Origin: Pseudomonadota bacterium
Lineage (GTDB): Bacteria; Chloroflexota; UBA5177
Length of the DNA: 64,000 nt
Direction: 5' to 3'
Assembly (NCBI GenBank): GCA_021324655.1
Contig: JAJPIP010000097.1
Coordinates: forward strand, 1 to 64,000
The notes beneath the pieces are model-generated. The model ran no database searches. It was not told the origin of the DNA and was given only the letters and a program-made list of their open reading frames with translations. Positions 1 to 64,000 of this stretch are shown here, piece by piece (the first letter of the stretch is position 1; every line of letters starts with the position of its first letter). The position numbers and the translations under genes were made by a program.

Positions 1-1210
1 CGCCGATCTTGATGAGCCGTAACCGGAGCGTCCCGAGCTGCAGGTGGGGGACGTGCAGGTCGGCCAGCCAGCGGCGGATGGTGTCGAGCAGCCAATACGC
101 GGCCGCATGCAACAGGAGCCGGAACTGGTTGGCCCAGAACCGGTGGCAGCTCAGACGGTCGGCGAAGCAATCGTCCTTGAGGTCCTTGATGCACAGCTCG
201 GGACGATCCCCGCGCCGGGTGTACCAGGTGTAGAGCGCCTCGGGCGCATCCTCCCGACTGGTGACGACAAAGCGGAGGTTGAGTCCCTTGTCCAGCACTT
301 CGGCCTTGTAGACGACCCGCCGCTCCCGCTCCCAGGTCTCCGCCTGGTACTGCCCCTCATCAAACAGCCGGACCTTCTCTCCGGTCTCGGCCCGCTCGCG
401 CGTTGCCTGCTCCGCCAGGTCCTGCGCCATCGCCTCCAGCCGGGGGTTGCGACCGAGCGCGATGGTGTAGGCGATGCCCTGCTGGTCCAGGTCCTCGTAG
501 AGGGCGGGCACCGCGAAGCCGGAATCCCCCCGGACCTCAATGGAGACGTGCGGCCAGTGGGCACGGAGCAGCCGCACCAGCCGTTTGAGGAGAGCAAGCG
601 CTCCCCGGCTGGCATGGCAGGTGCCCGGACGCAAGATGGCGGTGATGAGCTGGCCCGTGTCCCCATCGAAGATGAGCAGTGGATGGTACATGTACTGGCC
701 ATAGAAGCCGTGGTAGGCGACGCCTTCTTGCTTGCCGTGCGCGGGATCATCCGTCCCATCCAGATCCAGGACGATGCGAGATGGGATGCCGTCCCGTTCT
801 CGCTCCTGCCGGTAGAGCTGCACCAAGGCGCGGGCCAGGCGATAGCAGGCCTTGAAGTCGACGGCATTCTCCAGCCGGGACAGCGTGGGCTGGCTGGCCA
901 GGTCGGCATCGTCCGGGAGGCGGCCGCACACCAGCTTCAGGAGCGGATCACTGCGCAATGTGGCGGCGTCGTTTTGATCCTCATACCCACAGGCAACCTG
1001 AAAGATGCGCTGTCGGACCAGGGTCTCCAGGGAGTGACGGACCGAGCCACGCCGCCACTCGGGGATGTGCTGGGCGAGCCGGGCGCAGAGACCAAGCGCG
1101 GTATCGGCCTCCGCGAGCCAACAGAGACCACCATCAGAGGTGAGCTGCGGACCCTCGAACGATGCGGCGAGGTGGGAGGTGGGCAGACGGAAGTCGATAG
1201 ACTGGGACAC
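1..1210 (-). CDS. IS1380-family transposase (C-terminus outside window)
   Basis: Cut-and-paste DDE transposase of the IS1380 group; about 403 residues are visible. I chose GTG at 1208-1210 because AGGAG stands seven bases upstream; the next ATG is in another frame. Family landmarks seen in order are an N-terminal SDGGLCWLAEAD segment, the first catalytic Asp in VLDLDGTDDPAHGKQEG followed by YHGFYGQYMYHPL, the second Asp in EVRGDSGFAVPALY, and an acidic position in RPELCIKDLKDDC followed by the conserved FWANQFRLLLHAAAYWL segment. The known family length is roughly 430-460 residues, so little is missing. The frame is open throughout, so the copy may be active. Family identity is recognised from motifs; activity is inferred. 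Confidence 0.9.
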   Translation of the reverse strand, partial: MSQSIDFRLPTSHLAASFEGPQLTSDGGLCWLAEADTALGLCARLAQHIPEWRRGSVRHSLETLVRQRIFQVACGYEDQNDAATLRSDPLLKLVCGRLPDDADLASQPTLSRLENAVDFKACYRLARALVQLYRQERERDGIPSRIVLDLDGTDDPAHGKQEGVAYHGFYGQYMYHPLLIFDGDTGQLITAILRPGTCHASRGALALLKRLVRLLRAHWPHVSIEVRGDSGFAVPALYEDLDQQGIAYTIALGRNPRLEAMAQDLAEQATRERAETGEKVRLFDEGQYQAETWERERRVVYKAEVLDKGLNLRFVVTSREDAPEALYTWYTRRGDRPELCIKDLKDDCFADRLSCHRFWANQFRLLLHAAAYWLLDTIRRWLADLHVPHLQLGTLRLRLIKIG

Positions 1211-1290
1211 GAGGCATCTCCTGGGGAGGCGTGGTTTGACGCTTCAGCCTACCCCGTATCGGAGACTGCCTCGTGCTCTTTCAGCCCCTC
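1..1290 (-). mobile_element. IS1380-family insertion sequence, partial
   Basis: The transposase frame runs off the left edge, so only the transposase-start side of the element is visible. The element must end before the neighbouring binding-protein gene stops at 1305, so its outer end lies in about 1215-1304. I could not identify the terminal inverted repeat because the opposite end is outside the window. Confidence 0.55.
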
Positions 1291-1304
1291 ATGAACAAAA
1301 AAGG

Positions 1305-2915
1305 TTAGCTCTTGCTGTAGCTGACGAAACTGTAGCCCCAGACGGGGTTGAAGAAGTAGTTGTGCAGCGCCAGGGAGTGGAGGTCGTAGTACACCGGCGT
1401 ATACAGCGGGACGACCGGCGCGTCCTCCATGATCATGCGGTCGAGTCTGGGGTAGAGGCTGAGGCGCCTCTTCTGGTTCTGCATGATCTTGAGCTCATGA
1501 GCGTACCTGTCCACCTTCGGATCGCAGTACCAGGACTCGTTGTACGTGCCGGGCACCGCCGACTCGCAGCTCAGGATGGGCTCGATGAAGTCGTTGGGAT
1601 CGGGGAAGTCGAGCGACCAGGCGGAGAGGGTGATCGGCACCTTCTTCTTGGTCCCGACGGCGGCCGTCCAGGTGTTGCCGTCCACCGTCTTGAGGGAGGC
1701 GTGGATGCCGATGCCGGCAAGCTGCTGGGCGATGTTCTGGGAGACGCGCGGATCATCGCCGATGTTGTCCGTCCAGAACGTCGTGCTGAACCCATGGGGG
1801 TAGCCGGCCTGTTTCAGCAGCCGGCGAGCTTTGCCGGGGTTGTACGGATAGAGGTTGAACGCGCCGAAGCCCGGCATGGTGGAGGGCTCGATCGTGTTCT
1901 GGATGATTCCACGATTGTTGAGCAGACGCAGGATGATCTGCTTGTTGATGGCGTAGTTGACGGCGCGCCGCACCAGCTTGTTGGTGAACGGTTTCATCAA
2001 CGTGTTCATGGAGATGTAGTTCCAGGCGACGTTGGTCACACGGTCCACCTGCTTGCCCCACTTGGGATCATGGAGCACGGTCTCGAAGTCGGCGGACGAG
2101 ATGCCGTCACCGTCGAGGTCGGCCTGGCCGCGCTCGATCCGCAGCAATCCGGTGCTCTCGTTGATGCCGAACTGCGCTTCGATGGAGGCAAGGTGCCCCT
2201 GCGATCCCTTGAAATAGTGCGGGTTGGGCACGATCACCAGCCGCTGGCCGAGCACACGTTGCTGGAACATGTAGGGCCCGGTGCCCATGGGGTGCGTCGA
2301 GTCGAAGCCCTTGTTCCCGTACTTGCGGATCTGAGCCGGATCGACCACCGAGCCCATCGGCATGCCGAGGACATCGAGGAAGGTGGAATCGGGGGCATCC
2401 AGCGTGATGCGGAGACCGTACTTGCCGAGGGTCTGGATGCCGGAGACATGCTTGGCCTTGCCGTTGGAGTAGACCGTTGCGCCCCGAATTCCCAGCCAGA
2501 AGCTGGCTGCCCCGGACTGCGTCTTGGGGTTGATGACGCGTTCAAAGGAGTATTTCCAGTCGGCGGAGGTGACCGGCGTGCCATTCCAGAAGTGGAGGTT
2601 GTGGGCCAGGCGGAAGGTGTAGGTGCGTCCGCCGTTGCTGATCTTCGGTAGGGCGACGGCCGCGTCCGGCACGATCTTGTAATCGTAGGTGCTGTGGGCG
2701 CGGAAGGTGACCAGCTGGTCGTAGAGCGCATGAATCCACGGGTAGCACTCGCTGTCGTAGCAGAGCGCCGGGTCCAGGTGCGAGAGGTCGGTCTGGTAAT
2801 CGACGACGAGCGTCCCGTGATAGCGGCTGCTCGCTCCGCTCGTCCCGGTGCGCAGCGAGATTCCCAAGATCAGGGTCAGCAAGATCGCCAGGATGCGGGC
2901 AGCGCGTGATGTCAT
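1305..2915 (-). CDS. ABC transporter substrate-binding protein, family 5 (OppA/DppA-like)
   Basis: Extracytoplasmic solute receptor that would deliver peptides or similar solutes to an ABC importer. The 536-residue product has an N-terminal hydrophobic signal (ARILAILLTLILGI) without an obvious lipobox cysteine. Family 5 features follow: DYQTDLSHLDPALCYD near the start, the YTFRLAHNLHFWNGTPVTS block typical of SBP_bac_5, and ARRLLKQAGYPHGF in the second half. GGAGGAGG lies just before the ATG. No permease or ATPase gene is adjacent; downstream is an insertion sequence, so partners may have been lost or lie elsewhere. Ligand is unknown. Confidence 0.88.
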   Translation of the reverse strand: MTSRAARILAILLTLILGISLRTGTSGASSRYHGTLVVDYQTDLSHLDPALCYDSECYPWIHALYDQLVTFRAHSTYDYKIVPDAAVALPKISNGGRTYTFRLAHNLHFWNGTPVTSADWKYSFERVINPKTQSGAASFWLGIRGATVYSNGKAKHVSGIQTLGKYGLRITLDAPDSTFLDVLGMPMGSVVDPAQIRKYGNKGFDSTHPMGTGPYMFQQRVLGQRLVIVPNPHYFKGSQGHLASIEAQFGINESTGLLRIERGQADLDGDGISSADFETVLHDPKWGKQVDRVTNVAWNYISMNTLMKPFTNKLVRRAVNYAINKQIILRLLNNRGIIQNTIEPSTMPGFGAFNLYPYNPGKARRLLKQAGYPHGFSTTFWTDNIGDDPRVSQNIAQQLAGIGIHASLKTVDGNTWTAAVGTKKKVPITLSAWSLDFPDPNDFIEPILSCESAVPGTYNESWYCDPKVDRYAHELKIMQNQKRRLSLYPRLDRMIMEDAPVVPLYTPVYYDLHSLALHNYFFNPVWGYSFVSYSKS

Positions 2916-3031
2916 CTATTCCTCCTCCGATGCCTGTCCGTTGATGGTAGCGTGCGCCGGTCACGCGGACTAGCGGCGGACTCAGCCGCAAGTGATCGGT
3001 TTGAGATCAACAACGAGCGAGGGAGGCAAGA

Positions 3032-3067
3032 AGCAACAGATGACCGGTGAGCCGGTCATCTGTTGCT
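3032..3067 (-). terminator. Perfect 16-bp hairpin between two minus-strand genes
   Basis: Two perfectly complementary 16-base arms (3032-3047 and 3052-3067) are separated by the loop TGAG. It lies after the stop of the spherulin/beta-helix gene and before the binding-protein gene. There is no T-run, so it is either a non-canonical terminator or an mRNA-stabilising stem. Confidence 0.5.
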
Positions 3068-3140
3068 GTGTCACCGCTCTGGATGTGGGACAACACCATC
3101 AGGGTGAGCTGCGGGGACAGCCCCCCTGTCCTGGTGGTTC

Positions 3141-6100
3141 TCAGGAACAGGTGCCGTAGGGCTGCATCTGTGTCGTGATGTTGGTGAAGGTATTGCCGGA
3201 CACGGTGGGGGGCGTTCCGGGATAGGTGGTGATCCCGTAGTTGGCGTTCGACAGTGTGTTGTTGGTGATCGAGACGGTGCCCGGAGACATCATGCGAATC
3301 GATGAGGTTCCGGTCAGGCTCGCGCTTGGGCCCATCGACACCGTGTTTCCCGTCACGCTGATGCCACTGAGCGCCGGACAGGTGCCGTCTCCAATCTCGA
3401 TGCCGTTGTAGAAGCTGCCGATCCCACCGATGGTGTTGTTCTGGATGCTGACGTTTGAGGCGTAGTCGGAGATCGCCGCGTACATATCCTGCTTGAGGGT
3501 ACCGCCGGTGTACGAGGGGGAATTGCTGTTGTCGTTCAGGTAGGGGTTGACGATGGTGTTGTTGGAGACCGTCACGCCGGGAGTCTGAATCTTGATGGCT
3601 CGCTTGGCGCAGAAGTCGAAGGAGTTGCTGTCGATCGTGAGATTGGCGGTCTGGCTGGAGCCCTGGATGACGACGCAGTCACCGTCATCGCGCGGGCCGA
3701 CCAGATGGAAGGTGCTCCGCTGAATGGTGACGTTGGTGGGGATGGTGGGCGCGGTGCCGGGAGAGATCAAGACGCCGCGTGCCACGTCGCTCACCGGGGT
3801 GCAGGTCGAGCACTCGGGACGGACCGCGACCACGTTGCTGACGGTGACGGTATCCAGGCGGATACCGTCCGTTCCGCCATAGATGCGAACGCCGATGGGG
3901 GTCGCCGTGTAGTTCGGGTCGCTCGGATTGGAGGTCTGGGTGAGGTTCTCGATGAGGTCCCGGCTGAAAATGACGTTCGTGGATCCATTCTCCACGCTCA
4001 CACCGCGTGTCACCTCTTCCGCTCCATCGAGGGTGACGCCGGAGATCAGGGTGTGCGAGCCGGACACATCGAGGAACTGGAAGCCGGGCGCGGTGGGTTT
4101 GAGGATGGCTCCGTCGCCGATCACACTGACGTTGCTGCCGATGTTCAGGCCGACGGCCGGATTGATGCCGTAGGTGCCGGCCGGAAGGTAGAGGATGCCA
4201 CCGCCGCCTGCCTCGAGGTTATTGATGGCCTGCTGCAACGCGGCCGTGTTGTCGGTCGTGGCCGACGGGACAACTCCGACGTTGGTCGCGTTGACGATAG
4301 AACCGCTCTGACAGTAGAGGGGAAGTGCGTTCTGCGTGACGGTGTGGCCGGCCGCATCACTGATCGTCACGTCGGCCGTCCCCCAGCCCGTGTAGTTGTA
4401 ACAGGCAACCGCCCAGCTGACCGGCTGAGGATCGATGTTCCCCGAGCTGTCGGTCATCAGACTGGTGTAAAACTGCGGGGAGTAGGCCATGGTCTGGGTG
4501 ACACCGGGATAGTGGACGGTGATGGTCAGGGGGCTGTTGGGGGCAAAGCCGCTGCCGCTGACATTGAAGTACGTCCAGCCCGGATTGGACGGATACGGAT
4601 TGCTGGAGACGACGTTGATTGACGGAACTCCCTGTAGCGCCGCCAGCTCCGCGGACCAGTAGGGATCGGTGGCCACGCTGTTCCAGGCGAGCGACGGCGG
4701 GTTCGGCGTCACGTAGACCCAACCGGCGTTTCGCTGCTGGGCGAGCGTCACAAGCCGGCCGGTCGAGGCGGCGTCCGGCGCATCGTACAGGAGGTGCCAG
4801 AAGCGGTCGGCAGGATAGTTGCTCACCCAGCTGGGTTGGGTGCTGGTGAGGTAACCGGCGGCATCCCCTTCGTAGGTCACCAGGATGTCGGCGGCGTCCA
4901 TATAACACTCATTGGTGCCGATGCCCGGATTGATGGCGGTGATGCCCTTGCCGCCCTTGGACTTCACGTAGGCGCTGAGCACCTGGTAGTACGACGTCGC
5001 GTCGGCGCAGTCGGTGGTCACCTCGTCGAAGAAGATGCCATCCAGGGTGGGATAGCACTGGTAGTACTGGTCGATCTCCGATTCCACCTCGGCGATCGTC
5101 TTGTCGTTCGTCCCGTTGTAGTCGGCGACCGTATTGGCGTAGCGGGTATAGACGTAGCCGAGAACCGCGATCCCTTTCGCCTGGCTGGCGGCAACCTGAG
5201 CCTGATAGGCCGTGGAGCAGCCGGAACCGGGACCATTGTGGGGGTTGATGACGGTCAGACCGACAGTGGGAGCTGCATTATCGATGGCCGTCCAGTCAGC
5301 CGTGCCTGGCTGGATATAGGCTGGTATCGCGAGGTGCTGCTGCGGTGAGCCGGTCGCATAGGTGAACTGGTCGGCGGGGCCGGTCGTACTGCCGGCACCA
5401 CCCGACGTGACGGTGACATCCACTGTCCCGCTCCCGGCCGGCACCGACCAGACCTCGATCAGCGAGTCGGAGACGACGGTGAAGGCGCCGGCCGCCACCG
5501 AGATCCCGCCGAACTGGACGTCGGTCGCACCGGTAAAACCGTTCCCCTGAACCTCCACCGTATCGCCGGTTCGTGCCGTCCTGGGGCTGACACCGGTCAC
5601 CGTCACTGTCGGCGCGGCGGCAAAGGCGGTACCCGTGAGCTGACCCACCGTGGGGGAGGATGTGCCGGAGAGAGAGGCAGTGACGCAGCCGCCACTCGCA
5701 CTCTGTGGCGAAACCTTCTGCCAGGCTGAACCGGTATACCACCACAGCAGGCGTCCGGAGCCACAGTTCATCACGGTGATCGCTCTGAAGGTGTTGCCGA
5801 GCGAGGTCGACAGGTCGAAGAACACCGTGCCGGCCGGGAAGGACGAGGATGTGCTGATCGGGTTCCCGGCGTACGATGCCGTGGTGATCGTGCCGCTTCC
5901 CTGGATGTTAAGGGAGAGCGTGTTGCCGCCGGCGAGCGAGCCGCCGGCGGTGCCGCTGCCGGTGATGGTGGTGCTCGAAGCGGTGGCAGCGGCGTCCGCC
6001 GTGGTGAATGACCACGAGTAATCGCAGCAGAGGTCGGTCCCTGTGGGACTCTGACCCAGATCTTGCGCCAGCAGGGCCTGGGCCGCGTCCTTGACGGCGA

Positions 6101-6497
6101 GAGTCGCGCTGTACGTGGTGCCGAGAGCGAGCGCCGGATCGGCCGTCACCGTGCCGGATCCGGCATCGTAGGTAATGGCCGAGGAGACGGACAGAGAACC
6201 GGTGCTCAGATTGAAAGCGGAGGGAATGAACCACTCGATATGGGTGCCCCAGGCCAGCCGCAGCGCGAAGTGGCCGGTTGCGAACTGCTGGCGGACCGTG
6301 GTCCAGGTGCGCGTGGAGGTATCAAGCGCCACGACGACGGCACGGCTGGTGGGCACGATCTGGCCGTCGGCGGGGGAGACTCCGGCGACCGGCAGCGGAC
6401 TGAAGGTGACGGTCGCCGCCGCCGCGGGCACCGGGCGCCCACCCAACATCAGAGCTCCGATCATCGCCAGCAGGCAGACGACTCCTACACCTCGCAT
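3141..6497 (-). CDS. Secreted multidomain spherulin-4 / right-handed beta-helix protein
   Basis: Large exported protein (1118 residues), probably acting on extracellular polysaccharide. Order of parts: signal peptide (residues 1-27); a Big_5-like Ig domain starting GVSPADGQIVPTS and ending near YSWSFTTAD; a Ser/Thr/Gly-rich beta segment; an IPT/TIG domain (about 300-380, VSPRTARTGDTVEVQGNGF); a spherulin-4-like TIM-barrel domain (about 385-620, with LGYVYTRYAN and LDGIFFDEVTTDC, the latter carrying likely acidic active-site residues); another beta domain; then a pectate-lyase-3-type beta-helix opening with NTAALQQAINNLEAGGGG and continuing through many Asn-rich turns (SNNTIV, IQNNTIGG, VTGNTV) to the C-terminus. 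Spherulin-4 domains occur in polygalactosamine hydrolases. The fusion suggests a matrix or exopolysaccharide enzyme, but the substrate is not shown by sequence. Confidence 0.85.
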   Translation of the reverse strand: MRGVGVVCLLAMIGALMLGGRPVPAAAATVTFSPLPVAGVSPADGQIVPTSRAVVVALDTSTRTWTTVRQQFATGHFALRLAWGTHIEWFIPSAFNLSTGSLSVSSAITYDAGSGTVTADPALALGTTYSATLAVKDAAQALLAQDLGQSPTGTDLCCDYSWSFTTADAAATASSTTITGSGTAGGSLAGGNTLSLNIQGSGTITTASYAGNPISTSSSFPAGTVFFDLSTSLGNTFRAITVMNCGSGRLLWWYTGSAWQKVSPQSASGGCVTASLSGTSSPTVGQLTGTAFAAAPTVTVTGVSPRTARTGDTVEVQGNGFTGATDVQFGGISVAAGAFTVVSDSLIEVWSVPAGSGTVDVTVTSGGAGSTTGPADQFTYATGSPQQHLAIPAYIQPGTADWTAIDNAAPTVGLTVINPHNGPGSGCSTAYQAQVAASQAKGIAVLGYVYTRYANTVADYNGTNDKTIAEVESEIDQYYQCYPTLDGIFFDEVTTDCADATSYYQVLSAYVKSKGGKGITAINPGIGTNECYMDAADILVTYEGDAAGYLTSTQPSWVSNYPADRFWHLLYDAPDAASTGRLVTLAQQRNAGWVYVTPNPPSLAWNSVATDPYWSAELAALQGVPSINVVSSNPYPSNPGWTYFNVSGSGFAPNSPLTITVHYPGVTQTMAYSPQFYTSLMTDSSGNIDPQPVSWAVACYNYTGWGTADVTISDAAGHTVTQNALPLYCQSGSIVNATNVGVVPSATTDNTAALQQAINNLEAGGGGILYLPAGTYGINPAVGLNIGSNVSVIGDGAILKPTAPGFQFLDVSGSHTLISGVTLDGAEEVTRGVSVENGSTNVIFSRDLIENLTQTSNPSDPNYTATPIGVRIYGGTDGIRLDTVTVSNVVAVRPECSTCTPVSDVARGVLISPGTAPTIPTNVTIQRSTFHLVGPRDDGDCVVIQGSSQTANLTIDSNSFDFCAKRAIKIQTPGVTVSNNTIVNPYLNDNSNSPSYTGGTLKQDMYAAISDYASNVSIQNNTIGGIGSFYNGIEIGDGTCPALSGISVTGNTVSMGPSASLTGTSSIRMMSPGTVSITNNTLSNANYGITTYPGTPPTVSGNTFTNITTQMQPYGTCS

Positions 6498-6640
6498 CGC
6501 TTTCCCCTCCGTTTCTTTCGCAGTGCTATGTAGCGTGGGAGCATGTTATACCCGTGAACCGCCATTGTCAAGGCAGGTAATGGTCCCGTCGTGACGGTAG
6601 ACCTATATAAGGAGAGACGACCCTGAAGGAGAGTAACCGC

Positions 6641-7647
<1,007 letters not shown>

Positions 7648-7651
<4 letters not shown>

Positions 7652-8907
7652 GTGATCTGGAAGGTCGTGCTGCCGGTCTCGGTGCGGTTCCCGACGGTGC
7701 ATCGCACATCGGCGCGGGCGGTGCCGGTCACCGTGCTCCCCACATGCCAGGACCAGCTGACGGTGCCGCCGGCGGCCGTCTTCTGTCCCTGCAGAGCACC
7801 GGCATGCGAGACGTAGCCGTCGGGATACGTCACCGTGATGCCGCAAGAGGCGCCGTTCGTGGTGCGCGCCGTAATGGTCAGGAGCTGGCCGCGCGTGACC
7901 GAGGACGGTGAGGCGGTCACCTGAACGCCGTGGCTCCCGGCCGGCGGGGGCGGAGGCGTGACGGGAGGAGGTGCGCCGCTCCCGCCCCAGTCGCCACGAA
8001 ATGTCCTCTCGACCACGTTCGCGACGGCCCGGTCCGTGACCAGGATGCCGGCCTCACGATTGTGATCGAGCGAGGTGAAGGAAATGTTTTCGGAGCCGAT
8101 GAAAACCCGATTTCTATCGGCGACGATGGCCTTGGCATGAACGTACGGTGAGGCCATGATGTGGACCTTGACTCCGCCGCGGCGCAGGAAGGAGACTCCG
8201 CTACTGTCGGCGGAGGTGATGAGTCGCACGCGGACATGGTGGTGGGCGGCGCCCGTCAGCCGGGACTCGAGGTCGGCATCGTCGACCTCCTCGGCATAGA
8301 CATCGAGGGTGTGATGTGCGCCGGAGATAAGACGATCGAGATCACTCCGCGCGTTGATCGGACTGAGCACCAGACGCGTGGACCCGATACGCGGCGTGCG
8401 CCTCGCCCAGTCGGCATCGAAGACGGCGGCGAGGGTGCGAGCGTCGGGAGCCGAGCGATCAATGACGCCGAATTCGCGGTTGCTGAACTGACCGCTGCCG
8501 GTGAGGTTGAAGGTGAAGATGCCGGCGACGGCCGTATCGACCACCATTGCCTTCTCGTGGGTATAGGTAAAGGCGCCCTCGTTGGCCCAGCGCACGTTGA
8601 CGCCGTCGGAGCGGAGGGCATCATACGCCTCACGCGCATAGCGGCCGCCACCGTAGGGCCGCTCCTCGAGCATGACGCGGACGTTGACGCCACGCCGCGC
8701 GGCCCGTCCCAGGGCGGCCTCGACAGTCCGGTCGGTCATCTCATAGACCTCGAGCCGGATCGAGTGGCGAGCGCTGCCGATGAGGGAGAGGGCGGGAGAG
8801 TCTCCCTGCCCGGGCTCGGAGAAGGCGCTCAGACTATCCCGGGCGGCAGCCGCATGCGGCTGGATCCCAAGAAGCGTGAGAAACAGGACAAGCGCAACGC
8901 GACGCAT
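7648..8907 (-). CDS. Secreted phospholipase-D-like protein with two HKD motifs
   Basis: Exported PLD-superfamily phosphodiesterase or nuclease, 419 residues. A signal peptide covers about residues 1-22. Both catalytic HxK(x)4D motifs are intact: H117-E-K119 to D124, and H257-A-K259 to D264, each followed by the expected N/S block (FNLTGSGQFSNREFG; IGSENISFTSLDHNREAG). A proline-rich linker after about residue 310 leads to a C-terminal Ig-like domain (VQVTASPSSVTRGQ to the end). The layout resembles secreted Nuc/EndA-type nucleases or cardiolipin-synthase-like enzymes; the substrate is undetermined. TATGAT five bases before the ATG suggests a leaderless transcript. Confidence 0.88.
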
Positions 8908-8912
8908 GGGGC

Positions 8913-8918
8913 ATCATA
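8913..8918 (-). promoter_or_regulatory. -10 hexamer TATGAT for the PLD-like gene
   Basis: TATGAT on the minus strand ends five bases before the ATG at 8907. Transcription would start at or next to the start codon. No clear -35 box is visible. Confidence 0.5.
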
Positions 8919-8993
8919 GCACCCTCTCTGTCTCTCGCCATGGGTGCCGGCTCTGAGGGGGGCCGACCGGTATCTCCTCTTCTCGTTACCCCC

Positions 8994-9024
8994 TTGACGC
9001 TTTAATGCAATCGGCGTCTATGAT
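8994..9024 (+). promoter_or_regulatory. Candidate promoter of the GYD gene
   Basis: TTGACG (8994-8999) and TATGAT (9019-9024) are separated by 19 bp, slightly long for a sigma-70-type promoter. They lie directly upstream of an AAGGAGGGAG ribosome site and the ATG at 9060. Confidence 0.4.
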
Positions 9025-9059
9025 GATGGGCAGGGTGTGGCGGGACCAAGGAGGGAGAT

Positions 9060-9353
9060 ATGCCGACGTACATCATTCTCGGCAACATGACCGACCAGGG
9101 CGCCAAGAACATGAAGGACCTCAAGCAGAACGTGCAGCAGAACCGGCAGTCGGGAGAACGGCTCGGGTTAACCGTCAAGGGCTGGTATCTGACGCAGGGA
9201 CAGTACGACTTCGTGGTCGTTGTCGAGGCGCCGGACGACGAGACGATGGCGGCCCAGGTGTTGACCGTCGCCGGACGCGGGAACAGCCGCTCGGAGACGC
9301 TACGCGCTTTCACCCTCGACGAGTTCGACCAAATCGCGCAGAAGATTGGCTAG
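9060..9353 (+). CDS. GYD domain protein
   Basis: Small cytosolic protein of 97 residues in the GYD family, a ferredoxin-like fold of unknown function related to dimeric alpha/beta-barrel proteins. The start MPTYIILGNMTDQG and the characteristic GWYLTQGQYDFVVVVEAPDD segment are typical; the name motif GYD is here GQYD. A strong AAGGAGGGAG precedes the ATG. No operon partner is obvious. Family membership is recognised; no biochemical role is known to me. Confidence 0.88.
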   Translation: MPTYIILGNMTDQGAKNMKDLKQNVQQNRQSGERLGLTVKGWYLTQGQYDFVVVVEAPDDETMAAQVLTVAGRGNSRSETLRAFTLDEFDQIAQKIG

Positions 9354-9368
9354 CCGGTAGTCAGGAAC

Positions 9369-9422
9369 GTTATCCCGTCACACCCCGACCACTTTGCGGC
9401 TCGCCGTGACGGGCCGGGTAAC
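9369..9422 (+). promoter_or_regulatory. Long imperfect hairpin upstream of the pilin gene
   Basis: GTTATCCCGTCAC (9369-9381) can pair with GTGACGGGCCGGGTAAC (9406-9422) with small bulges around a 24-base loop. A second small stem (ACCTC, loop CGAAA, GAGGT) follows at about 9432-9446. It could end GYD transcription or form a structured leader for the pilin mRNA. I did not recognise a known riboswitch class. Confidence 0.35.
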
Positions 9423-9557
9423 GGAGCATGAACCTCCGAAAGAGGTGGGCCGTTCTACGGTCGACAGCTCGGCCCGCGCGCTTTACGATCACGGTGGGGA
9501 TACGGGGGGACCGGCTCGGTGCGAGCCGGGACGCCGACAAACAGAGACGCGGTTCGC

Positions 9558-9803
9558 ATGAGAGTCATTCTGTTTATCCGTATCCTTCCCCGCGACGAGG
9601 GGCAGAACATGGTGGAATATGCCCTGCTCGCCGCCCTGTTGGCGGTCGCCACCGTGGGCGTTCTCCTGATGGTCGGGCCAGGGCTCCACAGCGCGTACGC
9701 CACGGTGACGAACGGGCTGGCCCTGGTCAGCCAGCAGGTCGCCAGCGCAAGCCATGCGGGCTGCCCCGTTCCGGATCCTGTGCACAATCCCCACTGCCGC
9801 TGA
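9558..9803 (+). CDS. Flp-type (class III) pilin-like protein
   Basis: Short type IVb pilin-like membrane protein, about 81 residues from the ATG at 9558. The prepilin signature is clear: a positively charged leader (MRVILFIRILPRDEG), the G/Q cleavage region followed by NMVEYALLAA, and one continuous hydrophobic helix (LLAVATVGVLLMVGPGL). The conserved Glu five residues into the mature part is present. A GTG at 9519 would add 13 polar residues that do not fit a pilin leader, so I prefer the internal ATG. No tad secretion genes occur in this window, so assembly proteins must be encoded elsewhere. The 3' end overlaps the convergent CoA-transferase gene by 77 bp. Confidence 0.78.
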   Translation: MRVILFIRILPRDEGQNMVEYALLAALLAVATVGVLLMVGPGLHSAYATVTNGLALVSQQVASASHAGCPVPDPVHNPHCR

Positions 9804-10536
9804 GATCGGGGACCGTCTCTTTTACCGAACGTACACGCGCGGGATCCAGCTCCTCACGAATGAGACGCAACTCATGTGGTGCCGGTGCCGGCGTGGTGGC
9901 GAGATCGGGGGCGACGCGCAGCGGCCAGCCGGTGGCCGCCTGAACGTCGCCGGCGGTCACGCCGGGGTGGATTGAGATAAGGGTCATCTCGCCCTCCTCA
10001 ACACGGTAGAGACCGAGGTCGGTCACGACGGTGTCGAGGACGCGGCCGGGGCTGGTGATGAAGTCCACGCGCGAGACGAAGGAACGGGGCGACTGGCGCA
10101 TGATGACGTGCACTTTCCTGGCATTGAGTGCAATCTCGCAGGCGCCCCCGGAACCCGGGAGGCGGACTTTCGGGTGATGGTAGTCGCCGATGACCGTGGT
10201 GTTGATGTTGCCGTGACGGTCGAGTTGGGCAGCGCCCAGGAAGCCGACATCGATCAAGCCGCCCTGCAGGTAATAGGAGAAGAGCTCGTTCATGCTGGTC
10301 ACCGAGAGGCTGCCGGTGACGAGCGCGGCGTCCCCGATGGAGAGCGGCAGGCGCGCCGGCCGCGCGCCGAAGACGCCGGACTCGTAGATCAGCTCGAGAT
10401 CGGGCGCCTTGTCGTGCCGCGCCAGGTTGCAGGCGATGTTGGGCAGGCCGACGCCGACGAAGCAGGTGCGCTCCCCTTCCAGGAGACGAGCCGCCGCCAC
10501 GATCATCATCTCGGCGGGTGAATATCCCACCGTCAT
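9727..10536 (-). CDS. CoA transferase subunit B (glutaconate-CoA-transferase / IpdB-like)
   Basis: Beta subunit of a class I CoA transferase, 269 residues. The ATG at 10536 overlaps the stop of subunit A as ATGA, so the two are translationally coupled; an upstream extension would only read through the A gene. Landmarks: FVGVGLPNIACNLAR near the start, E52 in LIYESGVFG (position of the catalytic glutamate in glutaconate CoA transferase), and PGSGGACEIA. Together with subunit A it would move CoA between acyl groups, or, if closer to IpdAB, hydrolyse a cyclic acyl-CoA in steroid or aromatic breakdown. Sequence alone does not decide between them. Confidence 0.87.
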   Translation of the reverse strand: MTVGYSPAEMMIVAAARLLEGERTCFVGVGLPNIACNLARHDKAPDLELIYESGVFGARPARLPLSIGDAALVTGSLSVTSMNELFSYYLQGGLIDVGFLGAAQLDRHGNINTTVIGDYHHPKVRLPGSGGACEIALNARKVHVIMRQSPRSFVSRVDFITSPGRVLDTVVTDLGLYRVEEGEMTLISIHPGVTAGDVQAATGWPLRVAPDLATTPAPAPHELRLIREELDPARVRSVKETVPDLSGSGDCAQDPERGSPHGLRWRPAG

Positions 10537-11444
10537 TGATAGCTCCCGTAATCCACCGGAGCGGCGGGAGCCGGACCCGGTGTCAGTTCGTCCCAGCGTT
10601 CCGCGCCCAGTTTCTCGGCGTATTCCTGACGGGAGGCGACGCCGTAGACCCACTCGCCAAGCCAGGCATCGAGTTGTTCCGGGTCGCGGCTGATGGCCTC
10701 CCAATCCAGATAGAACCGGTTGTCGCGGTCGTAGTAGCCCTGCGCATAGGAAGGGTGACAGCCGCGTGGCTCGATGACCACGGCATCGACGATGGCATGC
10801 GGGATGACGGTCCGATTGGGATCGGCCCGGATCACCGCCTCCTCCACCAGCTCCTCGGCGACGACGATGACGCGGTCGGCGGCGAAGGCCGCCTCGCGCT
10901 GGCAGCCGAGCAACCCCCAGATCTGGGCGTTGCCGGAGGCGTCGGCGCGCTGGACGTGGACGATGGCAACATCGGGATGGAGCGGCGGGACGGCGTAGAC
11001 GGTCTCGTCGCCGTAGGGCGACTGGATCGGCACGATCTTCGGATTGACTGCCGGCAGGTCGCTCCCCTGGTAGCTACGCAGCGGATAGAAGGGGAGGCCG
11101 GCGGCGCCGGCCGTGTAGCGTCCGACCATCCCGAAGTGGCTGTACTCTTCGATCTGGAGGGGGTTGCCCCCTTCCAGCCGGCGGCGAATGGCGTGTAGAG
11201 AGCCGACGCCGGGATTCCCCAGCCAGGAGAAGACCAGACCATCCGCCACCCCGGCCGCCACCATCTGGTCGTAGATCAGATCCGGGGTGAGGCGGCAGAG
11301 GGTGAGGTGGCGTTTCCGCTGGCGGATGATTTCGTGCCCGGCGGCGAAGGAGATGAGGTGGGTGAAGCCCTCGATGGCCACCGTCTCACCGTCGCGCACC
11401 AGATCGGCGACGGCATCGTGCATCGAGGCGCGTTTGTCGGGCAT
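10533..11444 (-). CDS. CoA transferase subunit A (glutaconate-CoA-transferase / IpdA-like)
   Basis: Alpha subunit of the same enzyme, 303 residues, first gene of the pair. It begins MPDKRASMHDAVADLVRDGE, a start shared with actinobacterial IpdA-type proteins, and carries GVADGLVFSWLGNPGVGS and HPDVAIVHVQRADASGNAQ, both typical of the family. The ATG at 11444 is preceded by TATAAA with only five bases between, consistent with a leaderless message. No other acyl-CoA metabolism genes are adjacent, so the pathway is unknown. Confidence 0.87.
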   Translation of the reverse strand: MPDKRASMHDAVADLVRDGETVAIEGFTHLISFAAGHEIIRQRKRHLTLCRLTPDLIYDQMVAAGVADGLVFSWLGNPGVGSLHAIRRRLEGGNPLQIEEYSHFGMVGRYTAGAAGLPFYPLRSYQGSDLPAVNPKIVPIQSPYGDETVYAVPPLHPDVAIVHVQRADASGNAQIWGLLGCQREAAFAADRVIVVAEELVEEAVIRADPNRTVIPHAIVDAVVIEPRGCHPSYAQGYYDRDNRFYLDWEAISRDPEQLDAWLGEWVYGVASRQEYAEKLGAERWDELTPGPAPAAPVDYGSYQ

Positions 11445-11449
11445 GGGCC

Positions 11450-11455
11450 TTTATA
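11450..11455 (-). promoter_or_regulatory. -10 hexamer TATAAA for the CoA-transferase operon
   Basis: TATAAA on the minus strand lies five bases before the ATG at 11444 and no ribosome site is visible between them. It fits the leaderless pattern seen at other genes here. Confidence 0.5.
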
Positions 11456-11520
11456 GCGTGTCGGAAGGCATGGCAGGACAGCTAAGATGTGGGCGATTTC
11501 GTGAAGAGGGTGGCGATGGA

Positions 11521-11578
11521 TGTAGCAGAGAGCTTTAGCTCGCAGTGTTGGCGTAGCGAGCTAAAGCTCTCTGCTACA
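11521..11578 (+). repeat. Perfect 23-bp inverted repeat with 12-base loop
   Basis: Arms 11521-11543 and 11556-11578 are exact reverse complements; the unit begins TGTAGCAGAGAGC. It lies between the divergent CoA-transferase and tag promoters. The sequence style (TAGCAGAGAGCTTTAGCTC) is that of a short mobile palindromic repeat. I saw no second copy in the window. Confidence 0.75.
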
Positions 11579-11628
11579 GGGCTCTCTACAGGGCACGGGG
11601 ATCGGGATCGGTCAAGGAGAGGCAGAGC

Positions 11629-12213
11629 ATGACGGCAGACGCGGTTCGCTGTTTCGGAGAGGGCGATGATCTCTATACGCGGTACCACGACGAGGAATGG
11701 GGGCGTCCGGTGCGCGGCGAGCGGGCGCTTTACGAGCGGGTCTGCCTCGAGGGGTTTCAGGCCGGCCTTTCGTGGCTCGTGGTGCTGCGGCGCCGGGAGG
11801 CACTACGGCAGGCGTTCGAGGGATTCGATCCCGAGGCCGTCGCCTCCTTCGCCGGCACCGAGATCGAGCGGTTGCTGGCGAACCCGGCCATCATTCGCAA
11901 TCGGGCCAAAATCGAGGCTGCCGTTACCAATGCGCGGGCAACCATCGCGCTCCGCGAGACCGGCACCCCGCTGGATGCCCTGATCTGGTCCTTCCGCCCG
12001 GCGCCCCCGCCCGCACCGCGGAGCATGGGGAATATTCCCGCCTTCACCACCGAGTCGGTTGCGCTGTCCCGGGCGCTCAAGCAGGCGGGATTCCGCTTCG
12101 TCGGTCCGACCACCGCCTATGCCTTGATGCAGGCCTGTGGCCTCGTCAACGATCACCTGGACGGCTGTCTGGTCCGTGAGGACGTGGCAACCGCCCAGGC
12201 CAGGGTGGCGTGA
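11629..12213 (+). CDS. tag: DNA-3-methyladenine glycosylase I
   Basis: Base-excision repair enzyme that removes 3-methyladenine from alkylated DNA; 194 residues, close to the E. coli Tag length. The family pattern runs end to end: C8 and H20 (in YHDEEWG) at the N-terminus with the C-terminal His and Cys in VNDHLDGC form the expected zinc site. LEGFQAGLSWLVVLRRRE and FVGPTTAYALMQACGLVNDH contain the helix-hairpin-helix-like and base-binding parts, and IIRNRAKIEA is present. AAGGAGAG precedes the ATG. It appears to be a single gene. Confidence 0.95.
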   Translation: MTADAVRCFGEGDDLYTRYHDEEWGRPVRGERALYERVCLEGFQAGLSWLVVLRRREALRQAFEGFDPEAVASFAGTEIERLLANPAIIRNRAKIEAAVTNARATIALRETGTPLDALIWSFRPAPPPAPRSMGNIPAFTTESVALSRALKQAGFRFVGPTTAYALMQACGLVNDHLDGCLVREDVATAQARVA

Positions 12214-12398
12214 CCGCCATCGAATGAGCTGATGGCGCCTACAACCAGCCCGGACGTCACGTCAATTAGGACCCGCCCTAACTGAGAAATAGGGCCTTCA
12301 CCCTATACCGGAGCCAGCACTGCTATCGGGATAATTTTTTGTGGCCGGCCACCCATGGTGTGTATGGCCGCCCCGTGTTCCGTGAGGAGATAGTAGGG

Positions 12399-13826
12399 AT
12401 GAAACGCAGCTCTATTGTTCTCGCTGCTTTGATGGCGATTGTCCTGCTCCCGATGGGAAGCGTGCGGGCCTCCGGTGGCCAGTACGTCGGCGGCCCGTTG
12501 CCGCCGGACCCCGGGCTCGGCATCCAGCAGAACCAGGACGCCGAGCCCGGCATCGCCGTGGATGGGGCCGGCACCTTCTGGATCGGCTCGAACGATGTCT
12601 TCTACGATTCTCGATCCGAAGGCGTCCTCTCGGGCGAAGATGTGTGGAAGTCGACGGACGGCGGGCAGACCTACCAGTGGGTGGCGTCTCCGTTCGGCGC
12701 GACCAACAACACGGCCGGGCCGGCCGGCGAGGACAGCGATATCGCAGCGGCGACGGCGCCCAATGCGCAGGGCTACTACAACGTGTATGCCGCCAGTCTG
12801 TGGGTCGGCAGCACGTCGGTTGCCATCAGTCAGGACGGCGGCAAGAGCTGGGTCATCGATCCGCTGGGCGGGATTCCGGTCGAGGACCGGCCGTGGATCG
12901 CCGCCGACGGCGCGTGCACCTTCTACGTCACCTATCACCAGATTCCGTTGTTCGATCCGGTGGTCAACCGCTATGACATTTGCAACCTGAGCGATCTGGC
13001 GGCCGGCGTTACCATCAATCCCACCAGCTCGACACAGCTCTTCCTCAACAACAGCGTACCGGGCCTGACAAATGACTTCGGCAAGATCTGGGTCGACAAC
13101 TCGGCCGGCTCGCGCTACCACCACTACGTCTACGTCCCGATGATGGGCTGCGATCTCAATGGCCCGGTCCAGATCGTTCAGAATGAGGAGACCTCCTCCG
13201 GTTGCCTGAACAAGACCGAGCTGTTCATCGGAGTCAGCACGGACGGCGGCCGGACCTTCAACGACTACAAAGTCGCGGAGGGCGCGAACGGGGAGGAGCC
13301 CGTCTGGTGCTGCAACGTGACGACTGACGCCGCCGGGACCGTTTACTTCGTGTGGTCGGACAACCACAACGCCTATCTGGCCGCGTCATCCGACGGTGGA
13401 CAAACGTGGGGAGCGCCGGTGCAGCTCAACAAGGGCGGCGCGGCCGTCTACCCCACGGCAGCCGGCGGTGTCGCCGGGCAGGTCAAGGTTGCCTTCTATG
13501 CAACGACCGTGGCTGGGGACAGCAACGATCCGGTGGCGATGGGGAATCCCGGCGCGCCGGGCGCCGCGCAGTGGACGGTTCAGGTCGCATCCTCAAACAA
13601 CTATGGGAAGGGATTCGGGATCTCGACCGCGACCTCGACGGTGCACACCGGTGTGCTCTGTACGGAAGGAGACAATTGCTCGATTACCAACAGCCGCGAC
13701 CTGTACGACGACTTTGGCGCGGCCATCAGCCCGCTGGACGGCCACCTGTCCATCGCGTACACCTCCGACCAACCAGGCGGGACGAACGCGAACGATTTCA
13801 CCGGCTACGCCACGACCACGAAGTGA
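12399..13826 (+). CDS. Secreted BNR/Asp-box repeat protein (sialidase-like fold)
   Basis: Exported protein of 475 residues. The ATG at 12399 follows GAGGAG and starts a clean signal peptide (KRSSIVLAALMAIVLLPM, cut after about SVRA). At least four Asp boxes (S/T-x-D-x-G-x-x-W/F/Y) are visible: STDGGQTY, SQDGGKSW, STDGGRTF and SSDGGQTW, the spacing of a six-bladed propeller as in sialidases and photosynthesis-type BNR proteins. The sialidase Arg-Ile-Pro motif was not recognised, so enzyme activity is doubtful. A strong hairpin follows the stop. Confidence 0.75.
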   Translation: MKRSSIVLAALMAIVLLPMGSVRASGGQYVGGPLPPDPGLGIQQNQDAEPGIAVDGAGTFWIGSNDVFYDSRSEGVLSGEDVWKSTDGGQTYQWVASPFGATNNTAGPAGEDSDIAAATAPNAQGYYNVYAASLWVGSTSVAISQDGGKSWVIDPLGGIPVEDRPWIAADGACTFYVTYHQIPLFDPVVNRYDICNLSDLAAGVTINPTSSTQLFLNNSVPGLTNDFGKIWVDNSAGSRYHHYVYVPMMGCDLNGPVQIVQNEETSSGCLNKTELFIGVSTDGGRTFNDYKVAEGANGEEPVWCCNVTTDAAGTVYFVWSDNHNAYLAASSDGGQTWGAPVQLNKGGAAVYPTAAGGVAGQVKVAFYATTVAGDSNDPVAMGNPGAPGAAQWTVQVASSNNYGKGFGISTATSTVHTGVLCTEGDNCSITNSRDLYDDFGAAISPLDGHLSIAYTSDQPGGTNANDFTGYATTTK

Positions 13827-13839
13827 GGGCGTCATTCCA

Positions 13840-13862
13840 GGGGGCGGGCTGGGCCCGCCCCC
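13840..13862 (+). terminator. Rho-independent-type hairpin without T-run
   Basis: Ten-base perfect GC arms (13840-13849 and 13853-13862) with the loop TGG directly follow the BNR gene. There is no T-run. It also borders the stop of the converging APH remnant. Confidence 0.6.
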
Positions 13863-14176
13863 TATGCGCCACCTTCACACAGCCGGAAGACGGCATCCAG
13901 ATTGAGCTCGGCCTCAGCTCTATCGCCGCGGGCGAAGAGGAACTCCGCGAACAGGAGCTGGACGGCGCACATGGCAGGCCAGAGGGCATCGTCTTCCAGC
14001 GTGGAGAGTTGGTTTGTCTCGCGATAGCCGGCGACGACATGGGCGATGAGCCGGCGCCAGAGCCTGATGGCCTCGTCGTCCCTGACCTTCCGTTTGATCC
14101 GATCAACGAGAAAGTAGGCGAGGTCATACACAGCGGGGCCGCGCGGGACGTGGTCGAGGTCGATGAAGCCAGTGTG
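13862..14176 (-). pseudogene. C-terminal remnant of an APH-family phosphotransferase
   Basis: About 104 codons from HTGFIDLDHVPRGPAVYDLA to the stop correspond to the last third of a choline/aminoglycoside-kinase-like protein: the metal-binding Asp of IDLDHVPRG and the following YDLAYFLVD helix are present. The ATP-binding lobe and the catalytic HGD...N loop are missing; upstream the frame turns into unrelated sequence overlapping a small plus-strand gene. A truncated gene is the simplest reading. Confidence 0.65.
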
Positions 14177-14210
14177 ATCTCTGCGGCTTGATCTATCGGG
14201 GGCACGCGAG

Positions 14211-14216
14211 TATGCT
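14211..14216 (+). promoter_or_regulatory. -10 hexamer TATGCT for the small membrane gene
   Basis: TATGCT ends eight bases before the ATG at 14225, the same geometry as at several other genes of the window. Confidence 0.4.
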
Positions 14217-14224
14217 CGGCGCAT

Positions 14225-14545
14225 ATGAAGCATCGCCGCCGTTCCAGACCTTCCCATCACTCCATCCGCGACACCACGGGTAATGAATATCTGGACATGG
14301 CCCGCGGTGTTCCTCGGGAGTTGGTGGATTTCGAGGCGGCGACCGATCCCAACGCGGTGCAAAACATCTACGGCGCCCGCGGCGCCGGAGCGATTGCTTC
14401 CAGCGTGTGGCCCCGCTCCAGACCCCTCCGGCTGATATCCCTCATCTTTCTGCTCCTCGTGGCGTCGCCGGCCATCGTCGCCGTCGTCATGACGATAATC
14501 GCCCATCTCCAGGGAGGTGGCTCGGCACCGGCCCCTCCTCATTGA
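14225..14545 (+). CDS. Small single-span membrane protein, unknown
   Basis: Hypothetical protein of 106 residues. A polar N-terminal half (about 1-65) is followed by one hydrophobic segment (LRLISLIFLLLVASPAIVAVV, about 73-95) and a short Gly/Pro-rich tail, so it would sit in the membrane with the N-terminus probably cytoplasmic. Support for a real gene is the TATGCT hexamer just upstream and the hydrophobic segment; no family was recognised. It overlaps no intact gene. Confidence 0.5.
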   Translation: MKHRRRSRPSHHSIRDTTGNEYLDMARGVPRELVDFEAATDPNAVQNIYGARGAGAIASSVWPRSRPLRLISLIFLLLVASPAIVAVVMTIIAHLQGGGSAPAPPH

Positions 14546-14627
14546 TGTCTCTCACTACCCTCTGACCTGTCCCTCCGGGCAGGGCGGCGGTGCACTGCTC
14601 CGCGGTTCCCGCTCGACGGTTCCGACG

Positions 14628-15446
14628 CTACAGTTCCGGCGTCATCTTGGTGCGCAGAGGCTTTCCCCAGACGATGGTCGCTCGTACGTTGAGTTCCACT
14701 GTCGGACCGATGCGCTCCAGAACGAGCTGCCGGAGGGCGTCATCAAAGGCGGCGGCATCGGGAGGGTCCATGCGCTCGCGCGTGAGGGAGGCACGCGCGT
14801 GGAAGGACGCGACGTAGTCATCGGCCGGCTGGCGGAAGGATACCGGGGCGGTTTCCGTGCGGCCGTGCTCCCGGAAGAGCTCGCGCCGCTCCAGCTCGGC
14901 GACGAGATCGAAGTCCGGCCGATACTCCTTATAGGTGGAATAGCGCCGGAGCAGAGCGAGGAGTCCGTCGCGCATCGCGGGATCCTCGAAGGCGACATAG
15001 CCCACGACGCTGAGAATGGCGAGCATCCCATCCGGGGAGAGGATGCCGGCCAGACGCGGCAGAACCACTTCCCAGTCCATCCAGTGCAGGCTATCGCCGG
15101 CCGTCACCAGATCGTAAGGAGGATGCAGTTCCACATCCTCCGCCCGCCCCACGATCCAGTTGAGGCGCGGATCGTCCCCGCCGGGGAGGTTCTTGCCCTC
15201 GGCAATCATGGCGGCCGATACATCGACGGCGTCGACCTGATCGGTGAGGGGCGCCAGCGGGCGGGCCACGAAGCCGGTGCCGCAACCAAGGTCGAGGACA
15301 TGGCGGCGACCGCCGGTTATCAGACCAGCCAGGATCTCGAACGTCTCCGGCGGGTATGGTGGCCGCAGCCGGTAGGAGGCGGCGACGTCGCGGTCCTCAA
15401 AGGTCGCTGCCAGGTCACGTCGCTCGGACGCCTCTGACTCGCTCAT
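14628..15446 (-). CDS. Class I SAM-dependent methyltransferase
   Basis: Cytosolic methyltransferase of the UbiE/Methyltransf_11 type, 272 residues. Motif I is VLDLGCGTGFVARPLA and an acidic motif II follows in VDAVDVSAAMIAEG; ILSPDGMLAILSVV matches the post-motif III strand. The N-terminal FEDRDVAASYRLRPPYP is common in small-molecule methyltransferases. The substrate is unknown. Its start diverges from the nucleotidyltransferase at 15562, and TATGAC eight bases before the ATG fits a leaderless start. Confidence 0.88.
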   Translation of the reverse strand: MSESEASERRDLAATFEDRDVAASYRLRPPYPPETFEILAGLITGGRRHVLDLGCGTGFVARPLAPLTDQVDAVDVSAAMIAEGKNLPGGDDPRLNWIVGRAEDVELHPPYDLVTAGDSLHWMDWEVVLPRLAGILSPDGMLAILSVVGYVAFEDPAMRDGLLALLRRYSTYKEYRPDFDLVAELERRELFREHGRTETAPVSFRQPADDYVASFHARASLTRERMDPPDAAAFDDALRQLVLERIGPTVELNVRATIVWGKPLRTKMTPEL

Positions 15447-15454
15447 GGCACCTC

Positions 15455-15460
15455 GTCATA
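15455..15460 (-). promoter_or_regulatory. -10 hexamer TATGAC for the methyltransferase
   Basis: Minus-strand TATGAC, eight bases before the ATG at 15446, with no ribosome site in the gap. Confidence 0.4.
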
Positions 15461-15547
15461 CGGCCGGGGCGGTTCGTGTGGTCGTGGAGCATCCATGCCG
15501 TTGTTTCACTATCGCGCTTCTTCCTCAGCTGAGATCCGGCGCCTCTA

Positions 15548-15553
15548 TAGACT
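15548..15553 (+). promoter_or_regulatory. -10 hexamer TAGACT for the nucleotidyltransferase
   Basis: TAGACT (overlapping TATAGA) ends eight bases before the ATG at 15562. It helps decide that start over longer frames that overlap the divergent methyltransferase. Confidence 0.45.
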
Positions 15554-15561
15554 GGGGCACG

Positions 15562-16302
15562 ATGTTCAGGGCGGAAGATCGAGAGACGCTCAGGACGCAT
15601 CTCATCGCGCAGGCCCGCAGCGATGACCGCGTCGTCGCCGCCGCAGCCGTCGGGGGATCGGCCGGCGGCGGCGACCGCTGGTCCGACCTCGATCTGACAT
15701 TCGGCGTGGCGGACGGTGTGCCGGTGGCGGAGGTGCTGACCGACTGGACCAGGATGATGGCCGGTCAGTTCGACGCCGCGGTGCTCTTCGATCTCCCTTA
15801 CCGCTCCAGCATCTACCGTGTTTTCCTGCTCCCCGGCATGCTCCAGGTCGATCTCTCGTTTACTCCGTCGGCCGAGTTTGGCGCTCACGGCCCCCGGTTC
15901 CACCTGCTGTTCGGTACGGCGGTGACCCATCCCGCGGAGCCTTCTGCGCCGTTGGAGCATCTCTTTGGCCTCGGCATTCACCACCTGGTGCGAGCCCGCA
16001 TGTGCGTGGAGCGCGGCCGGCTCTGGCAGGCCGAATACTGGATCCATGAGGCGCGGGATGAGGCTCTCACGCTTGCTTGCCGCCGCCTCGGCCTCGAGAG
16101 CAGTCACGGGCGGGGCTTTGATCAGCTGCCGTCAGCGGTGCGCGACTCATATGCCGGCAGCCTGGTGGGACAACTGACCGCGGATGCGCTCCAGCGTGCC
16201 GCCGGCGTCGTCCTCGCCGCGCTGTTGCATGAAGGGGCTGACATCCCGGAGGCGACGCGGATACGCTCGATCATGAAACCCGTCGTTCTCTCTCGCCGCT
16301 GA
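15562..16302 (+). CDS. Nucleotidyltransferase-fold protein (aminoglycoside adenylyltransferase-like)
   Basis: Protein of 246 residues with the pol-beta nucleotidyltransferase signature GGSAGGGDRWSDLDLTF: GS before, and two Asp in the S-D-L-D-L strand that would bind Mg-NTP; a later Asp in MLQVDLSFT can be the third metal ligand. The C-terminal half is helical. Similar proteins modify small molecules such as aminoglycosides, but many have no known substrate. The ATG at 15562 is supported by the TAGACT box; extending upstream would run into the divergent gene. Confidence 0.75.
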   Translation: MFRAEDRETLRTHLIAQARSDDRVVAAAAVGGSAGGGDRWSDLDLTFGVADGVPVAEVLTDWTRMMAGQFDAAVLFDLPYRSSIYRVFLLPGMLQVDLSFTPSAEFGAHGPRFHLLFGTAVTHPAEPSAPLEHLFGLGIHHLVRARMCVERGRLWQAEYWIHEARDEALTLACRRLGLESSHGRGFDQLPSAVRDSYAGSLVGQLTADALQRAAGVVLAALLHEGADIPEATRIRSIMKPVVLSRR

Positions 16303-16369
16303 GGGCGGGCCGCGGCGTTCCCCCGTCCAGCCGCACTGCTCGTCAAGGGTTACGGCAGAGACAGCGATC

Positions 16370-17356
16370 CTAGCGGATATAGGCATTGCTGTAGAGCGAC
16401 GACACCGGAACGGTGTGAGGGGTCTCGCCGTAGCGGGCGAGGAGGCGGTCGGTGAGCGACCAGACCGCGGGATCGACGTAGCCCAGCGGCTTGCCCGTCT
16501 CCGGACGCCAGAAGTCGATGGCGCGCTGCAGGACGTGCCACTGCACGGTCTGTCCGGAGGTAATGGGGACGGCACGGGCGGAGATAGTGAAGGCGGCCCG
16601 CGGATGAGCGAGGGTGTAGGCGAGGCCCTGCAGGGTGGCGCGGACAAAGGCGCGAACGATGCTGGGATGGGCGCTGATGAACCTGTCCCCGGCCGAGATC
16701 CCCGCTCCGGCCAGATTGGCCCAGCGCCAGACGTCGAACTCCGTCACCTGTTTGCCCTCGGCGCGCAATTCAATCGGCTCGTTCATGGCGTAGCCCTCGG
16801 CGGCATCGACCTTGTGATTGGCGACGGCGGGCACCTGGGTGTAGTTGATGCTCTCGATGCTCACCGAGGACCGGGAAAGGCCGGCGTGGTGGAGGAGAGC
16901 GAGGAGGCCGACGTAGCTGGCGCCGTAGGTGCCGGGAACTCCGATCGTGCGTCCCTTGAGATCGTTAATCGTGCGGATGCCGCTGGAGCGGAGGGCAAAG
17001 AGGGCGGAGGGGAAGCGGCTGTACTCCGTCATGACGTAGCGCACGTGCAGGCCGTGAGCATCGGCGGCCACCACCTCATCGCCGCCGGCATTGACGAAGT
17101 CGAGCTTGCCTTCGTTGGCGAGGGTGAGGAGATCGGGCTCGATCGCGTAATTGAACCGGACGTTGAGGCCGGCGCGCCGGTAGTAGCCTTTGGTCTGAGC
17201 GACGTAGAACGGCGCGAACTGGACGTTGGGGATGTAGCCCATGCCGACCGTCACGGCCGTGAGCGGCTGCGTCTTGCCGGCATTGGCTGCCGTGCCGCAA
17301 CCGGCCAGTAGTCCACATCCCAGGACGAACGGAATGATGCATAAGAGCGGTTTCAC
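16370..17356 (-). CDS. ribY: NMT1/THI5-like substrate-binding lipoprotein under FMN riboswitch, probable RibY
   Basis: Receptor of an ABC importer, probably for riboflavin or a precursor; 328 residues from the GTG at 17356, which follows AAAGGAGGG. The lipobox LLAGC puts the lipid-anchored cysteine at residue 20. The NMT1 fold is recognised from VGMGYIPNVQFAPFYVAQTKGYY, LDFVNAGGDEVV and LKGRTIGVPGTYGASYVG. An FMN riboswitch precedes the gene. RFN-controlled NMT1-type receptors (RibY, partner RibX) were predicted as flavin transporters in Chloroflexota. Here no RibX permease is adjacent; downstream is a convergent gene, so RibY is an orphan in this window. The flavin role is inferred from the riboswitch. 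Confidence 0.83.
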   Translation of the reverse strand: MKPLLCIIPFVLGCGLLAGCGTAANAGKTQPLTAVTVGMGYIPNVQFAPFYVAQTKGYYRRAGLNVRFNYAIEPDLLTLANEGKLDFVNAGGDEVVAADAHGLHVRYVMTEYSRFPSALFALRSSGIRTINDLKGRTIGVPGTYGASYVGLLALLHHAGLSRSSVSIESINYTQVPAVANHKVDAAEGYAMNEPIELRAEGKQVTEFDVWRWANLAGAGISAGDRFISAHPSIVRAFVRATLQGLAYTLAHPRAAFTISARAVPITSGQTVQWHVLQRAIDFWRPETGKPLGYVDPAVWSLTDRLLARYGETPHTVPVSSLYSNAYIR

Positions 17357-17438
17357 CGTACCCTCCTTTCGCTCCGGACATCTGACATTCCGCCCAGGGC
17401 ACACGTTGGGGAGGGCACGGTACGGACATACACGTGAC
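17357..17438 (-). promoter_or_regulatory. Putative expression platform of the FMN riboswitch
   Basis: Between aptamer and start, the minus-strand segment GTGCCCTCC (complement of about 17410-17420) can pair with the ribosome site GGAGGGTAC (complement of about 17358-17367) in nine base pairs with one G-U. This would hide the Shine-Dalgarno sequence and suggests translational control. I saw no terminator. Confidence 0.45.
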
Positions 17439-17575
17439 CCGGCCTTCTTCCATCCGGACTGTACCGTCGGCTCCGGACTCACACCGGATCTGCTGTCGCG
17501 CCGTCTGGCGCCGCTCGCGGGCTTCGACGTTGCCGCCGTTACCGCCGGTCGGGATTCTCACCCTGCCCTGAAGGC
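17439..17575 (-). ncRNA. FMN riboswitch (RFN element)
   Basis: The minus strand carries the conserved RFN blocks in order: CTTCAGGGCAGGGTGAGAAT, CCCGACCGGCGGTAA, GCCCGCGAGCG, a variable hairpin, GATCCGGTGTGAGTCCGGAG, CCGACGGTACAGTCCGGATG and GAAGAAGG. This is the FMN-binding aptamer controlling flavin synthesis and transport genes. It leads into ribY. Confidence 0.95.
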
Positions 17576-17619
17576 GCCCGATTCTACCACCTGTCCATCC
17601 CGTCTCCGGACGCGCGTGG

Positions 17620-17625
17620 TAGGCT
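17620..17625 (+). promoter_or_regulatory. -10 hexamer TAGGCT for the ABC-2 exporter operon
   Basis: TAGGCT ends eight bases before the ATG at 17634; no ribosome site lies between. The exporter and ribY transcripts diverge here. Confidence 0.45.
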
Positions 17626-17633
17626 CACGGGAC

Positions 17634-18542
17634 ATGTCTGCCGATCTTGCCATCGTGACCACCGGACTCAGTAAGCGCTACGGCCGTGTCCTGGCGGTTG
17701 ATAATCTCGATCTCCAGGTGCTACGTGGAGAGATTTTCGGCTTTGTTGGCCCCAACGGCGCCGGCAAGAGCACGACGATGCGGATGCTGCTGGGCCTGGT
17801 GCGTCCCACGACCGGCAGCATTCAGATGCTCGGCATGACCCTGCAGGCACACCTGGAGGCCGTGCTGGCGCGCACCGGTTCGCTGATCGAGAGCCCCACT
17901 TTCTATCCGTACCTCTCCGGCCGTGACAATCTGCGCGTGGTGGCCGATCTGGTTGGTGTGCCGGCGTCGCGCATCGCGCCGCTGCTCGATCTGGTCGACC
18001 TCTCGGGTGTGGAGCGGCGCAAGTACAAGACCTATTCACTGGGGATGAAGCAGCGCCTCGGTGTGGCGGCGGCGCTCCTCGGCGATCCCGACCTGCTGCT
18101 TCTCGACGAGCCGGCCAACGGTCTCGATCCGGCGGGGATCGTGGAGATGCGCGATCTGCTGCGGCGTCTGAAAGCGGAGGGGAAGACGGTCTTCATCTCC
18201 AGCCACGTACTGCACGAGATCGAACAGGTCTGCGACCGCATCGCCATTCTGCAAAAGGGGCGCATCGTGGTCCAGGGATCGGTGCAGCAACTGCTGAGCG
18301 GCGGATCCCGCGTCGACGTGCGGGTGGCGAGTCCGGAGCGAGCGGTGGAACTGATCCGTGCCCTCCCGTTCGTGACGGGCGTGGAGCGAGAGGGGGACCG
18401 TCTGGTGGTCCTGGCGCCCGTGGATCGCGCCGCGGCAGTGAACCAGGCTCTGGCGGAGGCCGGGCTGTTCGCCTCGGAGATCCGTCCCCACGAGGAATCG
18501 CTCGAACAGTACTTCCTGGACGTGACGGGGGAAGGACGATGA
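17634..18542 (+). CDS. ABC-2 type transporter ATP-binding protein
   Basis: Cytoplasmic ATPase of an exporter, 302 residues. Walker A GPNGAGKST, Q-loop region GSLIESPTFYPYLSG, signature YSLGMKQRL, Walker B LLLLDEP, D-loop NGLDPAG and the switch His in ISSHVLHEIE are all present, so it should be active. The C-terminal 80 residues form the usual regulatory extension of CcmA/NatA-like ATPases. The stop overlaps the permease start by four bases. The cargo is unknown; related pairs confer resistance to peptides or drugs. Confidence 0.94.
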   Translation: MSADLAIVTTGLSKRYGRVLAVDNLDLQVLRGEIFGFVGPNGAGKSTTMRMLLGLVRPTTGSIQMLGMTLQAHLEAVLARTGSLIESPTFYPYLSGRDNLRVVADLVGVPASRIAPLLDLVDLSGVERRKYKTYSLGMKQRLGVAAALLGDPDLLLLDEPANGLDPAGIVEMRDLLRRLKAEGKTVFISSHVLHEIEQVCDRIAILQKGRIVVQGSVQQLLSGGSRVDVRVASPERAVELIRALPFVTGVEREGDRLVVLAPVDRAAAVNQALAEAGLFASEIRPHEESLEQYFLDVTGEGR

Positions 18543-19345
18543 TGGGACTGCTGGCGGCCGATCTGCTGCGGATGCGCAAGCGCTGGATGGTCCGGATCGT
18601 TCTGCTCATCCTGCTGCTGATCATCGGACTGGTCCTGGTCGGCATTGGCCACAACAGTGCGGAGGCGTCCAATGTCGACTACCCCTTCGGCATCCTGGCG
18701 GCTCTGGTCATCTCCGCCTCCCTGTCGTCGTTCCTCTGGCCGGTGATCGCCGGCAACTGGGCCGGCAATGAATACGGGTGGGGGACGATTCGCCTGACCC
18801 TGGCACGCAAGCCGAATCGTATCGAGATGGTGCTATCGGCGCTGATCTCGATCATGCTGACGGTCGCGGTTGGGCTCCTGCTGGTGGTGGTGCTGAGTAC
18901 GGTGATCGGCGTGATCCTGAACGCGATCACGCCGGTGACGCGTCCTATCCCCTCCGATCTGGGAATAGTAGCCGTCAAGACCTTCCTGGCGGACTGCTAC
19001 AACGGGCTGTTCTTTGTGCTGCTTGCCTACGCGGCCGGCACGATCTTCCAGTCGGCCGCCGCCGGCATCGGGTTCGGCATCGGGTTTGGAGTTGCCCAGA
19101 CGGTGCTGACGGGGATCTTCACCGCGCTGGGTGGGATCTGGCACACCGTGGCCGACCATTTGCCCGAGGCGTATCTCACCGCCCTGCCGGATCGACTGAC
19201 GGCTCCGGACCTCAGCACGACCTTCCGCGCGGCGAACCCATCCGAACCGAGCATTATGGCGTCAATTGTCGGGATCGGGATCTATTGCGCCGTGCTGCTG
19301 GCCGTCACGCTGGCCGTGGTCTGGAGGCGCGACGTTACGGCATAG
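18539..19345 (+). CDS. ABC-2 type transporter permease
   Basis: Integral membrane partner of the upstream ATPase, 268 residues, with about six hydrophobic segments: two in the first 80 residues (IVLLILLLIIGLVLVGIG, FGILAALVISASLSSFLW), then MVLSALISIMLTVAVGLLLV, FVLLAYAAGTIF, GFGVAQTVLTGIF and the C-terminal GIYCAVLLAVTLAVVW. The GTIRLTLARKPNR coupling segment between helices is typical of ABC-2 permeases. It is translationally coupled to the ATPase by a four-base overlap. Confidence 0.9.
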   Translation: MMGLLAADLLRMRKRWMVRIVLLILLLIIGLVLVGIGHNSAEASNVDYPFGILAALVISASLSSFLWPVIAGNWAGNEYGWGTIRLTLARKPNRIEMVLSALISIMLTVAVGLLLVVVLSTVIGVILNAITPVTRPIPSDLGIVAVKTFLADCYNGLFFVLLAYAAGTIFQSAAAGIGFGIGFGVAQTVLTGIFTALGGIWHTVADHLPEAYLTALPDRLTAPDLSTTFRAANPSEPSIMASIVGIGIYCAVLLAVTLAVVWRRDVTA

Positions 19346-19513
19346 GGGCTGAGGTGTTCAGCGAGGGCCGACTTTGTGGTGCGAGGGGCCGGCGCGGGGA
19401 CAGAGACACGGCGCTACATCGGCAACCGGGTGATCCCGCACACGGGTGGCGGGACACGGGGTAGAGAGCGGCCGCCCGGAACCCTGTCGCGGAGGTTGTC
19501 TCTCCCGGCGGTG

Positions 19514-20131
19514 TCACGAATCCAGCCCAGTCCGGAATCGTGGCAGGGATTTCTGTCTCGCCTCCCACTGAGCCGGCGTCAACGCATACTCGAGATCGTC
19601 GCCGGGAAAGGGATCGGTGCCCACGGCGTCGTAGGTGGGCTCGGCGGCGAGATCCTCCGGATCGAGGTGGAAGCGGCGCACGACGGTAAAGCCGAGCTTC
19701 TCCAGGACGCGGCGAGAGGCGAGATTGTCCTCGTAGGTGGTGGCGATGATCCGTTGCAAACCGAGGTTGGTGAAACCGCGGTGGATGAGGGCCCGGCAGC
19801 CCTCGGTGGCGTAGCCCCGGCCCCAGGCGGCGCGGCGCAAGCGGTAGCCGAGCGAGGCTGTCGCAGGCTCGTCGGCGGCGCGCAGGAGAAACCACCCCAG
19901 GAACTCTCCCGACGAGCGTTCGATGGCGGCCCAGCCGCCGAGGCCGTCCCCGGCCAGGCGCAAGAAGCGGGGCAGGACCTCACGCTCGATGAGAGCCCGC
20001 GGTGTCGGCTTCCCGCCGCTCAGATAGCGCATGACCGCCGGATCGCTGTCGAGCGTGACCAGATGGTCGAGGTCGTCCGCCGTGAGGGGCCGGAGCTGGA
20101 GCCGTTCCGTTGCCAGCGAGGAGTCCGTCAC
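19514..20131 (-). CDS. GNAT acetyltransferase, RimJ/RimL type
   Basis: Acetyl-CoA-dependent N-acetyltransferase, 205 residues. It starts ATERLQLRPLTADDLD, the standard RimL opening, and has the acetyl-CoA pyrophosphate-binding motif A as YRLRRAAWGRGYATEGCRAL and motif B around YEDNLASRRVLEKLGF. The start overlaps the manC stop by four bases (ATGA), so it is the second gene of that operon. Acceptor unknown; it could modify a protein terminus or a sugar nucleotide. Confidence 0.88.
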   Translation of the reverse strand: MTDSSLATERLQLRPLTADDLDHLVTLDSDPAVMRYLSGGKPTPRALIEREVLPRFLRLAGDGLGGWAAIERSSGEFLGWFLLRAADEPATASLGYRLRRAAWGRGYATEGCRALIHRGFTNLGLQRIIATTYEDNLASRRVLEKLGFTVVRRFHLDPEDLAAEPTYDAVGTDPFPGDDLEYALTPAQWEARQKSLPRFRTGLDS

Positions 20132-21186
20132 AGCACGGCATCGTCGCCGCGTTCTTTCAGCTTGTCGAGGATCTTCTTGACATCCTGGGCACGGTCGCGA
20201 CGCATGACAAGCAGCACGTCGGGGGTGTCGACGACGACGAGATCCTCGACGCCGATGGCGGCGATCAGCTTGTTCGGCGCGAGCAGGAGGGAGCCGGAGG
20301 CATCGAGGGTGACGTGCGTGCCCTCGTAGGCGTTGCCGGCTTCGTCGTGCGGCATCAGCTCGTAGAGGGCGTTCCAGTCACCCACGTCGCGCCAGCCGAA
20401 CTCGGCGGGAACGGCAACCACGTCGGAGACGCGCTCCATGATGGCGTAGTCGACGGAGATGTCGGGAATCGCGGCGTAGGCGGATTGGAGGGCGTCCTCG
20501 GTGCCGATCGCTTCGGCATCGGTCAGTGCGCGGAACGTCTCAGGCAGGTGCTCACGCAGGGCATTGAGGAACGTCGCGGCCTGCCACACGAACATGCCGG
20601 AGTTCCACATGTAGTGTCCGGTCTGCAGATAGCCCTGCGCGGTTGCCAGATCCGGTTTCTCGACGAAGCGGCGCACGCTGTAGGCGGTGAGACCGTCGCG
20701 GTCCTCAATCGGCTTGCCCAGCTCGATGTAGCCGTAGCCGGTCTCGGGATGCGTGGGCGGAACGCCGATATCGACGACGGTGTGGGCGCGCGCCAGGGGC
20801 AGACTGAAGTTGACGGCGTGCTGGAGCTTGTCCGGATGGAGCACGACATGGTCGGCGGGAAAGACGGCAAAGACCTCCTCCGGCTCGCGGGCGGCGATGC
20901 GGAAGGCGGCCAGAGCGATGGCGGCCGCCGTGTTGCGGCCGAAGGGCTCGCTGATGACGTTCTCCGGCGGCAACTCGGGCAGGACGGAGCGGATCGGATC
21001 GGCGTAGCGCGCCGCCGTGACGATGTAGCAGTGATCGAGCGGAAAGGTCGGCTGCAGACGTCGCACCGTGACGGCGACGATCGGCTCCTCGTAGATCAGG
21101 CGCTGCAGCTGTTTCGGGTTGTCGCGGCGGGCGGCGGGCCAGAGGCGCGTTCCGGCGCCACCCGCCATGATCACGGCATAGGGCAT
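20128..21186 (-). CDS. manC: Mannose-1-phosphate guanylyltransferase
   Basis: Makes GDP-mannose from mannose-1-phosphate and GTP for cell-surface polysaccharides or glycosylation; 352 residues, the length of the single-domain form without isomerase. The nucleotide-binding start MAGGAGTRLWPAARRDNPKQ is clear, followed by FGRNTAAAIALAA, FPADHVV with the Mg-binding Asp, FVEKPD, NSGMFVWQ and the AEFGWRDVGDWNALYE block. GGAGG stands before the ATG. Confidence 0.93.
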   Translation of the reverse strand: MPYAVIMAGGAGTRLWPAARRDNPKQLQRLIYEEPIVAVTVRRLQPTFPLDHCYIVTAARYADPIRSVLPELPPENVISEPFGRNTAAAIALAAFRIAAREPEEVFAVFPADHVVLHPDKLQHAVNFSLPLARAHTVVDIGVPPTHPETGYGYIELGKPIEDRDGLTAYSVRRFVEKPDLATAQGYLQTGHYMWNSGMFVWQAATFLNALREHLPETFRALTDAEAIGTEDALQSAYAAIPDISVDYAIMERVSDVVAVPAEFGWRDVGDWNALYELMPHDEAGNAYEGTHVTLDASGSLLLAPNKLIAAIGVEDLVVVDTPDVLLVMRRDRAQDVKKILDKLKERGDDAVL

Positions 21187-21300
21187 CCCATCCTCCGGAG
21201 AGCGCGCCGTACGCGGGCGCGCCGTACGTCATTCTAGGGAGCCTGTAACCTTTTTCCCCTCTCGCGCGTTGTATGGGATGATGTGACCTTCGGAGGCGCG

Positions 21301-21900
21301 GTGAGCGAGCCGGCCGCGGTCCCAACTGATGGATGCGAGCCTGGCGTCGACGTGCCGGGTGAAGACGCCTGGGATGAGGACGGCGCGATTGCGCGTGCCC
21401 GCGAAGGAGACCTGGAGGCATTCGATGACATCATGCGTCGCTACGAGGGCCGGCTCCTGCGTTTTCTAACGGGGCTGGTCGGCGAGGTGGAGACGGCCCG
21501 CGAGTTGTGCCAGGATACGTTTCTCTCCGCCTACCAGGCGTTACCGCGGCTGCGAGGTGAGGTGCGGCTCAACGGCTGGCTCCATACCATCGCCCTCAAC
21601 CGCGCCCGAAGTTATCATCGCGGGCGCCGGTTGCGACTCGCCGTCCCTCTCGAGGAGCATCACCATCCCCACTCGACCGATCTGCAAGAAGGGGTGGCGC
21701 GCCAGGATCTGGTGATGCGGGTGCTGCGTCGCCTCCCCCAGCAGCACGCGCAGCCGCTCCTTCTGCAGATTGTGGCCGGGATGACGTGCCGGGAGATCGG
21801 CGAGGCGCTGGGATGCACCGAGGGTGCTGCCAAGGTGCGTCTGCTGCGGGCGCGCGAATCCTTCCGGCAAGCCTATGCCGACGAGGAGGCAGGGCGATGA
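21301..21900 (+). CDS. ECF RNA polymerase sigma factor
   Basis: Group 4 sigma factor, 199 residues from the GTG at 21301, chosen because GGAGG is just upstream. Region 2 is FDDIMRRYEGRLLRFLTGLVGEVETARELCQDTFLSAYQALPR and region 4 is RLPQQHAQPLLLQIVAGMTCREIGEALGCTEGAAKVRLLRARESFR, containing the helix-turn-helix. The gene overlaps the anti-sigma start by four bases. It probably serves an envelope signal sensed by that partner. Confidence 0.92.
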   Translation: MSEPAAVPTDGCEPGVDVPGEDAWDEDGAIARAREGDLEAFDDIMRRYEGRLLRFLTGLVGEVETARELCQDTFLSAYQALPRLRGEVRLNGWLHTIALNRARSYHRGRRLRLAVPLEEHHHPHSTDLQEGVARQDLVMRVLRRLPQQHAQPLLLQIVAGMTCREIGEALGCTEGAAKVRLLRARESFRQAYADEEAGR

Positions 21901-23981
21901 GGATCAACTGCGGCGAGATTCGTCTCCGCCTGCAGGAGTCGCCGCTCGTGCGGACCGGGCAGCAGGATCTGGATGCCCACCTGGCTGCGTGTCCTGACTG
22001 CCGGCAGCTGGCTGTCGAGTGGGAGTGGATGGACGCGCTCATTCTGGGGAGTCTGGAGGGGATGACGGCAGGCCGGAGTGTCCGCGCCGGCGTGCGGCGC
22101 CGGATCGCCGCTCCGCGCCGGCGCCATCTCCTCACGCTCCCTCCCTGGAAAATACCGCATCCCGCACTCTGGCCACTCCCGGTCGCCGCGGTGCTCGCCC
22201 TCCTGTTGCTGGTCTTCCTGCCGCGGACCAATTCACCGGGGGTGCCGCCGCCTCCGCCGGTGAGCGCCGCCTGGTCCGTCCAGCGCCCGAATGTCGGCTT
22301 CCTGATCGCGGCCGATCCCGCCGACGGCGATCACCTGCTGGCCGGCGCGTTCGGACAGGTCTATGTCTCCTGGAATGGGGGTGACACCTGGCGGCGTCTG
22401 GCATCGCCGGGAAGGCACCTGACGATCCGGGCCGTCCTGATCGCGCGCGGAGACGCGCGGCGCTATCTGGTGGCCAGCCAGCACTCCGTCTATCTTTCCA
22501 CCGACGGCGGCGCGCATTGGCGCCCGGCCGTCACCGGCTTGCCGGGCGCCACCATCATGTTTCTGAAATCCGGCTTCCGGCCCGGCACCTTTTACGTGGG
22601 ACCCGGAATCGTCTGGTCCGGTGCGGCGGGCGGTTCAATCTGGCAGCGAACTGGTCGCGATTATGTCTTCGCGCCGGACGGCGTGCAGACGCTCGCCGTC
22701 GCGCCCGACGGAACGCTCTACGCCGGCATCTGGGCGGGAGGTGTCGCGACCTCGGACGACGGAGGACGTACCTGGCATCGCCGCTCGTCCGGTCTCGCCC
22801 CCGACGTCATGGATGTTGCCATACAAGGATCGCGTCTCTGGGCCGGGACGACACACGGCATCTACCGATCCGACAACGCCGGCGCACAGTGGCGCTATGT
22901 CGGTCCCGGCTTCCATCTTGCGGTGACCAGCATCCTGCCGGTGGGACAGTCCATCCTGGCCGGCGGGCGCGGAGCGCTGGTCCGCTCCGACGACGGGGGC
23001 CGGACCTGGACCCTCTCCATGGACGGTCTCCCCGTGAATCCTTATATAGCCGCGTTGCAGGCCGATCCGAGCCGGCCGACGCGTCTTTACGCGTCGGTCA
23101 ACGGCGACGGCCTGTACCGGTCGGATGACGGGGGGCGTACCTGGCAGCCGATCGACCGCGGTCTGCCGATGCACGGGTCCGATAGTGCGCCGCCTTTGAT
23201 CCTCTTCCTGCGCGGCCACGTGCTCTGGAAGACCGATACGGCGGCGACCGATCCGGGTGTCTTGACGGTCGAGACCGACGTGCAGCGGGCCGTGCTGGCC
23301 CCGGACGGCGCCTCGGCCGCCTATGTCGCCGCCTCCGGCGCCGGATGGGCGGTGCGGATTCTCTGCTCGGGCGGCTGCGCTCCTCGCACCGTGTTGACCG
23401 GCACCGGCCCGGCGCCGACGCGGCTGCTCTGGTCCCCCAACGCGTCGCTCCTCGCCATGGTGCGTCCGGGAAGTCTGACCGTCACGAACCGGACGCAGAC
23501 GCGGTCGTTCCCGCTCGCGGCAGGGGAGCGAGTCCTGCGCTGGTCTCCCGACATGCGCTCCCTGCTTCTCTGGCGCGCCGGAGCGATTATCCGCCAGCCG
23601 TGGGACGGCACGGAGACGATTATCGGGCACAGCGCTCAGGCACCTTCCCTGGCGCCGGACGGGATTCATCTGGCCGCGCTCACGCATGGAGAACTGCGCC
23701 TCGGGACGATTCGCGGTTCGGCCGCCGCCACCCGGCTCGTCACGGCGTGCCGGCTGCGAAGCTGGTCACCGGACGGGAGCCGGCTCCTGGCGCAGTGCGG
23801 GACACGGACGCTGGTGCTGTCCGGATCGGGCCGTGTCATGGCGGCCGTCTCCGGATACCGAGATGCACTGTGGGGCCCCGGCGGGGCCGCCGTGCTGCTG
23901 TACCGCGATGGCGGCCTCTGGCGTTGGTCGCCTGGGTCCAGGCCCGTTCTGTTGCTGCCCGACGCGGCACCGGCTTCGTAA
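21897..23981 (+). CDS. Anti-sigma factor with extracellular Asp-box propeller
   Basis: Membrane protein of 694 residues that should hold the upstream sigma factor. Residues 1-60 form a zf-HC2 anti-sigma domain with the zinc motif H28-x3-C32-x2-C35 (HLAACPDC). One transmembrane helix spans about 89-108. The outside part is a beta-propeller with six Asp boxes: SWNGGDTW, STDGGAHW, SDDGGRTW twice in different forms, SDNAGAQW and again SDDGGRTW, followed by a TolB-like second propeller (SPDMRSLLLW, APDGIHLAAL, SPDGSRLLAQC). The start ATG at 21897 overlaps the sigma stop. The propeller is presumably the sensor; its ligand is unknown. Confidence 0.86.
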   Translation: MRINCGEIRLRLQESPLVRTGQQDLDAHLAACPDCRQLAVEWEWMDALILGSLEGMTAGRSVRAGVRRRIAAPRRRHLLTLPPWKIPHPALWPLPVAAVLALLLLVFLPRTNSPGVPPPPPVSAAWSVQRPNVGFLIAADPADGDHLLAGAFGQVYVSWNGGDTWRRLASPGRHLTIRAVLIARGDARRYLVASQHSVYLSTDGGAHWRPAVTGLPGATIMFLKSGFRPGTFYVGPGIVWSGAAGGSIWQRTGRDYVFAPDGVQTLAVAPDGTLYAGIWAGGVATSDDGGRTWHRRSSGLAPDVMDVAIQGSRLWAGTTHGIYRSDNAGAQWRYVGPGFHLAVTSILPVGQSILAGGRGALVRSDDGGRTWTLSMDGLPVNPYIAALQADPSRPTRLYASVNGDGLYRSDDGGRTWQPIDRGLPMHGSDSAPPLILFLRGHVLWKTDTAATDPGVLTVETDVQRAVLAPDGASAAYVAASGAGWAVRILCSGGCAPRTVLTGTGPAPTRLLWSPNASLLAMVRPGSLTVTNRTQTRSFPLAAGERVLRWSPDMRSLLLWRAGAIIRQPWDGTETIIGHSAQAPSLAPDGIHLAALTHGELRLGTIRGSAAATRLVTACRLRSWSPDGSRLLAQCGTRTLVLSGSGRVMAAVSGYRDALWGPGGAAVLLYRDGGLWRWSPGSRPVLLLPDAAPAS

Positions 23982-24129
23982 CGGCAAGGTGTCGGTGCGG
24001 CGTCTGGTGCCGCGCGCGGTTTCAGGCAGGGACAAGCCCTGCGCCTACATTTCTCTGATCGGTCCTGTGTCCGCCCACCGGTGACGGGCGCGGCGCGGAC
24101 GGATCGCGGTCATGACCCCCGGGTCTGGC

Positions 24130-24135
24130 TACCAT
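24130..24135 (+). promoter_or_regulatory. -10 hexamer TACCAT for the amine oxidase operon
   Basis: TACCAT ends six bases before the ATG at 24142. Confidence 0.45.
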
Positions 24136-24141
24136 AGGGCG

Positions 24142-25230
24142 ATGGAACGGCGGACCGAGATTGCCGTGGTGGGCGGCGGCATCATGGGCGCGGCAGCGGC
24201 CTGGCAGTTAAGCCGGCGTGGACGGCGTGTGACGCTTTTCGAGCAGTTCACGCTCAATCACCAGCGCGGCTCCTCGCACGGCGCGGCACGCATCTTTCGG
24301 TTCGCCTACGACATCCCCGATTACGTCCGGCTGGCGCAGGCGTCCCTCCCGTTGTGGCGTGAGGTCGAGGCGGCGACCGGTCAAGAGATACTCCGCATTA
24401 TGGGCGGGTTGGATTTCGGGGCCCCGGACACTCTGGAGGCCCTGGCCTCGACGCTGTCGGACGCCGATGTGCCGTACGAGCGGCTCAGCGCCGCGGCGGT
24501 CGCGGCGCGCTACCCCGCCTTCCGGCTTGAGCCGGGCTGGGAAGGCATTGTGCAGCCGCAGGGCGGGATCCTCAACGCTGACCGCTGCCGGTTGGGGCTG
24601 ATCGAGATCGCGCGGCAGACCGGGACGGAGGTCCTGGCGGAGACGCGGGTCACGGCTCTGGAGCCGGACGGGGGCGTCACGATGCGGACCGATCGTGGCG
24701 ACTGGCGCGCCGAGCAGGTGGTGCTGGCGGCCGCGGGGTGGAGCGATGAGTTGCTGGCGCCGCTTGGACTGACGATTCCGCTTACCGTGACCCGCGAGCA
24801 CGTGGCGTATTACCGGCTGGATGGAGATATCATCCCGTTCATCCTGCATCCCGAGCCGGGCCGCTTTCATTTTTACGGACTCCCGAACTGGGACGAGGAT
24901 CTCAAGGCAGGGATCAATCTGGCGGGACCAGAGACGGACCCGCGCCAGGTTGGCGTGGTGGAGCAGGCGCGGATCCGCGAGATCGACGACCTGGTGGCGC
25001 GCTACATCCCGGGCGCCGACTCACATTCGCTGCGCGCCGAAACCTGCCTCTATGCCAGCACGCCGGACGACGACTTCGTGCTCGACCGCGTCGGTCCGAT
25101 CGTACTGGGCATCGGCTTCGGCGGTCACGGCTTCAAGTTTGGGGCGATGATCGGGACGCTCCTGGCCGATCTCGTGGAGGGGAAGACGATCCCGGCGGCA
25201 GAGCGGTTCTCCGCCACGCGCTTCCGATGA
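24142..25230 (+). CDS. FAD-dependent amine oxidase, sarcosine oxidase / N-methyltryptophan oxidase family
   Basis: Flavoprotein of 362 residues that oxidises secondary amino acids such as sarcosine, N-methyl amino acids or pipecolate, releasing H2O2. The dinucleotide motif VVGGGIMGAAAAWQL is at the N-terminus, then GSSHGAARIFRFAY typical of monomeric sarcosine oxidase. The Cys in AETCLYASTPDDDFVLDR matches the covalent FAD attachment Cys, and GGHGFKFG is the C-terminal flavin-site motif. The stop overlaps the next gene (ATGA). Coupling with an ornithine-cyclodeaminase-like enzyme suggests a cyclic imino/amino acid substrate. Confidence 0.9.
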   Translation: MERRTEIAVVGGGIMGAAAAWQLSRRGRRVTLFEQFTLNHQRGSSHGAARIFRFAYDIPDYVRLAQASLPLWREVEAATGQEILRIMGGLDFGAPDTLEALASTLSDADVPYERLSAAAVAARYPAFRLEPGWEGIVQPQGGILNADRCRLGLIEIARQTGTEVLAETRVTALEPDGGVTMRTDRGDWRAEQVVLAAAGWSDELLAPLGLTIPLTVTREHVAYYRLDGDIIPFILHPEPGRFHFYGLPNWDEDLKAGINLAGPETDPRQVGVVEQARIREIDDLVARYIPGADSHSLRAETCLYASTPDDDFVLDRVGPIVLGIGFGGHGFKFGAMIGTLLADLVEGKTIPAAERFSATRFR

Positions 25231-26144
25231 GGGTGATCGAGGCGGAGGCCATCGAGGCGGCGGCGCGATCCGGGTGGCCGGCCCTGATCGATGCCGCCGA
25301 TCGAGCCCTGACGGCGCTGGCGAGGGGAGGTGCGATGGCGCCCCTCCGCACCTCCCTCGAGCTGGATGGCGGCACGCTCCTGACGATGCCGGGCCGGCTG
25401 GCGGGCGAGGATGCGGTGGTGAAACTGGTGAGCGTGATGCCGGGAAATGTCGAGCGTCCGACGATCCAGGGGGTGGCCGTGCACGTCGATGCACGCGACG
25501 GGCGCGTGCACAGCATCTTCGACGGCTCCGCCCTGACGGCGGTGCGCACCGCCGCCATCACCGCCGCCGCCGCTCGCCGCGTCGACGCGCGGGCGGGTAC
25601 TCTGGCGCTGCTCGGGTCCGGAGCGCAGGCTCCGTGGCAAGCACGCGCCCTCGGCGCCGTCTGTCCTCTCCATACGATTCGTATTTGGTCTCCCCGGGTG
25701 GAGCACCGCCAACAGCTCGCCGCCACACTGCACGAGGACATGGGGATGGCGGTGCGGGCATCGGCATCGGTTGCGGAGGCGGTCTCCGGCGCCGACGTCG
25801 TCGTCTGCGCCACGGCGGCCGAGGAGCCATTCCTGCATGCGGATCTCCTCGATCGTTTCCCGTGCACGGTCATCGCCATCGGCGCGTATCGTCCCAACAT
25901 GGCGGAGTTCGCACCGGATGTGGCGGCGCGGGCCCGACGGATCTATGCCGACGACGTCAGCGCTGTGCTTCATGAGGCGGGAGATGTGCAGGCAGCAATC
26001 ACGGCCGGTGCCGTGACGCCGCAGGACGTGCTGCCGATCGGAGGGATAACCGAGATGTCGGACGCGCCGGTGCGGCTCGTCAAGACGGTGGGGAGCGCAG
26101 CGGAGGATGCCGCCGTCGCGATGGCTCTGGATGAGATGGTGTGA
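25227..26144 (+). CDS. Ornithine cyclodeaminase / mu-crystallin family protein
   Basis: NAD(P)-dependent enzyme of 305 residues, either an ornithine/lysine cyclodeaminase or a ketimine reductase. Family marks: R41 in APLRTSLELDG, the substrate-binding Lys in DAVVKLVSVMPGN, IFDGSALTAVRTAAITAAAA, and the Rossmann motif LALLGSGAQAPWQARAL. IGAYRPNMAEF matches the conserved GADxPGKxEL position but in diverged form. Because it is translationally coupled to a flavin amine oxidase, a route from cyclic imines to imino acids or back is plausible; this is inference. Confidence 0.88.
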   Translation: MRVIEAEAIEAAARSGWPALIDAADRALTALARGGAMAPLRTSLELDGGTLLTMPGRLAGEDAVVKLVSVMPGNVERPTIQGVAVHVDARDGRVHSIFDGSALTAVRTAAITAAAARRVDARAGTLALLGSGAQAPWQARALGAVCPLHTIRIWSPRVEHRQQLAATLHEDMGMAVRASASVAEAVSGADVVVCATAAEEPFLHADLLDRFPCTVIAIGAYRPNMAEFAPDVAARARRIYADDVSAVLHEAGDVQAAITAGAVTPQDVLPIGGITEMSDAPVRLVKTVGSAAEDAAVAMALDEMV

Positions 26145-26204
26145 CAGAGGGATGCGCCAACTCTGTCCTAGACACGATCACTTGCAGAGCAATATCGTGA
26201 AAGT

Positions 26205-26265
26205 GTAACGCGGATTCGTGAGCCTGGAGCCAGGGCACGCCCTGTATTGCCCGAATCCGCGTTAC
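26205..26265 (+). repeat. 14-bp perfect inverted repeat with 33-base loop
   Basis: Arms 26205-26218 (GTAACGCGGATTCG) and 26252-26265 are exact reverse complements; the loop holds a smaller CAGGGC/GCCCTG stem. It lies between two plus-strand operons and could be a terminator for the cyclodeaminase operon or a mobile palindrome. Confidence 0.65.
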
Positions 26266-26301
26266 GCTGTGTCCCTCAGCAGAAGTCGCGCCACGCTGTG
26301 C

Positions 26302-26307
26302 TAGGCT
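26302..26307 (+). promoter_or_regulatory. -10 hexamer TAGGCT for the repeat-protein/vWA operon
   Basis: TAGGCT ends eight bases before the ATG at 26316, supporting that start over an upstream TTG inside the inverted repeat. Confidence 0.45.
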
Positions 26308-26315
26308 TGCGCAGT

Positions 26316-28136
26316 ATGCAGGCTCCGTTATCTCCGCCGGACGTCCTGACCCTGGGCCAGGACGAGGAGAGCGAGATACGTATCCAGCCGGCCATCCAGG
26401 GTGACGTCCGTCACCTCGATATCCGGATCTGGCGGCGAACTCCCAGCGGCCTGGCTCCCACCCGCGACGCTCTGGTCCTGGATCGCTCCGATCTCGAGGC
26501 GGTGCGGCGTGGCATTGGCGAGCTGCTCGAGGTGAGCGACGGCGGGAAACAGGTTGCCCGCATCGTGCTGGATATGGGCGATTCGCGCCGCCTGCGTGCC
26601 GAGACGGAACCGTTCGGGACGCGCTATGTCGCCCATCTTGGATTCTGGCAACGTTCCCGTGACACCTGGAACGCGGACGGCGCCGGAATCGTGCTGGGAG
26701 CGGATCTCCTGGTTCCGCTGCAGAAAGCGCTGCGGCGCTTTTTGCGCTGGCTCGAGATGCCGGTGCAAGACGCTACGCAGGAGATTCCTGTGGTGCTGGA
26801 CCGGCCGGAGAGCTGGCCGCGTCCCGGTGCCGACTGGCTGACGGTGGAGCAGCGGCGCGTCGCCTTCCATCCGCGCGGTGTCCGCATCACCTGCGCCCTC
26901 CGGGACGGGGAGCAGGGACACCGTATTTCCCTGCGGCAGTGGCGCCGTGAAGACTCCATATGGGTTCCCGAGGAGATCGCCATCGAGCTGGCCCTCGCCG
27001 ACCTGGATACGGCTCTGGCTGCTTTGCGCTCGATTGTGACCGGCGACCGCGATGAGGAACGCCTCACCCTCGCCGATGACTCGTTCCTGACGCTTCGGCT
27101 TGCCGACGGCGCCCTCACCGTTCTCCATGACGGACAGCCGCGCCTGTCGGTGCCCGATTCCGATCTCCCCCGTTTCGGACGCGCTCTGGCCGAGGGCTGG
27201 GCCCTTCTGCTACGTGCCGTGCCGCGGGAGGAGCGGGCCGGCATGGATGACGAGGCCCTGCTGGAGGCAGCAGAAGAGGAGGAGGTGGTTCTTGCTCCGC
27301 CGGAGCCGCTCGCTCCACCGGTCCCGATCGGGCGCGAGCCGGGACACGGAGAGATTACCGTCTTCGAGGAATCGATTCACATTATGGATGGGAACGGACA
27401 CGCGATCACGCTGCCGGCCGCCGTGCTGGACCGAGTGGTGCGCGGCCTCGAAGACCTCTATTCCCTGCAGCGCAGCCAGTCGCGCGTCGGTCCCATGCTG
27501 ATTTGCGATCAGCCGGATTGCGCCGTGTACGGGCGGATTGGAACCAGTACCCGTCCCAACGCGGTGGAGGTGCGGGTGTGGGAGAGCCCGCGAGAAAGCG
27601 CGGCCGTCACCATTGACCGCTCTGATCTTGACGCGCTGATCGACGCGTTGCGCGCGTCACTGCGCCTTCTCGACCTCGCAGAGCCTGAGCCGTCAACCGC
27701 ATTTCTGGTGGCGCGGAGCATGCAGCCGGAGCCCGAGCCCGAGCCGGAACCGGAAACCGAGTCCATCGCCGAGCCTCCGCCCGAAGCGGTGCCGGCGACG
27801 GTCCCCCTGGGTGATCTGGTTCTGGAAACGGTTCGCCTGCACCTGGACGTGGAGGAGCAGCAGACCCTGGTGGTGCGGCACGGCGAGACCGTCGTGCGCC
27901 TCCCCTTGCCCGGGCTGAGCGGGGTGTTGAGCGACGTGCGCTCTCTCTACTACGATGCGGTACGCGGGCGCCGCGGGCGCACGGTGCAGGCAGGGCCGAC
28001 CACGATCGGCATTCGTAACCAGGGGACGACGTTGATGGTTGATCTGCAGGACGGTGCAGACGGGCCGCTTAGCTTCCGCGCCTCCGAGGTTCCTGCCTTC
28101 CTCGATGCGATGCGGGCGGCACTGGATGATATATAA
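26316..28136 (+). CDS. Unknown protein of about eight beta-alpha repeats (PC4-like?)
   Basis: Protein of 606 residues, no signal or membrane segment, first gene of an 8-kb operon. I see about eight units of 50-70 residues, each with several beta strands ending in a helix: for example LDIRIWRRTPSG then DALVLDRSDLEAVRRGIGEL; VEVRVWESPRES then AAVTIDRSDLDALIDALRAS; HRISLRQWRRED then LADLDTALAALRSI. The pattern (strand with IRxW, short turn, I-x-L strand, then D/E-x-L-x-x-h helix) recalls the PC4/p15 single-strand nucleic-acid-binding fold, but I cannot confirm it. An acidic/proline linker (EPEPEPEPET) separates the last two units. The function is unknown; its position suggests it works with the vWA membrane proteins downstream. 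Confidence 0.7.
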   Translation: MQAPLSPPDVLTLGQDEESEIRIQPAIQGDVRHLDIRIWRRTPSGLAPTRDALVLDRSDLEAVRRGIGELLEVSDGGKQVARIVLDMGDSRRLRAETEPFGTRYVAHLGFWQRSRDTWNADGAGIVLGADLLVPLQKALRRFLRWLEMPVQDATQEIPVVLDRPESWPRPGADWLTVEQRRVAFHPRGVRITCALRDGEQGHRISLRQWRREDSIWVPEEIAIELALADLDTALAALRSIVTGDRDEERLTLADDSFLTLRLADGALTVLHDGQPRLSVPDSDLPRFGRALAEGWALLLRAVPREERAGMDDEALLEAAEEEEVVLAPPEPLAPPVPIGREPGHGEITVFEESIHIMDGNGHAITLPAAVLDRVVRGLEDLYSLQRSQSRVGPMLICDQPDCAVYGRIGTSTRPNAVEVRVWESPRESAAVTIDRSDLDALIDALRASLRLLDLAEPEPSTAFLVARSMQPEPEPEPEPETESIAEPPPEAVPATVPLGDLVLETVRLHLDVEEQQTLVVRHGETVVRLPLPGLSGVLSDVRSLYYDAVRGRRGRTVQAGPTTIGIRNQGTTLMVDLQDGADGPLSFRASEVPAFLDAMRAALDDI

Positions 28137-28145
28137 GGAGTCATC

Positions 28146-28337
28146 ATGCGGACGGCCGTGCTCACCGACCTCCAGGGGAACACAGTGGGAACCATTACCG
28201 AGGCTGACGACGGTACACTGAGCGGCGAGGGCGTGGCGGAGCGGCTGCTGCAACAGGCGCCCCTCAAGACCTTCGACGACTGGAAGAGCCACTTACACCA
28301 CTCCACCTATCTGCGATTCGTGCAGGAAGAGAGCTGA
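28146..28337 (+). CDS. Small protein of unknown function in the vWA operon
   Basis: Sixty-three residues, start ATG after AAGGAG. It reads as a small beta-rich domain (RTAVLTDLQGNTVGTITEADDG) with a helical C-terminus. No family recognised. It sits nine bases after the repeat protein and 14 bases before the membrane protein, so it belongs to the same transcript. Confidence 0.65.
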   Translation: MRTAVLTDLQGNTVGTITEADDGTLSGEGVAERLLQQAPLKTFDDWKSHLHHSTYLRFVQEES

Positions 28338-28351
28338 ATCCGGGCGGCATC

Positions 28352-29896
28352 ATGATGGAAGGCATCCTGGACATCCCCGCGGTCGTGGCCCCGCTGCGGC
28401 GCCACGTGGGGGTCGTGCGGGTTCTGCGCTTCTCCCTCGATGGCCTCATCGCCGGGGCCGTCCTCTCCCTGGTTTTGCTGTTCCTGCATCTCGGGACGCC
28501 GGCCCTGCTCCTGGCGCCGGTCCTGCTGGGCGTCCTCGGAGGGACGCTCGTCGGCCTGTGGCGCTGGCCGGACGTTGCCGAGATCGCGCGGCTGGCCGAT
28601 CGGGCTTTCCATTTGCAGGATCGCCTGATTACGGCGTGGGAACTTCGCCTCTCCGATGAGGTCCCCGCCGTCTTGCAGCGCCGTGAGGTCGAGCGCCGCC
28701 TGGCGGGGCAGGCCGTCCCGTCGCGGGCCGGGCGCCAATTCCCCCCGGTGCACGGTGTCCTGGCGCTCGGGGCGGTGCTGGCGCTGGCGGTCTCGCTGCG
28801 TGCACTCCCTGCTCCCCGGCAAGCGCTATCGACCGATGACAAAGCGCGCATTCATCAGGCGGCTCTGGTCACGGTGCCGCATCTCTTGAATGCCACCGAG
28901 CAACGGCTGCAGCATGCGCAACAAAAGAAACTGCAGCGAGAGGTGCGGCTCATCCTGCACCATCTGCAACGCCAATTGCTGCATGCGTCCTCGCGCGCGG
29001 CGGCCCTGCAGGCGCTCAGCATCGCGCAGATGCGGCTGCATTCCGCCGCCTCGACTCCCTCCCCCCTCTCACGTGCTTTGCTTTCTGCCCTGGCGCAGGC
29101 CGACCGCTCCACGCTGTCGCAGCCGACGTTGCCGCGCTTGCTAACGGCACTCGCCAACGAAGCCGGTAAAGCGCCGCAGAGCAATCAGCGGCTGGCTCAG
29201 AGCCTCTTGCGGGCCGCCCAAACAGCGGGATCAGGAAAGCTGGATCAGACGCTGCGGACCGCCGCGAAGTCTTTGCTGCGGGGCAATGCGGGGGCCGCCG
29301 GAAAAGCTCTCAGAGCGGCCGCTCGGTCGAATGCGGCCTCGGGCGGCACGACCCGGCCGATCCTCCACGCGGCGAACCAGCTGGATCAGGTCAAGAACTC
29401 GGTTGCCGGGCTCGATCAGGGCGGCCACCGGCGCTCGACCAGCTCATCGTCGAGCAGGAACCGATCGAGCGGTCACGCCGTGCCCGCGCTGGCCGGCATC
29501 CCCCGCGGCGGCGGGCACACCAGCATTCTGCGGAGGCAGAGCGGGACGAGCCCGTCCGGGCGTAGCGTGATGACGTACGGCCAAACGTCCCACAACCAGG
29601 GCTCTCTGACGATCGGCACGCACCGGGGCGGAGCCGGAGGTATCGGATCGGGCGGCGCCGACAATCGTGGGGGCCAGGGACGGGGACGCTACGTGACGGT
29701 CCATATCCCGGGGCAGGGAGGCGGCAAGACGATTCGGGTCATCGTCAGCGCGCCGGGCAGTAGCGGAAACTTGTTGCCCTACCACATCGTGCTCGTTCGC
29801 TATCGCCGTCAGGCCTTTCTGAGCCTGCAGCGCAGCACGATTCCCTCGTCCCTGCAGCGCTACATCTTGCAGTACTTCTCGACCATTTCGCAGTAG
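28352..29896 (+). CDS. Membrane protein with long Gly/Ser-rich tail (DUF4175-like?)
   Basis: Protein of 514 residues. Two hydrophobic spans at about residues 28-50 and 50-70 (VLSLVLLFLHLG, LLLAPVLLGVLGGTLVG) and a third at about 133-150 (VLALGAVLALAVSL), then a helical Gln/Leu/Ala-rich region (NATEQRLQHAQQKKLQREV) and a Gly/Ser-rich low-complexity stretch before a final folded segment (YVTVHIPGQGGGKTIRVIV). Comparable proteins accompany BatA/vWA genes in other bacteria, where they are usually listed as DUF4175-type; that name is a guess. The next gene starts immediately after the stop. Confidence 0.6.
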   Translation: MMEGILDIPAVVAPLRRHVGVVRVLRFSLDGLIAGAVLSLVLLFLHLGTPALLLAPVLLGVLGGTLVGLWRWPDVAEIARLADRAFHLQDRLITAWELRLSDEVPAVLQRREVERRLAGQAVPSRAGRQFPPVHGVLALGAVLALAVSLRALPAPRQALSTDDKARIHQAALVTVPHLLNATEQRLQHAQQKKLQREVRLILHHLQRQLLHASSRAAALQALSIAQMRLHSAASTPSPLSRALLSALAQADRSTLSQPTLPRLLTALANEAGKAPQSNQRLAQSLLRAAQTAGSGKLDQTLRTAAKSLLRGNAGAAGKALRAAARSNAASGGTTRPILHAANQLDQVKNSVAGLDQGGHRRSTSSSSSRNRSSGHAVPALAGIPRGGGHTSILRRQSGTSPSGRSVMTYGQTSHNQGSLTIGTHRGGAGGIGSGGADNRGGQGRGRYVTVHIPGQGGGKTIRVIVSAPGSSGNLLPYHIVLVRYRRQAFLSLQRSTIPSSLQRYILQYFSTISQ

Positions 29897-31693
29897 ATGG
29901 TCCTGCTGTCCCCGGTCGCTCTCGCTCTTCTTGCCCTGGCCGTTCCTGTCGTCCTGCTCTATCTATTGAACCGGCGGCCGCGGGAAAGGCCGGTTTCCAG
30001 CACGTTTCTCTGGCGCCGGCTCGCCCAGCCTCTCAACCAGCAGGTGCGCAAGCGGCGGGCGCGCCCCAACCCGCTGCTGTTGCTGACTCTCCTTGCCCTG
30101 GCCGCTCTGGTGCTGGCTCTGGCGCAGCCGGCCGTCCTGGGCGCGCGGACCCTGGACGGAGACCTGATCCTGGTGATCGACCGCTCCTATGCCATGCAGG
30201 CGCATGACGTCGCCCCGTCGCGCTTCGCCGCGGCCATGCACCGCGCGCGGTCTCTCGTCGACGGCTTGCCTCCCGGGCGCACCGCGACCGTGATTGTGAT
30301 GGATGCGGAACCGCAGGTGGTGACGGCCGATAATCCCGATCGGGCGGCGGTGGATGGAATGCTGGCACGTCTCCAGCCGGGCACGGGAAGTCCGAACTTT
30401 CCCGCTGCCCTGCGGGTGGCATCGTCCCTCGCGCAGGGCGCCGCCACGCGCATTGTGGTGCTCACCGATCGGGCCTCGGGCATCACCCGGGTGCCACCCG
30501 GGACGCGGGTGCCGATCGAGATCGATCGCCTCGGGGTCTCAACGCGCGATCTCGGCATCTCCTCCTTCGCAGCATCGGCGTCCGGTGGTGCCGTCGAGGC
30601 CGTCCTGCGCCTGCGCAACCAGAGTTCGTCCCCCGTTGCCACGACGGTGCGTCTGTTTGCGGATGGCCAGCTGGCCGACGTGCGCCCGGTGCAGGTGGCG
30701 GCCAACGGCAGTCTCATTCAGGTCTGGTCGCATCTGCCGAAGACGGTGCATGCCCTGCAAGCGCTCATTGCGAGCCCGGACGACCTGACGCTCGACCGAT
30801 CGGCGTGGGCAATCGTGCCGCGCGGGGCGCGCCGCGTCCTGCTGGTGGCCGGCAACGATGACTTCCTGCGAGCCGCGCTCTCCCTCGATCCGTCGATCCA
30901 TCTCACCGTGATCTCGCGTGGCCAGTACGACGCGGCCCGCACCGCCGGCGAAGATCTCGCCGTCTTCGACGGCTTTCGCCCGCCGTCCATGCCGCCGGTG
31001 GCAACGCTGCTGGTGGCACCGCCTCCCGGACGATTGGGACCACTGACCCTGACGGCGGCGGCCGTTCCGACCGGCTCATTCCAGCCCTCCCGCTCCCCCT
31101 TGCTGCGCTACGTGGATCTCAGTCAGGTCCATCTCGGCATGGTGCGTCGGGCCGTGTTTCCATCCTCCCTCGCGCCGATACTGCGTCTCGGGTCTCTTCC
31201 CGTCATCCTCGACGGGACGCTCGAAGGACGCCGCACGGCGGTACTCCTCTTCGATCCGCTGCGCTCCGACTGGCCGCTCCGGACCAGCTTCCCGATTCTG
31301 ATCCATGCCCTCACCAGCCATCTGGCGCCCCCCGTGGTTCCTCCGTCCCTCAATCTTGGTCAGAGCGTGACGATTGCTCCCCCCTACGGGGTATCCGATG
31401 CGGCGGTCACCGAGCCGACCGGCGCGGTGCTGCGCCTCAGGGTGCCGGCGACGCTGACCCCGTCTCTGCCGGGCATCTACACCGTCCACGTCGCGGGATC
31501 CACGGCAGCGGTTGCGGTGAACGTGATCGCGCCTACCCTCGAGGCCACGTCCGGTCCGGCGGTGCTGCGCTTTGCCGGCGCGTCCGCCGGCATGCGGCAG
31601 GCCTCACCCATCACGGCCGACCTCACCTGGCCACTGGTCCTGGCCGCGGCGCTCTTGCTCTCCGCCGAATGGGTGCTGGCGGCGCGGCGCTGA
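29897..31693 (+). CDS. BatA-like membrane protein with degenerate vWA domain
   Basis: 598 residues. The first 80 form the BatA N-terminal region: one span (VALALLALAVPVVLLYLLNRR), an ERPVSSTFLWRRL linker and a second span. A von Willebrand A domain follows with DRSYA at D95; the MIDAS DxSxS motif lacks its last Ser, so metal binding may be weak. Late parts include Ig-like strands and a C-terminal span (WPLVLAAALLLSAEWVLA). BatA-type proteins usually work with MoxR ATPases in envelope stress or metal insertion; no MoxR gene is here. Confidence 0.85.
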   Translation: MVLLSPVALALLALAVPVVLLYLLNRRPRERPVSSTFLWRRLAQPLNQQVRKRRARPNPLLLLTLLALAALVLALAQPAVLGARTLDGDLILVIDRSYAMQAHDVAPSRFAAAMHRARSLVDGLPPGRTATVIVMDAEPQVVTADNPDRAAVDGMLARLQPGTGSPNFPAALRVASSLAQGAATRIVVLTDRASGITRVPPGTRVPIEIDRLGVSTRDLGISSFAASASGGAVEAVLRLRNQSSSPVATTVRLFADGQLADVRPVQVAANGSLIQVWSHLPKTVHALQALIASPDDLTLDRSAWAIVPRGARRVLLVAGNDDFLRAALSLDPSIHLTVISRGQYDAARTAGEDLAVFDGFRPPSMPPVATLLVAPPPGRLGPLTLTAAAVPTGSFQPSRSPLLRYVDLSQVHLGMVRRAVFPSSLAPILRLGSLPVILDGTLEGRRTAVLLFDPLRSDWPLRTSFPILIHALTSHLAPPVVPPSLNLGQSVTIAPPYGVSDAAVTEPTGAVLRLRVPATLTPSLPGIYTVHVAGSTAAVAVNVIAPTLEATSGPAVLRFAGASAGMRQASPITADLTWPLVLAAALLLSAEWVLAARR

Positions 31694-31694
31694 G

Positions 31695-34289
31695 ATGATC
31701 GCTCTTGCCTTTCCACTTGCGCCGGTGATCGCCGTCCCGCTGATCGCGCTCGCCGTTCTCTACTGGCGGCGCGGGTTTCTCTCTCTGGGGCCGGGCCGCC
31801 GGGCGTGGCTGTTGGGGATCCGGGTGGCACTCCTCGCCTCTCTCGTGCTTGCCCTCAGCGGTCTGCTGCTGCGTCTGCCCGCCCAGCGTCAGGAAACCAT
31901 CTTCGTCGCCGATCTCTCGGCCAGCGATCAGGCGCAGCAGGGCACCATGCTCCGTGACATCAATGGCGCCATCAAACGGTCGCCGCCCGATGCCCTGGCC
32001 GGTGTCGTCGGGGATGCCGACGGATCGGTGGTGGAGCAGGCGCCGCAGGGGCGCGGGCGCTTTACGTCCTTTCCGATGGGCGTGCCCGCCGCCGGGACCA
32101 ACCTGCAGTCCGGACTCCTGCTCGCGTCGACGATGCTCTCCCCGACCCGGCAGCGGCGCATCGTCCTCCTCAGCGACGGGCGCCAAACGACCGGGGATGC
32201 GCTGAGTATGGCGTCAACGCTCCGCACGGAGGGGATCAGGCTGGACGTGGTGCCGGTGAGCGGGCAGATACCGCCCGACGCGGCGGTGCTCGGCCTGACC
32301 GTGCCGCCGGCCGCGCGGGCGGGAGAGCGTTTCCGGGTAACGGCTGCGCTCTGGTCGAACGTGGCGCAGCGAGCAACCGTGCAGATGTTCCGTGATGGGA
32401 CGCTGATCCGGCAACACGTCCTCGCCCTGCGGCCGGGGACGACGCACTGGACGGTGACGCAGGGACCGCTGCCCTCGCACCTCGCCGCGTATAACGTGCG
32501 GATCGTGCCACAGCACGACGCCTATACGGAGAATGACACGGCGAGCAGTGTCGTTCGGATTGCCGGGCCGCCGAATGTCCTGGTGATTGCATCGCGCCCC
32601 GGCGAGGCGGCGAACGTGGCGGCGTCGCTCCGCGCGGCGGGAGATACCGTTACGGTGCGGCTCCCCTCTGCCGTCTCCGCCCTGGCGCCCTATGCGGCGG
32701 TGGTCGTGGTGGATACGGACGCGCCAAGTCTGGGCTTTCACCGGATGCAGTCCCTCGTCGGGTACGTCAAGAGTGGGGGCGGGCTGGTCGTGATCGGGGG
32801 ACAGAACTCCTACGGACCCGGCGGTTACGCGGGGACGCCGATGGAGACGGTGCTGCCCGTCAACATGAATGTGCGGCACCAGGAGAAGGTGCCGCCGGTG
32901 GCCGTGGTGGTGCTCATCGAGAGCCTGGAGGTGTTTCAGGACATCACCATCTCAAAGCAGGCGGCACAGGGGTTGGTCGAGCTGCTGACGCCCGCCGACG
33001 AGATCGCGATCAACGACACGCCGGAGACGATGATGGGCGGCTGGGTGGTGCGAATGCAGCACGTTACCCACAAGGCGGCGATCGAGTCCGCCGTCCTGAA
33101 GATGGACCCGGGCGATCCCTATACCTATATGCCGTTCATGCAAGAGGGATTCCAGGTCTTGCGGCACAACCCCATGCATCTGAAGCACATGATTCTGGTC
33201 GGGGATGGCGACGCGCCCGACAACTATCGCCCCTTGATCACGCGCATGCGGCGCTCCGGCATCATCTTCTCCACGATCGGCGTCAACGACGCGCTCGGGC
33301 TGGGTGACTATAGCGTGTTGCGGCGAATGGCGCGATGGGGCGGCGGCGTGTACTACCGCGCCTACTCCTCGGAGGACGTGCCGCGCCTCTTCTTGCGTGA
33401 ATTGCAGACGCTGCGCCGCAGCGCGCTGATCCAGGCCCATTTCACGCCGCGGGTGACGGCCTCCTCACCGCTATTGCGCGGCATCCCGGCCCTCCCGCCG
33501 CTCGACGGGTACGTGCAGACGACGGCCCGGCCGACGGCGGAGGTCGTGCTGGAAGGCAAGCAGCGCGATCCGGTTCTGGCCGACTGGCAGGTTGGGTTGG
33601 GCCGCAGCGTGGCCTGGACGAGCGACGCCGCCGGCCTGTGGACCGCGGCCTGGCTGCACTCGCCCTCCGCCTCGCATCTGTGGCAGAACCTGGTGGCATG
33701 GGTGCTGCCGCCTGTCTCCTCATCGCTGTCCACGGCGACGTCGGCCGATAGCGGTCAGGGGACGGTGGCCGCCACCATTCCCGCCGGCTTTGGTCTGGCA
33801 CCTCATGTGACGGCGCATGTCCTGGATCCCAGGTCCCAGACACATACCGTGGCGATGCAGCCGTCCTCGCCCAACCGGTATGTCGGCTCCTTTCCCGCCG
33901 CCCTGCCGGGTATCTACCGCATCGCCCTCTCGCTCCGTGGCAACGGGCGTGCGCGCGTCGTTCAAACCGCCCTCGCCGTTCCCTACCCGGCCGAGTACCG
34001 CTCCTTCGGGACTGAGCTGCCGTTCCTGCGCCAGCTGGCGGCGTCCGGTGGCGGGCGCGTGCTCTCCCGTCCGACCTGGTCGGATGCCCTCCCCACCGTC
34101 TGGGACAGCCGTCCGCTGACCCCGTTCCTGTTGCTGATCGCGCTTGGCCTGTTGCTGGCGGAGCTGGCCGTGCGGTTTCTCGTGGTGGGAACTCAGCCGG
34201 CCGAGCGTCCGGGCCGCCGTTCCCGCCCCAGCATCCTCTCGCCCAGCCTGTTCTCGGACGATCTGCGTGATGAGGATCGCCCGGCCTGA
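31695..34289 (+). CDS. Membrane protein with vWA and glutamine-amidotransferase-like domains
   Basis: 864 residues from the ATG at 31695, one base after the upstream stop. Two N-terminal spans (about 5-22 and 40-60) are followed by a vWA domain with an intact MIDAS D73-L-S-A-S, a central region including LVVIGGQNSYGPGGYAGTP (class I glutamine-amidotransferase-like fold, without recognisable Cys-His catalysis) and a second vWA-like segment (VAVVVLIESLEVFQD) in which the DxSxS motif is lost. A C-terminal span (FLLLIALGLLLAELAVRFL) closes the protein. The same architecture accompanies BatA genes in Planctomycetes and Chloroflexota as far as I know. Role unknown, probably envelope-associated. Confidence 0.82.
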   Translation: MIALAFPLAPVIAVPLIALAVLYWRRGFLSLGPGRRAWLLGIRVALLASLVLALSGLLLRLPAQRQETIFVADLSASDQAQQGTMLRDINGAIKRSPPDALAGVVGDADGSVVEQAPQGRGRFTSFPMGVPAAGTNLQSGLLLASTMLSPTRQRRIVLLSDGRQTTGDALSMASTLRTEGIRLDVVPVSGQIPPDAAVLGLTVPPAARAGERFRVTAALWSNVAQRATVQMFRDGTLIRQHVLALRPGTTHWTVTQGPLPSHLAAYNVRIVPQHDAYTENDTASSVVRIAGPPNVLVIASRPGEAANVAASLRAAGDTVTVRLPSAVSALAPYAAVVVVDTDAPSLGFHRMQSLVGYVKSGGGLVVIGGQNSYGPGGYAGTPMETVLPVNMNVRHQEKVPPVAVVVLIESLEVFQDITISKQAAQGLVELLTPADEIAINDTPETMMGGWVVRMQHVTHKAAIESAVLKMDPGDPYTYMPFMQEGFQVLRHNPMHLKHMILVGDGDAPDNYRPLITRMRRSGIIFSTIGVNDALGLGDYSVLRRMARWGGGVYYRAYSSEDVPRLFLRELQTLRRSALIQAHFTPRVTASSPLLRGIPALPPLDGYVQTTARPTAEVVLEGKQRDPVLADWQVGLGRSVAWTSDAAGLWTAAWLHSPSASHLWQNLVAWVLPPVSSSLSTATSADSGQGTVAATIPAGFGLAPHVTAHVLDPRSQTHTVAMQPSSPNRYVGSFPAALPGIYRIALSLRGNGRARVVQTALAVPYPAEYRSFGTELPFLRQLAASGGGRVLSRPTWSDALPTVWDSRPLTPFLLLIALGLLLAELAVRFLVVGTQPAERPGRRSRPSILSPSLFSDDLRDEDRPA

Positions 34290-34319
34290 GAGCAGTGATC
34301 TGAGAAGTGTGAGCATATT

Positions 34320-34339
34320 GACGTCACAGATGTGACGTC
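34320..34339 (+). promoter_or_regulatory. 20-bp dyad GACGTCACA-GA-TGTGACGTC
   Basis: Perfect 9-bp half sites with a 2-bp centre, located after the vWA operon and before the convergent nucleotidyltransferase. It could be an operator or a weak hairpin; no gene starts next to it. Confidence 0.35.
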
Positions 34340-34422
34340 GGGACACGGTCTCCTGGCCGCTCCTGGACAGACACGTGTAGTGAGGACGCGCCGTATAGAC
34401 GCGTTGCTCTTGTTTGCCTGAA

Positions 34423-35309
34423 TCAGGAATGGGCCAGAGCCCGCTGCACCTCGGGATCGTCCCACGGCAGGCGCTGCATGACCCGGAGAGCGCGCTCCTG
34501 GCCCTGCGCCAGGTCCGCCAACAGATACCGCTGGTAGCGGGCGAGGAAGTCGTTCTCGAACGCCGGCACCTGCTGACAGATGGCGCGTAGCTCGAGGCGG
34601 CCGCGCCGATCGGCCGGGATGAGGTATCCCCACTCGGTGCGGCAGCGGCGGTCGAGAGTGACCAGGAGGTCGGTCCAGGCGTCGCCGATGTGCCGGGCGT
34701 AGAGGGCAGGCAGATCGCGCTTGCGGGCGACATACTGCCGCGCCTCATGGGCCAGACGCGCGGTGGCCATCCAGCCGGTGACGCGGATCAGATCGCGGGT
34801 GCTCGGGACGTCGCCGCCGGCGACGCGCACCGGGTGCCGCGCATAGCCGTAGAACTCGTCCTCCGGGTCCGGATAGTCCAGGGAGGGCGGCACCGGCACG
34901 GGACGCCCGAAGACGGTGATGGCCAGATAGTAGGCGGCGTGCAGGCGGTCGCGCGTCCACCCCTCGATGGGGAGCAGCGGGAGGGAGTGACGCACATCCT
35001 CGCCGTAGAGCAGGAGGCTGCCGTGCTTGAAGGTGGGAGTGACCCCCCGCGCAGCGCATCCTCCCCCTCGATCTCCAGGTCGAGCTCCCCGTCCCATCGT
35101 GACGCGATCTCATGGATGACGGCGCGGTCGCGGTTGGTGGCCGTCTCTATGAGGAGGACGGTGAGATCGAGGTCGCTGGTGGGGAGCGAGGTGCCGTCGG
35201 CGTGGCTGCCGAGGAGGTAGTAGCCGCGAATGCGGCCGGGGAGAGCCTCTTCGCAGGCGGCGATGAGGGGAGCGAGGGCGGGATGGGCGGGAAGACGAGA
35301 CGTGGCCAT
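34423..35309 (-). pseudogene. Frameshifted nucleotidyltransferase (or homopolymer sequencing error)
   Basis: The start MATSRLPAHPALAPL at 35309 reads into the pol-beta motif YLLGSHADGTSLPTSDLDL and to about 35050, then breaks. The continuation VTPTFKHGSLLLYGEDV to the stop at 34423 is in another frame. The switch lies at a run of six C on the plus strand (35043-35048); one more base would join the frames into one protein of about 296 residues, including a C-terminal helical domain (WGYLIPADRRGRLELRAIC). A one-base homopolymer error or a slippery run are both possible. Function would be a small-molecule nucleotidyltransferase. Confidence 0.8.
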
Positions 35310-35371
35310 GGGTCGACGGAGAAGGATACCGCCTGAGAGCCTGGCGAGCGAAGGCAGGAACGCTCACCGGG

Positions 35372-36418
35372 GTGAGTGCGAGCTATAGTTACGATCAGGC
35401 GGATCGCTTGATCGGATTGACCAAGGGGACCACAACGGCCAGTTACGTCTACAACGGGGACGGGTTGCGCATCAGCAAGACGGTGAACTGGAGGACCACC
35501 TCCCAGGTGTGGGAGGTGGCGGAGGGGATGCCTCTCCTCATCCAGGATGGGACCAATAACGACGTCACCGGTCCTGGTGGTCTCCCCGTAGAGCGCATCA
35601 CCTCGAACGGGGAAGTCCTCTACGTCTACCAGGATCAGCTGGGCAGCACGCGGGCGCTCCTCAATCAGAGCGGACAGACCGTGGCGACGTTTGCCTACTT
35701 CGCCTATGGGACCCTCAAGAGCAGTACCGGGACGACCACGACTCCGTTCGGCTTTGCCGGCCAGTACACGGATGCCGAGTCCGGGCTTCTGTACCTCCGA
35801 GCCCGCTACTACGATCCGAGCACGGGACAGTTCACAGCTGTTGATCCGTTTGTTGACCGGACGCAGCAGCCTTACAGCTATACTCGCGGTAATCCGATGA
35901 ATATGGTCGATCTCTCGGGGCTCTTTAGCTACCAGTACACGTTCTCGCTCGGAAGCGTGCAGCAAACCGGCGGAGCTGCTAACGTGATGGCGTACCTGCA
36001 GGCTCATCTGGGCACCATGTTCCCGTTCTCCACAGGAGGCTGCACCACAGTAGTACTCAATGAGCACTGTGTCTTTGTACCCTTCCAGATCGGTCCAGCC
36101 CAGGTATTGGATCCGCTCTACGTCAGCGCCGTAGGGGCCACTTGCTTTACTCTTGCGACGACGCCGGATAACCACGACATCGGTCCCCGCGGCCACGTCA
36201 CATTCGGCACGTATGACAGCGGTGGGACAGTGTACCTCCAAGTGACCGCCGACGCTCCTCACGCCGCGTGGTGGATAGATCCCGTGGCGCCGGGAGATGC
36301 CTATGACACGTGGTTCTCGTTGGCGTTCGATCTTCGCCAGGCTCTAGGAACGCTCGACCCATCTTATTACCTTCCGTTCGGGCCGTCGCTCCCTCTCATT
36401 CCCGGTCCTGGGGGATAA
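35372..36418 (+). CDS. Rhs/YD-repeat protein, 3' tip fragment with variable C-terminus
   Basis: 348 residues from GTG at 35372. YD-type repeats (YSYDQADRL, YQDQLGSTRAL) lead to the conserved Rhs core YLRARYYDPSTGQFTAVDPF and NPMNMVDLSGL, the boundary that precedes variable toxin domains. The last 165 residues (about 184-348) are unlike the core and contain GGCTTVVLNEHC and a Pro-rich end; no toxin family was recognised. The reading frame continues upstream without a start and without the usual long repeat region, so the 5' part is lost or was never here. The stop TAA overlaps the ATG of the next gene as TAATG. Confidence 0.75.
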   Translation: MSASYSYDQADRLIGLTKGTTTASYVYNGDGLRISKTVNWRTTSQVWEVAEGMPLLIQDGTNNDVTGPGGLPVERITSNGEVLYVYQDQLGSTRALLNQSGQTVATFAYFAYGTLKSSTGTTTTPFGFAGQYTDAESGLLYLRARYYDPSTGQFTAVDPFVDRTQQPYSYTRGNPMNMVDLSGLFSYQYTFSLGSVQQTGGAANVMAYLQAHLGTMFPFSTGGCTTVVLNEHCVFVPFQIGPAQVLDPLYVSAVGATCFTLATTPDNHDIGPRGHVTFGTYDSGGTVYLQVTADAPHAAWWIDPVAPGDAYDTWFSLAFDLRQALGTLDPSYYLPFGPSLPLIPGPGG

Positions 36419-36750
36419 TGAGAAATAACGCGTCCAGAGAAACGTGGAAATCACTATGGATTGCGCGGTGGATCGGGCTCGTCTGGGAACTCGCCGGCTT
36501 TGGCTACTACACGTATGGCGCGTTCGATGCGGCGTTAAGACACCTAAGAGGCGGGCCCGACGTGGTTGGCGTCTTCTTTCTGGTCACGCCTCCTGTGGAA
36601 CTCGCCTTTGTCGCCGGAGGAGCGCTCGGTATCCTGGTGGCTCGTAGGCCGGGTCTGGCGCTACGGTGGTCTGTACATGTCCTCGGCTACCTTGTATCGA
36701 TCGACCTCCTTGTGGTCTTGCTGTATGTGTATGCCTATGGCATTGTTTAG
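36418..36750 (+). CDS. Small membrane protein coupled to the Rhs tip (candidate immunity protein)
   Basis: 110 residues, start overlapping the Rhs stop (TAATG), which couples translation. Three hydrophobic segments are visible: WIGLVWELAGFGYYTYG, VVGVFFLVTPPVELAFVAGGALGILV and HVLGYLVSIDLLVVLLYVYAYG. No family was recognised. Tight coupling to an Rhs C-terminal variable domain is the usual place of the cognate immunity gene, and a membrane protein would fit protection from a membrane-active toxin; this is inference. Confidence 0.6.
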   Translation: MRNNASRETWKSLWIARWIGLVWELAGFGYYTYGAFDAALRHLRGGPDVVGVFFLVTPPVELAFVAGGALGILVARRPGLALRWSVHVLGYLVSIDLLVVLLYVYAYGIV

Positions 36751-37003
36751 GACGCGGAGGCGCAGGCGGTCGTGAAACGGACCACGTCCTCAAAGATGCC
36801 GCCGACAGCGTCACACCCGCCAATCACCTCAAAAACCTCCCAGCCTGTTGAAAAAGGCGTTCTAAGGGTGTCTCGGTCGTCCAGCGTGTCGCTCTGCGTT
36901 CACATCCGGCTGTCCGAAGTCGCTGCGCCCGGACTCGCTTGCACTTGCGGGCGCAAACACGTCTTAACACCGAGGTGGGTCTCTACACCTCGCTCAACAG
37001 CCC

Positions 37004-37942
37004 TTATAGGTCTGGAATGGTCACAATCCTCCCAGCCCGGTTGAGGCAGAGAATCGCGATCTGCGAGTTGTGGATGATCTGGAGGCCGTCCCGGTACCCT
37101 CCCTCAATCTGCGTCTCGTGGAGCCGTCCATCATCACCGTGATCTGGCACCCGCTCCCCGGCGACAGAACGGAGGTCTGCCGGTTGGTCGTTTGGGACGG
37201 GCTTTGAGGAAGCCGCGTAGATGTTCGAGCCGCCCAGTTCCGGCGGGTTATCCCGTCCGCCAAGGCATCGCAAGGTGTAGAGCTTCGGGAACCGGATAAG
37301 CAGGTAGGGCCAGAACGCCACGTCGTCTCCCCACTCCGCGACGACCAACGGATCAATGTCGGTGTCGTCAACCGAGAAGTCGACGCGTTCCTCCTCAAAG
37401 TTGACCCAGACAGGATCCCAGTGGACGACTGCCACGAGGCCTCCACGTTCCATCAGCCAGAGTCCGACCAGGATGGAGTCGTGCAGCGTGTAGTGCTCAA
37501 GGAACGTCGCCATCGTGGTGGCCTGTGCTTGCTCCCACGGGAAGTAGTCGTCAATGAGATCACGCTTGAGCCAGCGAGGGTGGTAGCCGTGCAGGTACTC
37601 CATTTCCCGGAGTGTTTCCGATGGCACGACCTCCTCTGATTGGACCTCCTCGGCGTTGGGAGGTCCGGCTCTCGGCTCTCGGGAGTCATCGAGGTCCGAC
37701 TCCTGTAGTCCTTCCCAGTCGGTGACAGTGCCCTTGTCATGCCACGCGTCCTCCAGAATCTCCCAGATGCCTGCCAACCGGTCTCGCGCACGGGAGAGCG
37801 CTACAAACTGTTCAATCGCTCGGTCACCGCATGCAGCGAGAATAGATCGCAGGGCCTGTTCCCGCTCTTCCGACGAGAGGTAGATCGTCGCCGCCCACTC
37901 ATCCAGATGGTTCTGCAGTTGCTCAATGACTCGCACGTCCAT
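37004..37942 (-). CDS. Hypothetical protein, unknown function
   Basis: 312 residues, no signal or membrane span. It starts MDVRVIEQLQNHLDEWAATIYL, is rich in Asp/Glu in the middle (NAEEVQSEEVVPSETLREME) and contains a Trp/aromatic region (HYTLHDSILVGLWLMERGG, VVHWDPVWVNFEEE, AEWGDDVAFWPYL). No family recognised. Its base composition is less GC-rich than neighbouring genes, and it lies between an Rhs tip and a broken transposase, so it may be acquired. It could be an immunity-type protein, but this is only positional. Confidence 0.6.
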   Translation of the reverse strand: MDVRVIEQLQNHLDEWAATIYLSSEEREQALRSILAACGDRAIEQFVALSRARDRLAGIWEILEDAWHDKGTVTDWEGLQESDLDDSREPRAGPPNAEEVQSEEVVPSETLREMEYLHGYHPRWLKRDLIDDYFPWEQAQATTMATFLEHYTLHDSILVGLWLMERGGLVAVVHWDPVWVNFEEERVDFSVDDTDIDPLVVAEWGDDVAFWPYLLIRFPKLYTLRCLGGRDNPPELGGSNIYAASSKPVPNDQPADLRSVAGERVPDHGDDGRLHETQIEGGYRDGLQIIHNSQIAILCLNRAGRIVTIPDL

Positions 37943-38030
37943 AGCTCAGTATGCATTCGCCCGCCCGACTACCCCTTTGACAGCACGGGCGGACTGCTAT
38001 CACTTCACGCCTAGAAAGCCGCCCCATCTC

Positions 38031-38867
38031 ATGCTCGGTCCTCCCAAGCGGCGCGACCTGGATCGGTCAGTTCTGGTCTCGCTAGAACAGCTTATTCCTG
38101 CTGGCCACTTTTACCGACATCTCGATGCGGTGTTCGACCTGTCGTTCGTCCGCGACTGGGTCAAGGATTGCTATGCGGTGAAGGGACGGCCATCCATCGA
38201 TCCGGTCGTCTTCTTCAAGCTCCGACTGGGCATGTCTTTCGACGGTATTCACTCGGAACGGCAGCTCATCGAGGTCGCCTCCCTCAACGTGGCCCATCGC
38301 TGGTATTTGGGATGCCGCCTCGATGAGCCACTCCCGGACCATTCCAGCTTGACCCGTATCCGTCAGCGTGTCGGGCTTGCGACCTTCCGACGCTTCTTCG
38401 ACGGGGTGGTCGAGCGGTGTCAGCAGGCCGGATTGATCCGGGGCAAGGAACTGCGGGTGAATGCCACCAAGCTGCGAGGGAACGCGAGCAGCGACTCCAT
38501 GGTGCCCCGGCTGAAGAAAGTGGCGGGTGACCATCTCACCGAGTTGTTCGGTGAGCAAGAAGACGACAAGGTCCAGGAAGACTAAGCGGACCCTGCACCA
38601 GCCCTCCTCCATTCTCCTTCCCATCCTGCGCCAGCAGCGACAGAGAGGGACACCGGCACCGAGGTAAAGCGTTGGGACATGCTGGAGACCTGCCGCCTTG
38701 ATCCCGCCCGTCCCCCTCTCAAGGCTATGAGCGCATCTCGAACCGCAAGATCAGCCTGAGCGATCCGGGTGCCGCCCCTATCACCCTGGCAGACCGGCGC
38801 TCGGCCCTCGGGTATCAGACCCACTACATGATCGACGGTGGTAAGGCGCGCATCATCCTTCATTTTC
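38031..38867 (+). pseudogene. IS1182-family transposase, truncated and decayed
   Basis: An open frame from ATG 38031 to a stop at 38585 encodes the N-terminal part: MLGPPKRRDLDRSVLVSLEQ, HFYRHLDAVFDLSFVRDW, RPSIDPVVFFKLRLGM, PLPDHSSLTRIRQRVG and ELRVNATKLRGNA, all typical of IS1182. After the stop, sequence up to about 38867 still matches the middle region when read in a shifted frame (LADRRSALGYQTHYMIDGGKARIIL). The C-terminal catalytic part is absent. Not functional. Confidence 0.85.
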
Positions 38868-39090
38868 AACGGGCTGCTCCGTTTTCAAGACGGCAGGTGC
38901 ACGGGCCCGAATGCCTCCGGTCCGTGCGGAAGGAGCCATCTCGTTAGCCGTCTCCCAATCAACGGGCCGCCGCGTCGATCAAGGCACGCTTTCGAGACAA
39001 AGGTCTCAGGAGTTATCGTCCCTTGATGGATGACCTCGGCCGGCGGCGGTGGGGCAAGGGATGCGCGCAGCGGGTACCGTGCCGGATCGC

Positions 39091-39096
39091 TAGCAT
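39091..39096 (+). promoter_or_regulatory. -10 hexamer TAGCAT for the Nudix gene
   Basis: TAGCAT ends nine bases before the ATG at 39106; no ribosome site is visible. Confidence 0.45.
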
Positions 39097-39105
39097 ACAG
39101 CGACT

Positions 39106-39639
39106 ATGGCGACGATCGGCGTGAATGTGGCCGTCTTACACGACGGCAAGGTGCTTCTGACGAAGCGTGAGGACTACCACGTCTGGTGCCTGCCCGGTGG
39201 GCACATCGATCCCGGCGAGACCTTCCCGCAGGCGGCGATCCGCGAGGTGCGGGAGGAGACGGGACTCGAGGTCAGGCTGGATCGGCTGGTGGGGATCTAC
39301 TCGCGCCCTCACTGGGGTGACTATCACATCGTGGTGTTCGCGGCAAGGGCGGTGGGTGGCGCGATGCGCGGTCAGCCCGGCGAGGTGATCGCGATGGGCT
39401 ACTTCGCGCCTGATGCGTTGCCGGAGGCGTTGTTGTTGGGGCAGCGGCAGCGGATCCTGGATGCGGCGGCGGGGAAACGTGGCATTTGCCGGCGGGAGCC
39501 GTATCCCTTGCCGTTTGAGGGGGCGTTGCCACGGGAGGAGATGTACCGGCGGCGGGATGCGTCGGGGTTGGCGCGAGAGGAATTCTACAGGCGGTATGTC
39601 GGGGTACTGGAGAAGGACTCGAGTGAGGAGGAGGTGTAG
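39106..39639 (+). CDS. Nudix hydrolase
   Basis: 177 residues; cleaves a nucleoside diphosphate linked to another moiety, with Mg. The Nudix box is complete: G32-x5-E38-x7-REVREETGL (46-54). The start [23 protein letters not shown] is the usual first strand pair. The C-terminal 60 residues are Arg-rich and partly low complexity ([16 protein letters not shown]). Substrate not predictable; ADP-ribose or oxidised nucleotide types are possible. Confidence 0.9.
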
Positions 39640-40203
39640 GGCGATCGTTCGGCGTTGGACCGGGCGTTGCGGACTACGCCGGCGGCGGGACACTGCTCCG
39701 CTGCGCTCCGCGGTCCCGCCCTACGCGCGTTGCGGTCCCTCGTCCACGAGCGCCTGGCGCGTTGCGGCCCACTAGCCGTGGAATTGTGGCCCGCTAGGCG
39801 TGGATGTGGCCCCCACCAGCCGATTACGGTCGGGACGCGGCCCCTGTCCGCGTCTGTGGTCCCGGCATACCTCGGACACAAGCTGCCGTGCCGTCCCGGC
39901 ACACCATACGCCGTGGTCGGACCCGTGACCGGAGTATTGGGGCCGACCCACGCTTGAGGGAGGGGACGGGGGCGGACGCGGACAGGGCCGCGTCCCTACG
40001 GGAGGTAACGCTGTTCCCGGAGCATGCAGGAACCGAGGCGCGGACGGGGCATGGTCCTGCTGACGTGGACGATGGCCGCGCGCGTTGTGGTGACCTCGAC
40101 GCGCGAGTTGTGGTGCCCGTGGAAATCACGGTCCGCACAGCGTGAAGGTGCGGCGCCGGTCTTGCGGTTTGGCGCGGCTCTGGCCGGCGATCGCGCGCGG
40201 GCC
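39640..40203 (+). other. Non-coding gap with palindromic repeats
   Basis: About 560 bases without a convincing gene. It holds a REP-like palindrome (39684-39725) and an 8-bp stem (39974-39981 with 39988-39995) followed by CCTAC. Long plus-strand frames here are continuations of antisense shadows of the ppx operon. Confidence 0.6.
39684..39725 (+). repeat. REP-like palindrome, copy A
   Basis: Begins GGCGGGACACTGCTCCGC and ends CGGTCCCGCCCTACG, partly self-complementary (GGCGGGAC with GTCCCGCC). Near-identical copies lie at 62969-63012 and 48536-48572, a degenerate one near 14582-14612. Confidence 0.7.
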
Positions 40204-41085
40204 TCATCCGCCGAGCATGTCCACGATCATGCCTTCGCGGATACCGCCGGTGGCGATGGTGATGCGCGTGGCGCCGTAGAAGGTGACGATCGCGTCCAGC
40301 ACCTGGATACCGGCCGGCAGCACCTCGGCACGCGCCGGCTGGATGCCGTAGCGGTCGGCAATGCGGCCGGCGGGGTAGTGGGCGAGGATGCCGAGCACCT
40401 CGTCCAGATCGTCGAGGGAGATCTCATCGGTCTCCTTGTCCAGCAGCCGGGGAATGTGTCGGGCGGAGCCGCCCACCAGCACGGCATGGTTGGCCCGGAA
40501 GGCAGGCAATCCCTTCAGCAGGTCGTGGACGTGGGTCACCAGCTCCTCGCGTTCCTCGGGGCGGGGCGGATCCTTTCGGAAAAAACGCTCCGTCAGACGT
40601 CCGCCGCCGATGGGAAGGACACGCGCCCAGAGGATCTCTTTGTCCCGGGAGGCAATCACTTCCCCGCTGCCGCCGCCCACGTCGGCGGTGACGGTGGGGC
40701 CGGAGAGGTCGAGATCGCCGGTGGCGCCCAGGAAGGTGAGACGCGCTTCCTCGTCCCCGCTGATCACCCGCACGTCCAGGCCCGTCTCACGCCGGACCCG
40801 ATCCAGCAACTCCTCGCCGTTCTCCGCGTCGCGCACGGCGCTGGTCGCGACGGCGGCCACCCGCTCGGCTCCGTTGGCGTGCGCATCGTCGGCGAACCGG
40901 CCGATGACCCGGACGGCACGGTCCATCCGCTGCGGCTCCAGGAGATGTGTCTCCGCCACCCCCGCGCCGAGCCGCACGAATTCGCTCAGGTCCAGCACCG
41001 TCTGAAGACGGCGGCCCTCCGCTCGCGCGACCAGGAGGCGGATGGTATTGGAGCCGATGTCGAGCGCGCCGAGCAGGGAGGTCAC
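40204..41085 (-). CDS. ppx: Exopolyphosphatase / pppGpp phosphatase (Ppx/GppA)
   Basis: Hydrolyses polyphosphate ends or converts pppGpp to ppGpp; 293 residues, the short single-domain form. Actin-like ATPase marks: ALDIGSNTIRLLVA (phosphate 1), AAVATSAVRDAENG, VISGDEEARLTFLGA, ADVGGGSGEVI (phosphate 2) and ATGGIREGMI at the end. GTG start at 41085 overlaps the coiled-coil gene stop by four bases. Operon order is phosphoesterase, coiled-coil, ppx, diverging from ppk1, so polyphosphate turnover is likely. Confidence 0.9.
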   Translation of the reverse strand: MTSLLGALDIGSNTIRLLVARAEGRRLQTVLDLSEFVRLGAGVAETHLLEPQRMDRAVRVIGRFADDAHANGAERVAAVATSAVRDAENGEELLDRVRRETGLDVRVISGDEEARLTFLGATGDLDLSGPTVTADVGGGSGEVIASRDKEILWARVLPIGGGRLTERFFRKDPPRPEEREELVTHVHDLLKGLPAFRANHAVLVGGSARHIPRLLDKETDEISLDDLDEVLGILAHYPAGRIADRYGIQPARAEVLPAGIQVLDAIVTFYGATRITIATGGIREGMIVDMLGG

Positions 41086-41333
41086 GGACCGCTCTCGCCG
41101 GTCAGGTCATGCAGCCGTTCGCGCGCCTGGCTCACGACCGCGGTCCGGCGTTCCACCCGCTCCGTCGCCTTCTGCAGGCGGCGCGCCGCGCGCTCCTGCG
41201 CATCCTTCACGTCCTGCTCTCCCTGCCGAATCGCCTCCGACCGCTCTTCCTGCGCTGCGTGCAGGTCAAGCAGGGCGCGATCCAGCCGCTTTTGCGCCTT
41301 CTGCACGGCGTCTTTATCACTCTTGCGCGGCAT
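41082..41333 (-). CDS. Small basic coiled-coil protein
   Basis: 83 residues, almost entirely helical and rich in Arg/Lys/Glu/Gln (KAQKRLDRALLDLHAAQEER, ERAARRLQKATERVERR) with heptad spacing. It overlaps ppx and directly follows the phosphoesterase (stop and start overlap at 41333), so the three are co-translated. No named family recognised. Position next to ppx and ppk1, and a similar gene beside the ROK kinase, suggest a polyphosphate-granule or structural role, as an inference. Confidence 0.72.
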   Translation of the reverse strand: MPRKSDKDAVQKAQKRLDRALLDLHAAQEERSEAIRQGEQDVKDAQERAARRLQKATERVERRTAVVSQARERLHDLTGESGP

Positions 41334-42031
41334 TACCGGTTCCGGTAGGAGGCGCGCAGCAGCGCCCGGCCGGCATCCGCCGCGTCGGGCATGCCGGACG
41401 TCTCCATCAGCCGCAGCGTCTCGTCGATGTCATACGGGATGCGCACCTCCTCGACGGTCCGGCGCTCACCGTCCCAACGCACAATGGTGTAGGCGGCGCG
41501 GCGGTCACGATCCCTGGGATGCCCCACGCTGGATACGTCGGCCAGGAGAGTGCCGTCGACGGGGCGGAGAAACTGGATGTGGGTGTGGCCGAAGGCGAGG
41601 ATGGGGGCAGTCACGGCGTCGAGGTAGGGCTGTAACTGCTCGCGCGTCATCTCGGGCCAGATGTGATCCTCCAGGTTGAGGGGATTGGCGTGCACGATCT
41701 GGATCGCCGCCGCGCCGTCGCGGTCGAAGGTGAGGGAGAAAGGCAGGGAGGCCAGCCAGTCCAGACGCTCGGCACCGAGCGTCTCTCGCGTCCACGCGAC
41801 CAGCCCTTCCTTGTCCTCCACCCCGGAGACGACATCGGCGTCGGTGTTGCCCATCACGGCCTGCCAGCCACGCTCCCGGATGACGTCCACCACGGCCGAC
41901 GGCTCCGGTCCCTCCAGGCAGAGATCGCCGGCGACATAGACGGCGTCGGCAGGAGGAAGTGAAGCGGCCACCGTTTGCAGCGCCGGCAGGTTGCCGTGGA
42001 TGTCGGACATCAGGATGACGGTTGTTCCCAT
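41333..42031 (-). CDS. Metallophosphoesterase, YfcE/MJ0936-like
   Basis: 232 residues with a full calcineurin-like metal site: DIHGN, AGDLC (GD), GNTD, a His in IVHANPL, and GHTH. It likely cleaves phosphodiesters or phosphomonoesters of small molecules; family members include phosphodiesterases and possible diadenosine tetraphosphatases. First gene of the ppx operon. TACGAC lies seven bases upstream of its ATG, a weak leaderless-type box. Confidence 0.88.
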   Translation of the reverse strand: MGTTVILMSDIHGNLPALQTVAASLPPADAVYVAGDLCLEGPEPSAVVDVIRERGWQAVMGNTDADVVSGVEDKEGLVAWTRETLGAERLDWLASLPFSLTFDRDGAAAIQIVHANPLNLEDHIWPEMTREQLQPYLDAVTAPILAFGHTHIQFLRPVDGTLLADVSSVGHPRDRDRRAAYTIVRWDGERRTVEEVRIPYDIDETLRLMETSGMPDAADAGRALLRASYRNR

Positions 42032-42038
42032 CGCAATC

Positions 42039-42044
42039 GTCGTA
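42039..42044 (-). promoter_or_regulatory. Possible -10 hexamer TACGAC of the phosphoesterase-ppx operon
   Basis: Minus-strand TACGAC ends seven bases before the ATG at 42031. It matches TAnnnC rather than TAnnnT, so it is weak. Confidence 0.3.
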
Positions 42045-42106
42045 CTGCCCCAGGATGTGCAACTCTAAGGTATCGCACGCATGCATGTGCCGTGCCGGGA
42101 GACCAG

Positions 42107-44224
42107 ATGGCCGAGAGCACGCGTCTCAAGGATGGCGCGCACCCCCAGAAGGCGCCGCCGGTCAACCTCAACTCACCCGATCTCTATATCAACCGTGAGC
42201 TGAGTCTGCTGGCCTTCCAGCGCCGCGTGCTGGCGCAGGCCGCCAATCCCCGCCACCCCTTGCTGGAGCGGGTGAGATTCCTGGCGATCGTCAGCATCAA
42301 CATCGACGAGTTCTTCATGGTCCGGGTGTCGGACCTGATGGACGAGGTGCAGAGCGGGGTGATGTTCCTGGGGCCGGACGCGATGACGCCGGCGCAGCAG
42401 TTGGTCGCCATCCGGAAGGATGTGCAACGGATTCTGAAGGAGCAGCGGCGCATCTACTGCGATGAGCTGCTGCCGCAGCTGGCGGCAAACGGCATCCGTA
42501 TCGTCGGCCTCGAGGAGCTCTCCACCAAGCAGCGCGCCGCCCTGCGCACCTACTTCGAGCAGCAAATCTTTCCCGTTATCACGCCGCTGGCGATCAACCG
42601 CGGGAATCCCTTTCCCCATATCTCCAACCTCAGCGTCAACCTGGCCGCGGAGCTGCAAGGGCCGGAAGAGACGCTCTTCGCCCGCGTCAAGATCCCCGAC
42701 GTGATTCCACGCCTCCTTCATCTCGAGGCGATTCTGGGCGAGCACGTGGCCGGTAAGAGCCGGAACTACACCTTTGTCTGGCTGGACGAGGTCGTCGCCC
42801 TCAATCTCTCCACCCTCTTTCCCGGTGTGCCGGTGCTCTCCAGCCACTCGTTCCGGGTGGTGCGCGACGCCGACATCGAGATTCACGAGGAAGAGGGAGT
42901 CGATCTGCGCGCCAGCATGGAGCAGGGGTTGCGCCAGCGCCGCTTCGGCGAGCCGGTGGCGCTCTTCGTGGAAGAGTCCATGCCGGAGCGCGTCCGTCAG
43001 TTCCTGTGCGAGCGGCTCGACCTGGGTCCGGACGCGGTCTACGCCACGCACCGTCCGCTCGGCTTGAAGTCGCTGATGGAGCTGACCTCGATCGACCGCC
43101 CCGATCTCAAGTATCCGCGCCTTGTGCCGCGGGTCCCGCCCGCCGTGGCCGGTGGGGGCTCCCTGTTTGCTGTGATCGACCGGCACGACGTCCTGGTCTA
43201 CCACCCGTACGAATCGTTCGCGCCGGTCGTGGATCTCCTCTGGGAGGCGGCGCGCGACCCGGACGTCCTGGCTATCAAGATGACGCTGTACCGGGTGGGA
43301 ACCGACTCGCCGGTGGTGGAAGCGCTGCTGGATGCGGTCAACCGCGGCAAGCAGGTGGCCGTGCTCGTCGAGCTGAAGGCGCGCTTCGACGAGGAGTCCA
43401 ATATCGAGTGGGCGACCGAGCTGGAGCGGGCCGGCGTGCACGTCGTGTACGGCTTCATCGGTCTGAAGACGCACGCCAAGGTCGCGCTGGTGGTGCGCAA
43501 GGACGGCGAGGGCGCGATCCGCCGCTACGTGCACGTCGCCACGGGGAATTACAACCCGGAGACGGCGCGCGGCTACACCGATCTCGGTCTTTTTACCGCC
43601 GATCCCGACTTCGGCGCCGATGCGACCGACCTGTTCAATTTCCTCACCGGCTACTCGACACAGGTGACGTATCGCCGCTTCCTGGTGGCGCCGAGTGACC
43701 TGCGAGAGGCGTTGCTGGCCAAGATCGAGCGTGAGATCGAGATCGCGCGGCGGGGCGGCCAGGGACACCTCATCTTCAAGGTCAACAGCCTGGCCGATCG
43801 CGAGTTCATGCGCGCCCTGTACCGTGCGTCGCGGGCGGGAGTCAGGGTGGATCTCATCGTGCGTGGCGTGTGTTCGCTGCGCCCGGGGATCCCCGGCGTG
43901 AGCGAGAACATCCGCGTGGTCAGCCTGGTGGGACGGTTCCTGGAGCACAGCCGGGTCTACTGGTTCGGGAACGGCGGGAACCCGGAAATGTACCTGGGGA
44001 GCGCCGATTTGCTGCCGCGGAACCTGAATAACCGCATCGAGGTTGTCTTCCCGCTCTGTAAGCCGGATGCACGGGAGCGGGTCTATCGTGACGTGTTGCA
44101 GGCGCAACTGCGTGATACGGTCAACGCCTGGGCAGAGCAGGCGGACGGGACGTATAAGCCGATCGAGCCGCCCCCCGGCGAGGAGCCGTTCGACAGTCAG
44201 GCGTGGTCTATCGAACATGCGTAG
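42107..44224 (+). CDS. ppk1: Polyphosphate kinase 1
   Basis: Makes inorganic polyphosphate from ATP reversibly; 705 residues, normal for PPK1. ATG at 42107 follows GGGAGA; longer readings overlap the divergent gene. The N domain starts DLYINRELSLLAFQRRVLAQA, SINIDEFFMVRVS is typical of it, and the catalytic domain has the autophosphorylated His at H456 in KTHAKVAL (equivalent of E. coli His435), VHVATGNYNPETA and LVGRFLEHSRVYWFGNG with the second essential His. Divergent from the ppx operon; the shared 75-bp region would carry both promoters. Confidence 0.96.
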   Translation: MAESTRLKDGAHPQKAPPVNLNSPDLYINRELSLLAFQRRVLAQAANPRHPLLERVRFLAIVSINIDEFFMVRVSDLMDEVQSGVMFLGPDAMTPAQQLVAIRKDVQRILKEQRRIYCDELLPQLAANGIRIVGLEELSTKQRAALRTYFEQQIFPVITPLAINRGNPFPHISNLSVNLAAELQGPEETLFARVKIPDVIPRLLHLEAILGEHVAGKSRNYTFVWLDEVVALNLSTLFPGVPVLSSHSFRVVRDADIEIHEEEGVDLRASMEQGLRQRRFGEPVALFVEESMPERVRQFLCERLDLGPDAVYATHRPLGLKSLMELTSIDRPDLKYPRLVPRVPPAVAGGGSLFAVIDRHDVLVYHPYESFAPVVDLLWEAARDPDVLAIKMTLYRVGTDSPVVEALLDAVNRGKQVAVLVELKARFDEESNIEWATELERAGVHVVYGFIGLKTHAKVALVVRKDGEGAIRRYVHVATGNYNPETARGYTDLGLFTADPDFGADATDLFNFLTGYSTQVTYRRFLVAPSDLREALLAKIEREIEIARRGGQGHLIFKVNSLADREFMRALYRASRAGVRVDLIVRGVCSLRPGIPGVSENIRVVSLVGRFLEHSRVYWFGNGGNPEMYLGSADLLPRNLNNRIEVVFPLCKPDARERVYRDVLQAQLRDTVNAWAEQADGTYKPIEPPPGEEPFDSQAWSIEHA

Positions 44225-44246
44225 ACAATTGCCCTCATGCGCAGGG

Positions 44247-44482
44247 TGGCCCTCACCCCCGGCCCCTCTCCCATTGCGATGGGAGAGGGGAGATGTGGTG
44301 CGGGGTGGGCTGGAGATATCACGGTCTCGGTCCCCGTCGCGTCTGAGGACAGCGCGATCTACCTCTCAAGCTTCCCCCTCGCCCACCGCAGTGGGAGAGC
44401 AGCGTGTGAGACCAGGGCCTGCCGCAGGGGTGACAGAGACAGCCCTGGGCGCACACGTTGTTGGGTTAGGGGGTGAGGGCCA
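44247..44482 (+). mobile_element. 236-bp MITE-like element, copy 1
   Basis: Bounded by a perfect 14-bp terminal inverted repeat, TGGCCCTCACCCCC at 44247-44260 and its complement at 44469-44482. It contains an inner palindrome CCCCTCTCCCATTGCGATGG around 44263-44290. Copy 2 (53773-54008) has the same length; both ends are nearly identical and about 50 bp in the middle differ. A spurious frame reads through it (LTPGPSPIAMGEG), a peptide often mis-annotated in draft genomes. No obvious target duplication. Confidence 0.85.
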
Positions 44483-44509
44483 GTCGGGTGAGGGCCGGGT
44501 GGAGGTTGG

Positions 44510-45496
44510 ATGATGACTGACATTCTGGGAATCGACTTCGGCGGGACGAAGATCCTTGCGGGCATGGTGAACCCGGAGACCGGGAAGATCGACAGCCATG
44601 CCAAGAAGCGCACCCACGTGGAGCGCGGGGGTGACGGGGTCTTGCAGCAACTCTCCGAGGCCATCGAGAACGCCCTGGAGGGCCAGGAGAAGCCGCCGGC
44701 GGTGGGGATCGGCCTGGCCGGAAACATCGATCCGGCGCGGAACGCCCTGACCGTCGCTCCCAACCTGCCGGAGGATCTGGTGGGGACGGTGATCGTGGAC
44801 GCGGTGCGGAAGCAGGTAGACGCGCCGGTGTACCTCTTTAACGACGTGGTCGCGGCCGCGGCGGGTGAGGCCGCCTTTGGCGCCGGCGCCGGGCATCCCG
44901 ATTTCGTCACCGTCTTTGTCGGCACCGGTATCGGCGGCGCGATCTATCGTGACGGGAAGCCCTATCGCGGCGCCTCCAACACGGCGGGCGAGATCGGCCA
45001 TATCACGATTGACGCCCAGGGCCGAATCTGCGGCTGCGGCGGGTTGGGACACCTGGAGGCGTACGCCTCGCGCACGGCGATCGTTCGCACTATCCTGGCG
45101 GCGATGAAGCAGGGGCGCACGAGCACCCTGTCGCAGCTGGTGCCGGACCCCGATCCGGACAGGGTAGCCGGCGCGCCGATCCGCTCCAAGGCGCTGAAGC
45201 AGGCGCTGGAGGACGGCGACCAATTGACCCGCGAGAAGCTGGAGGAAGGAGCCATGTTCCTGGCCGCCGGCCTCTCGTCGCTGATCAATCTCTACAATCC
45301 ACCGCTCATCATTCTGGGGGGTGGTCTGGTGGGGGCGATCGACAGTTTCTTCAACCGCGCCGCCACGCTGGCCCGCGAGACCTCGCTGAGGACTCCCGGC
45401 TGCGCGGTCGAGATCGTCAAAGCGACGCTGGAAGATTTTTCCGGGCTGGTGGGGGCGGCGGTACTGGCCCGGGCCGCGGAGGGAAACGGGAAATGA
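44510..45496 (+). CDS. ROK-family sugar kinase (glucokinase-like)
   Basis: 328 residues; phosphorylates a hexose. LGIDFGGTKILAG is the ATP-phosphate motif, GIGLAGNIDP the sugar-binding start, TVFVGTGIGGAIYRDG and NTAGEIGHITID the substrate loop. The ROK zinc motif CxCGxxGCxE is CGCGGLGHLE here, so one Cys is replaced. GGAGG precedes the ATG. It follows ppk1 across the MITE-like element, and ROK polyphosphate glucokinases exist, so use of polyphosphate is conceivable but not shown by sequence. The stop overlaps the next start by four bases. Confidence 0.87.
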   Translation: MMTDILGIDFGGTKILAGMVNPETGKIDSHAKKRTHVERGGDGVLQQLSEAIENALEGQEKPPAVGIGLAGNIDPARNALTVAPNLPEDLVGTVIVDAVRKQVDAPVYLFNDVVAAAAGEAAFGAGAGHPDFVTVFVGTGIGGAIYRDGKPYRGASNTAGEIGHITIDAQGRICGCGGLGHLEAYASRTAIVRTILAAMKQGRTSTLSQLVPDPDPDRVAGAPIRSKALKQALEDGDQLTREKLEEGAMFLAAGLSSLINLYNPPLIILGGGLVGAIDSFFNRAATLARETSLRTPGCAVEIVKATLEDFSGLVGAAVLARAAEGNGK

Positions 45497-45807
45497 GCAA
45501 GAAAGCGCAGAAGAAGCTGGTCAAAGAGGAAAGGGAACTGGCGAAGCGGCAGAAGGACCTGGAGAAAGCGGTGCAGGAAGCCAACAAGATCGTGGCCAGG
45601 GCGCAGGGCGAGGCGGCGAAGATTGTCGGCAAGGCGCAGAGACGGGTCAGCAAACAGGAAGGCGTCGTTCGGGAACAGAAGGCGCTCCTGCAGGGGACGC
45701 CGGATGTCGCGCCGGTCACGAACCTCTCGACCGATGGCGCGGGGATGTCATCGGAACACGAGATCAGCGTGTCGCACATCGATTTGGTGGTGCCGCCGGG
45801 GGAATAA
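45493..45807 (+). CDS. Small coiled-coil protein coupled to the ROK kinase
   Basis: 104 residues; the first 70 are a charged coiled coil (KKLVKEERELAKRQKDLEKA, EANKIVARAQGEAAKIVGKA, RRVSKQEGVVREQKALL), the tail is short and extended. ATG overlaps the kinase stop (ATGA). Like the 83-residue gene near ppx it is Lys/Arg/Glu-rich, though I see no clear alignment between them. No family recognised. Confidence 0.7.
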   Translation: MSKKAQKKLVKEERELAKRQKDLEKAVQEANKIVARAQGEAAKIVGKAQRRVSKQEGVVREQKALLQGTPDVAPVTNLSTDGAGMSSEHEISVSHIDLVVPPGE

Positions 45808-46046
45808 CGACCGGGGTGGAGAGGTTGGCGCTACGAGCGCGGCCGGTTGTCTCTCCTCCCCGGAAGTCATCCTTCTGGCCGTCCGACACGCCGGCACGTG
45901 GACCGGGACGGCTCTCCTTCTTCGGCGACGGCGCCCGGGCCGGCGAGGATGCATCCGATACCGTCCTGGAGAACTAACGGTCCAACACTCGGGCCTCTCC
46001 CAATAAATTTGCGTAGGATAATGCCCGGCCGCAACATCGTATAGAT

Positions 46047-47150
46047 ATGACCTGGCCGGAGATCGAGAACAGCGCCCTGTGGCGCGAGCGCGAGAAGCTG
46101 GTGCGCTTCTGCGCGTGCTACACGTGTGATGCCGACGCGGCGGAGGACCTGGCACAGCAGACGCTGCTGGAGGCCTGGCGGCGGCAGGACCAACTGCGTG
46201 ATCCCGCGGCTCGGGAACCCTGGCTGCTTGCCATCGCGCGAAACGCCTGTCTCATGTGGGGACGCCGCCGGGGCCGGGAGATGGCGCCGTGGGCGGACGG
46301 CGACACGGCGGACCTCCTGTCCGACCCGGCGAGCGACGCCGAGTGGGGCGAGGTGGCCGATCTGCTGGATCGTGCCATGCGGCATCTTCCCGCCGAGACG
46401 AGGCGGGTTCTGACCGAGCGCTATCTGGAAGATCGATCGCAGGCGATGATTGCCGCCGGGATGGGCGTGAGCGAAGGGGCAGTGGAGGCGCGGCTGACAC
46501 GGGGGCGGGATGCCCTGCGGCGGTTGCTGCGCACCGAGTTCCGCGCGGAGGCCGAGCATCTGGGGCTCGCGGTTCCAGCCGGCAGCGGCTGGCAGGAGAC
46601 ACGCATCTGCTGTCCCTTCTGCGGCCGGAACCGGCTGCAGGCGCACCTCGACAGAGAAAGCCTGGAACTGCACTTTCGGTGTGCCGGTACCTGTACCCCG
46701 ACGGGCACGATCGTGTCCGGCATGATGGGGGAACGCGCGGCCGCCCTGACCAGCCCGAAGTCGATCCTCATGGGCACCCTGCAGACCTGCCATGAGCATT
46801 ACGATCGGGCCCTGGCGCATGGGTGGCGCTCCTGCGCCGGCTGTGGGCGAACCCTTCCCGTGGAGCGGGTGCCGCTGGGCGATTGGAAGGGCGGCGGCAT
46901 CGAGACGCTGTGCGTGTCGTGCGGAGTGGGAGATTCCGCCTCGTTCTGGCACCTCGCGCTGGATACGCCGGAAGCGCGGGCCTTCTGGCGCCGGCACCCC
47001 CGGATCAGGGCGCTGGCGCCTTGGGAGAGCGAGGAGGGCGGACGGCGCGTCATCGTGGCCGGGTTCGAGAGCATGAAGGCGCGGGAGAGCATCCGGATCG
47101 CCTTCGACCGCGACAGCTACCGGATCGTGCCCGGGGCCGGCGCCCCGTGA
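46047..47150 (+). CDS. ECF-type sigma factor with C-terminal zinc-ribbon extension
   Basis: 367 residues. The first 170 are sigma-70 region 2 (FCACYTCDADAAEDLAQQTLLEAW) and region 4 (HLPAETRRVLTERYLEDRSQAMIAAGMGVSEGAVEARLTRGRDALR). The rest is unusual: a CCPFC/CAGTC pair (about residues 188-215) and a CAGC/CVSC pair (about 265-295) look like two zinc ribbons, followed by ALDTPEARAFWRRHPRIR, which resembles a substrate or signal-binding domain. No anti-sigma gene is adjacent. C-terminally extended ECF factors exist and may be self-regulated; this may be another such type. Confidence 0.78.
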   Translation: MTWPEIENSALWREREKLVRFCACYTCDADAAEDLAQQTLLEAWRRQDQLRDPAAREPWLLAIARNACLMWGRRRGREMAPWADGDTADLLSDPASDAEWGEVADLLDRAMRHLPAETRRVLTERYLEDRSQAMIAAGMGVSEGAVEARLTRGRDALRRLLRTEFRAEAEHLGLAVPAGSGWQETRICCPFCGRNRLQAHLDRESLELHFRCAGTCTPTGTIVSGMMGERAAALTSPKSILMGTLQTCHEHYDRALAHGWRSCAGCGRTLPVERVPLGDWKGGGIETLCVSCGVGDSASFWHLALDTPEARAFWRRHPRIRALAPWESEEGGRRVIVAGFESMKARESIRIAFDRDSYRIVPGAGAP

Positions 47151-48415
47151 TCGCGACGCTGCGGCAGCGCGATTTCTCCCTGGTGTGGTCGGCCGGCCTC
47201 ATCTCGCAGATGGGGGATTGGGTGCTCTACGTGGCGCTGCCGATCTATGTCTTTCGGGTCACCGGCTCGGCGCTGGCGACCAGCGTGATGTTCCTGGTCG
47301 AGATTGGTCCGATCCTCGTGCTCGGCTCGGTCGCGGGGGTGTTTGCCGACCGCTGGAATCGCAAGTGGACGATGGTTATCGCCAACCTTCTGATGGCAAT
47401 CGGGCTCCTTCCGCTCCTTCTGGTGCACTCCCCGTCCACCATTCCGATCGTCTATGCCGTCTCTTTTGTCGAGGCGGTGCTGGCGCAGTTCATCTCCCCG
47501 GCGGAGAGCGCGCTGCTGCCCGCCCTGGCCGGCGAAGGTAATCTCGTTTCCGCCAACTCCCTGCTCTCGTTAGGCGGCAACAGCGCACGGTTGATCGGCC
47601 CGGGCCTGGGCGGCGTCATCGCGGCGCGGGCCGGCCTGGGAGGGGTGACCCTGCTCGATATCGTGAGCTTTCTCCTGGCAGCGGCTCTGGTGACAGCCGT
47701 CCGCGCGCCCGGGAGGCCGCAGCCGGCGGAGGAGGCGGTCCATCTGGCGGAGCGGGTCGTGATCCAGCTATGGCGCGAATGGCGGGAGGGGGTGGCGCTG
47801 ATGTGGCGGCAGCGGGAGGTAGCGGTCCTCCTCAGCATGTTCGCCATCACGGCGCTGGGCGAAGGGGTGATGGGCGTGATCTTTGTGGTGTGGGTCCGTG
47901 AGGCGCTACATGGCGGTGCGTCCGATATCGGCTGGCTGATGTCGGCCCAGGCGGTGGGTGGCATTCTGGGTGGACTGGCGATCGGGGTGCTGGGAACGCG
48001 ACTCTCCCCCCGCCTGCTGGCCGCTGCCGGCTCGATTGTCTTCGGGTTGATCGATGCCGCTCTCTTCACCTATCCGGCGCTGCGCCCCGTCCTGTGGCCG
48101 GGTCTCCTCTTTATTGCCGTCGTCGGGATTCCGGCGTCGGCCTGCTTCTCCAGCTGGACAACCCTTTTGCAGGAGGGGGTGCGCGACGAGATGCGGGGGC
48201 GTGTCTTCGGGGCCCTGGGGACGACGCAGGGGCTACTCCGGCTGATTGGGTTACTGGCGGCCGGTCTGCTGGGCACGATCGTGAGCCCGATTGTGCTGCT
48301 GGATGTCTTCCAGAGCGGGTCATATGTGGTGGCGGGCATCATCGCCGCACTCGGGCTGTCAGGTGGCATAGCCGTGGCCCGGCGTCGGATGGGGAGCAGT
48401 CTGACTGAGGTGTGA
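47147..48415 (+). CDS. MFS transporter (MFS_3 type)
   Basis: Twelve-span secondary transporter, 422 residues from the GTG at 47147, which overlaps the stop of the sigma-like gene. The opening LRQRDFSLVWSAGLISQMGDW and the motif A-like FADRWNRKWTMVIANLLM are typical of enterobactin-exporter-like MFS_3 proteins; GNSARLIGPGLGGVIAA is the matching helix-5 motif. Overlap suggests the upstream regulator controls it. Substrate unknown, probably efflux. Confidence 0.88.
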   Translation: MIATLRQRDFSLVWSAGLISQMGDWVLYVALPIYVFRVTGSALATSVMFLVEIGPILVLGSVAGVFADRWNRKWTMVIANLLMAIGLLPLLLVHSPSTIPIVYAVSFVEAVLAQFISPAESALLPALAGEGNLVSANSLLSLGGNSARLIGPGLGGVIAARAGLGGVTLLDIVSFLLAAALVTAVRAPGRPQPAEEAVHLAERVVIQLWREWREGVALMWRQREVAVLLSMFAITALGEGVMGVIFVVWVREALHGGASDIGWLMSAQAVGGILGGLAIGVLGTRLSPRLLAAAGSIVFGLIDAALFTYPALRPVLWPGLLFIAVVGIPASACFSSWTTLLQEGVRDEMRGRVFGALGTTQGLLRLIGLLAAGLLGTIVSPIVLLDVFQSGSYVVAGIIAALGLSGGIAVARRRMGSSLTEV

Positions 48416-48535
48416 GCGGCGCAGCATGGCGTCGGGGAGGACCGCGGGGCAGTATCCCGCCACCTCCCGTGGAGGCGCGTTCCGTGACCTCCCGTTAGGC
48501 CGCCAGCGGGGATGATCGTGGGAGCAGACGCGGGC

Positions 48536-48572
48536 GGCAGGATACCGCGCTGCGCGCGGTCCCGCCCTACGG
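48536..48572 (+). repeat. REP-like palindrome, copy C
   Basis: GGCAGGATACCGCGCTGCGC, then GCGGTCCCGCCCTACGG; shares the right half with the copies at 39684 and 62969. Confidence 0.6.
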
Positions 48573-48643
48573 CTCCGCGCCCCCTCGCTCGGGGACAGGA
48601 GGCGGGCAGTTCTGCCCAGGCGTGACGACTCGATCGTTGAGCC

Positions 48644-50314
48644 TCAGGGGAATCGGGTCAAGACGAGGCGCGCGATCCAATGATGTGCAGCGGTGGGTTT
48701 GCCTTCCGTGTACGAGAAGAGGTGATTTCCGCCCCGCGCGACAAAGTTCCCGGTGCCCCAATCGCGTCGGGTCCGGGAGTCGAAGAAGACGCGTGTGGTG
48801 TGAGTGCGTGCGTCGTAGAGGTACAGCGTCTGGAGGAGATCATCCCGAACATGGCTGGCGTCGAAGAGGACGAAGTGTCCGCCCATCACCATGGGGGTCT
48901 CGGCGTCGTACCGCCAGGCGCCCGGCCGGATCTCCGTCGTGACGCCCGTCGTCAGGTTGGCGACGGACACTCCCTTACCCTCGTCGTATTGCGCGCCGTC
49001 CTTCCAGGCGGCGATGTCGCCGGAGAGGGAGGGCTCCGAATTCCAGCCGTGAGCGGGGGTGAGGGCGCGCTGAGCGCCGGTGGCGAGATCCTTGAGGAAG
49101 ATCTGGTGGCCGGTGGGAGCCGCCCTTTCAAAGATGGCGCGGTGACCGGAGATATCGGGCCAGGTATAGCTCCAGGTGTTCGGTGAGCCTCCCTGGGCCA
49201 CGACGCGGGTCGCGCCCGAGACGAGGTCGTAGGTCCGGATGATCGAGGTGCCGCCGTTCGGTCCTGCCGTCCAGGTGGACCAGATCACCCTGCGCCCGAC
49301 GACACGCGGCTGGGCGCTGATGCTCGGCAATCCCTCCATCACATTGCTGTCGAGCGTCACCACGCGGCCCGTCGCGATATTCCGGGCCACGAGCGTCCAT
49401 TGGCCGGAGTTTTCGGGCGGGCTCTTGGCATCGGTGACCTGATACACGACCCAGCCGGCCCCGACACCGCCCAGCCAGATGTGGGTGCCCACAGGGCCGG
49501 TGTAGAAGAGGTGCGGTGGCGAGACCGAGATCTTCCGTGCGGTGGCATGGACCTGGGCGGCATACAACTCGACGTGGAAGGCGGTGAAGGGTGCGTCGCC
49601 GCAGCTGACACACGTCGTGGGCCACAGTCGAGGACTATCCACGGCATGGACGAGGGTCGAGTCATCGGTGAGCCAGCCGGCGTCCATCCCGTTGGTCATC
49701 GGATAGGGGATCTCGACCGAGGGGAGGGAGCGTGACGGAGCGGCGGATGCGAGGGCGGCGCGCGACGGCGAACGGCGGGTGAGCTGGAGGCCAATCTGCT
49801 GGATGACGGCGCGAGGGAAGGAGCCATAGACCGTGATGACCAGGTTGCGGCCGGTGACGGAGCCGCGGAACTGCCAGGGTCCATAGACCACCCCGCCACC
49901 GGGTGTCCCCATTTTGGTGCGCTGGACGCGGGACTTGATCGGGGAACCGGGCCCGAGTGCCTCACCGACAACCAGATAGCGAGTGTGGCAGATGAATTTT
50001 CCCCAGCAGAGCGATCCGAAGCCGTAAAGCAGGTTGACGCCGTGCTTACTCTCCAGGCCCAGGCCGTAGTAAAGGAGCAACTGCGTGAGGTGAAGCCCCG
50101 TAGAGCGCCCCACGACTCGGACCGGATTGACCGGGGGTATGGTCATGCGGGATTGTGCTTCCGCCAGCGATGACGGCGAGTAACAGGCTACTGTGCCTTC
50201 CGGGGCTGTGATATGGCAGGGAATGGTCCCGCCACCCGGCGAGGATCCGCCGGCATAGACCGGCGTGGTGAGAATACAGAGGACAAGGGTGGCGAGAAGA
50301 GGCAGACGAAGCAT
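48644..50314 (-). CDS. Secreted beta-propeller protein (TolB-like)
   Basis: 556 residues with a signal peptide (RLPLLATLVLCILTTPVYA). The N-terminal third has paired cysteines (FGSLCWGKFICHTRYLVVGE). The C-terminal half has repeated propeller strands of TolB/WD40-like kind, such as ARNIATGRVVTLD, RTYDLVSGATRVVAQ, LKDLATGAQRALTPA, VANLTTGVTTEIRP and LYDARTHTTRVFFD. No enzyme motif seen. It diverges from a sigma factor gene, so it may be a target or partner. Confidence 0.68.
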   Translation of the reverse strand: MLRLPLLATLVLCILTTPVYAGGSSPGGGTIPCHITAPEGTVACYSPSSLAEAQSRMTIPPVNPVRVVGRSTGLHLTQLLLYYGLGLESKHGVNLLYGFGSLCWGKFICHTRYLVVGEALGPGSPIKSRVQRTKMGTPGGGVVYGPWQFRGSVTGRNLVITVYGSFPRAVIQQIGLQLTRRSPSRAALASAAPSRSLPSVEIPYPMTNGMDAGWLTDDSTLVHAVDSPRLWPTTCVSCGDAPFTAFHVELYAAQVHATARKISVSPPHLFYTGPVGTHIWLGGVGAGWVVYQVTDAKSPPENSGQWTLVARNIATGRVVTLDSNVMEGLPSISAQPRVVGRRVIWSTWTAGPNGGTSIIRTYDLVSGATRVVAQGGSPNTWSYTWPDISGHRAIFERAAPTGHQIFLKDLATGAQRALTPAHGWNSEPSLSGDIAAWKDGAQYDEGKGVSVANLTTGVTTEIRPGAWRYDAETPMVMGGHFVLFDASHVRDDLLQTLYLYDARTHTTRVFFDSRTRRDWGTGNFVARGGNHLFSYTEGKPTAAHHWIARLVLTRFP

Positions 50315-50457
50315 GATTTCCCCCGAGAGTCTGTGATGGGGCCGTTGGCAGCCCTCGCTTATCTAAACGGCCCGGGGTCCCTCTGGTTACGGTGTGCCGT
50401 GGCGTGACCAAATCCCGGCTTGTCCGTTATGCAGTAGAAGGCCGGCAGGAGGGATGG

Positions 50458-51024
50458 GTGCAGGAGGAGGTCGATGCGCGAGTTGTCGAGCGGGCGAAGC
50501 GGGATCGTGGCGCCTTCGGGACAATCTACGACCGGTATCTCCCCCGCGTGTACGCATTTGCCCTGGTTCAGACGGGGAATAGAGAGGATGCTGAGGATAT
50601 TACCGCCCAGACGTTTGAGCGTGCGTTGAAGGCGCTGCCACGTTACGAGTCGCGGGGCGCACCTTTCTCGTCCTGGCTTTTGCGCATCGCCGCCAACCTG
50701 GTCATCGACCGCGGACGGCGGGGCGGGCGTGTCGTGCCGCTGGACGATGAGTCACTGCCCGAGTCTGCCATGCCGGACATAGCGAGTGAGACTCCGGACG
50801 GCATGGTGGAGCGGTGGGAGGAGGCCCTGTGGCTGAGACGGCAGGTCGATGCGCTGCCGGCGGACCAGAGGCGCGTTGTCGAACTGCGCTTCTGGGAAGA
50901 CCGGAGCGTGCGGGAGGTTGCGGCGCAGATGGGTCGGAGCGAGGGGGCAATCAAGCAGTTGCTGTACCGTGCCGTGCAATCGCTGCGCGGACGGATCGGG
51001 ATGGAGGTGTTGCCGGATGGCTAG
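50458..51024 (+). CDS. ECF RNA polymerase sigma factor
   Basis: 188 residues from GTG 50458, preferred because AGGAGGG lies five bases before it. Region 2: RDRGAFGTIYDRYLPRVYAF, ITAQTFERALKALPRY; region 4: ALPADQRRVVELRFWEDRSVREVAAQMGRSEGAIKQLLYRAVQSLR. The stop overlaps the next gene by eight bases, which fits a sigma/anti-sigma pair. Confidence 0.92.
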   Translation: MQEEVDARVVERAKRDRGAFGTIYDRYLPRVYAFALVQTGNREDAEDITAQTFERALKALPRYESRGAPFSSWLLRIAANLVIDRGRRGGRVVPLDDESLPESAMPDIASETPDGMVERWEEALWLRRQVDALPADQRRVVELRFWEDRSVREVAAQMGRSEGAIKQLLYRAVQSLRGRIGMEVLPDG

Positions 51025-52294
51025 CGAGGACGGCCCGCGGATGGACGGATTACCCTCGGGCGATCCGGCCGTGGTCCGGCTCGAAGCGCTGAGTGCGCTG
51101 GTCCGCGCTCAGCAGGCAGCCGAGACACAGGAAGTTGACCCAGCGTTCGTGCTGGCACTGCGTGCGCACCTCACGGGCGCCGTGGAGCGGCCGCCGGCCC
51201 GCTTTGCGCGGCGCTTACGTCGGCGCCTGATTGGACCTCGGCGCGTGGTGGCCCTGGGCTGGGCGGGGGCGGCCGCGGCGGCTGTCCTGGTATTGGTCTT
51301 CATCCTCGGGCATCGGGGTGCGTTGTCCTCGCCCGTTGCCCGTGGTTTCCCCGTTCCCCGTCCGTCTGCCGCCGACCTGACACGGGGATTTCCGCGGAAC
51401 GGCGTGGGTGGGGGAGGCGGTATGATCTCCCCTCTGGTCAGCCTTGCCGACATTGAATTCGGGTCGGCCTACGCGGGCCGGCTGCATCTGGCGGCGTCGG
51501 TTCTCCCTGCGTCGCGGTTGACGCTCACAGCACACGCCCTCGCCGGCCCGGCATTCGATGGTCGGCGCCTCGCCGGACTGGCGCACCGTCTCGGCATTCG
51601 GGCATCCCCGACGTGTCGTAACGCGCGGACGTATCAGCCCATGCCGTGCTCGTCGGGTTCCTGGAGGGTTGCCGCGTCGGGTGTCTTGCCAAGCCGCCTT
51701 CCCCTCCACAGTCTCGCTGTATCCCTGGCCAATGGGGAACTCATCTACCATGACCTGAGCTACGATCGGCTCAGCTACCATGGTTCACCCCTGGCCCACG
51801 CGCGCGCCGTGCTGATCGCCCGTGCCTGGGCCCGGGAGATGGGGTGGCCCGCGCGACGCATGCCGTTACTGAGCGTGACGGTGGAGACGATGGAAGGGCC
51901 GGCCAACAACGGTGCTCCGCTGGTGGTCAGTCTGGGATGGGCGGGTGTTGGTCGCAGCAACGTCGCGGACGCCGTGATCTGGGTAGCGCCGACGGGTCGA
52001 GTCGTGGAGGCGCGCCTATGGCCCCCGGTGACGGTGGGACGCGTTGTCGATGTGGTTCCTGTCGCGGCAGCGTGGGACCGCGTGCGGCGTGGCAACGTGC
52101 TGGTTGCCGTTGAGGGCAGCACCCCCTACCCGCCTCCCGCGGGTTCCGGGATACTCCGGAGCGTCTCGACCGAGCAGTTGCTCGTCACCCCGCCCGATCG
52201 TCGCGCTTATCTCGTGCCCGTGTATCGCTTCGCCGGCACGGTGAATCTCGGCGGCGTTCGCCATCAGTGGTATGCACTCGAGCCGGCGGCATGA
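51017..52294 (+). CDS. Membrane-anchored protein coupled to ECF sigma factor, putative anti-sigma
   Basis: 425 residues from ATG 51017. A cytoplasmic helical part of about 75 residues (VRLEALSALVRAQQAAET, RFARRLRRRL) precedes one transmembrane segment (VVALGWAGAAAAAVLVLVFIL, about 78-98) and an external domain. No zinc-finger motif is present, so it would be a non-canonical anti-sigma factor. The coupling to the sigma gene (8-base overlap) is the main argument. The external domain (RLPLHSLAVSLANGELIYHD) is unknown. Confidence 0.7.
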   Translation: MASEDGPRMDGLPSGDPAVVRLEALSALVRAQQAAETQEVDPAFVLALRAHLTGAVERPPARFARRLRRRLIGPRRVVALGWAGAAAAAVLVLVFILGHRGALSSPVARGFPVPRPSAADLTRGFPRNGVGGGGGMISPLVSLADIEFGSAYAGRLHLAASVLPASRLTLTAHALAGPAFDGRRLAGLAHRLGIRASPTCRNARTYQPMPCSSGSWRVAASGVLPSRLPLHSLAVSLANGELIYHDLSYDRLSYHGSPLAHARAVLIARAWAREMGWPARRMPLLSVTVETMEGPANNGAPLVVSLGWAGVGRSNVADAVIWVAPTGRVVEARLWPPVTVGRVVDVVPVAAAWDRVRRGNVLVAVEGSTPYPPPAGSGILRSVSTEQLLVTPPDRRAYLVPVYRFAGTVNLGGVRHQWYALEPAA

Positions 52295-52452
52295 GGACGT
52301 CCTTGACCCGATAGCGATCCAGCAGCCGCCGCCGGTTGTCTCATGTCTCCGGCCCGAACGGAAGGCGACCGTAACGATTTCGCCGTCTACGGCGTTTATC
52401 AGGGGACAGGTGAGACAGTGGCCGTACCGGAGGCATCTGAGGAGGTCGGACG

Positions 52453-53763
52453 ATGGGTCAGGCAAGACGATTTCGCGGGCCGGTGGCGGCGCTCTGTCTG
52501 GCGTCTGCCGCCCTCGCCACCGTGGGAGTAACCGGACATGTCTCTCCGGCCGGCGCCTCCGGGTCACAGCCGGCGAAGGAGACATGCACTCCGAGCATGC
52601 CCGCGGCCACCAGCACCGCGGGCACGCCGGTGGCGCAGGCGAGCAACACCTTCGGCTTCAACCTCTTTCGGCGGCAGTTCGCGGCCGCGCCGCAGAGCGA
52701 CCTGTTCCTGTCACCCCTGAGTGTGGCCGTGGCGCTGGATATGTTGTACGACGGCGCCCGCGGCCGCACGGCGAGTGCCATGGCCCGCACGCTGGCGCTC
52801 GGCACCATGAGCCGGCAGAGCGTGATCGCATCGGCAGCCAGTCTGCTGCACACGCTGCAGATCGGGGAGCCGGCTCCCAGTAATCCGGGTGGTCCCGCGT
52901 TGCAGCCCACCAAGATGCGGGTCGCCAACTCGGTGTGGTCGCGCAGCGGACTGAACTTCACCCCGCAGTTCACCAGCGATCTGCAGCGCTACTTCGGCGC
53001 GCAGGCGCAATCGCTGGACTTCAACTCCTCGGCCGCACCCACCACGATCAATCGATGGGTGAGCTGCGAGACGAACGGGAAGATCACGCAGATCGTGGAC
53101 AGCACTCAGGCGCTCATGATGCTGCTGGTGAACGCCGTGTACTTCGAGGGCGGGTGGACGTACACCTTTGATCCGCGTCTCACGACCAACCAGACATTCA
53201 CGACCGGCACCGGCGCGACGACCCATGTGCGGATGATGCACCAGACGCAGGATTTTGGCTACTATCGTGGCCGCAACGTTCAGGTGCTCACCATGCCGTA
53301 CGGACAGAGCCGGCGGTTCAGCATGGTGGTCGTGCTCCCCAACAAGGGCGTCTCCCTGGCGCAGTTCGCGCCGCGGATGACGCGTGCCAACTGGGGCTAC
53401 TGGGTGAAGCGCACGGCGACAATGGGCTACGGCGATGTGGCCTTCCCCCACATCGATATGACGTACTCGGCCAATCTCACTGCTCCGCTGTCGGCACTGG
53501 GCATGGGTGCCGCGTTCGGATCGCGGGCGGACTTCTCCGGTGTGTGCGCGGAATTCTGCAAAGTGAACGAGGTGCTGCACAAGACGTTCCTGCACGTGGA
53601 CGAGAAGGGCACCACCGCCGCGGCGGTCACCGGCGTCGGGTTAGGCGGCGGCGGGCCGCCTCCGAAGCCGTTCCACTTCATCGCCGATCACCCGTTCTTC
53701 CTGGGGATCCGCGACGGCCGCTCCGGCGCCGTGCTGTTTCTGGGTGCGGTGAATAAACCGTGA
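52453..53763 (+). CDS. Secreted serpin
   Basis: Serine protease inhibitor with signal peptide, 436 residues. Serpin marks: FGFNLFRRQF, LFLSPLSVAVALDMLYDGARG, INRWVSCETNGKITQIVDS, LVNAVYFEGGWTYTFDP and the C-terminal FHFIADHPFFLGIRDG, LFLGAVNKP. The reactive-centre hinge VDEKGTTAAAVTG has the small residues required for inhibition, and the loop continues with GVGLGGGGPPPKP. It therefore looks inhibitory, against an unknown protease. GAGGAGG precedes the ATG. A separate Cys-rich N-terminal insert precedes the domain. Confidence 0.93.
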   Translation: MGQARRFRGPVAALCLASAALATVGVTGHVSPAGASGSQPAKETCTPSMPAATSTAGTPVAQASNTFGFNLFRRQFAAAPQSDLFLSPLSVAVALDMLYDGARGRTASAMARTLALGTMSRQSVIASAASLLHTLQIGEPAPSNPGGPALQPTKMRVANSVWSRSGLNFTPQFTSDLQRYFGAQAQSLDFNSSAAPTTINRWVSCETNGKITQIVDSTQALMMLLVNAVYFEGGWTYTFDPRLTTNQTFTTGTGATTHVRMMHQTQDFGYYRGRNVQVLTMPYGQSRRFSMVVVLPNKGVSLAQFAPRMTRANWGYWVKRTATMGYGDVAFPHIDMTYSANLTAPLSALGMGAAFGSRADFSGVCAEFCKVNEVLHKTFLHVDEKGTTAAAVTGVGLGGGGPPPKPFHFIADHPFFLGIRDGRSGAVLFLGAVNKP

Positions 53764-53772
53764 GGGGATGGG

Positions 53773-54008
53773 TGGCCCTCACCCCCGGCCCCTCTCCCAT
53801 TGCGATGGGAGAGGGGAGGTATGGATCGAGGCAGGCTGGGGAAAGCAGTGCCTTGAGCGTCGAAGGGAATGGGGACAGCGCGATCTGCCTCTCAAGCTTC
53901 CCCCTCGCCCACCGCAGTGGGAGAGCAACGTGTGAGACCAGGGCCTGCCGCAAAGGTTACAGGGAAAGCCCTGGGCGAACACGTTGTTGGGTTAGGGGGT
54001 GAGGGCCA
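53773..54008 (+). mobile_element. 236-bp MITE-like element, copy 2
   Basis: Same ends as copy 1: TGGCCCTCACCCCC and its complement ending at 54008. The inner palindrome and the right 130 bp match copy 1 closely; the segment after the left palindrome differs. It lies between the serpin and the convergent APH gene. Confidence 0.85.
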
Positions 54009-54015
54009 CTCCCTC

Positions 54016-54825
54016 CTACACGCCCAGCAGGCGGAGCGCCTCGCCTGACTGCACCCAGGCTTGCAGCTCGTCTGAGTCCTGCCGCCAGGTTTCGCAGGCT
54101 TCACCGACGGCGTAGATGGCGGCCCATCGGGCGGCGCGCTCGGGATCGTGATTGAGGCGGCGGGCCAGCGCCCGAGCGCGATCGGCGATGCGGCGGGCGG
54201 GTGGATGGTAGGCGGCAAAGAAGCCGATATCGGAGCAGGGATCACCGATCAGCGGCATCGGGTCGATGGCGACGTAGCCGTCGGGGCCGAGCAGGAGATT
54301 CTTGTCGATGAAATCACCGTGCAGGAGGACGTGTTGGCGGGCGGAGGACCATAGCTCGCGGGCGATCGGCCGGATGGCGGGGAGCAGAGACAGGCCGGCA
54401 GTTCCCGGCGCGGCGTTGGCTCTGGCCTCGCGGAGGAATCGGTCGAATGCCGCGGGCTGGGAGGGAAAGGGGTGATCCGGTGGAAGCGGCACCGCATGGA
54501 GATCGGCGAGGATCCCGGCGGCGATGCGCATGGCGTCCTCCTCGTGGTCGGGCGGCAGTGGGGTCGCGGGGACGATCCGCTCGAGCAGAAGGGCTCCTAC
54601 CTCGGCGTCCCAGTCCCGCAGGCGGACGGCGGCCCGGCCGCGCCAGAGCTGGAGGGCGGCCGCTTCGCATTCGGCGGCCATGGAAAGCTTGAGGACGAGA
54701 GCGGTCCCGTTCGCATCGGAGCAGGCAAAGACCGACGACTCGGAGCCGCCGGTGAGCGACGGACCGATCACGAGGTGCCAGCGCTCCCGGCAGCGGTCGA
54801 GCAGGGCCGGATCAGAGGGATGCAT
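54016..54825 (-). CDS. APH-family phosphotransferase (streptomycin 6-kinase-like)
   Basis: Kinase of 269 residues from ATG 54825. Catalytic loop HGDFIDKNLLLGPDG (H-G-D...N), metal motif IDPMPLIGDPCSD, N-lobe Lys region ALVLKLSMAAEC. The order resembles APH(6)/hydroxyurea phosphotransferases, which inactivate aminoglycosides or other hydroxyl compounds; the substrate is not proven. A longer start at 54963 would run through sequence that also encodes the DUF402 stub on the other strand; the shorter start matches the homologous stub at 56107. Confidence 0.85.
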   Translation of the reverse strand: MHPSDPALLDRCRERWHLVIGPSLTGGSESSVFACSDANGTALVLKLSMAAECEAAALQLWRGRAAVRLRDWDAEVGALLLERIVPATPLPPDHEEDAMRIAAGILADLHAVPLPPDHPFPSQPAAFDRFLREARANAAPGTAGLSLLPAIRPIARELWSSARQHVLLHGDFIDKNLLLGPDGYVAIDPMPLIGDPCSDIGFFAAYHPPARRIADRARALARRLNHDPERAARWAAIYAVGEACETWRQDSDELQAWVQSGEALRLLGV

Positions 54826-54880
54826 GCGATTCAGGGGGGGACAGTGATGGAAGGTGCGCTGCAGTCTAGCGATCACTGGG
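54703..54880 (+). repeat. Direct repeat R1 (APH/DUF402 start region)
   Basis: Similar over its length to R2 at 55981-56164, same orientation. It contains the first codons of the intact APH gene, the intergenic region and the first codons of a DUF402 gene. Shared blocks include AAAGACCGACGACTCGG, CGGCAGCGGTCGAGCAGG and GCAGTCTAGCGATC. Similarity stops just after CTGGG at 54880. Confidence 0.8.
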
Positions 54881-54933
54881 TGGTGTCGTCTTCCTTCGAG
54901 GATTTCCCCGCAGATCAACGGTGTCGTTTCTAG
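54847..54933 (+). pseudogene. 5' remnant of a DUF402 gene
   Basis: Reads MEGALQSSDHW then a short unrelated tail to a stop at 54933, 28 codons. The first eleven codons correspond to MDGAMQSSDRW of the intact DUF402 gene at 56131. The rest of the gene is absent and replaced by the Xre-RES segment. Confidence 0.75.
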
Positions 54934-54979
54934 TGTTATATGATGGGGCACATCACCCGGCAAAAGAGGTGAGATAGGC

Positions 54980-55339
54980 GTGGCAATTGAGCAAGCGGCT
55001 CACGACCGTGCGGTTCGCCTGACGGTCCCAGCGATCGTTGGATCGCTCCAGGATGTGCTCGGCCAGCGGCTGGTCGCGGTCCTTGCCGGTGTCAGCGATG
55101 CCAAGGCCGTCGGGAAGTGGGCCAGGGGGGAACGCTCTCCTCATCCTGATGTGGAGCAGCGTCTCCGCCAGTCCTTCCAGATCGTCCAGTTGCTTCTGGA
55201 GCGGGAATCCGCAGACACGGTCCGCGCCTGGATGGTCGGCATGAACCCGGATCTGGAGGACCGGGCGCCGGCGCTCGTCCTTACTGAGGATCCCGTTCGT
55301 GTCCTCCGGGCGGCTCGCGCCTTCCTCGCCACGGGGTGA
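54980..55339 (+). CDS. Xre-like antitoxin of a RES/Xre toxin-antitoxin pair
   Basis: 119 residues, GTG start behind GAGGTGAG. VGSLQDVLGQRLVAVLAGVSDAKAVGKWARGE is the N-terminal helix-turn-helix-like region typical of Xre/DUF2384 antitoxins, and the C-terminal half (VQLLLERESADTVRAWMVGMNPDL then AARAFLATG) is the MbcA/ParS-type toxin-binding region. It would neutralise RES and repress its own promoter. Order antitoxin-toxin is normal for the family. Confidence 0.85.
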   Translation: MAIEQAAHDRAVRLTVPAIVGSLQDVLGQRLVAVLAGVSDAKAVGKWARGERSPHPDVEQRLRQSFQIVQLLLERESADTVRAWMVGMNPDLEDRAPALVLTEDPVRVLRAARAFLATG

Positions 55340-55392
55340 GTCCGGTCTAACGAGCGCGTACGCCGCGGAGTACGTTCTACCGCATCGGCCGG

Positions 55393-55980
55393 TTGCCCGA
55401 TCCCCTCGCCTGGCCGCCGTGGGAGTATGTGGGCAGCGGCCGCTTCGACGATCCATCCGGGGAGTTCCGTGTTCTCTACGCCACAACTCAGCGCCGCGCT
55501 GCCTTCGTCGAGACGTTGGCGCCCTTTCGTGTCTCGGTGGAAGCGCTTGTGGCGTTGCGAGGTGTGAGAGGGACAGAGGAGCCGGTTCACATGCCCGTGG
55601 TACCGCCGGACTGGTACCAGGGACGTGCGGTCGGCCTGTTGCGCATCACCCCGCGCCAGCGTTGGCTCGATCTACGATCCGCGGAGACGCGCGAGGTCCT
55701 GCGCCATGAGTTGGCGCGGACCCTGTTTGACTTCGGCCTCGCGGATCTGGACCTCAGCGGTGTGGTCGGACCGGGGCGGCAACTCACGCAAGCCATCGCC
55801 CGCTGGGCCTACGAACAAGGCTACAACGGCCTCGCCTACAGTAGCCGCCTCGACGCGGCGCTCACCTGCTGGGCCATCTTTGAGGGTGCGATGTTCGAGC
55901 CGGCCGGACCACCCGAGCCGATCTTGTCCGATGACCCAGACCTTCTCAGGGTGGCAAGGCTTTTCGGCCTCGGAGTATGA
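55393..55980 (+). CDS. RES-domain toxin
   Basis: RES proteins degrade NAD+ (MbcT/Res type) and arrest growth. The domain is clear: GSGRFDDPSGEFRVLYATT with the family Arg and Tyr, RRAAFVETL with the Glu, and LAYSSRLDAALTCWAIFEG. 195 residues from TTG 55393. Homology-like sequence TFYRIGRLPDP runs upstream of that TTG in frame to a stop at 55348-55350 without ATG, GTG or TTG, so the true start may be non-standard or the 5' end was damaged. The gene ends exactly where repeat R2 begins. Confidence 0.85.
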   Translation: MPDPLAWPPWEYVGSGRFDDPSGEFRVLYATTQRRAAFVETLAPFRVSVEALVALRGVRGTEEPVHMPVVPPDWYQGRAVGLLRITPRQRWLDLRSAETREVLRHELARTLFDFGLADLDLSGVVGPGRQLTQAIARWAYEQGYNGLAYSSRLDAALTCWAIFEGAMFEPAGPPEPILSDDPDLLRVARLFGLGV

Positions 55981-56107
55981 GGGTCTCGCGCGCAACGGCG
56001 CAAGAGGCAAAGACCGACGACTCGGCGCTGCTACTCACCGGCGGCCCGATCGTGGGGTGCCGACGTTCCCGGCAGCGGTCGAGCAGGGACAGACCGGAGG
56101 GACGTAT
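55981..56107 (-). pseudogene. 5' stub of an APH gene, start codon lost
   Basis: On the minus strand the frame from 56107 reads IRPSGLSLLDRCRERRHPTI, matching MHPSDPALLDRCRERWHLVI of the intact APH. The start codon has become ATA and the frame ends at the RES gene boundary. About 42 codons remain. Confidence 0.78.
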
Positions 56108-56164
56108 GCGATTCAACGGGGGGGGCAGAGATGGACGGTGCGATGCAGTCTAGCGATCGCTGGG
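55981..56164 (+). repeat. Direct repeat R2 (APH/DUF402 start region)
   Basis: Second copy of R1, directly after the RES stop codon. It carries an APH start stub and the true start of the DUF402 gene. Confidence 0.8.
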
Positions 56165-56781
56165 AGTTTGGCCGTGTGATCGTGCTGCAAGAGGTGTGGG
56201 ACGGGAAGCTCTGGTCGGCGCGTCCGGTGCGGGTGGTCGAGGATCGGCCGGACCTGCTGGCCCTGTGGTGTCCCGAGGGAACGCCGGTAAAGGGCCCGAG
56301 CGCTCCGTGGCGTCCGGGCCGATCGGCCGGTCCCGCCTACTTCGTAGCGATGTTCACGCACCGAGATTGGGGTGTCGCCGACTTCGTCTGGCCCACCACG
56401 AACCTCATGCTGATCAGGCCCGGCGAGTGGTACGGGACCTGGGTCTCCTGGACCCGGGAGGGCGAACCGATGGGGTGGTACGTCAACTTCCAGCGCCCCG
56501 TTCGGCGCACCACACGCGGCATTCAGACCATGGATCTGATGCTCGATCTCATCGTCGACCAGGACCGCAGTCTGCACTGGAAGGATGAGGATGAGTTCGC
56601 GGCCCTGACGAACCCGGGGCTCATCGGTGAGTCCGAGGCGGCGCAGGTACGGGAGGCGGCTCGACACGTGCCGGACACTGTGGCGCAAAACAAACCACCG
56701 TTCGGCGAGCCCTGGCACGAGTGGCAGCCCGATCCGGGGTGGGAGGTGCCCACGCTGCCGGAGGGCTGGGATGTTGTGTAA
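56131..56781 (+). CDS. DUF402 protein (FomD/Ntdp-like hydrolase)
   Basis: 216 residues. The DUF402 core is seen as WYVNFQRPVRRTTRGI, then DLMLDLIVDQDRS and WKDEDEF, which supply the acidic metal ligands known from FomD and nucleoside tri-/diphosphatase Ntdp. It likely hydrolyses a nucleotide or nucleotide-conjugate. ATG at 56131 lies in repeat R2, with a G-rich tract upstream serving as ribosome site. Confidence 0.88.
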   Translation: MDGAMQSSDRWEFGRVIVLQEVWDGKLWSARPVRVVEDRPDLLALWCPEGTPVKGPSAPWRPGRSAGPAYFVAMFTHRDWGVADFVWPTTNLMLIRPGEWYGTWVSWTREGEPMGWYVNFQRPVRRTTRGIQTMDLMLDLIVDQDRSLHWKDEDEFAALTNPGLIGESEAAQVREAARHVPDTVAQNKPPFGEPWHEWQPDPGWEVPTLPEGWDVV

Positions 56782-56963
56782 ATCCGCATGCGCCTACCTG
56801 TTGGCCCATGTCCGTAGTGGTCGGCCCGAGTGCCGACCAGCCCTAGTCACATCAAGAGTCCCTTCCCGTCGACCGTGGGCGGACTGCCGGTCGGGGCCAC
56901 ACTGACCGAGGTGGTCACGGTAACTGAGAACTGCGGATCGGTCCGAGGATACCCCTCAGTCCA

Positions 56964-57755
56964 TCAGGGAAGAGGATGGAGGAGTGTGACGGCACGGACG
57001 GTGCCGACGGTGATGGTGGATGGCCGCGATGGCGCGAGGCAGGCAGGAGTGGTACTGGAATGACGAATCCGACCGTAGCGCACGTAGACAGGGGCCTGGC
57101 CGCCGTGATGAGGCAGCTTCACCCGCAGTAGCATGGGAGGGCTGGGAAGTGGACGGCACCAGTTCTCCCAGTCAAACGCGGCACCCGCTTCACGTCCGGG
57201 ACGCACTGTGACGATTCGCTCGGGCCTACTCGTGGCATCCCCGATCACGCTGCCTGCTCGCTGGAGTACATGTAGCCGATGGCCGCCACCGTACACCTCA
57301 ATACGAGGGCGTCCCTCCAAGCGACACACGGCATCTGCCCGCGCCACGAACAACACTCCGCCGATTCGCGTTGTGTTTACTCCCTGCCAGTCGGCGGAGA
57401 TGATCAACTCCGATGTGTTGCACCACGGCCCGTGGGTAGTACGGATCAACGCCGAGGTCAGCGAGGCGCGGTTCCGTCTCGGAGAAAGGCGGTCGCCAGG
57501 CCGTCCGTGCCTGGACGCGGGGAGATCGATCGCGGAGACGGATAGCGGGAGAACCTGACCGACACGCGGGGGCGGAGATGGCGCAGGCACGGACGGGCAG
57601 GCACATGCACTGATGCGCGGACCGATCAGCATGCCGGCGACGACTATGACACCGATGCCGACTACGACGGATACCACGAGCACAGCACCCCGTGGGCGCA
57701 TCAGCGGGCCTTTTCTCAGGACGGCGACCGCCCTGTCGATAGAACGCGCGGGCAT
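56964..57755 (-). CDS. Membrane-anchored exoprotein, paralogue of the gene at 60879
   Basis: 263 residues. An N-terminal membrane anchor (AVLVVSVVVGIGVIVVAGML) is followed by SACACPSVPAPSP and VGQVLPLSV, then a beta-rich external domain with paired cysteines (CNTSELIISADW, DAVCRLEG) . The segment after the anchor matches the gene at 60879 (ACAC, then VGQ-PL), so the two share a module. No named family. It follows the hydrolase gene on the same strand. Confidence 0.65.
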   Translation of the reverse strand: MPARSIDRAVAVLRKGPLMRPRGAVLVVSVVVGIGVIVVAGMLIGPRISACACPSVPAPSPPPRVGQVLPLSVSAIDLPASRHGRPGDRLSPRRNRASLTSALIRTTHGPWCNTSELIISADWQGVNTTRIGGVLFVARADAVCRLEGRPRIEVYGGGHRLHVLQRAGSVIGDATSRPERIVTVRPGREAGAAFDWENWCRPLPSPPMLLRVKLPHHGGQAPVYVRYGRIRHSSTTPACLAPSRPSTITVGTVRAVTLLHPLP

Positions 57756-57780
57756 GACTCCAATGACACCTCATCCCCGC

Positions 57781-58650
57781 TCAACGTAGATAGCGCCGGA
57801 AGAAGGTCAGCACATGAGCACGGTATTGATTCGGCTGGGCGGCGAGCGCGGCGGCATGACCGCCGTGCGGGGCGATCCACAGGAAGGCAGGCGCATGAGC
57901 GGCATGCAGCAAGGCCTCGGCGGCGGAGAGGAGCGTGGTGCTGTTGGTGTCGCCCCGGGCATGGATGAGGAGGAGCGCGCGCGGCGCGATGTGCCCGACA
58001 GCGGCGATGGGGCGAAAGTGGGCGATCGTGACGTGGCAGAGGTGATCGACGAGGAAGGGAGCGAGGGGCGCCAGGGGAACGGTGACGGGACCGGCGTGGA
58101 GACGATCGAGTGCATGCACCACGGCGGTCTGGTCGGTGTAGGGGCTGTCGGCGACCACGGCGGCGACATGATGGTCCTGGGCAGCGGCCACGATGGCGTC
58201 ACCGGAGCCGAGCGAGACGCCGAGGAGTCCGATTGGACGCCGCGCGAGGCCGGGCGATCGCTCGACGAAGCGGAGGGCGCCCCGGACGTCGCGCACTTCC
58301 CCTGCTCCCAGGCAAAAGACACCGCCGCTCTGTCCCGTTCCACGCGGATCGTAGAGCAGCACCGTGTAGCGAGGATGCAGCAGGCGGGCATAGGGGAGCA
58401 TCGTCATGCGGTCGGCCTTGAAGCCGGGGATGAGGATGATGGTGGGAGCGAGGTGGCGGGCCGGCACCAGCCAGCCCCGGAGGGGGACGCCGTCGGTCGC
58501 CGAGAAGGAGACGTCACGGAGAGGAAGGGAGTGAGACGCCGTCACGGCGCTTCCCCCGTGCTCTTCGATGAGGAAGGCGGTGCGGGCGGTGGGGATGCCG
58601 GCCCAGAGCAGGAGGGCGAGGATGACGAGCGCGATGAGGCGAGAGATCAT
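57781..58650 (-). CDS. Alpha/beta hydrolase with N-terminal membrane anchor
   Basis: 289 residues; hydrophobic N-terminus (LIALVILALLLWAGI) suggests an anchored or exported enzyme. Nucleophile S146 in GVSLGSG, oxyanion strand ILIPGFKAD, DPRGTGQSGG, Asp in IHARGDTNS, His in PHGGHAAAL: a complete triad. BAAT/peptidase-S15-like family; substrate unknown. Its start overlaps the previous gene's stop by four bases (ATGA). Confidence 0.88.
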   Translation of the reverse strand: MISRLIALVILALLLWAGIPTARTAFLIEEHGGSAVTASHSLPLRDVSFSATDGVPLRGWLVPARHLAPTIILIPGFKADRMTMLPYARLLHPRYTVLLYDPRGTGQSGGVFCLGAGEVRDVRGALRFVERSPGLARRPIGLLGVSLGSGDAIVAAAQDHHVAAVVADSPYTDQTAVVHALDRLHAGPVTVPLAPLAPFLVDHLCHVTIAHFRPIAAVGHIAPRALLLIHARGDTNSTTLLSAAEALLHAAHAPAFLWIAPHGGHAAALAAQPNQYRAHVLTFFRRYLR

Positions 58651-59936
58651 GCGGGATGGAGCTTCATCCAGGTTCTACCGCCATCTGCCGTGTGAAGCAG
58701 ATCAGCATTGCAGGCAGGGGCGGGACAGAGCCGCGACATACCGGTGGCCCAGCCATCCTGGGCACTGAGGGGCTCGATGGAGGAGTCTCCCAACGGATAG
58801 GAGCGCAGGGTGCGCCGCCACGTACGGCCACCGTCGGTTGTGATGGCTATTCCCCCGTCGCCGGGACCGGCGCCGGTCCCGAAGGGAATCCAGCCATAGC
58901 GATCCGTCACGAAGTGAGGCGGGCCGGGGAACCCTCCGTACGCGTTACGCACGTTCCACCAGCCGCGCCGCGCCGCGAGTTCGACCGTCCAGTGCCGCCC
59001 CCCGTCGGCGGTTTGATAGAGCGTATAGTCGCCGCAGCCACCCATGGAGCAGTAGCGCATGTCCATCCCGCCGAGCGCCCAACCGCGGTGCGTGTCGAGC
59101 ATCCCGACCAGCATCTCCCCGCACTGCTTATGGAGGTCGATCTGCCTGCTCCAGTTCGCTCCGCCATTCGAGGTAGCGTAGATCGCCGTGGTGCAGGTGC
59201 GGAAATCACCGGTGCCAATCCAGCCGTCGTGCTGGTTTACCCATGACATGGACATGGAAGGGAAGCGCGGCGCGGCGAGAAGTGGATGCCAGATCACGCC
59301 ACCGTCGGCGGTGGCATAGAGACGTCGGGGGCGGGGACAGAGAGTCTGACAGCGCATCTGGCTGCGTAGCAGAAAGCCGTGGAGTGGATCGACGAAGGTG
59401 ACGGCGTCCCCGCTGAAGATGTCCGGGGCGTAGAGAGATCTCCAGTGTCGTCCACCGTCCGTGGTGCGAAGCAGGATGGTGTGACAGGGCGGAGTCTTCA
59501 GTCCGCCACATAGAGCCGGACCGATGGTGCTAATCCAGCCATGACGTCTGTCGACGAACTGCAGGCGTGGCGCAGCGCTCCACCCCAGTGAGAGATGGGC
59601 CAGGCGCTGCCAGGAGTGGCCGGTGTCGGAGGTGTGCAGGATCGTGATGGCCGTGCCGCGTGTCGCCATGACCCAGCCGGTGCGGTTGGTCAGGAAGGAG
59701 ATCGCCGGATAGTTAAGAGGAAGGCGGGCGGCGATAGAGTGCTCCACACCGAGGTCGGACCGCAACATGCCGACACGGAGGGTAACCGCAACGAGAGACA
59801 ATGCCGGCCGCTTGTGGCTGTTCCCCGCCGAATTGGAGCGAGCAGCGGTCGCGCTGCTGAACACGACGAGAATGACCAACAACGGCAGACAGCGCGTTGC
59901 CGCCGGGATGCCGGCCGGGCCGATCACGGTATCCAT
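58647..59936 (-). CDS. Secreted Asp-box (YCF48-like) propeller protein
   Basis: 429 residues from ATG 59936 with signal segment CLPLLVILVVFSSATA. Seven Asp boxes are visible: TSDTGHSW, TTDGGRHW, TADGGVIW, TSNGGANW, TADGGRHW, TTDGGRTW, TADGGRTW, enough for a closed propeller. Extra cysteine pairs occur (CGGLKTPPC, CQTLCPRP). No catalytic motif. It resembles the outer domain of the anti-sigma factor at 21897, so it may also sense or bind something outside. Confidence 0.8.
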   Translation of the reverse strand: MDTVIGPAGIPAATRCLPLLVILVVFSSATAARSNSAGNSHKRPALSLVAVTLRVGMLRSDLGVEHSIAARLPLNYPAISFLTNRTGWVMATRGTAITILHTSDTGHSWQRLAHLSLGWSAAPRLQFVDRRHGWISTIGPALCGGLKTPPCHTILLRTTDGGRHWRSLYAPDIFSGDAVTFVDPLHGFLLRSQMRCQTLCPRPRRLYATADGGVIWHPLLAAPRFPSMSMSWVNQHDGWIGTGDFRTCTTAIYATSNGGANWSRQIDLHKQCGEMLVGMLDTHRGWALGGMDMRYCSMGGCGDYTLYQTADGGRHWTVELAARRGWWNVRNAYGGFPGPPHFVTDRYGWIPFGTGAGPGDGGIAITTDGGRTWRRTLRSYPLGDSSIEPLSAQDGWATGMSRLCPAPACNADLLHTADGGRTWMKLHPA

Positions 59937-60526
59937 GGCAGTGAATTGTTCGCCGGCACGACGACGAAGGAGCCGACCTGGAGCAGAGATGGATGGCCGG
60001 GACCGCCGCAACCTGGGGTGCGCGCTGATGTTTCCCGCGGCAGATCGTCGCCGATTGGGACCGTCATGACGTCCTCACCGGGCAAGGTCAGGTGCGCCGT
60101 GATCGGCGGAGATACCGGACTGCCGCACCAGTTAGTCCACATGAGGGTGACCAGAGCGCGCCGGCCCGGGCGGACGACATGGGACCTGGACTTTGTCCTT
60201 ACCTGATACCAGGGTGCCGCGCGTCGAGCAGTAACTGGCAGTTCAGCGCCCGTTCCCCCAAACAGACGAGGGTGAGGATGGCCGCGCAATATGCAGGGGC
60301 GATGCGACACATTGGTGAGCACGATCCCACCGATCACCATGCCGGGCGCTCCCTCCCAGGCGGCCCGCGCTTGAAGCTGCGACGCGGAGCACGGCATCGG
60401 TCGAGCGGCTGAATGAGCAGTGTGGCCGGGTCGAGGAGACGCCGCCGTAGCGCCCGCACCGGAGAGGATCACCACGGTAGCCAGCGCAGAAACTGCCGCT
60501 GGCATGCCGAGGTTCCCTATCCTCAT
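59924..60526 (-). CDS. DUF4232-like secreted protein
   Basis: 200 residues with signal peptide (VSALATVVILSGAGATAA). The DUF4232 pattern is visible: PMPCSASQLQARAAWEGA, GIVLTNVSHRPCILRGHPHP and the later WTNWCG. DUF4232 is a secreted beta domain of unknown function, common in Actinobacteria. Its end overlaps the Asp-box gene start. Confidence 0.78.
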   Translation of the reverse strand: MRIGNLGMPAAVSALATVVILSGAGATAASPRPGHTAHSAARPMPCSASQLQARAAWEGAPGMVIGGIVLTNVSHRPCILRGHPHPRLFGGTGAELPVTARRAAPWYQVRTKSRSHVVRPGRRALVTLMWTNWCGSPVSPPITAHLTLPGEDVMTVPIGDDLPRETSARTPGCGGPGHPSLLQVGSFVVVPANNSLPWIP

Positions 60527-60555
60527 GTCTATGGAACGTCGGCCGGCGACGAAAG

Positions 60556-60753
60556 TTACAGCTCAGGGAGCGTCAGACGCTCTCTCCGTTGCCGCAGCGT
60601 CAGGACCAACGCCGCACCGCCCAACAGGATAGGTATGACCAGCTGGAGGCCCGGGGATGACCAGCCGATCCACAGCCGAAGGCCGATGAGTGCTCCCAGG
60701 ATGAGCCCGAATAGGGAGATTCCCAGTGTGACGTATCGCTTCGTCCTGCCCAC
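60556..60753 (-). CDS. Small two-span membrane protein
   Basis: 65 residues, GTG start. Two hydrophobic segments (YVTLGISLFGLILGALIGLR and LQLVIPILLGGAALVLTL) with an Arg-rich end. No family recognised; supported by composition and by the minus-strand gene order. Confidence 0.5.
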   Translation of the reverse strand: MGRTKRYVTLGISLFGLILGALIGLRLWIGWSSPGLQLVIPILLGGAALVLTLRQRRERLTLPEL

Positions 60754-60878
60754 TGGTTACCACTCGATTCGCCCCTCTACGCCCGGCTGCGCCCACACGC
60801 TGCTGAAGAGCACGCCTCCGGTCTTGTCGTCGACCATGATGTTGGCCGTGCCCATCTTGGGAACACTTGTGGTGCGAG

Positions 60879-61346
60879 TCACGTTGGTTGGGACCACACC
60901 ACCGTAGACGATCCGCTCCGGGCTGTGAACACGACGCTCTGTAGCGGCTCGGCGGGAACCCGCGTTCGCAGAACGATCGTGCTGTGTCCGTCCCGGCGTA
61001 GGCGGCCCCTGAATGTCCGGTGCACGGACCGCCCGGTTGCCTGTGGGAGGGCGGAGATGGTGAGGGCGAGGGCGCGGGAACCGGCGGCCCGGTTTTTCAC
61101 GACCCAGGTGGTCCGCAGGGTGACGACATGGCCCTGTCGGTTGCGCCGCAGCGATATCAAGGTGATGGTCAATCCGCCGGGAAGCGGTACCGTTTGACCG
61201 ACGTAGGCTTGATTCGGACCCGGAGCGATGCCGCAGGCACAGGCCGTGCGGGGAGGTGTTATCAGGGCGGCGGCGAGGACGATGCCAGCGACGGCAACGA
61301 GGGCCGACGCAACAAAGACGGCATACCATCGGATGGAACGCGCCAC
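60879..61346 (-). CDS. Membrane-anchored small exoprotein with ACAC module
   Basis: 155 residues, GTG start after AGGAG. Anchor AVFVASALVAVAGIVLAAAL, then TACACGIAPGPNQAYVGQTV, like the gene at 56964. The outer part is beta-rich. Downstream, sequence in another frame (SVPKMGTANIMVDDKTGG to 60757) also looks coding, so a frameshift near 60880 or a separate short gene is possible. Confidence 0.6.
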   Translation of the reverse strand: MARSIRWYAVFVASALVAVAGIVLAAALITPPRTACACGIAPGPNQAYVGQTVPLPGGLTITLISLRRNRQGHVVTLRTTWVVKNRAAGSRALALTISALPQATGRSVHRTFRGRLRRDGHSTIVLRTRVPAEPLQSVVFTARSGSSTVVWSQPT

Positions 61347-61679
61347 GCGACTGCTCCTTGTCCCTTCAGTGAATTAACAGACAGAGGGCCGATTGTGTCA
61401 CAGGTCCGATCCGGACGAGAGCGTGCCGGCGCATAGCAGCGCCGGCGTGGTACTGACAGCGCCGACGGCAGCACGCACTCGGTACGCGAGAATGCCGACA
61501 GTTCGGGTGAGGACTGTTACGAATCCGGGGAGGTTTCTGTTTCCTTGGCCTCACGCCCATTCACGGCCACCCCCCTATTCCGCGAACGGAGGCCTTCCTT
61601 CCCATCCTTCGGACCCTCACCGGTAACCAGCGGTGAGGCAGTGGCGTTAATTCGGTGGAGCAACACCCAGGAGGGAGTG
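61347..61679 (+). other. Divergent intergenic region, nothing recognised
   Basis: About 330 bases between divergent genes. I see no gene; GGAGGGAG at its right end is the ribosome site of the next gene. Confidence 0.5.
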
Positions 61680-62120
61680 ATGAATGTGACTTGCCGTCTT
61701 GCGCTCTGCGGCATCGTTGTGATGACCGCTGTGGTGATGCCGTCCGTGGCGACGGCGCGAACCGCTCCGTTCCCCCGCATTACCTGTCCGACTTCGCTTC
61801 CTTTCGGCTCGACCGCTCCCGAAAGTGTCCTGAAGGTCGTGCGTCAGGACGTCAAGCGCGTCTACACACCGTCCGAGCGCCAGGGATATGAGATATCTCT
61901 ATTGGTCTCACTTCGGCCGGGAAGCTATCAGACGCTGGGCTCATCGGGCAGGTTGCTCCGGCAGATTGCTATCCATCAGTGCGGCGTGACGGTTGCCAAT
62001 CGATCGTGGTTGGTTCTCATGGAGTTTCCCCGCCTGGCGCCGAGCAACGACATGTACGGGGCGCAATGGTTCGTGGCGCGCACACCTTCCGGTTGGCAGG
62101 TGTGGTTCCGGTTCCATTAG
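61680..62120 (+). CDS. Small secreted protein, unknown
   Basis: 146 residues. ATG 61680 follows GGAGGGAG. Signal peptide RLALCGIVVMTAVVMPSVA, then a short domain with two cysteines (PRITCPTSLPFG, IAIHQCGVTV) and a C-terminal WFVARTPSGWQVWFRFH. No family recognised. Confidence 0.65.
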   Translation: MNVTCRLALCGIVVMTAVVMPSVATARTAPFPRITCPTSLPFGSTAPESVLKVVRQDVKRVYTPSERQGYEISLLVSLRPGSYQTLGSSGRLLRQIAIHQCGVTVANRSWLVLMEFPRLAPSNDMYGAQWFVARTPSGWQVWFRFH

Positions 62121-62218
62121 GACGCTCCCTGGGGCCGCGCCGTCAGACCCCGGGGGTTTGTCTGTATCGTGAAGCACAAGCAAGTCCTGTCTATCCGCAC
62201 GCACACGGCCTCTCATAA

Positions 62219-62788
62219 ATGCATCCCACAGAGATGTCCTGGTCACGGAGGCGCACACTGCGCGTTATGTTTGGTGATCGGAGGCGCAAGAAGACGATGA
62301 GGTGGGTCGTCGCATTGGTCATCGGAGGCGGTGTCGCGCTGCTCGTCTGGCTGAGCGTGGCATGGGCGCCGGGACGAACAGTGGTGCAGCGAGTGAGCAC
62401 CGGCATCAGTCTGAGGGGGAGCTCCGGCACGGTATGGCGAGCCGGTCCGGCGCCGTCAGACGCGAGTAGCTACACCACCCGAGGGCAGCACGGCAGTAGT
62501 GTGGTTTCTACCTACGAGGATATAGCCGGGAACCAGCCGTGGAACATTTGGTTCCGTTGGAACGGGTGCCACCTCACCAGAGCAGGCTCGCTGCGGTTCA
62601 CGATCTTCATGGCCCCGCGAACGGGGAACACGGCCAGGTTCTGGGCCGGACCGGTGGTGGAGCGAGCGCGCTCCGGCAACGGCACGTATGAGTTCCCGGG
62701 TAGGGACGAGACGAACTTCTTCGTGAACGTCGAGGTGCCGAGCAAGCAGGGGTGCCGGAGTTGGGATTATGGGGCCGAGACGAACTGA
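62219..62788 (+). CDS. Membrane-anchored exoprotein, unknown
   Basis: 189 residues from the first ATG; alternative ATGs at 62267 and 62297, the last with GGAGG 12 bases upstream. One anchor (VVALVIGGGVALLVWLSVAW) and an outer domain with two cysteines (WNGCHLTRAG, KQGCRSWDYG). No family recognised. Confidence 0.55.
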   Translation: MHPTEMSWSRRRTLRVMFGDRRRKKTMRWVVALVIGGGVALLVWLSVAWAPGRTVVQRVSTGISLRGSSGTVWRAGPAPSDASSYTTRGQHGSSVVSTYEDIAGNQPWNIWFRWNGCHLTRAGSLRFTIFMAPRTGNTARFWAGPVVERARSGNGTYEFPGRDETNFFVNVEVPSKQGCRSWDYGAETN

Positions 62789-62968
62789 GGTCATCACTCT
62801 ACCGAGGTCGGCGCGAACATGGAGCGTGTCTCGCCTGGCATGGCGGCTCACCGCAATGACGATGGTGAGGCCGCCGTGGCCGGGGAGGTCACAGCCTCGA
62901 ATGTGCGCCGCTGTCTCCCCGGCAGGGCCCGGCATCCTCGAAGAAAGTTCCGCCCGTCACACGGAGGC

Positions 62969-63012
62969 GGCGGGACGCTGCTCCGCTGCGCTCCGCGGTC
63001 CCCGCCCTACGG
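62969..63012 (+). repeat. REP-like palindrome, copy B
   Basis: Near-identical to the copy at 39684-39725, with one extra C in the CCCCGCC run. Confidence 0.7.
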
Positions 63013-63042
63013 CTTGATCAAGGCCAGCCCTGAGGTCGTGAC

Positions 63043-63981
63043 TCAGTCCACCGACGCTTCGTAGGTTGTCTGGACGGTGTACGTCCGGTGATGGTAGGCG
63101 AAGGCGACCTCGATCGGGATGCGCTGATTGTCTTGTGACTGGAAGGCCAGAGCCGGTTCCGAGCACGACGCGATGCCATGGGCGCCGGCGAAGGGGCGGC
63201 ACACTTTCATGCCGCCCCGGTAGCGCCAGACGGCTGTCATGCGGATGCCGGAGACCGGCTTGCCGCCCACGAGGATCTGGCCGTACACCGTTTCCGGTAC
63301 CCGATCGTTGATCATTGGGTTGGCGGCGGCGGCTTTGACGATGACGTCACCGTAACGGCGGTAACTGGCACGCCAGCCGATGAGACTGTTCTGGAACAGC
63401 CAGCCTCCGGGAATGCTCATCACGTTCGGTGGGTCGACGCAGTAGCCGGCGGGGTAGCCCTGATGGATGTGGCAGGGCGGGATCACGGCGTTGCCTCTGG
63501 TGGGGAGACGCAGCAGGGGCGTGCGCAGGGTGAACGCGGCGCCATGGCGTGACGCGAGCAGGATGGTCACCTGCCCGACGACCCAGGGGCGGCCGAGGGT
63601 GAAGTGGATGGTGGTGACGAGAGTGCGCCGGGCGGGAATTGCGTGGGTGGGGTGCATCGGGCAGTAGGGACCCGGATCTGGGTTGGGATATGAGGTCCGG
63701 CCGTCGGCAGTGACGGGAATGACGGCCGGATTGGCGCCGAGGCAGATGAAGGGATCGCCCTTGAGGGGAATCGGCCGACCGGTCAGGTTGGTGAGGCGCA
63801 CCGCGGCGACGGCCTCCTGTCCCAGCGGATAGGGGTGCCGCGGGAAGGAGACGGTGAGGCGGACGCCGTGTCCTGAGGCCGACGTGACGAGCCGCGATGG
63901 GGAGGCGGCTCGTACCGGGGAGAACGCCATCGCCGTGGCGGCGGTCAGGATGATTCCCAGGGGGAGCACGATCCGCGACAT
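63043..63981 (-). CDS. Secreted protein, unknown
   Basis: 312 residues from ATG 63981, which is placed eight bases after GGAGG. Signal peptide RIVLPLGIILTAATAMAFS. Early part VRLTNLTGRPIPLKGDPFIC resembles a beta-sandwich of the DUF4232/BsuPI type; paired cysteines recur (PYCPMHP, CHIHQGYPAGYC, VCRPFAG, ASCSEP). Function unknown. Confidence 0.7.
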   Translation of the reverse strand: MSRIVLPLGIILTAATAMAFSPVRAASPSRLVTSASGHGVRLTVSFPRHPYPLGQEAVAAVRLTNLTGRPIPLKGDPFICLGANPAVIPVTADGRTSYPNPDPGPYCPMHPTHAIPARRTLVTTIHFTLGRPWVVGQVTILLASRHGAAFTLRTPLLRLPTRGNAVIPPCHIHQGYPAGYCVDPPNVMSIPGGWLFQNSLIGWRASYRRYGDVIVKAAAANPMINDRVPETVYGQILVGGKPVSGIRMTAVWRYRGGMKVCRPFAGAHGIASCSEPALAFQSQDNQRIPIEVAFAYHHRTYTVQTTYEASVD

Positions 63982-64000
63982 TTCTGGCACCTCCAATGGC

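Follow-up and report, generated by a model that had tools for sequence, protein, structure and literature searches.

An imported Xre-RES toxin-antitoxin module lies between diverged direct repeats of the start region shared by two divergent genes

The window, a 64,000-nucleotide stretch of contig JAJPIP010000097.1, carries a Xre-RES toxin-antitoxin module between two copies, R1 and R2, of the start region shared by an APH(6)-like kinase gene and a divergent DUF402 gene (Table 1). We consider the best explanation of the locus, with a probability of roughly 55%, to be a single old insertion that duplicated ~180 bp of its target, as one event accounts for both intact genes and both stubs. The ~1.1-kb module, with its own putative operator, would have entered the 21-bp gap between the divergent genes and duplicated the target to leave one copy on each side, with a complete start region kept for APH at the left and for DUF402 at the right. 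The spare partial copies, the DUF402 stub in R1 and the APH stub in R2, would then have decayed, bringing the repeats down to 80% identity. With only 21 bp between the start codons, each promoter probably lies inside the start of the other gene, and the duplication would have spared both. The single step and the manner of duplication are our reading of a locus in which the repeats, the stubs, the import of the module and the evenness with which the differences fall across codon positions can be seen directly.

Table 1. Features of the module, the repeats and the neighbouring genes (window coordinates)
Feature	Position	Strand	Evidence
Intact APH(6)-like phosphotransferase with its 5' end inside R1	54016..54825	-	Pfam APH_6_hur 2.6e-28
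R1, left copy of duplicated segment	54703-54880	.	80.3% identical to R2; no third copy in genome
DUF402 5' stub in R1 (MEGALQSSDHW, then foreign sequence)	54847..54880	+	alignments
Module leader with GGTNG..TTT..GGT element at ~54919-54943	54881..54979	+	alignment with L101-L104
Xre/MbcA-like antitoxin, 119 aa	54980..55339	+	profile of 9 relatives vs MbcA (6fkg_C), E 8e-5
RES-domain toxin, 195 aa	55393..55980	+	Pfam RES 1e-11, above cut-off
APH 5' stub; ATA in place of the start codon, conserved W and GG missing	55970..56107	-	48-57% aa identity to APH residues 1-46
R2, right copy of duplicated segment	55982-56164	.	alignment with R1
DUF402/FomD-like protein, intact, 216 aa	56131..56781	+	Pfam DUF402 4e-13

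Base-by-base alignment bore out the proposal of the first-pass annotation that R1 and R2 are direct repeats of the divergent start region. The two copies share 80.3% identity across 183 alignment columns (E 3e-41 when the 3.8-Mb, 114-contig assembly was searched), R2 contains one 3-nt and one 2-nt insertion relative to R1, and a third copy is absent from the assembly. This identity is beyond background and ends sharply on both sides, as the flanking sequences score within the shuffled range. R1 consists of 41 codons of APH on the minus strand, the 21-bp gap and 11 codons of DUF402 on the plus strand. Judging from the 20% divergence, the repeat is old. An assembly artefact or a chance similarity is very improbable; the assembly is in 114 contigs, but repeats with 20% divergence do not confuse assemblers, the E-value is that given above, and the module is unbroken between the copies. 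The module had also been described as filling the exact interval between the repeats. This is correct at the right, where the RES stop codon (55978-55980) touches R2 (start at 55981/55982), and a slight overstatement at the left, where a 99-nt leader parts R1 from xre.

Each side of the module retains one intact gene and a remnant of the other, as originally annotated. At R1, APH is intact from its ATG at 54825 (complement) and DUF402 is an 11-codon stub from the ATG at 54847; at R2, DUF402 is intact from the ATG at 56131 and APH is a 41-codon stub in which the ATG has become ATA. The kinase also matched NCBIfam APH_6, and the DUF402/FomD-like protein matched NCBIfam FomD (1e-37), in both cases below the cut-off of the model. 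Alignment demonstrated that a W and a GG conserved in the kinases of two other loci (L055 and L056) are present in R1 and gone from R2. The 26 differences between R1 and R2 in the kinase frame fall 10/9/7 at codon positions 1/2/3. Were both copies under selection, with an assumed 70% third-position share, finding 7 of 26 at the third position would have a probability of 7e-6. The lack of a third-position excess thus indicates decay of the APH stub without constraint and suggests that, over most of its existence, it was not under selection.

This spread also bears on the order of events. A tandem duplication of the gene pair or of its start region could have come first, with the module later replacing the inner DUF402 and inner APH by illegitimate recombination and leaving the stubs, and this would yield an identical final map. 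A locus in another genome (L210, G328:C44) is an example of such an arrangement: a RES module whose antitoxin is of the HTH type has an intact ABC-transporter gene on one side and the 3' fragment of a second copy on the other, an order impossible by target duplication. However, such a history requires two or more events, and APH copies that had long been functional would differ mainly at third positions, which these do not. We consider it unlikely and, because the APH stub lacks a third-position excess, favor insertion over an old tandem duplication; of the two routes that the first-pass annotation had left undecided, insertion with a long duplication fits better and tandem duplication less well. 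Insertion has a difficulty of its own, in that a selected R1 and a free R2 would still be expected to give some third-position excess, and the 26 differences contain none.

Two further observations concern the neighbouring genes. The same genome has a second DUF402 gene (L049/L135, G000:C84:17294-17918) that is 47% identical, carries a frameshift or stop, and lies beside another kinase-fold gene. A MITE-like repeat (53760-54022) with 28-nt imperfect terminal inverted repeats adjoins the APH stop codon and is matched in full or in part at 43 places in the genome, one of them at 44244-44485.

Within the insert, xre adjoins res on the upstream side, and the pair at 54980-55980 is, on sequence grounds, a Xre-RES toxin-antitoxin of the MbcTA/ParST kind. 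The RES toxin scored 45.6 bits against PF08808 (cut-off 23.2), and residues R17, Y29, E40, and S151 are invariant across 8 relatives; a RES profile searched against solved structures gave no match. The Xre antitoxin alone had no Pfam match, with weak matches to PF09722 obtained for four of its relatives and none for the window protein itself. PADLOC returned no match. The GGTNG..TTT..GGT element upstream of xre is conserved in an alignment of 5 sequences and is likely the promoter/operator, and a sigma-70 consensus scan of the leader found no promoter. Known RES-Xre toxins act through NAD+ depletion or ADP-ribosylation of a target, and the toxin-antitoxin complex represses its own promoter (PMC12204516). 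The window module most likely works like these pairs, with toxin activity assigned by analogy: free RES would use up NAD+ or modify a target, binding of Xre would block RES, and the pair would repress its own promoter.

The closest relatives of the module are in other Chloroflexota families (RES 64-66%, Xre 71-73% identical), and no RES match was obtained in four other genomes of the same family. DNA homology to four related loci (L101-L104) runs from the operator-like element (~54919) to the RES stop, with none in R1 or R2. As the relatives share the module and nothing outside it, the Xre-RES module is an imported unit. The insert (54881-55980, ~1.1 kb) includes a probable control region of its own, and the genes with family support in this interval are xre and res only, with no transposase or integrase among them. 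For inverted termini, the analysis consisted of a general repeat scan.

The first-pass annotation had proposed that recombination between R1 and R2 would remove the module and restore an intact APH/DUF402 pair. The repeats contain identical runs of 21, 22, 10, and 15 nt. The 21- and 22-nt runs sit inside the kinase gene, where a crossover leaves APH with an ATA start, and only the last ~55 bp of the repeat, with the 15-nt run, allows a crossover that restores both genes. The proposed product is therefore possible on paper, but the longest runs do not yield it and any crossover at 20% divergence is unlikely. Nor did the search of relatives recover the anticipated locus without Xre-RES: none of the contexts examined (2 for APH and about 14 for DUF402, none from the same genus) was an empty site, and in none of them did the two genes form a divergent pair. 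An APH-profile scan of genome contigs for an empty site returned three loci, two of them full matches without DUF402 beside APH. In the genome with a 60% identical APH relative (G002), the serpin and hydrolase neighbours are close together in another order and without APH or DUF402, which is uninformative for synteny. We regard R1 and R2 as a fossil of entry rather than an active excision site.

We surveyed RES loci across the phylum, comprising 120 loci in Chloroflexota (the window and 119 others) from mostly fragmentary assemblies, for bracketing repeats of at least 120 bp and at least 80% identity with a 0.5-4 kb gap. Repeats surrounded RES in 6 of the 120 loci including the window (7 pairs), compared with a single locus, contributing 2 pairs, across 653 kb of control sequence. 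Bracketing as a property of all RES modules was rejected, as ~95% of loci are without any. Two other loci have target-duplication geometry. In L208 (1057-2544) the RES module is flanked by direct repeats of a 373-bp segment from the 3' end of an AHSA1-family gene (90% identity), and in L218 (3515-5474) by direct repeats of a 126-bp segment from the 3' end of an AMP-ligase gene (92%); each segment occurs only twice in its own genome. Other candidates were set aside. The L210 locus described above has the wrong geometry. In L212 (G032:C75), RES forms the C-terminal tip of a protein made of Rhs repeats, next to which the Rhs core is duplicated at 92%, and L276 is located among dispersed repeats. 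The L224 repeats (1391-1465 and 2328-2400) represent a partial second xre copy downstream of res, perhaps the remnant of a tandem module.

The differences between copies, by codon position, are 3/4/19 in L208, although one of its copies is a fragment, and 1/0/3 in L218. As these are mostly silent, both loci may have an origin differing from that of the window, and for L208 at least, a diverged allele integrated by homologous recombination is the better explanation. The window module could likewise have arrived on DNA that carried a related species' APH/DUF402 junction and been added by a single crossover, leaving diverged flanking repeats, which would account for the 20% divergence without great age. 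The even spread in the window is unlike L208, however (Fisher p 0.002); in a functional donor allele, silent sites should hold most of the differences, and no donor was found; for the window this route is quite improbable. Using expectations of ~0.6 to 1.2 loci estimated from the survey repeat densities, three cases of target-duplication geometry gave P 0.02 to 0.12, and L208 and L218 alone, which are independent of the initial finding, gave P 0.11 to 0.34. The enrichment over chance is no more than suggestive. A tentative proposal, which we consider rather unlikely, is that RES modules in general enter genomes without a transposase and with long duplications of the target, the window, L208, and L218 then being three independent cases.

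Insertion of restriction-modification genes with a long target duplication was reportedly described by Nobusato et al. in 2000 and by Furuta et al. in 2010. These genes are reported to insert with long, variable target duplications on the order of 100 bp (PMC3874152, a review, and PMC3031569). The window module resembles them as a selfish unit of toxin and protector that shows no evident transposase or integrase and is enclosed by direct repeats of target sequence of the ~100-bp order. It differs in its Xre-RES cargo and Chloroflexota host, in a target that is a shared divergent start so that both neighbours stay intact, and in that an empty strain is not available for comparison. Like MbcTA, ParST, and the Pseudomonas putida Xre-RES system (PMC12204516), the window has the xre-res order, a RES domain, an antitoxin matching MbcA, and an operator-like element, although its antitoxin is too divergent for Pfam alone. 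RES-Xre modules have not been described with a flanking duplication. As in homologous integration and in genomic islands that restore the end of their target gene, an intact and a partial target copy flank the insert; unlike in these cases, no integrase is seen in the window and two gene starts are duplicated rather than one gene end. The first-pass annotation knew of no such arrangement, which holds for RES modules in the open PMC papers, where we found no report of a flanking target duplication (subscription literature was outside the search), but the phenomenon itself has been described for restriction-modification genes.

The movement of toxin-antitoxin modules between genomes involves no visible mobile elements, and their route of entry is an open question. 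The preserved scar, with both target copies, offers a concrete hypothesis for entry. If it proved true of RES modules as a class, it would point to a general entry route for selfish toxin modules, as has been proposed for restriction-modification genes.
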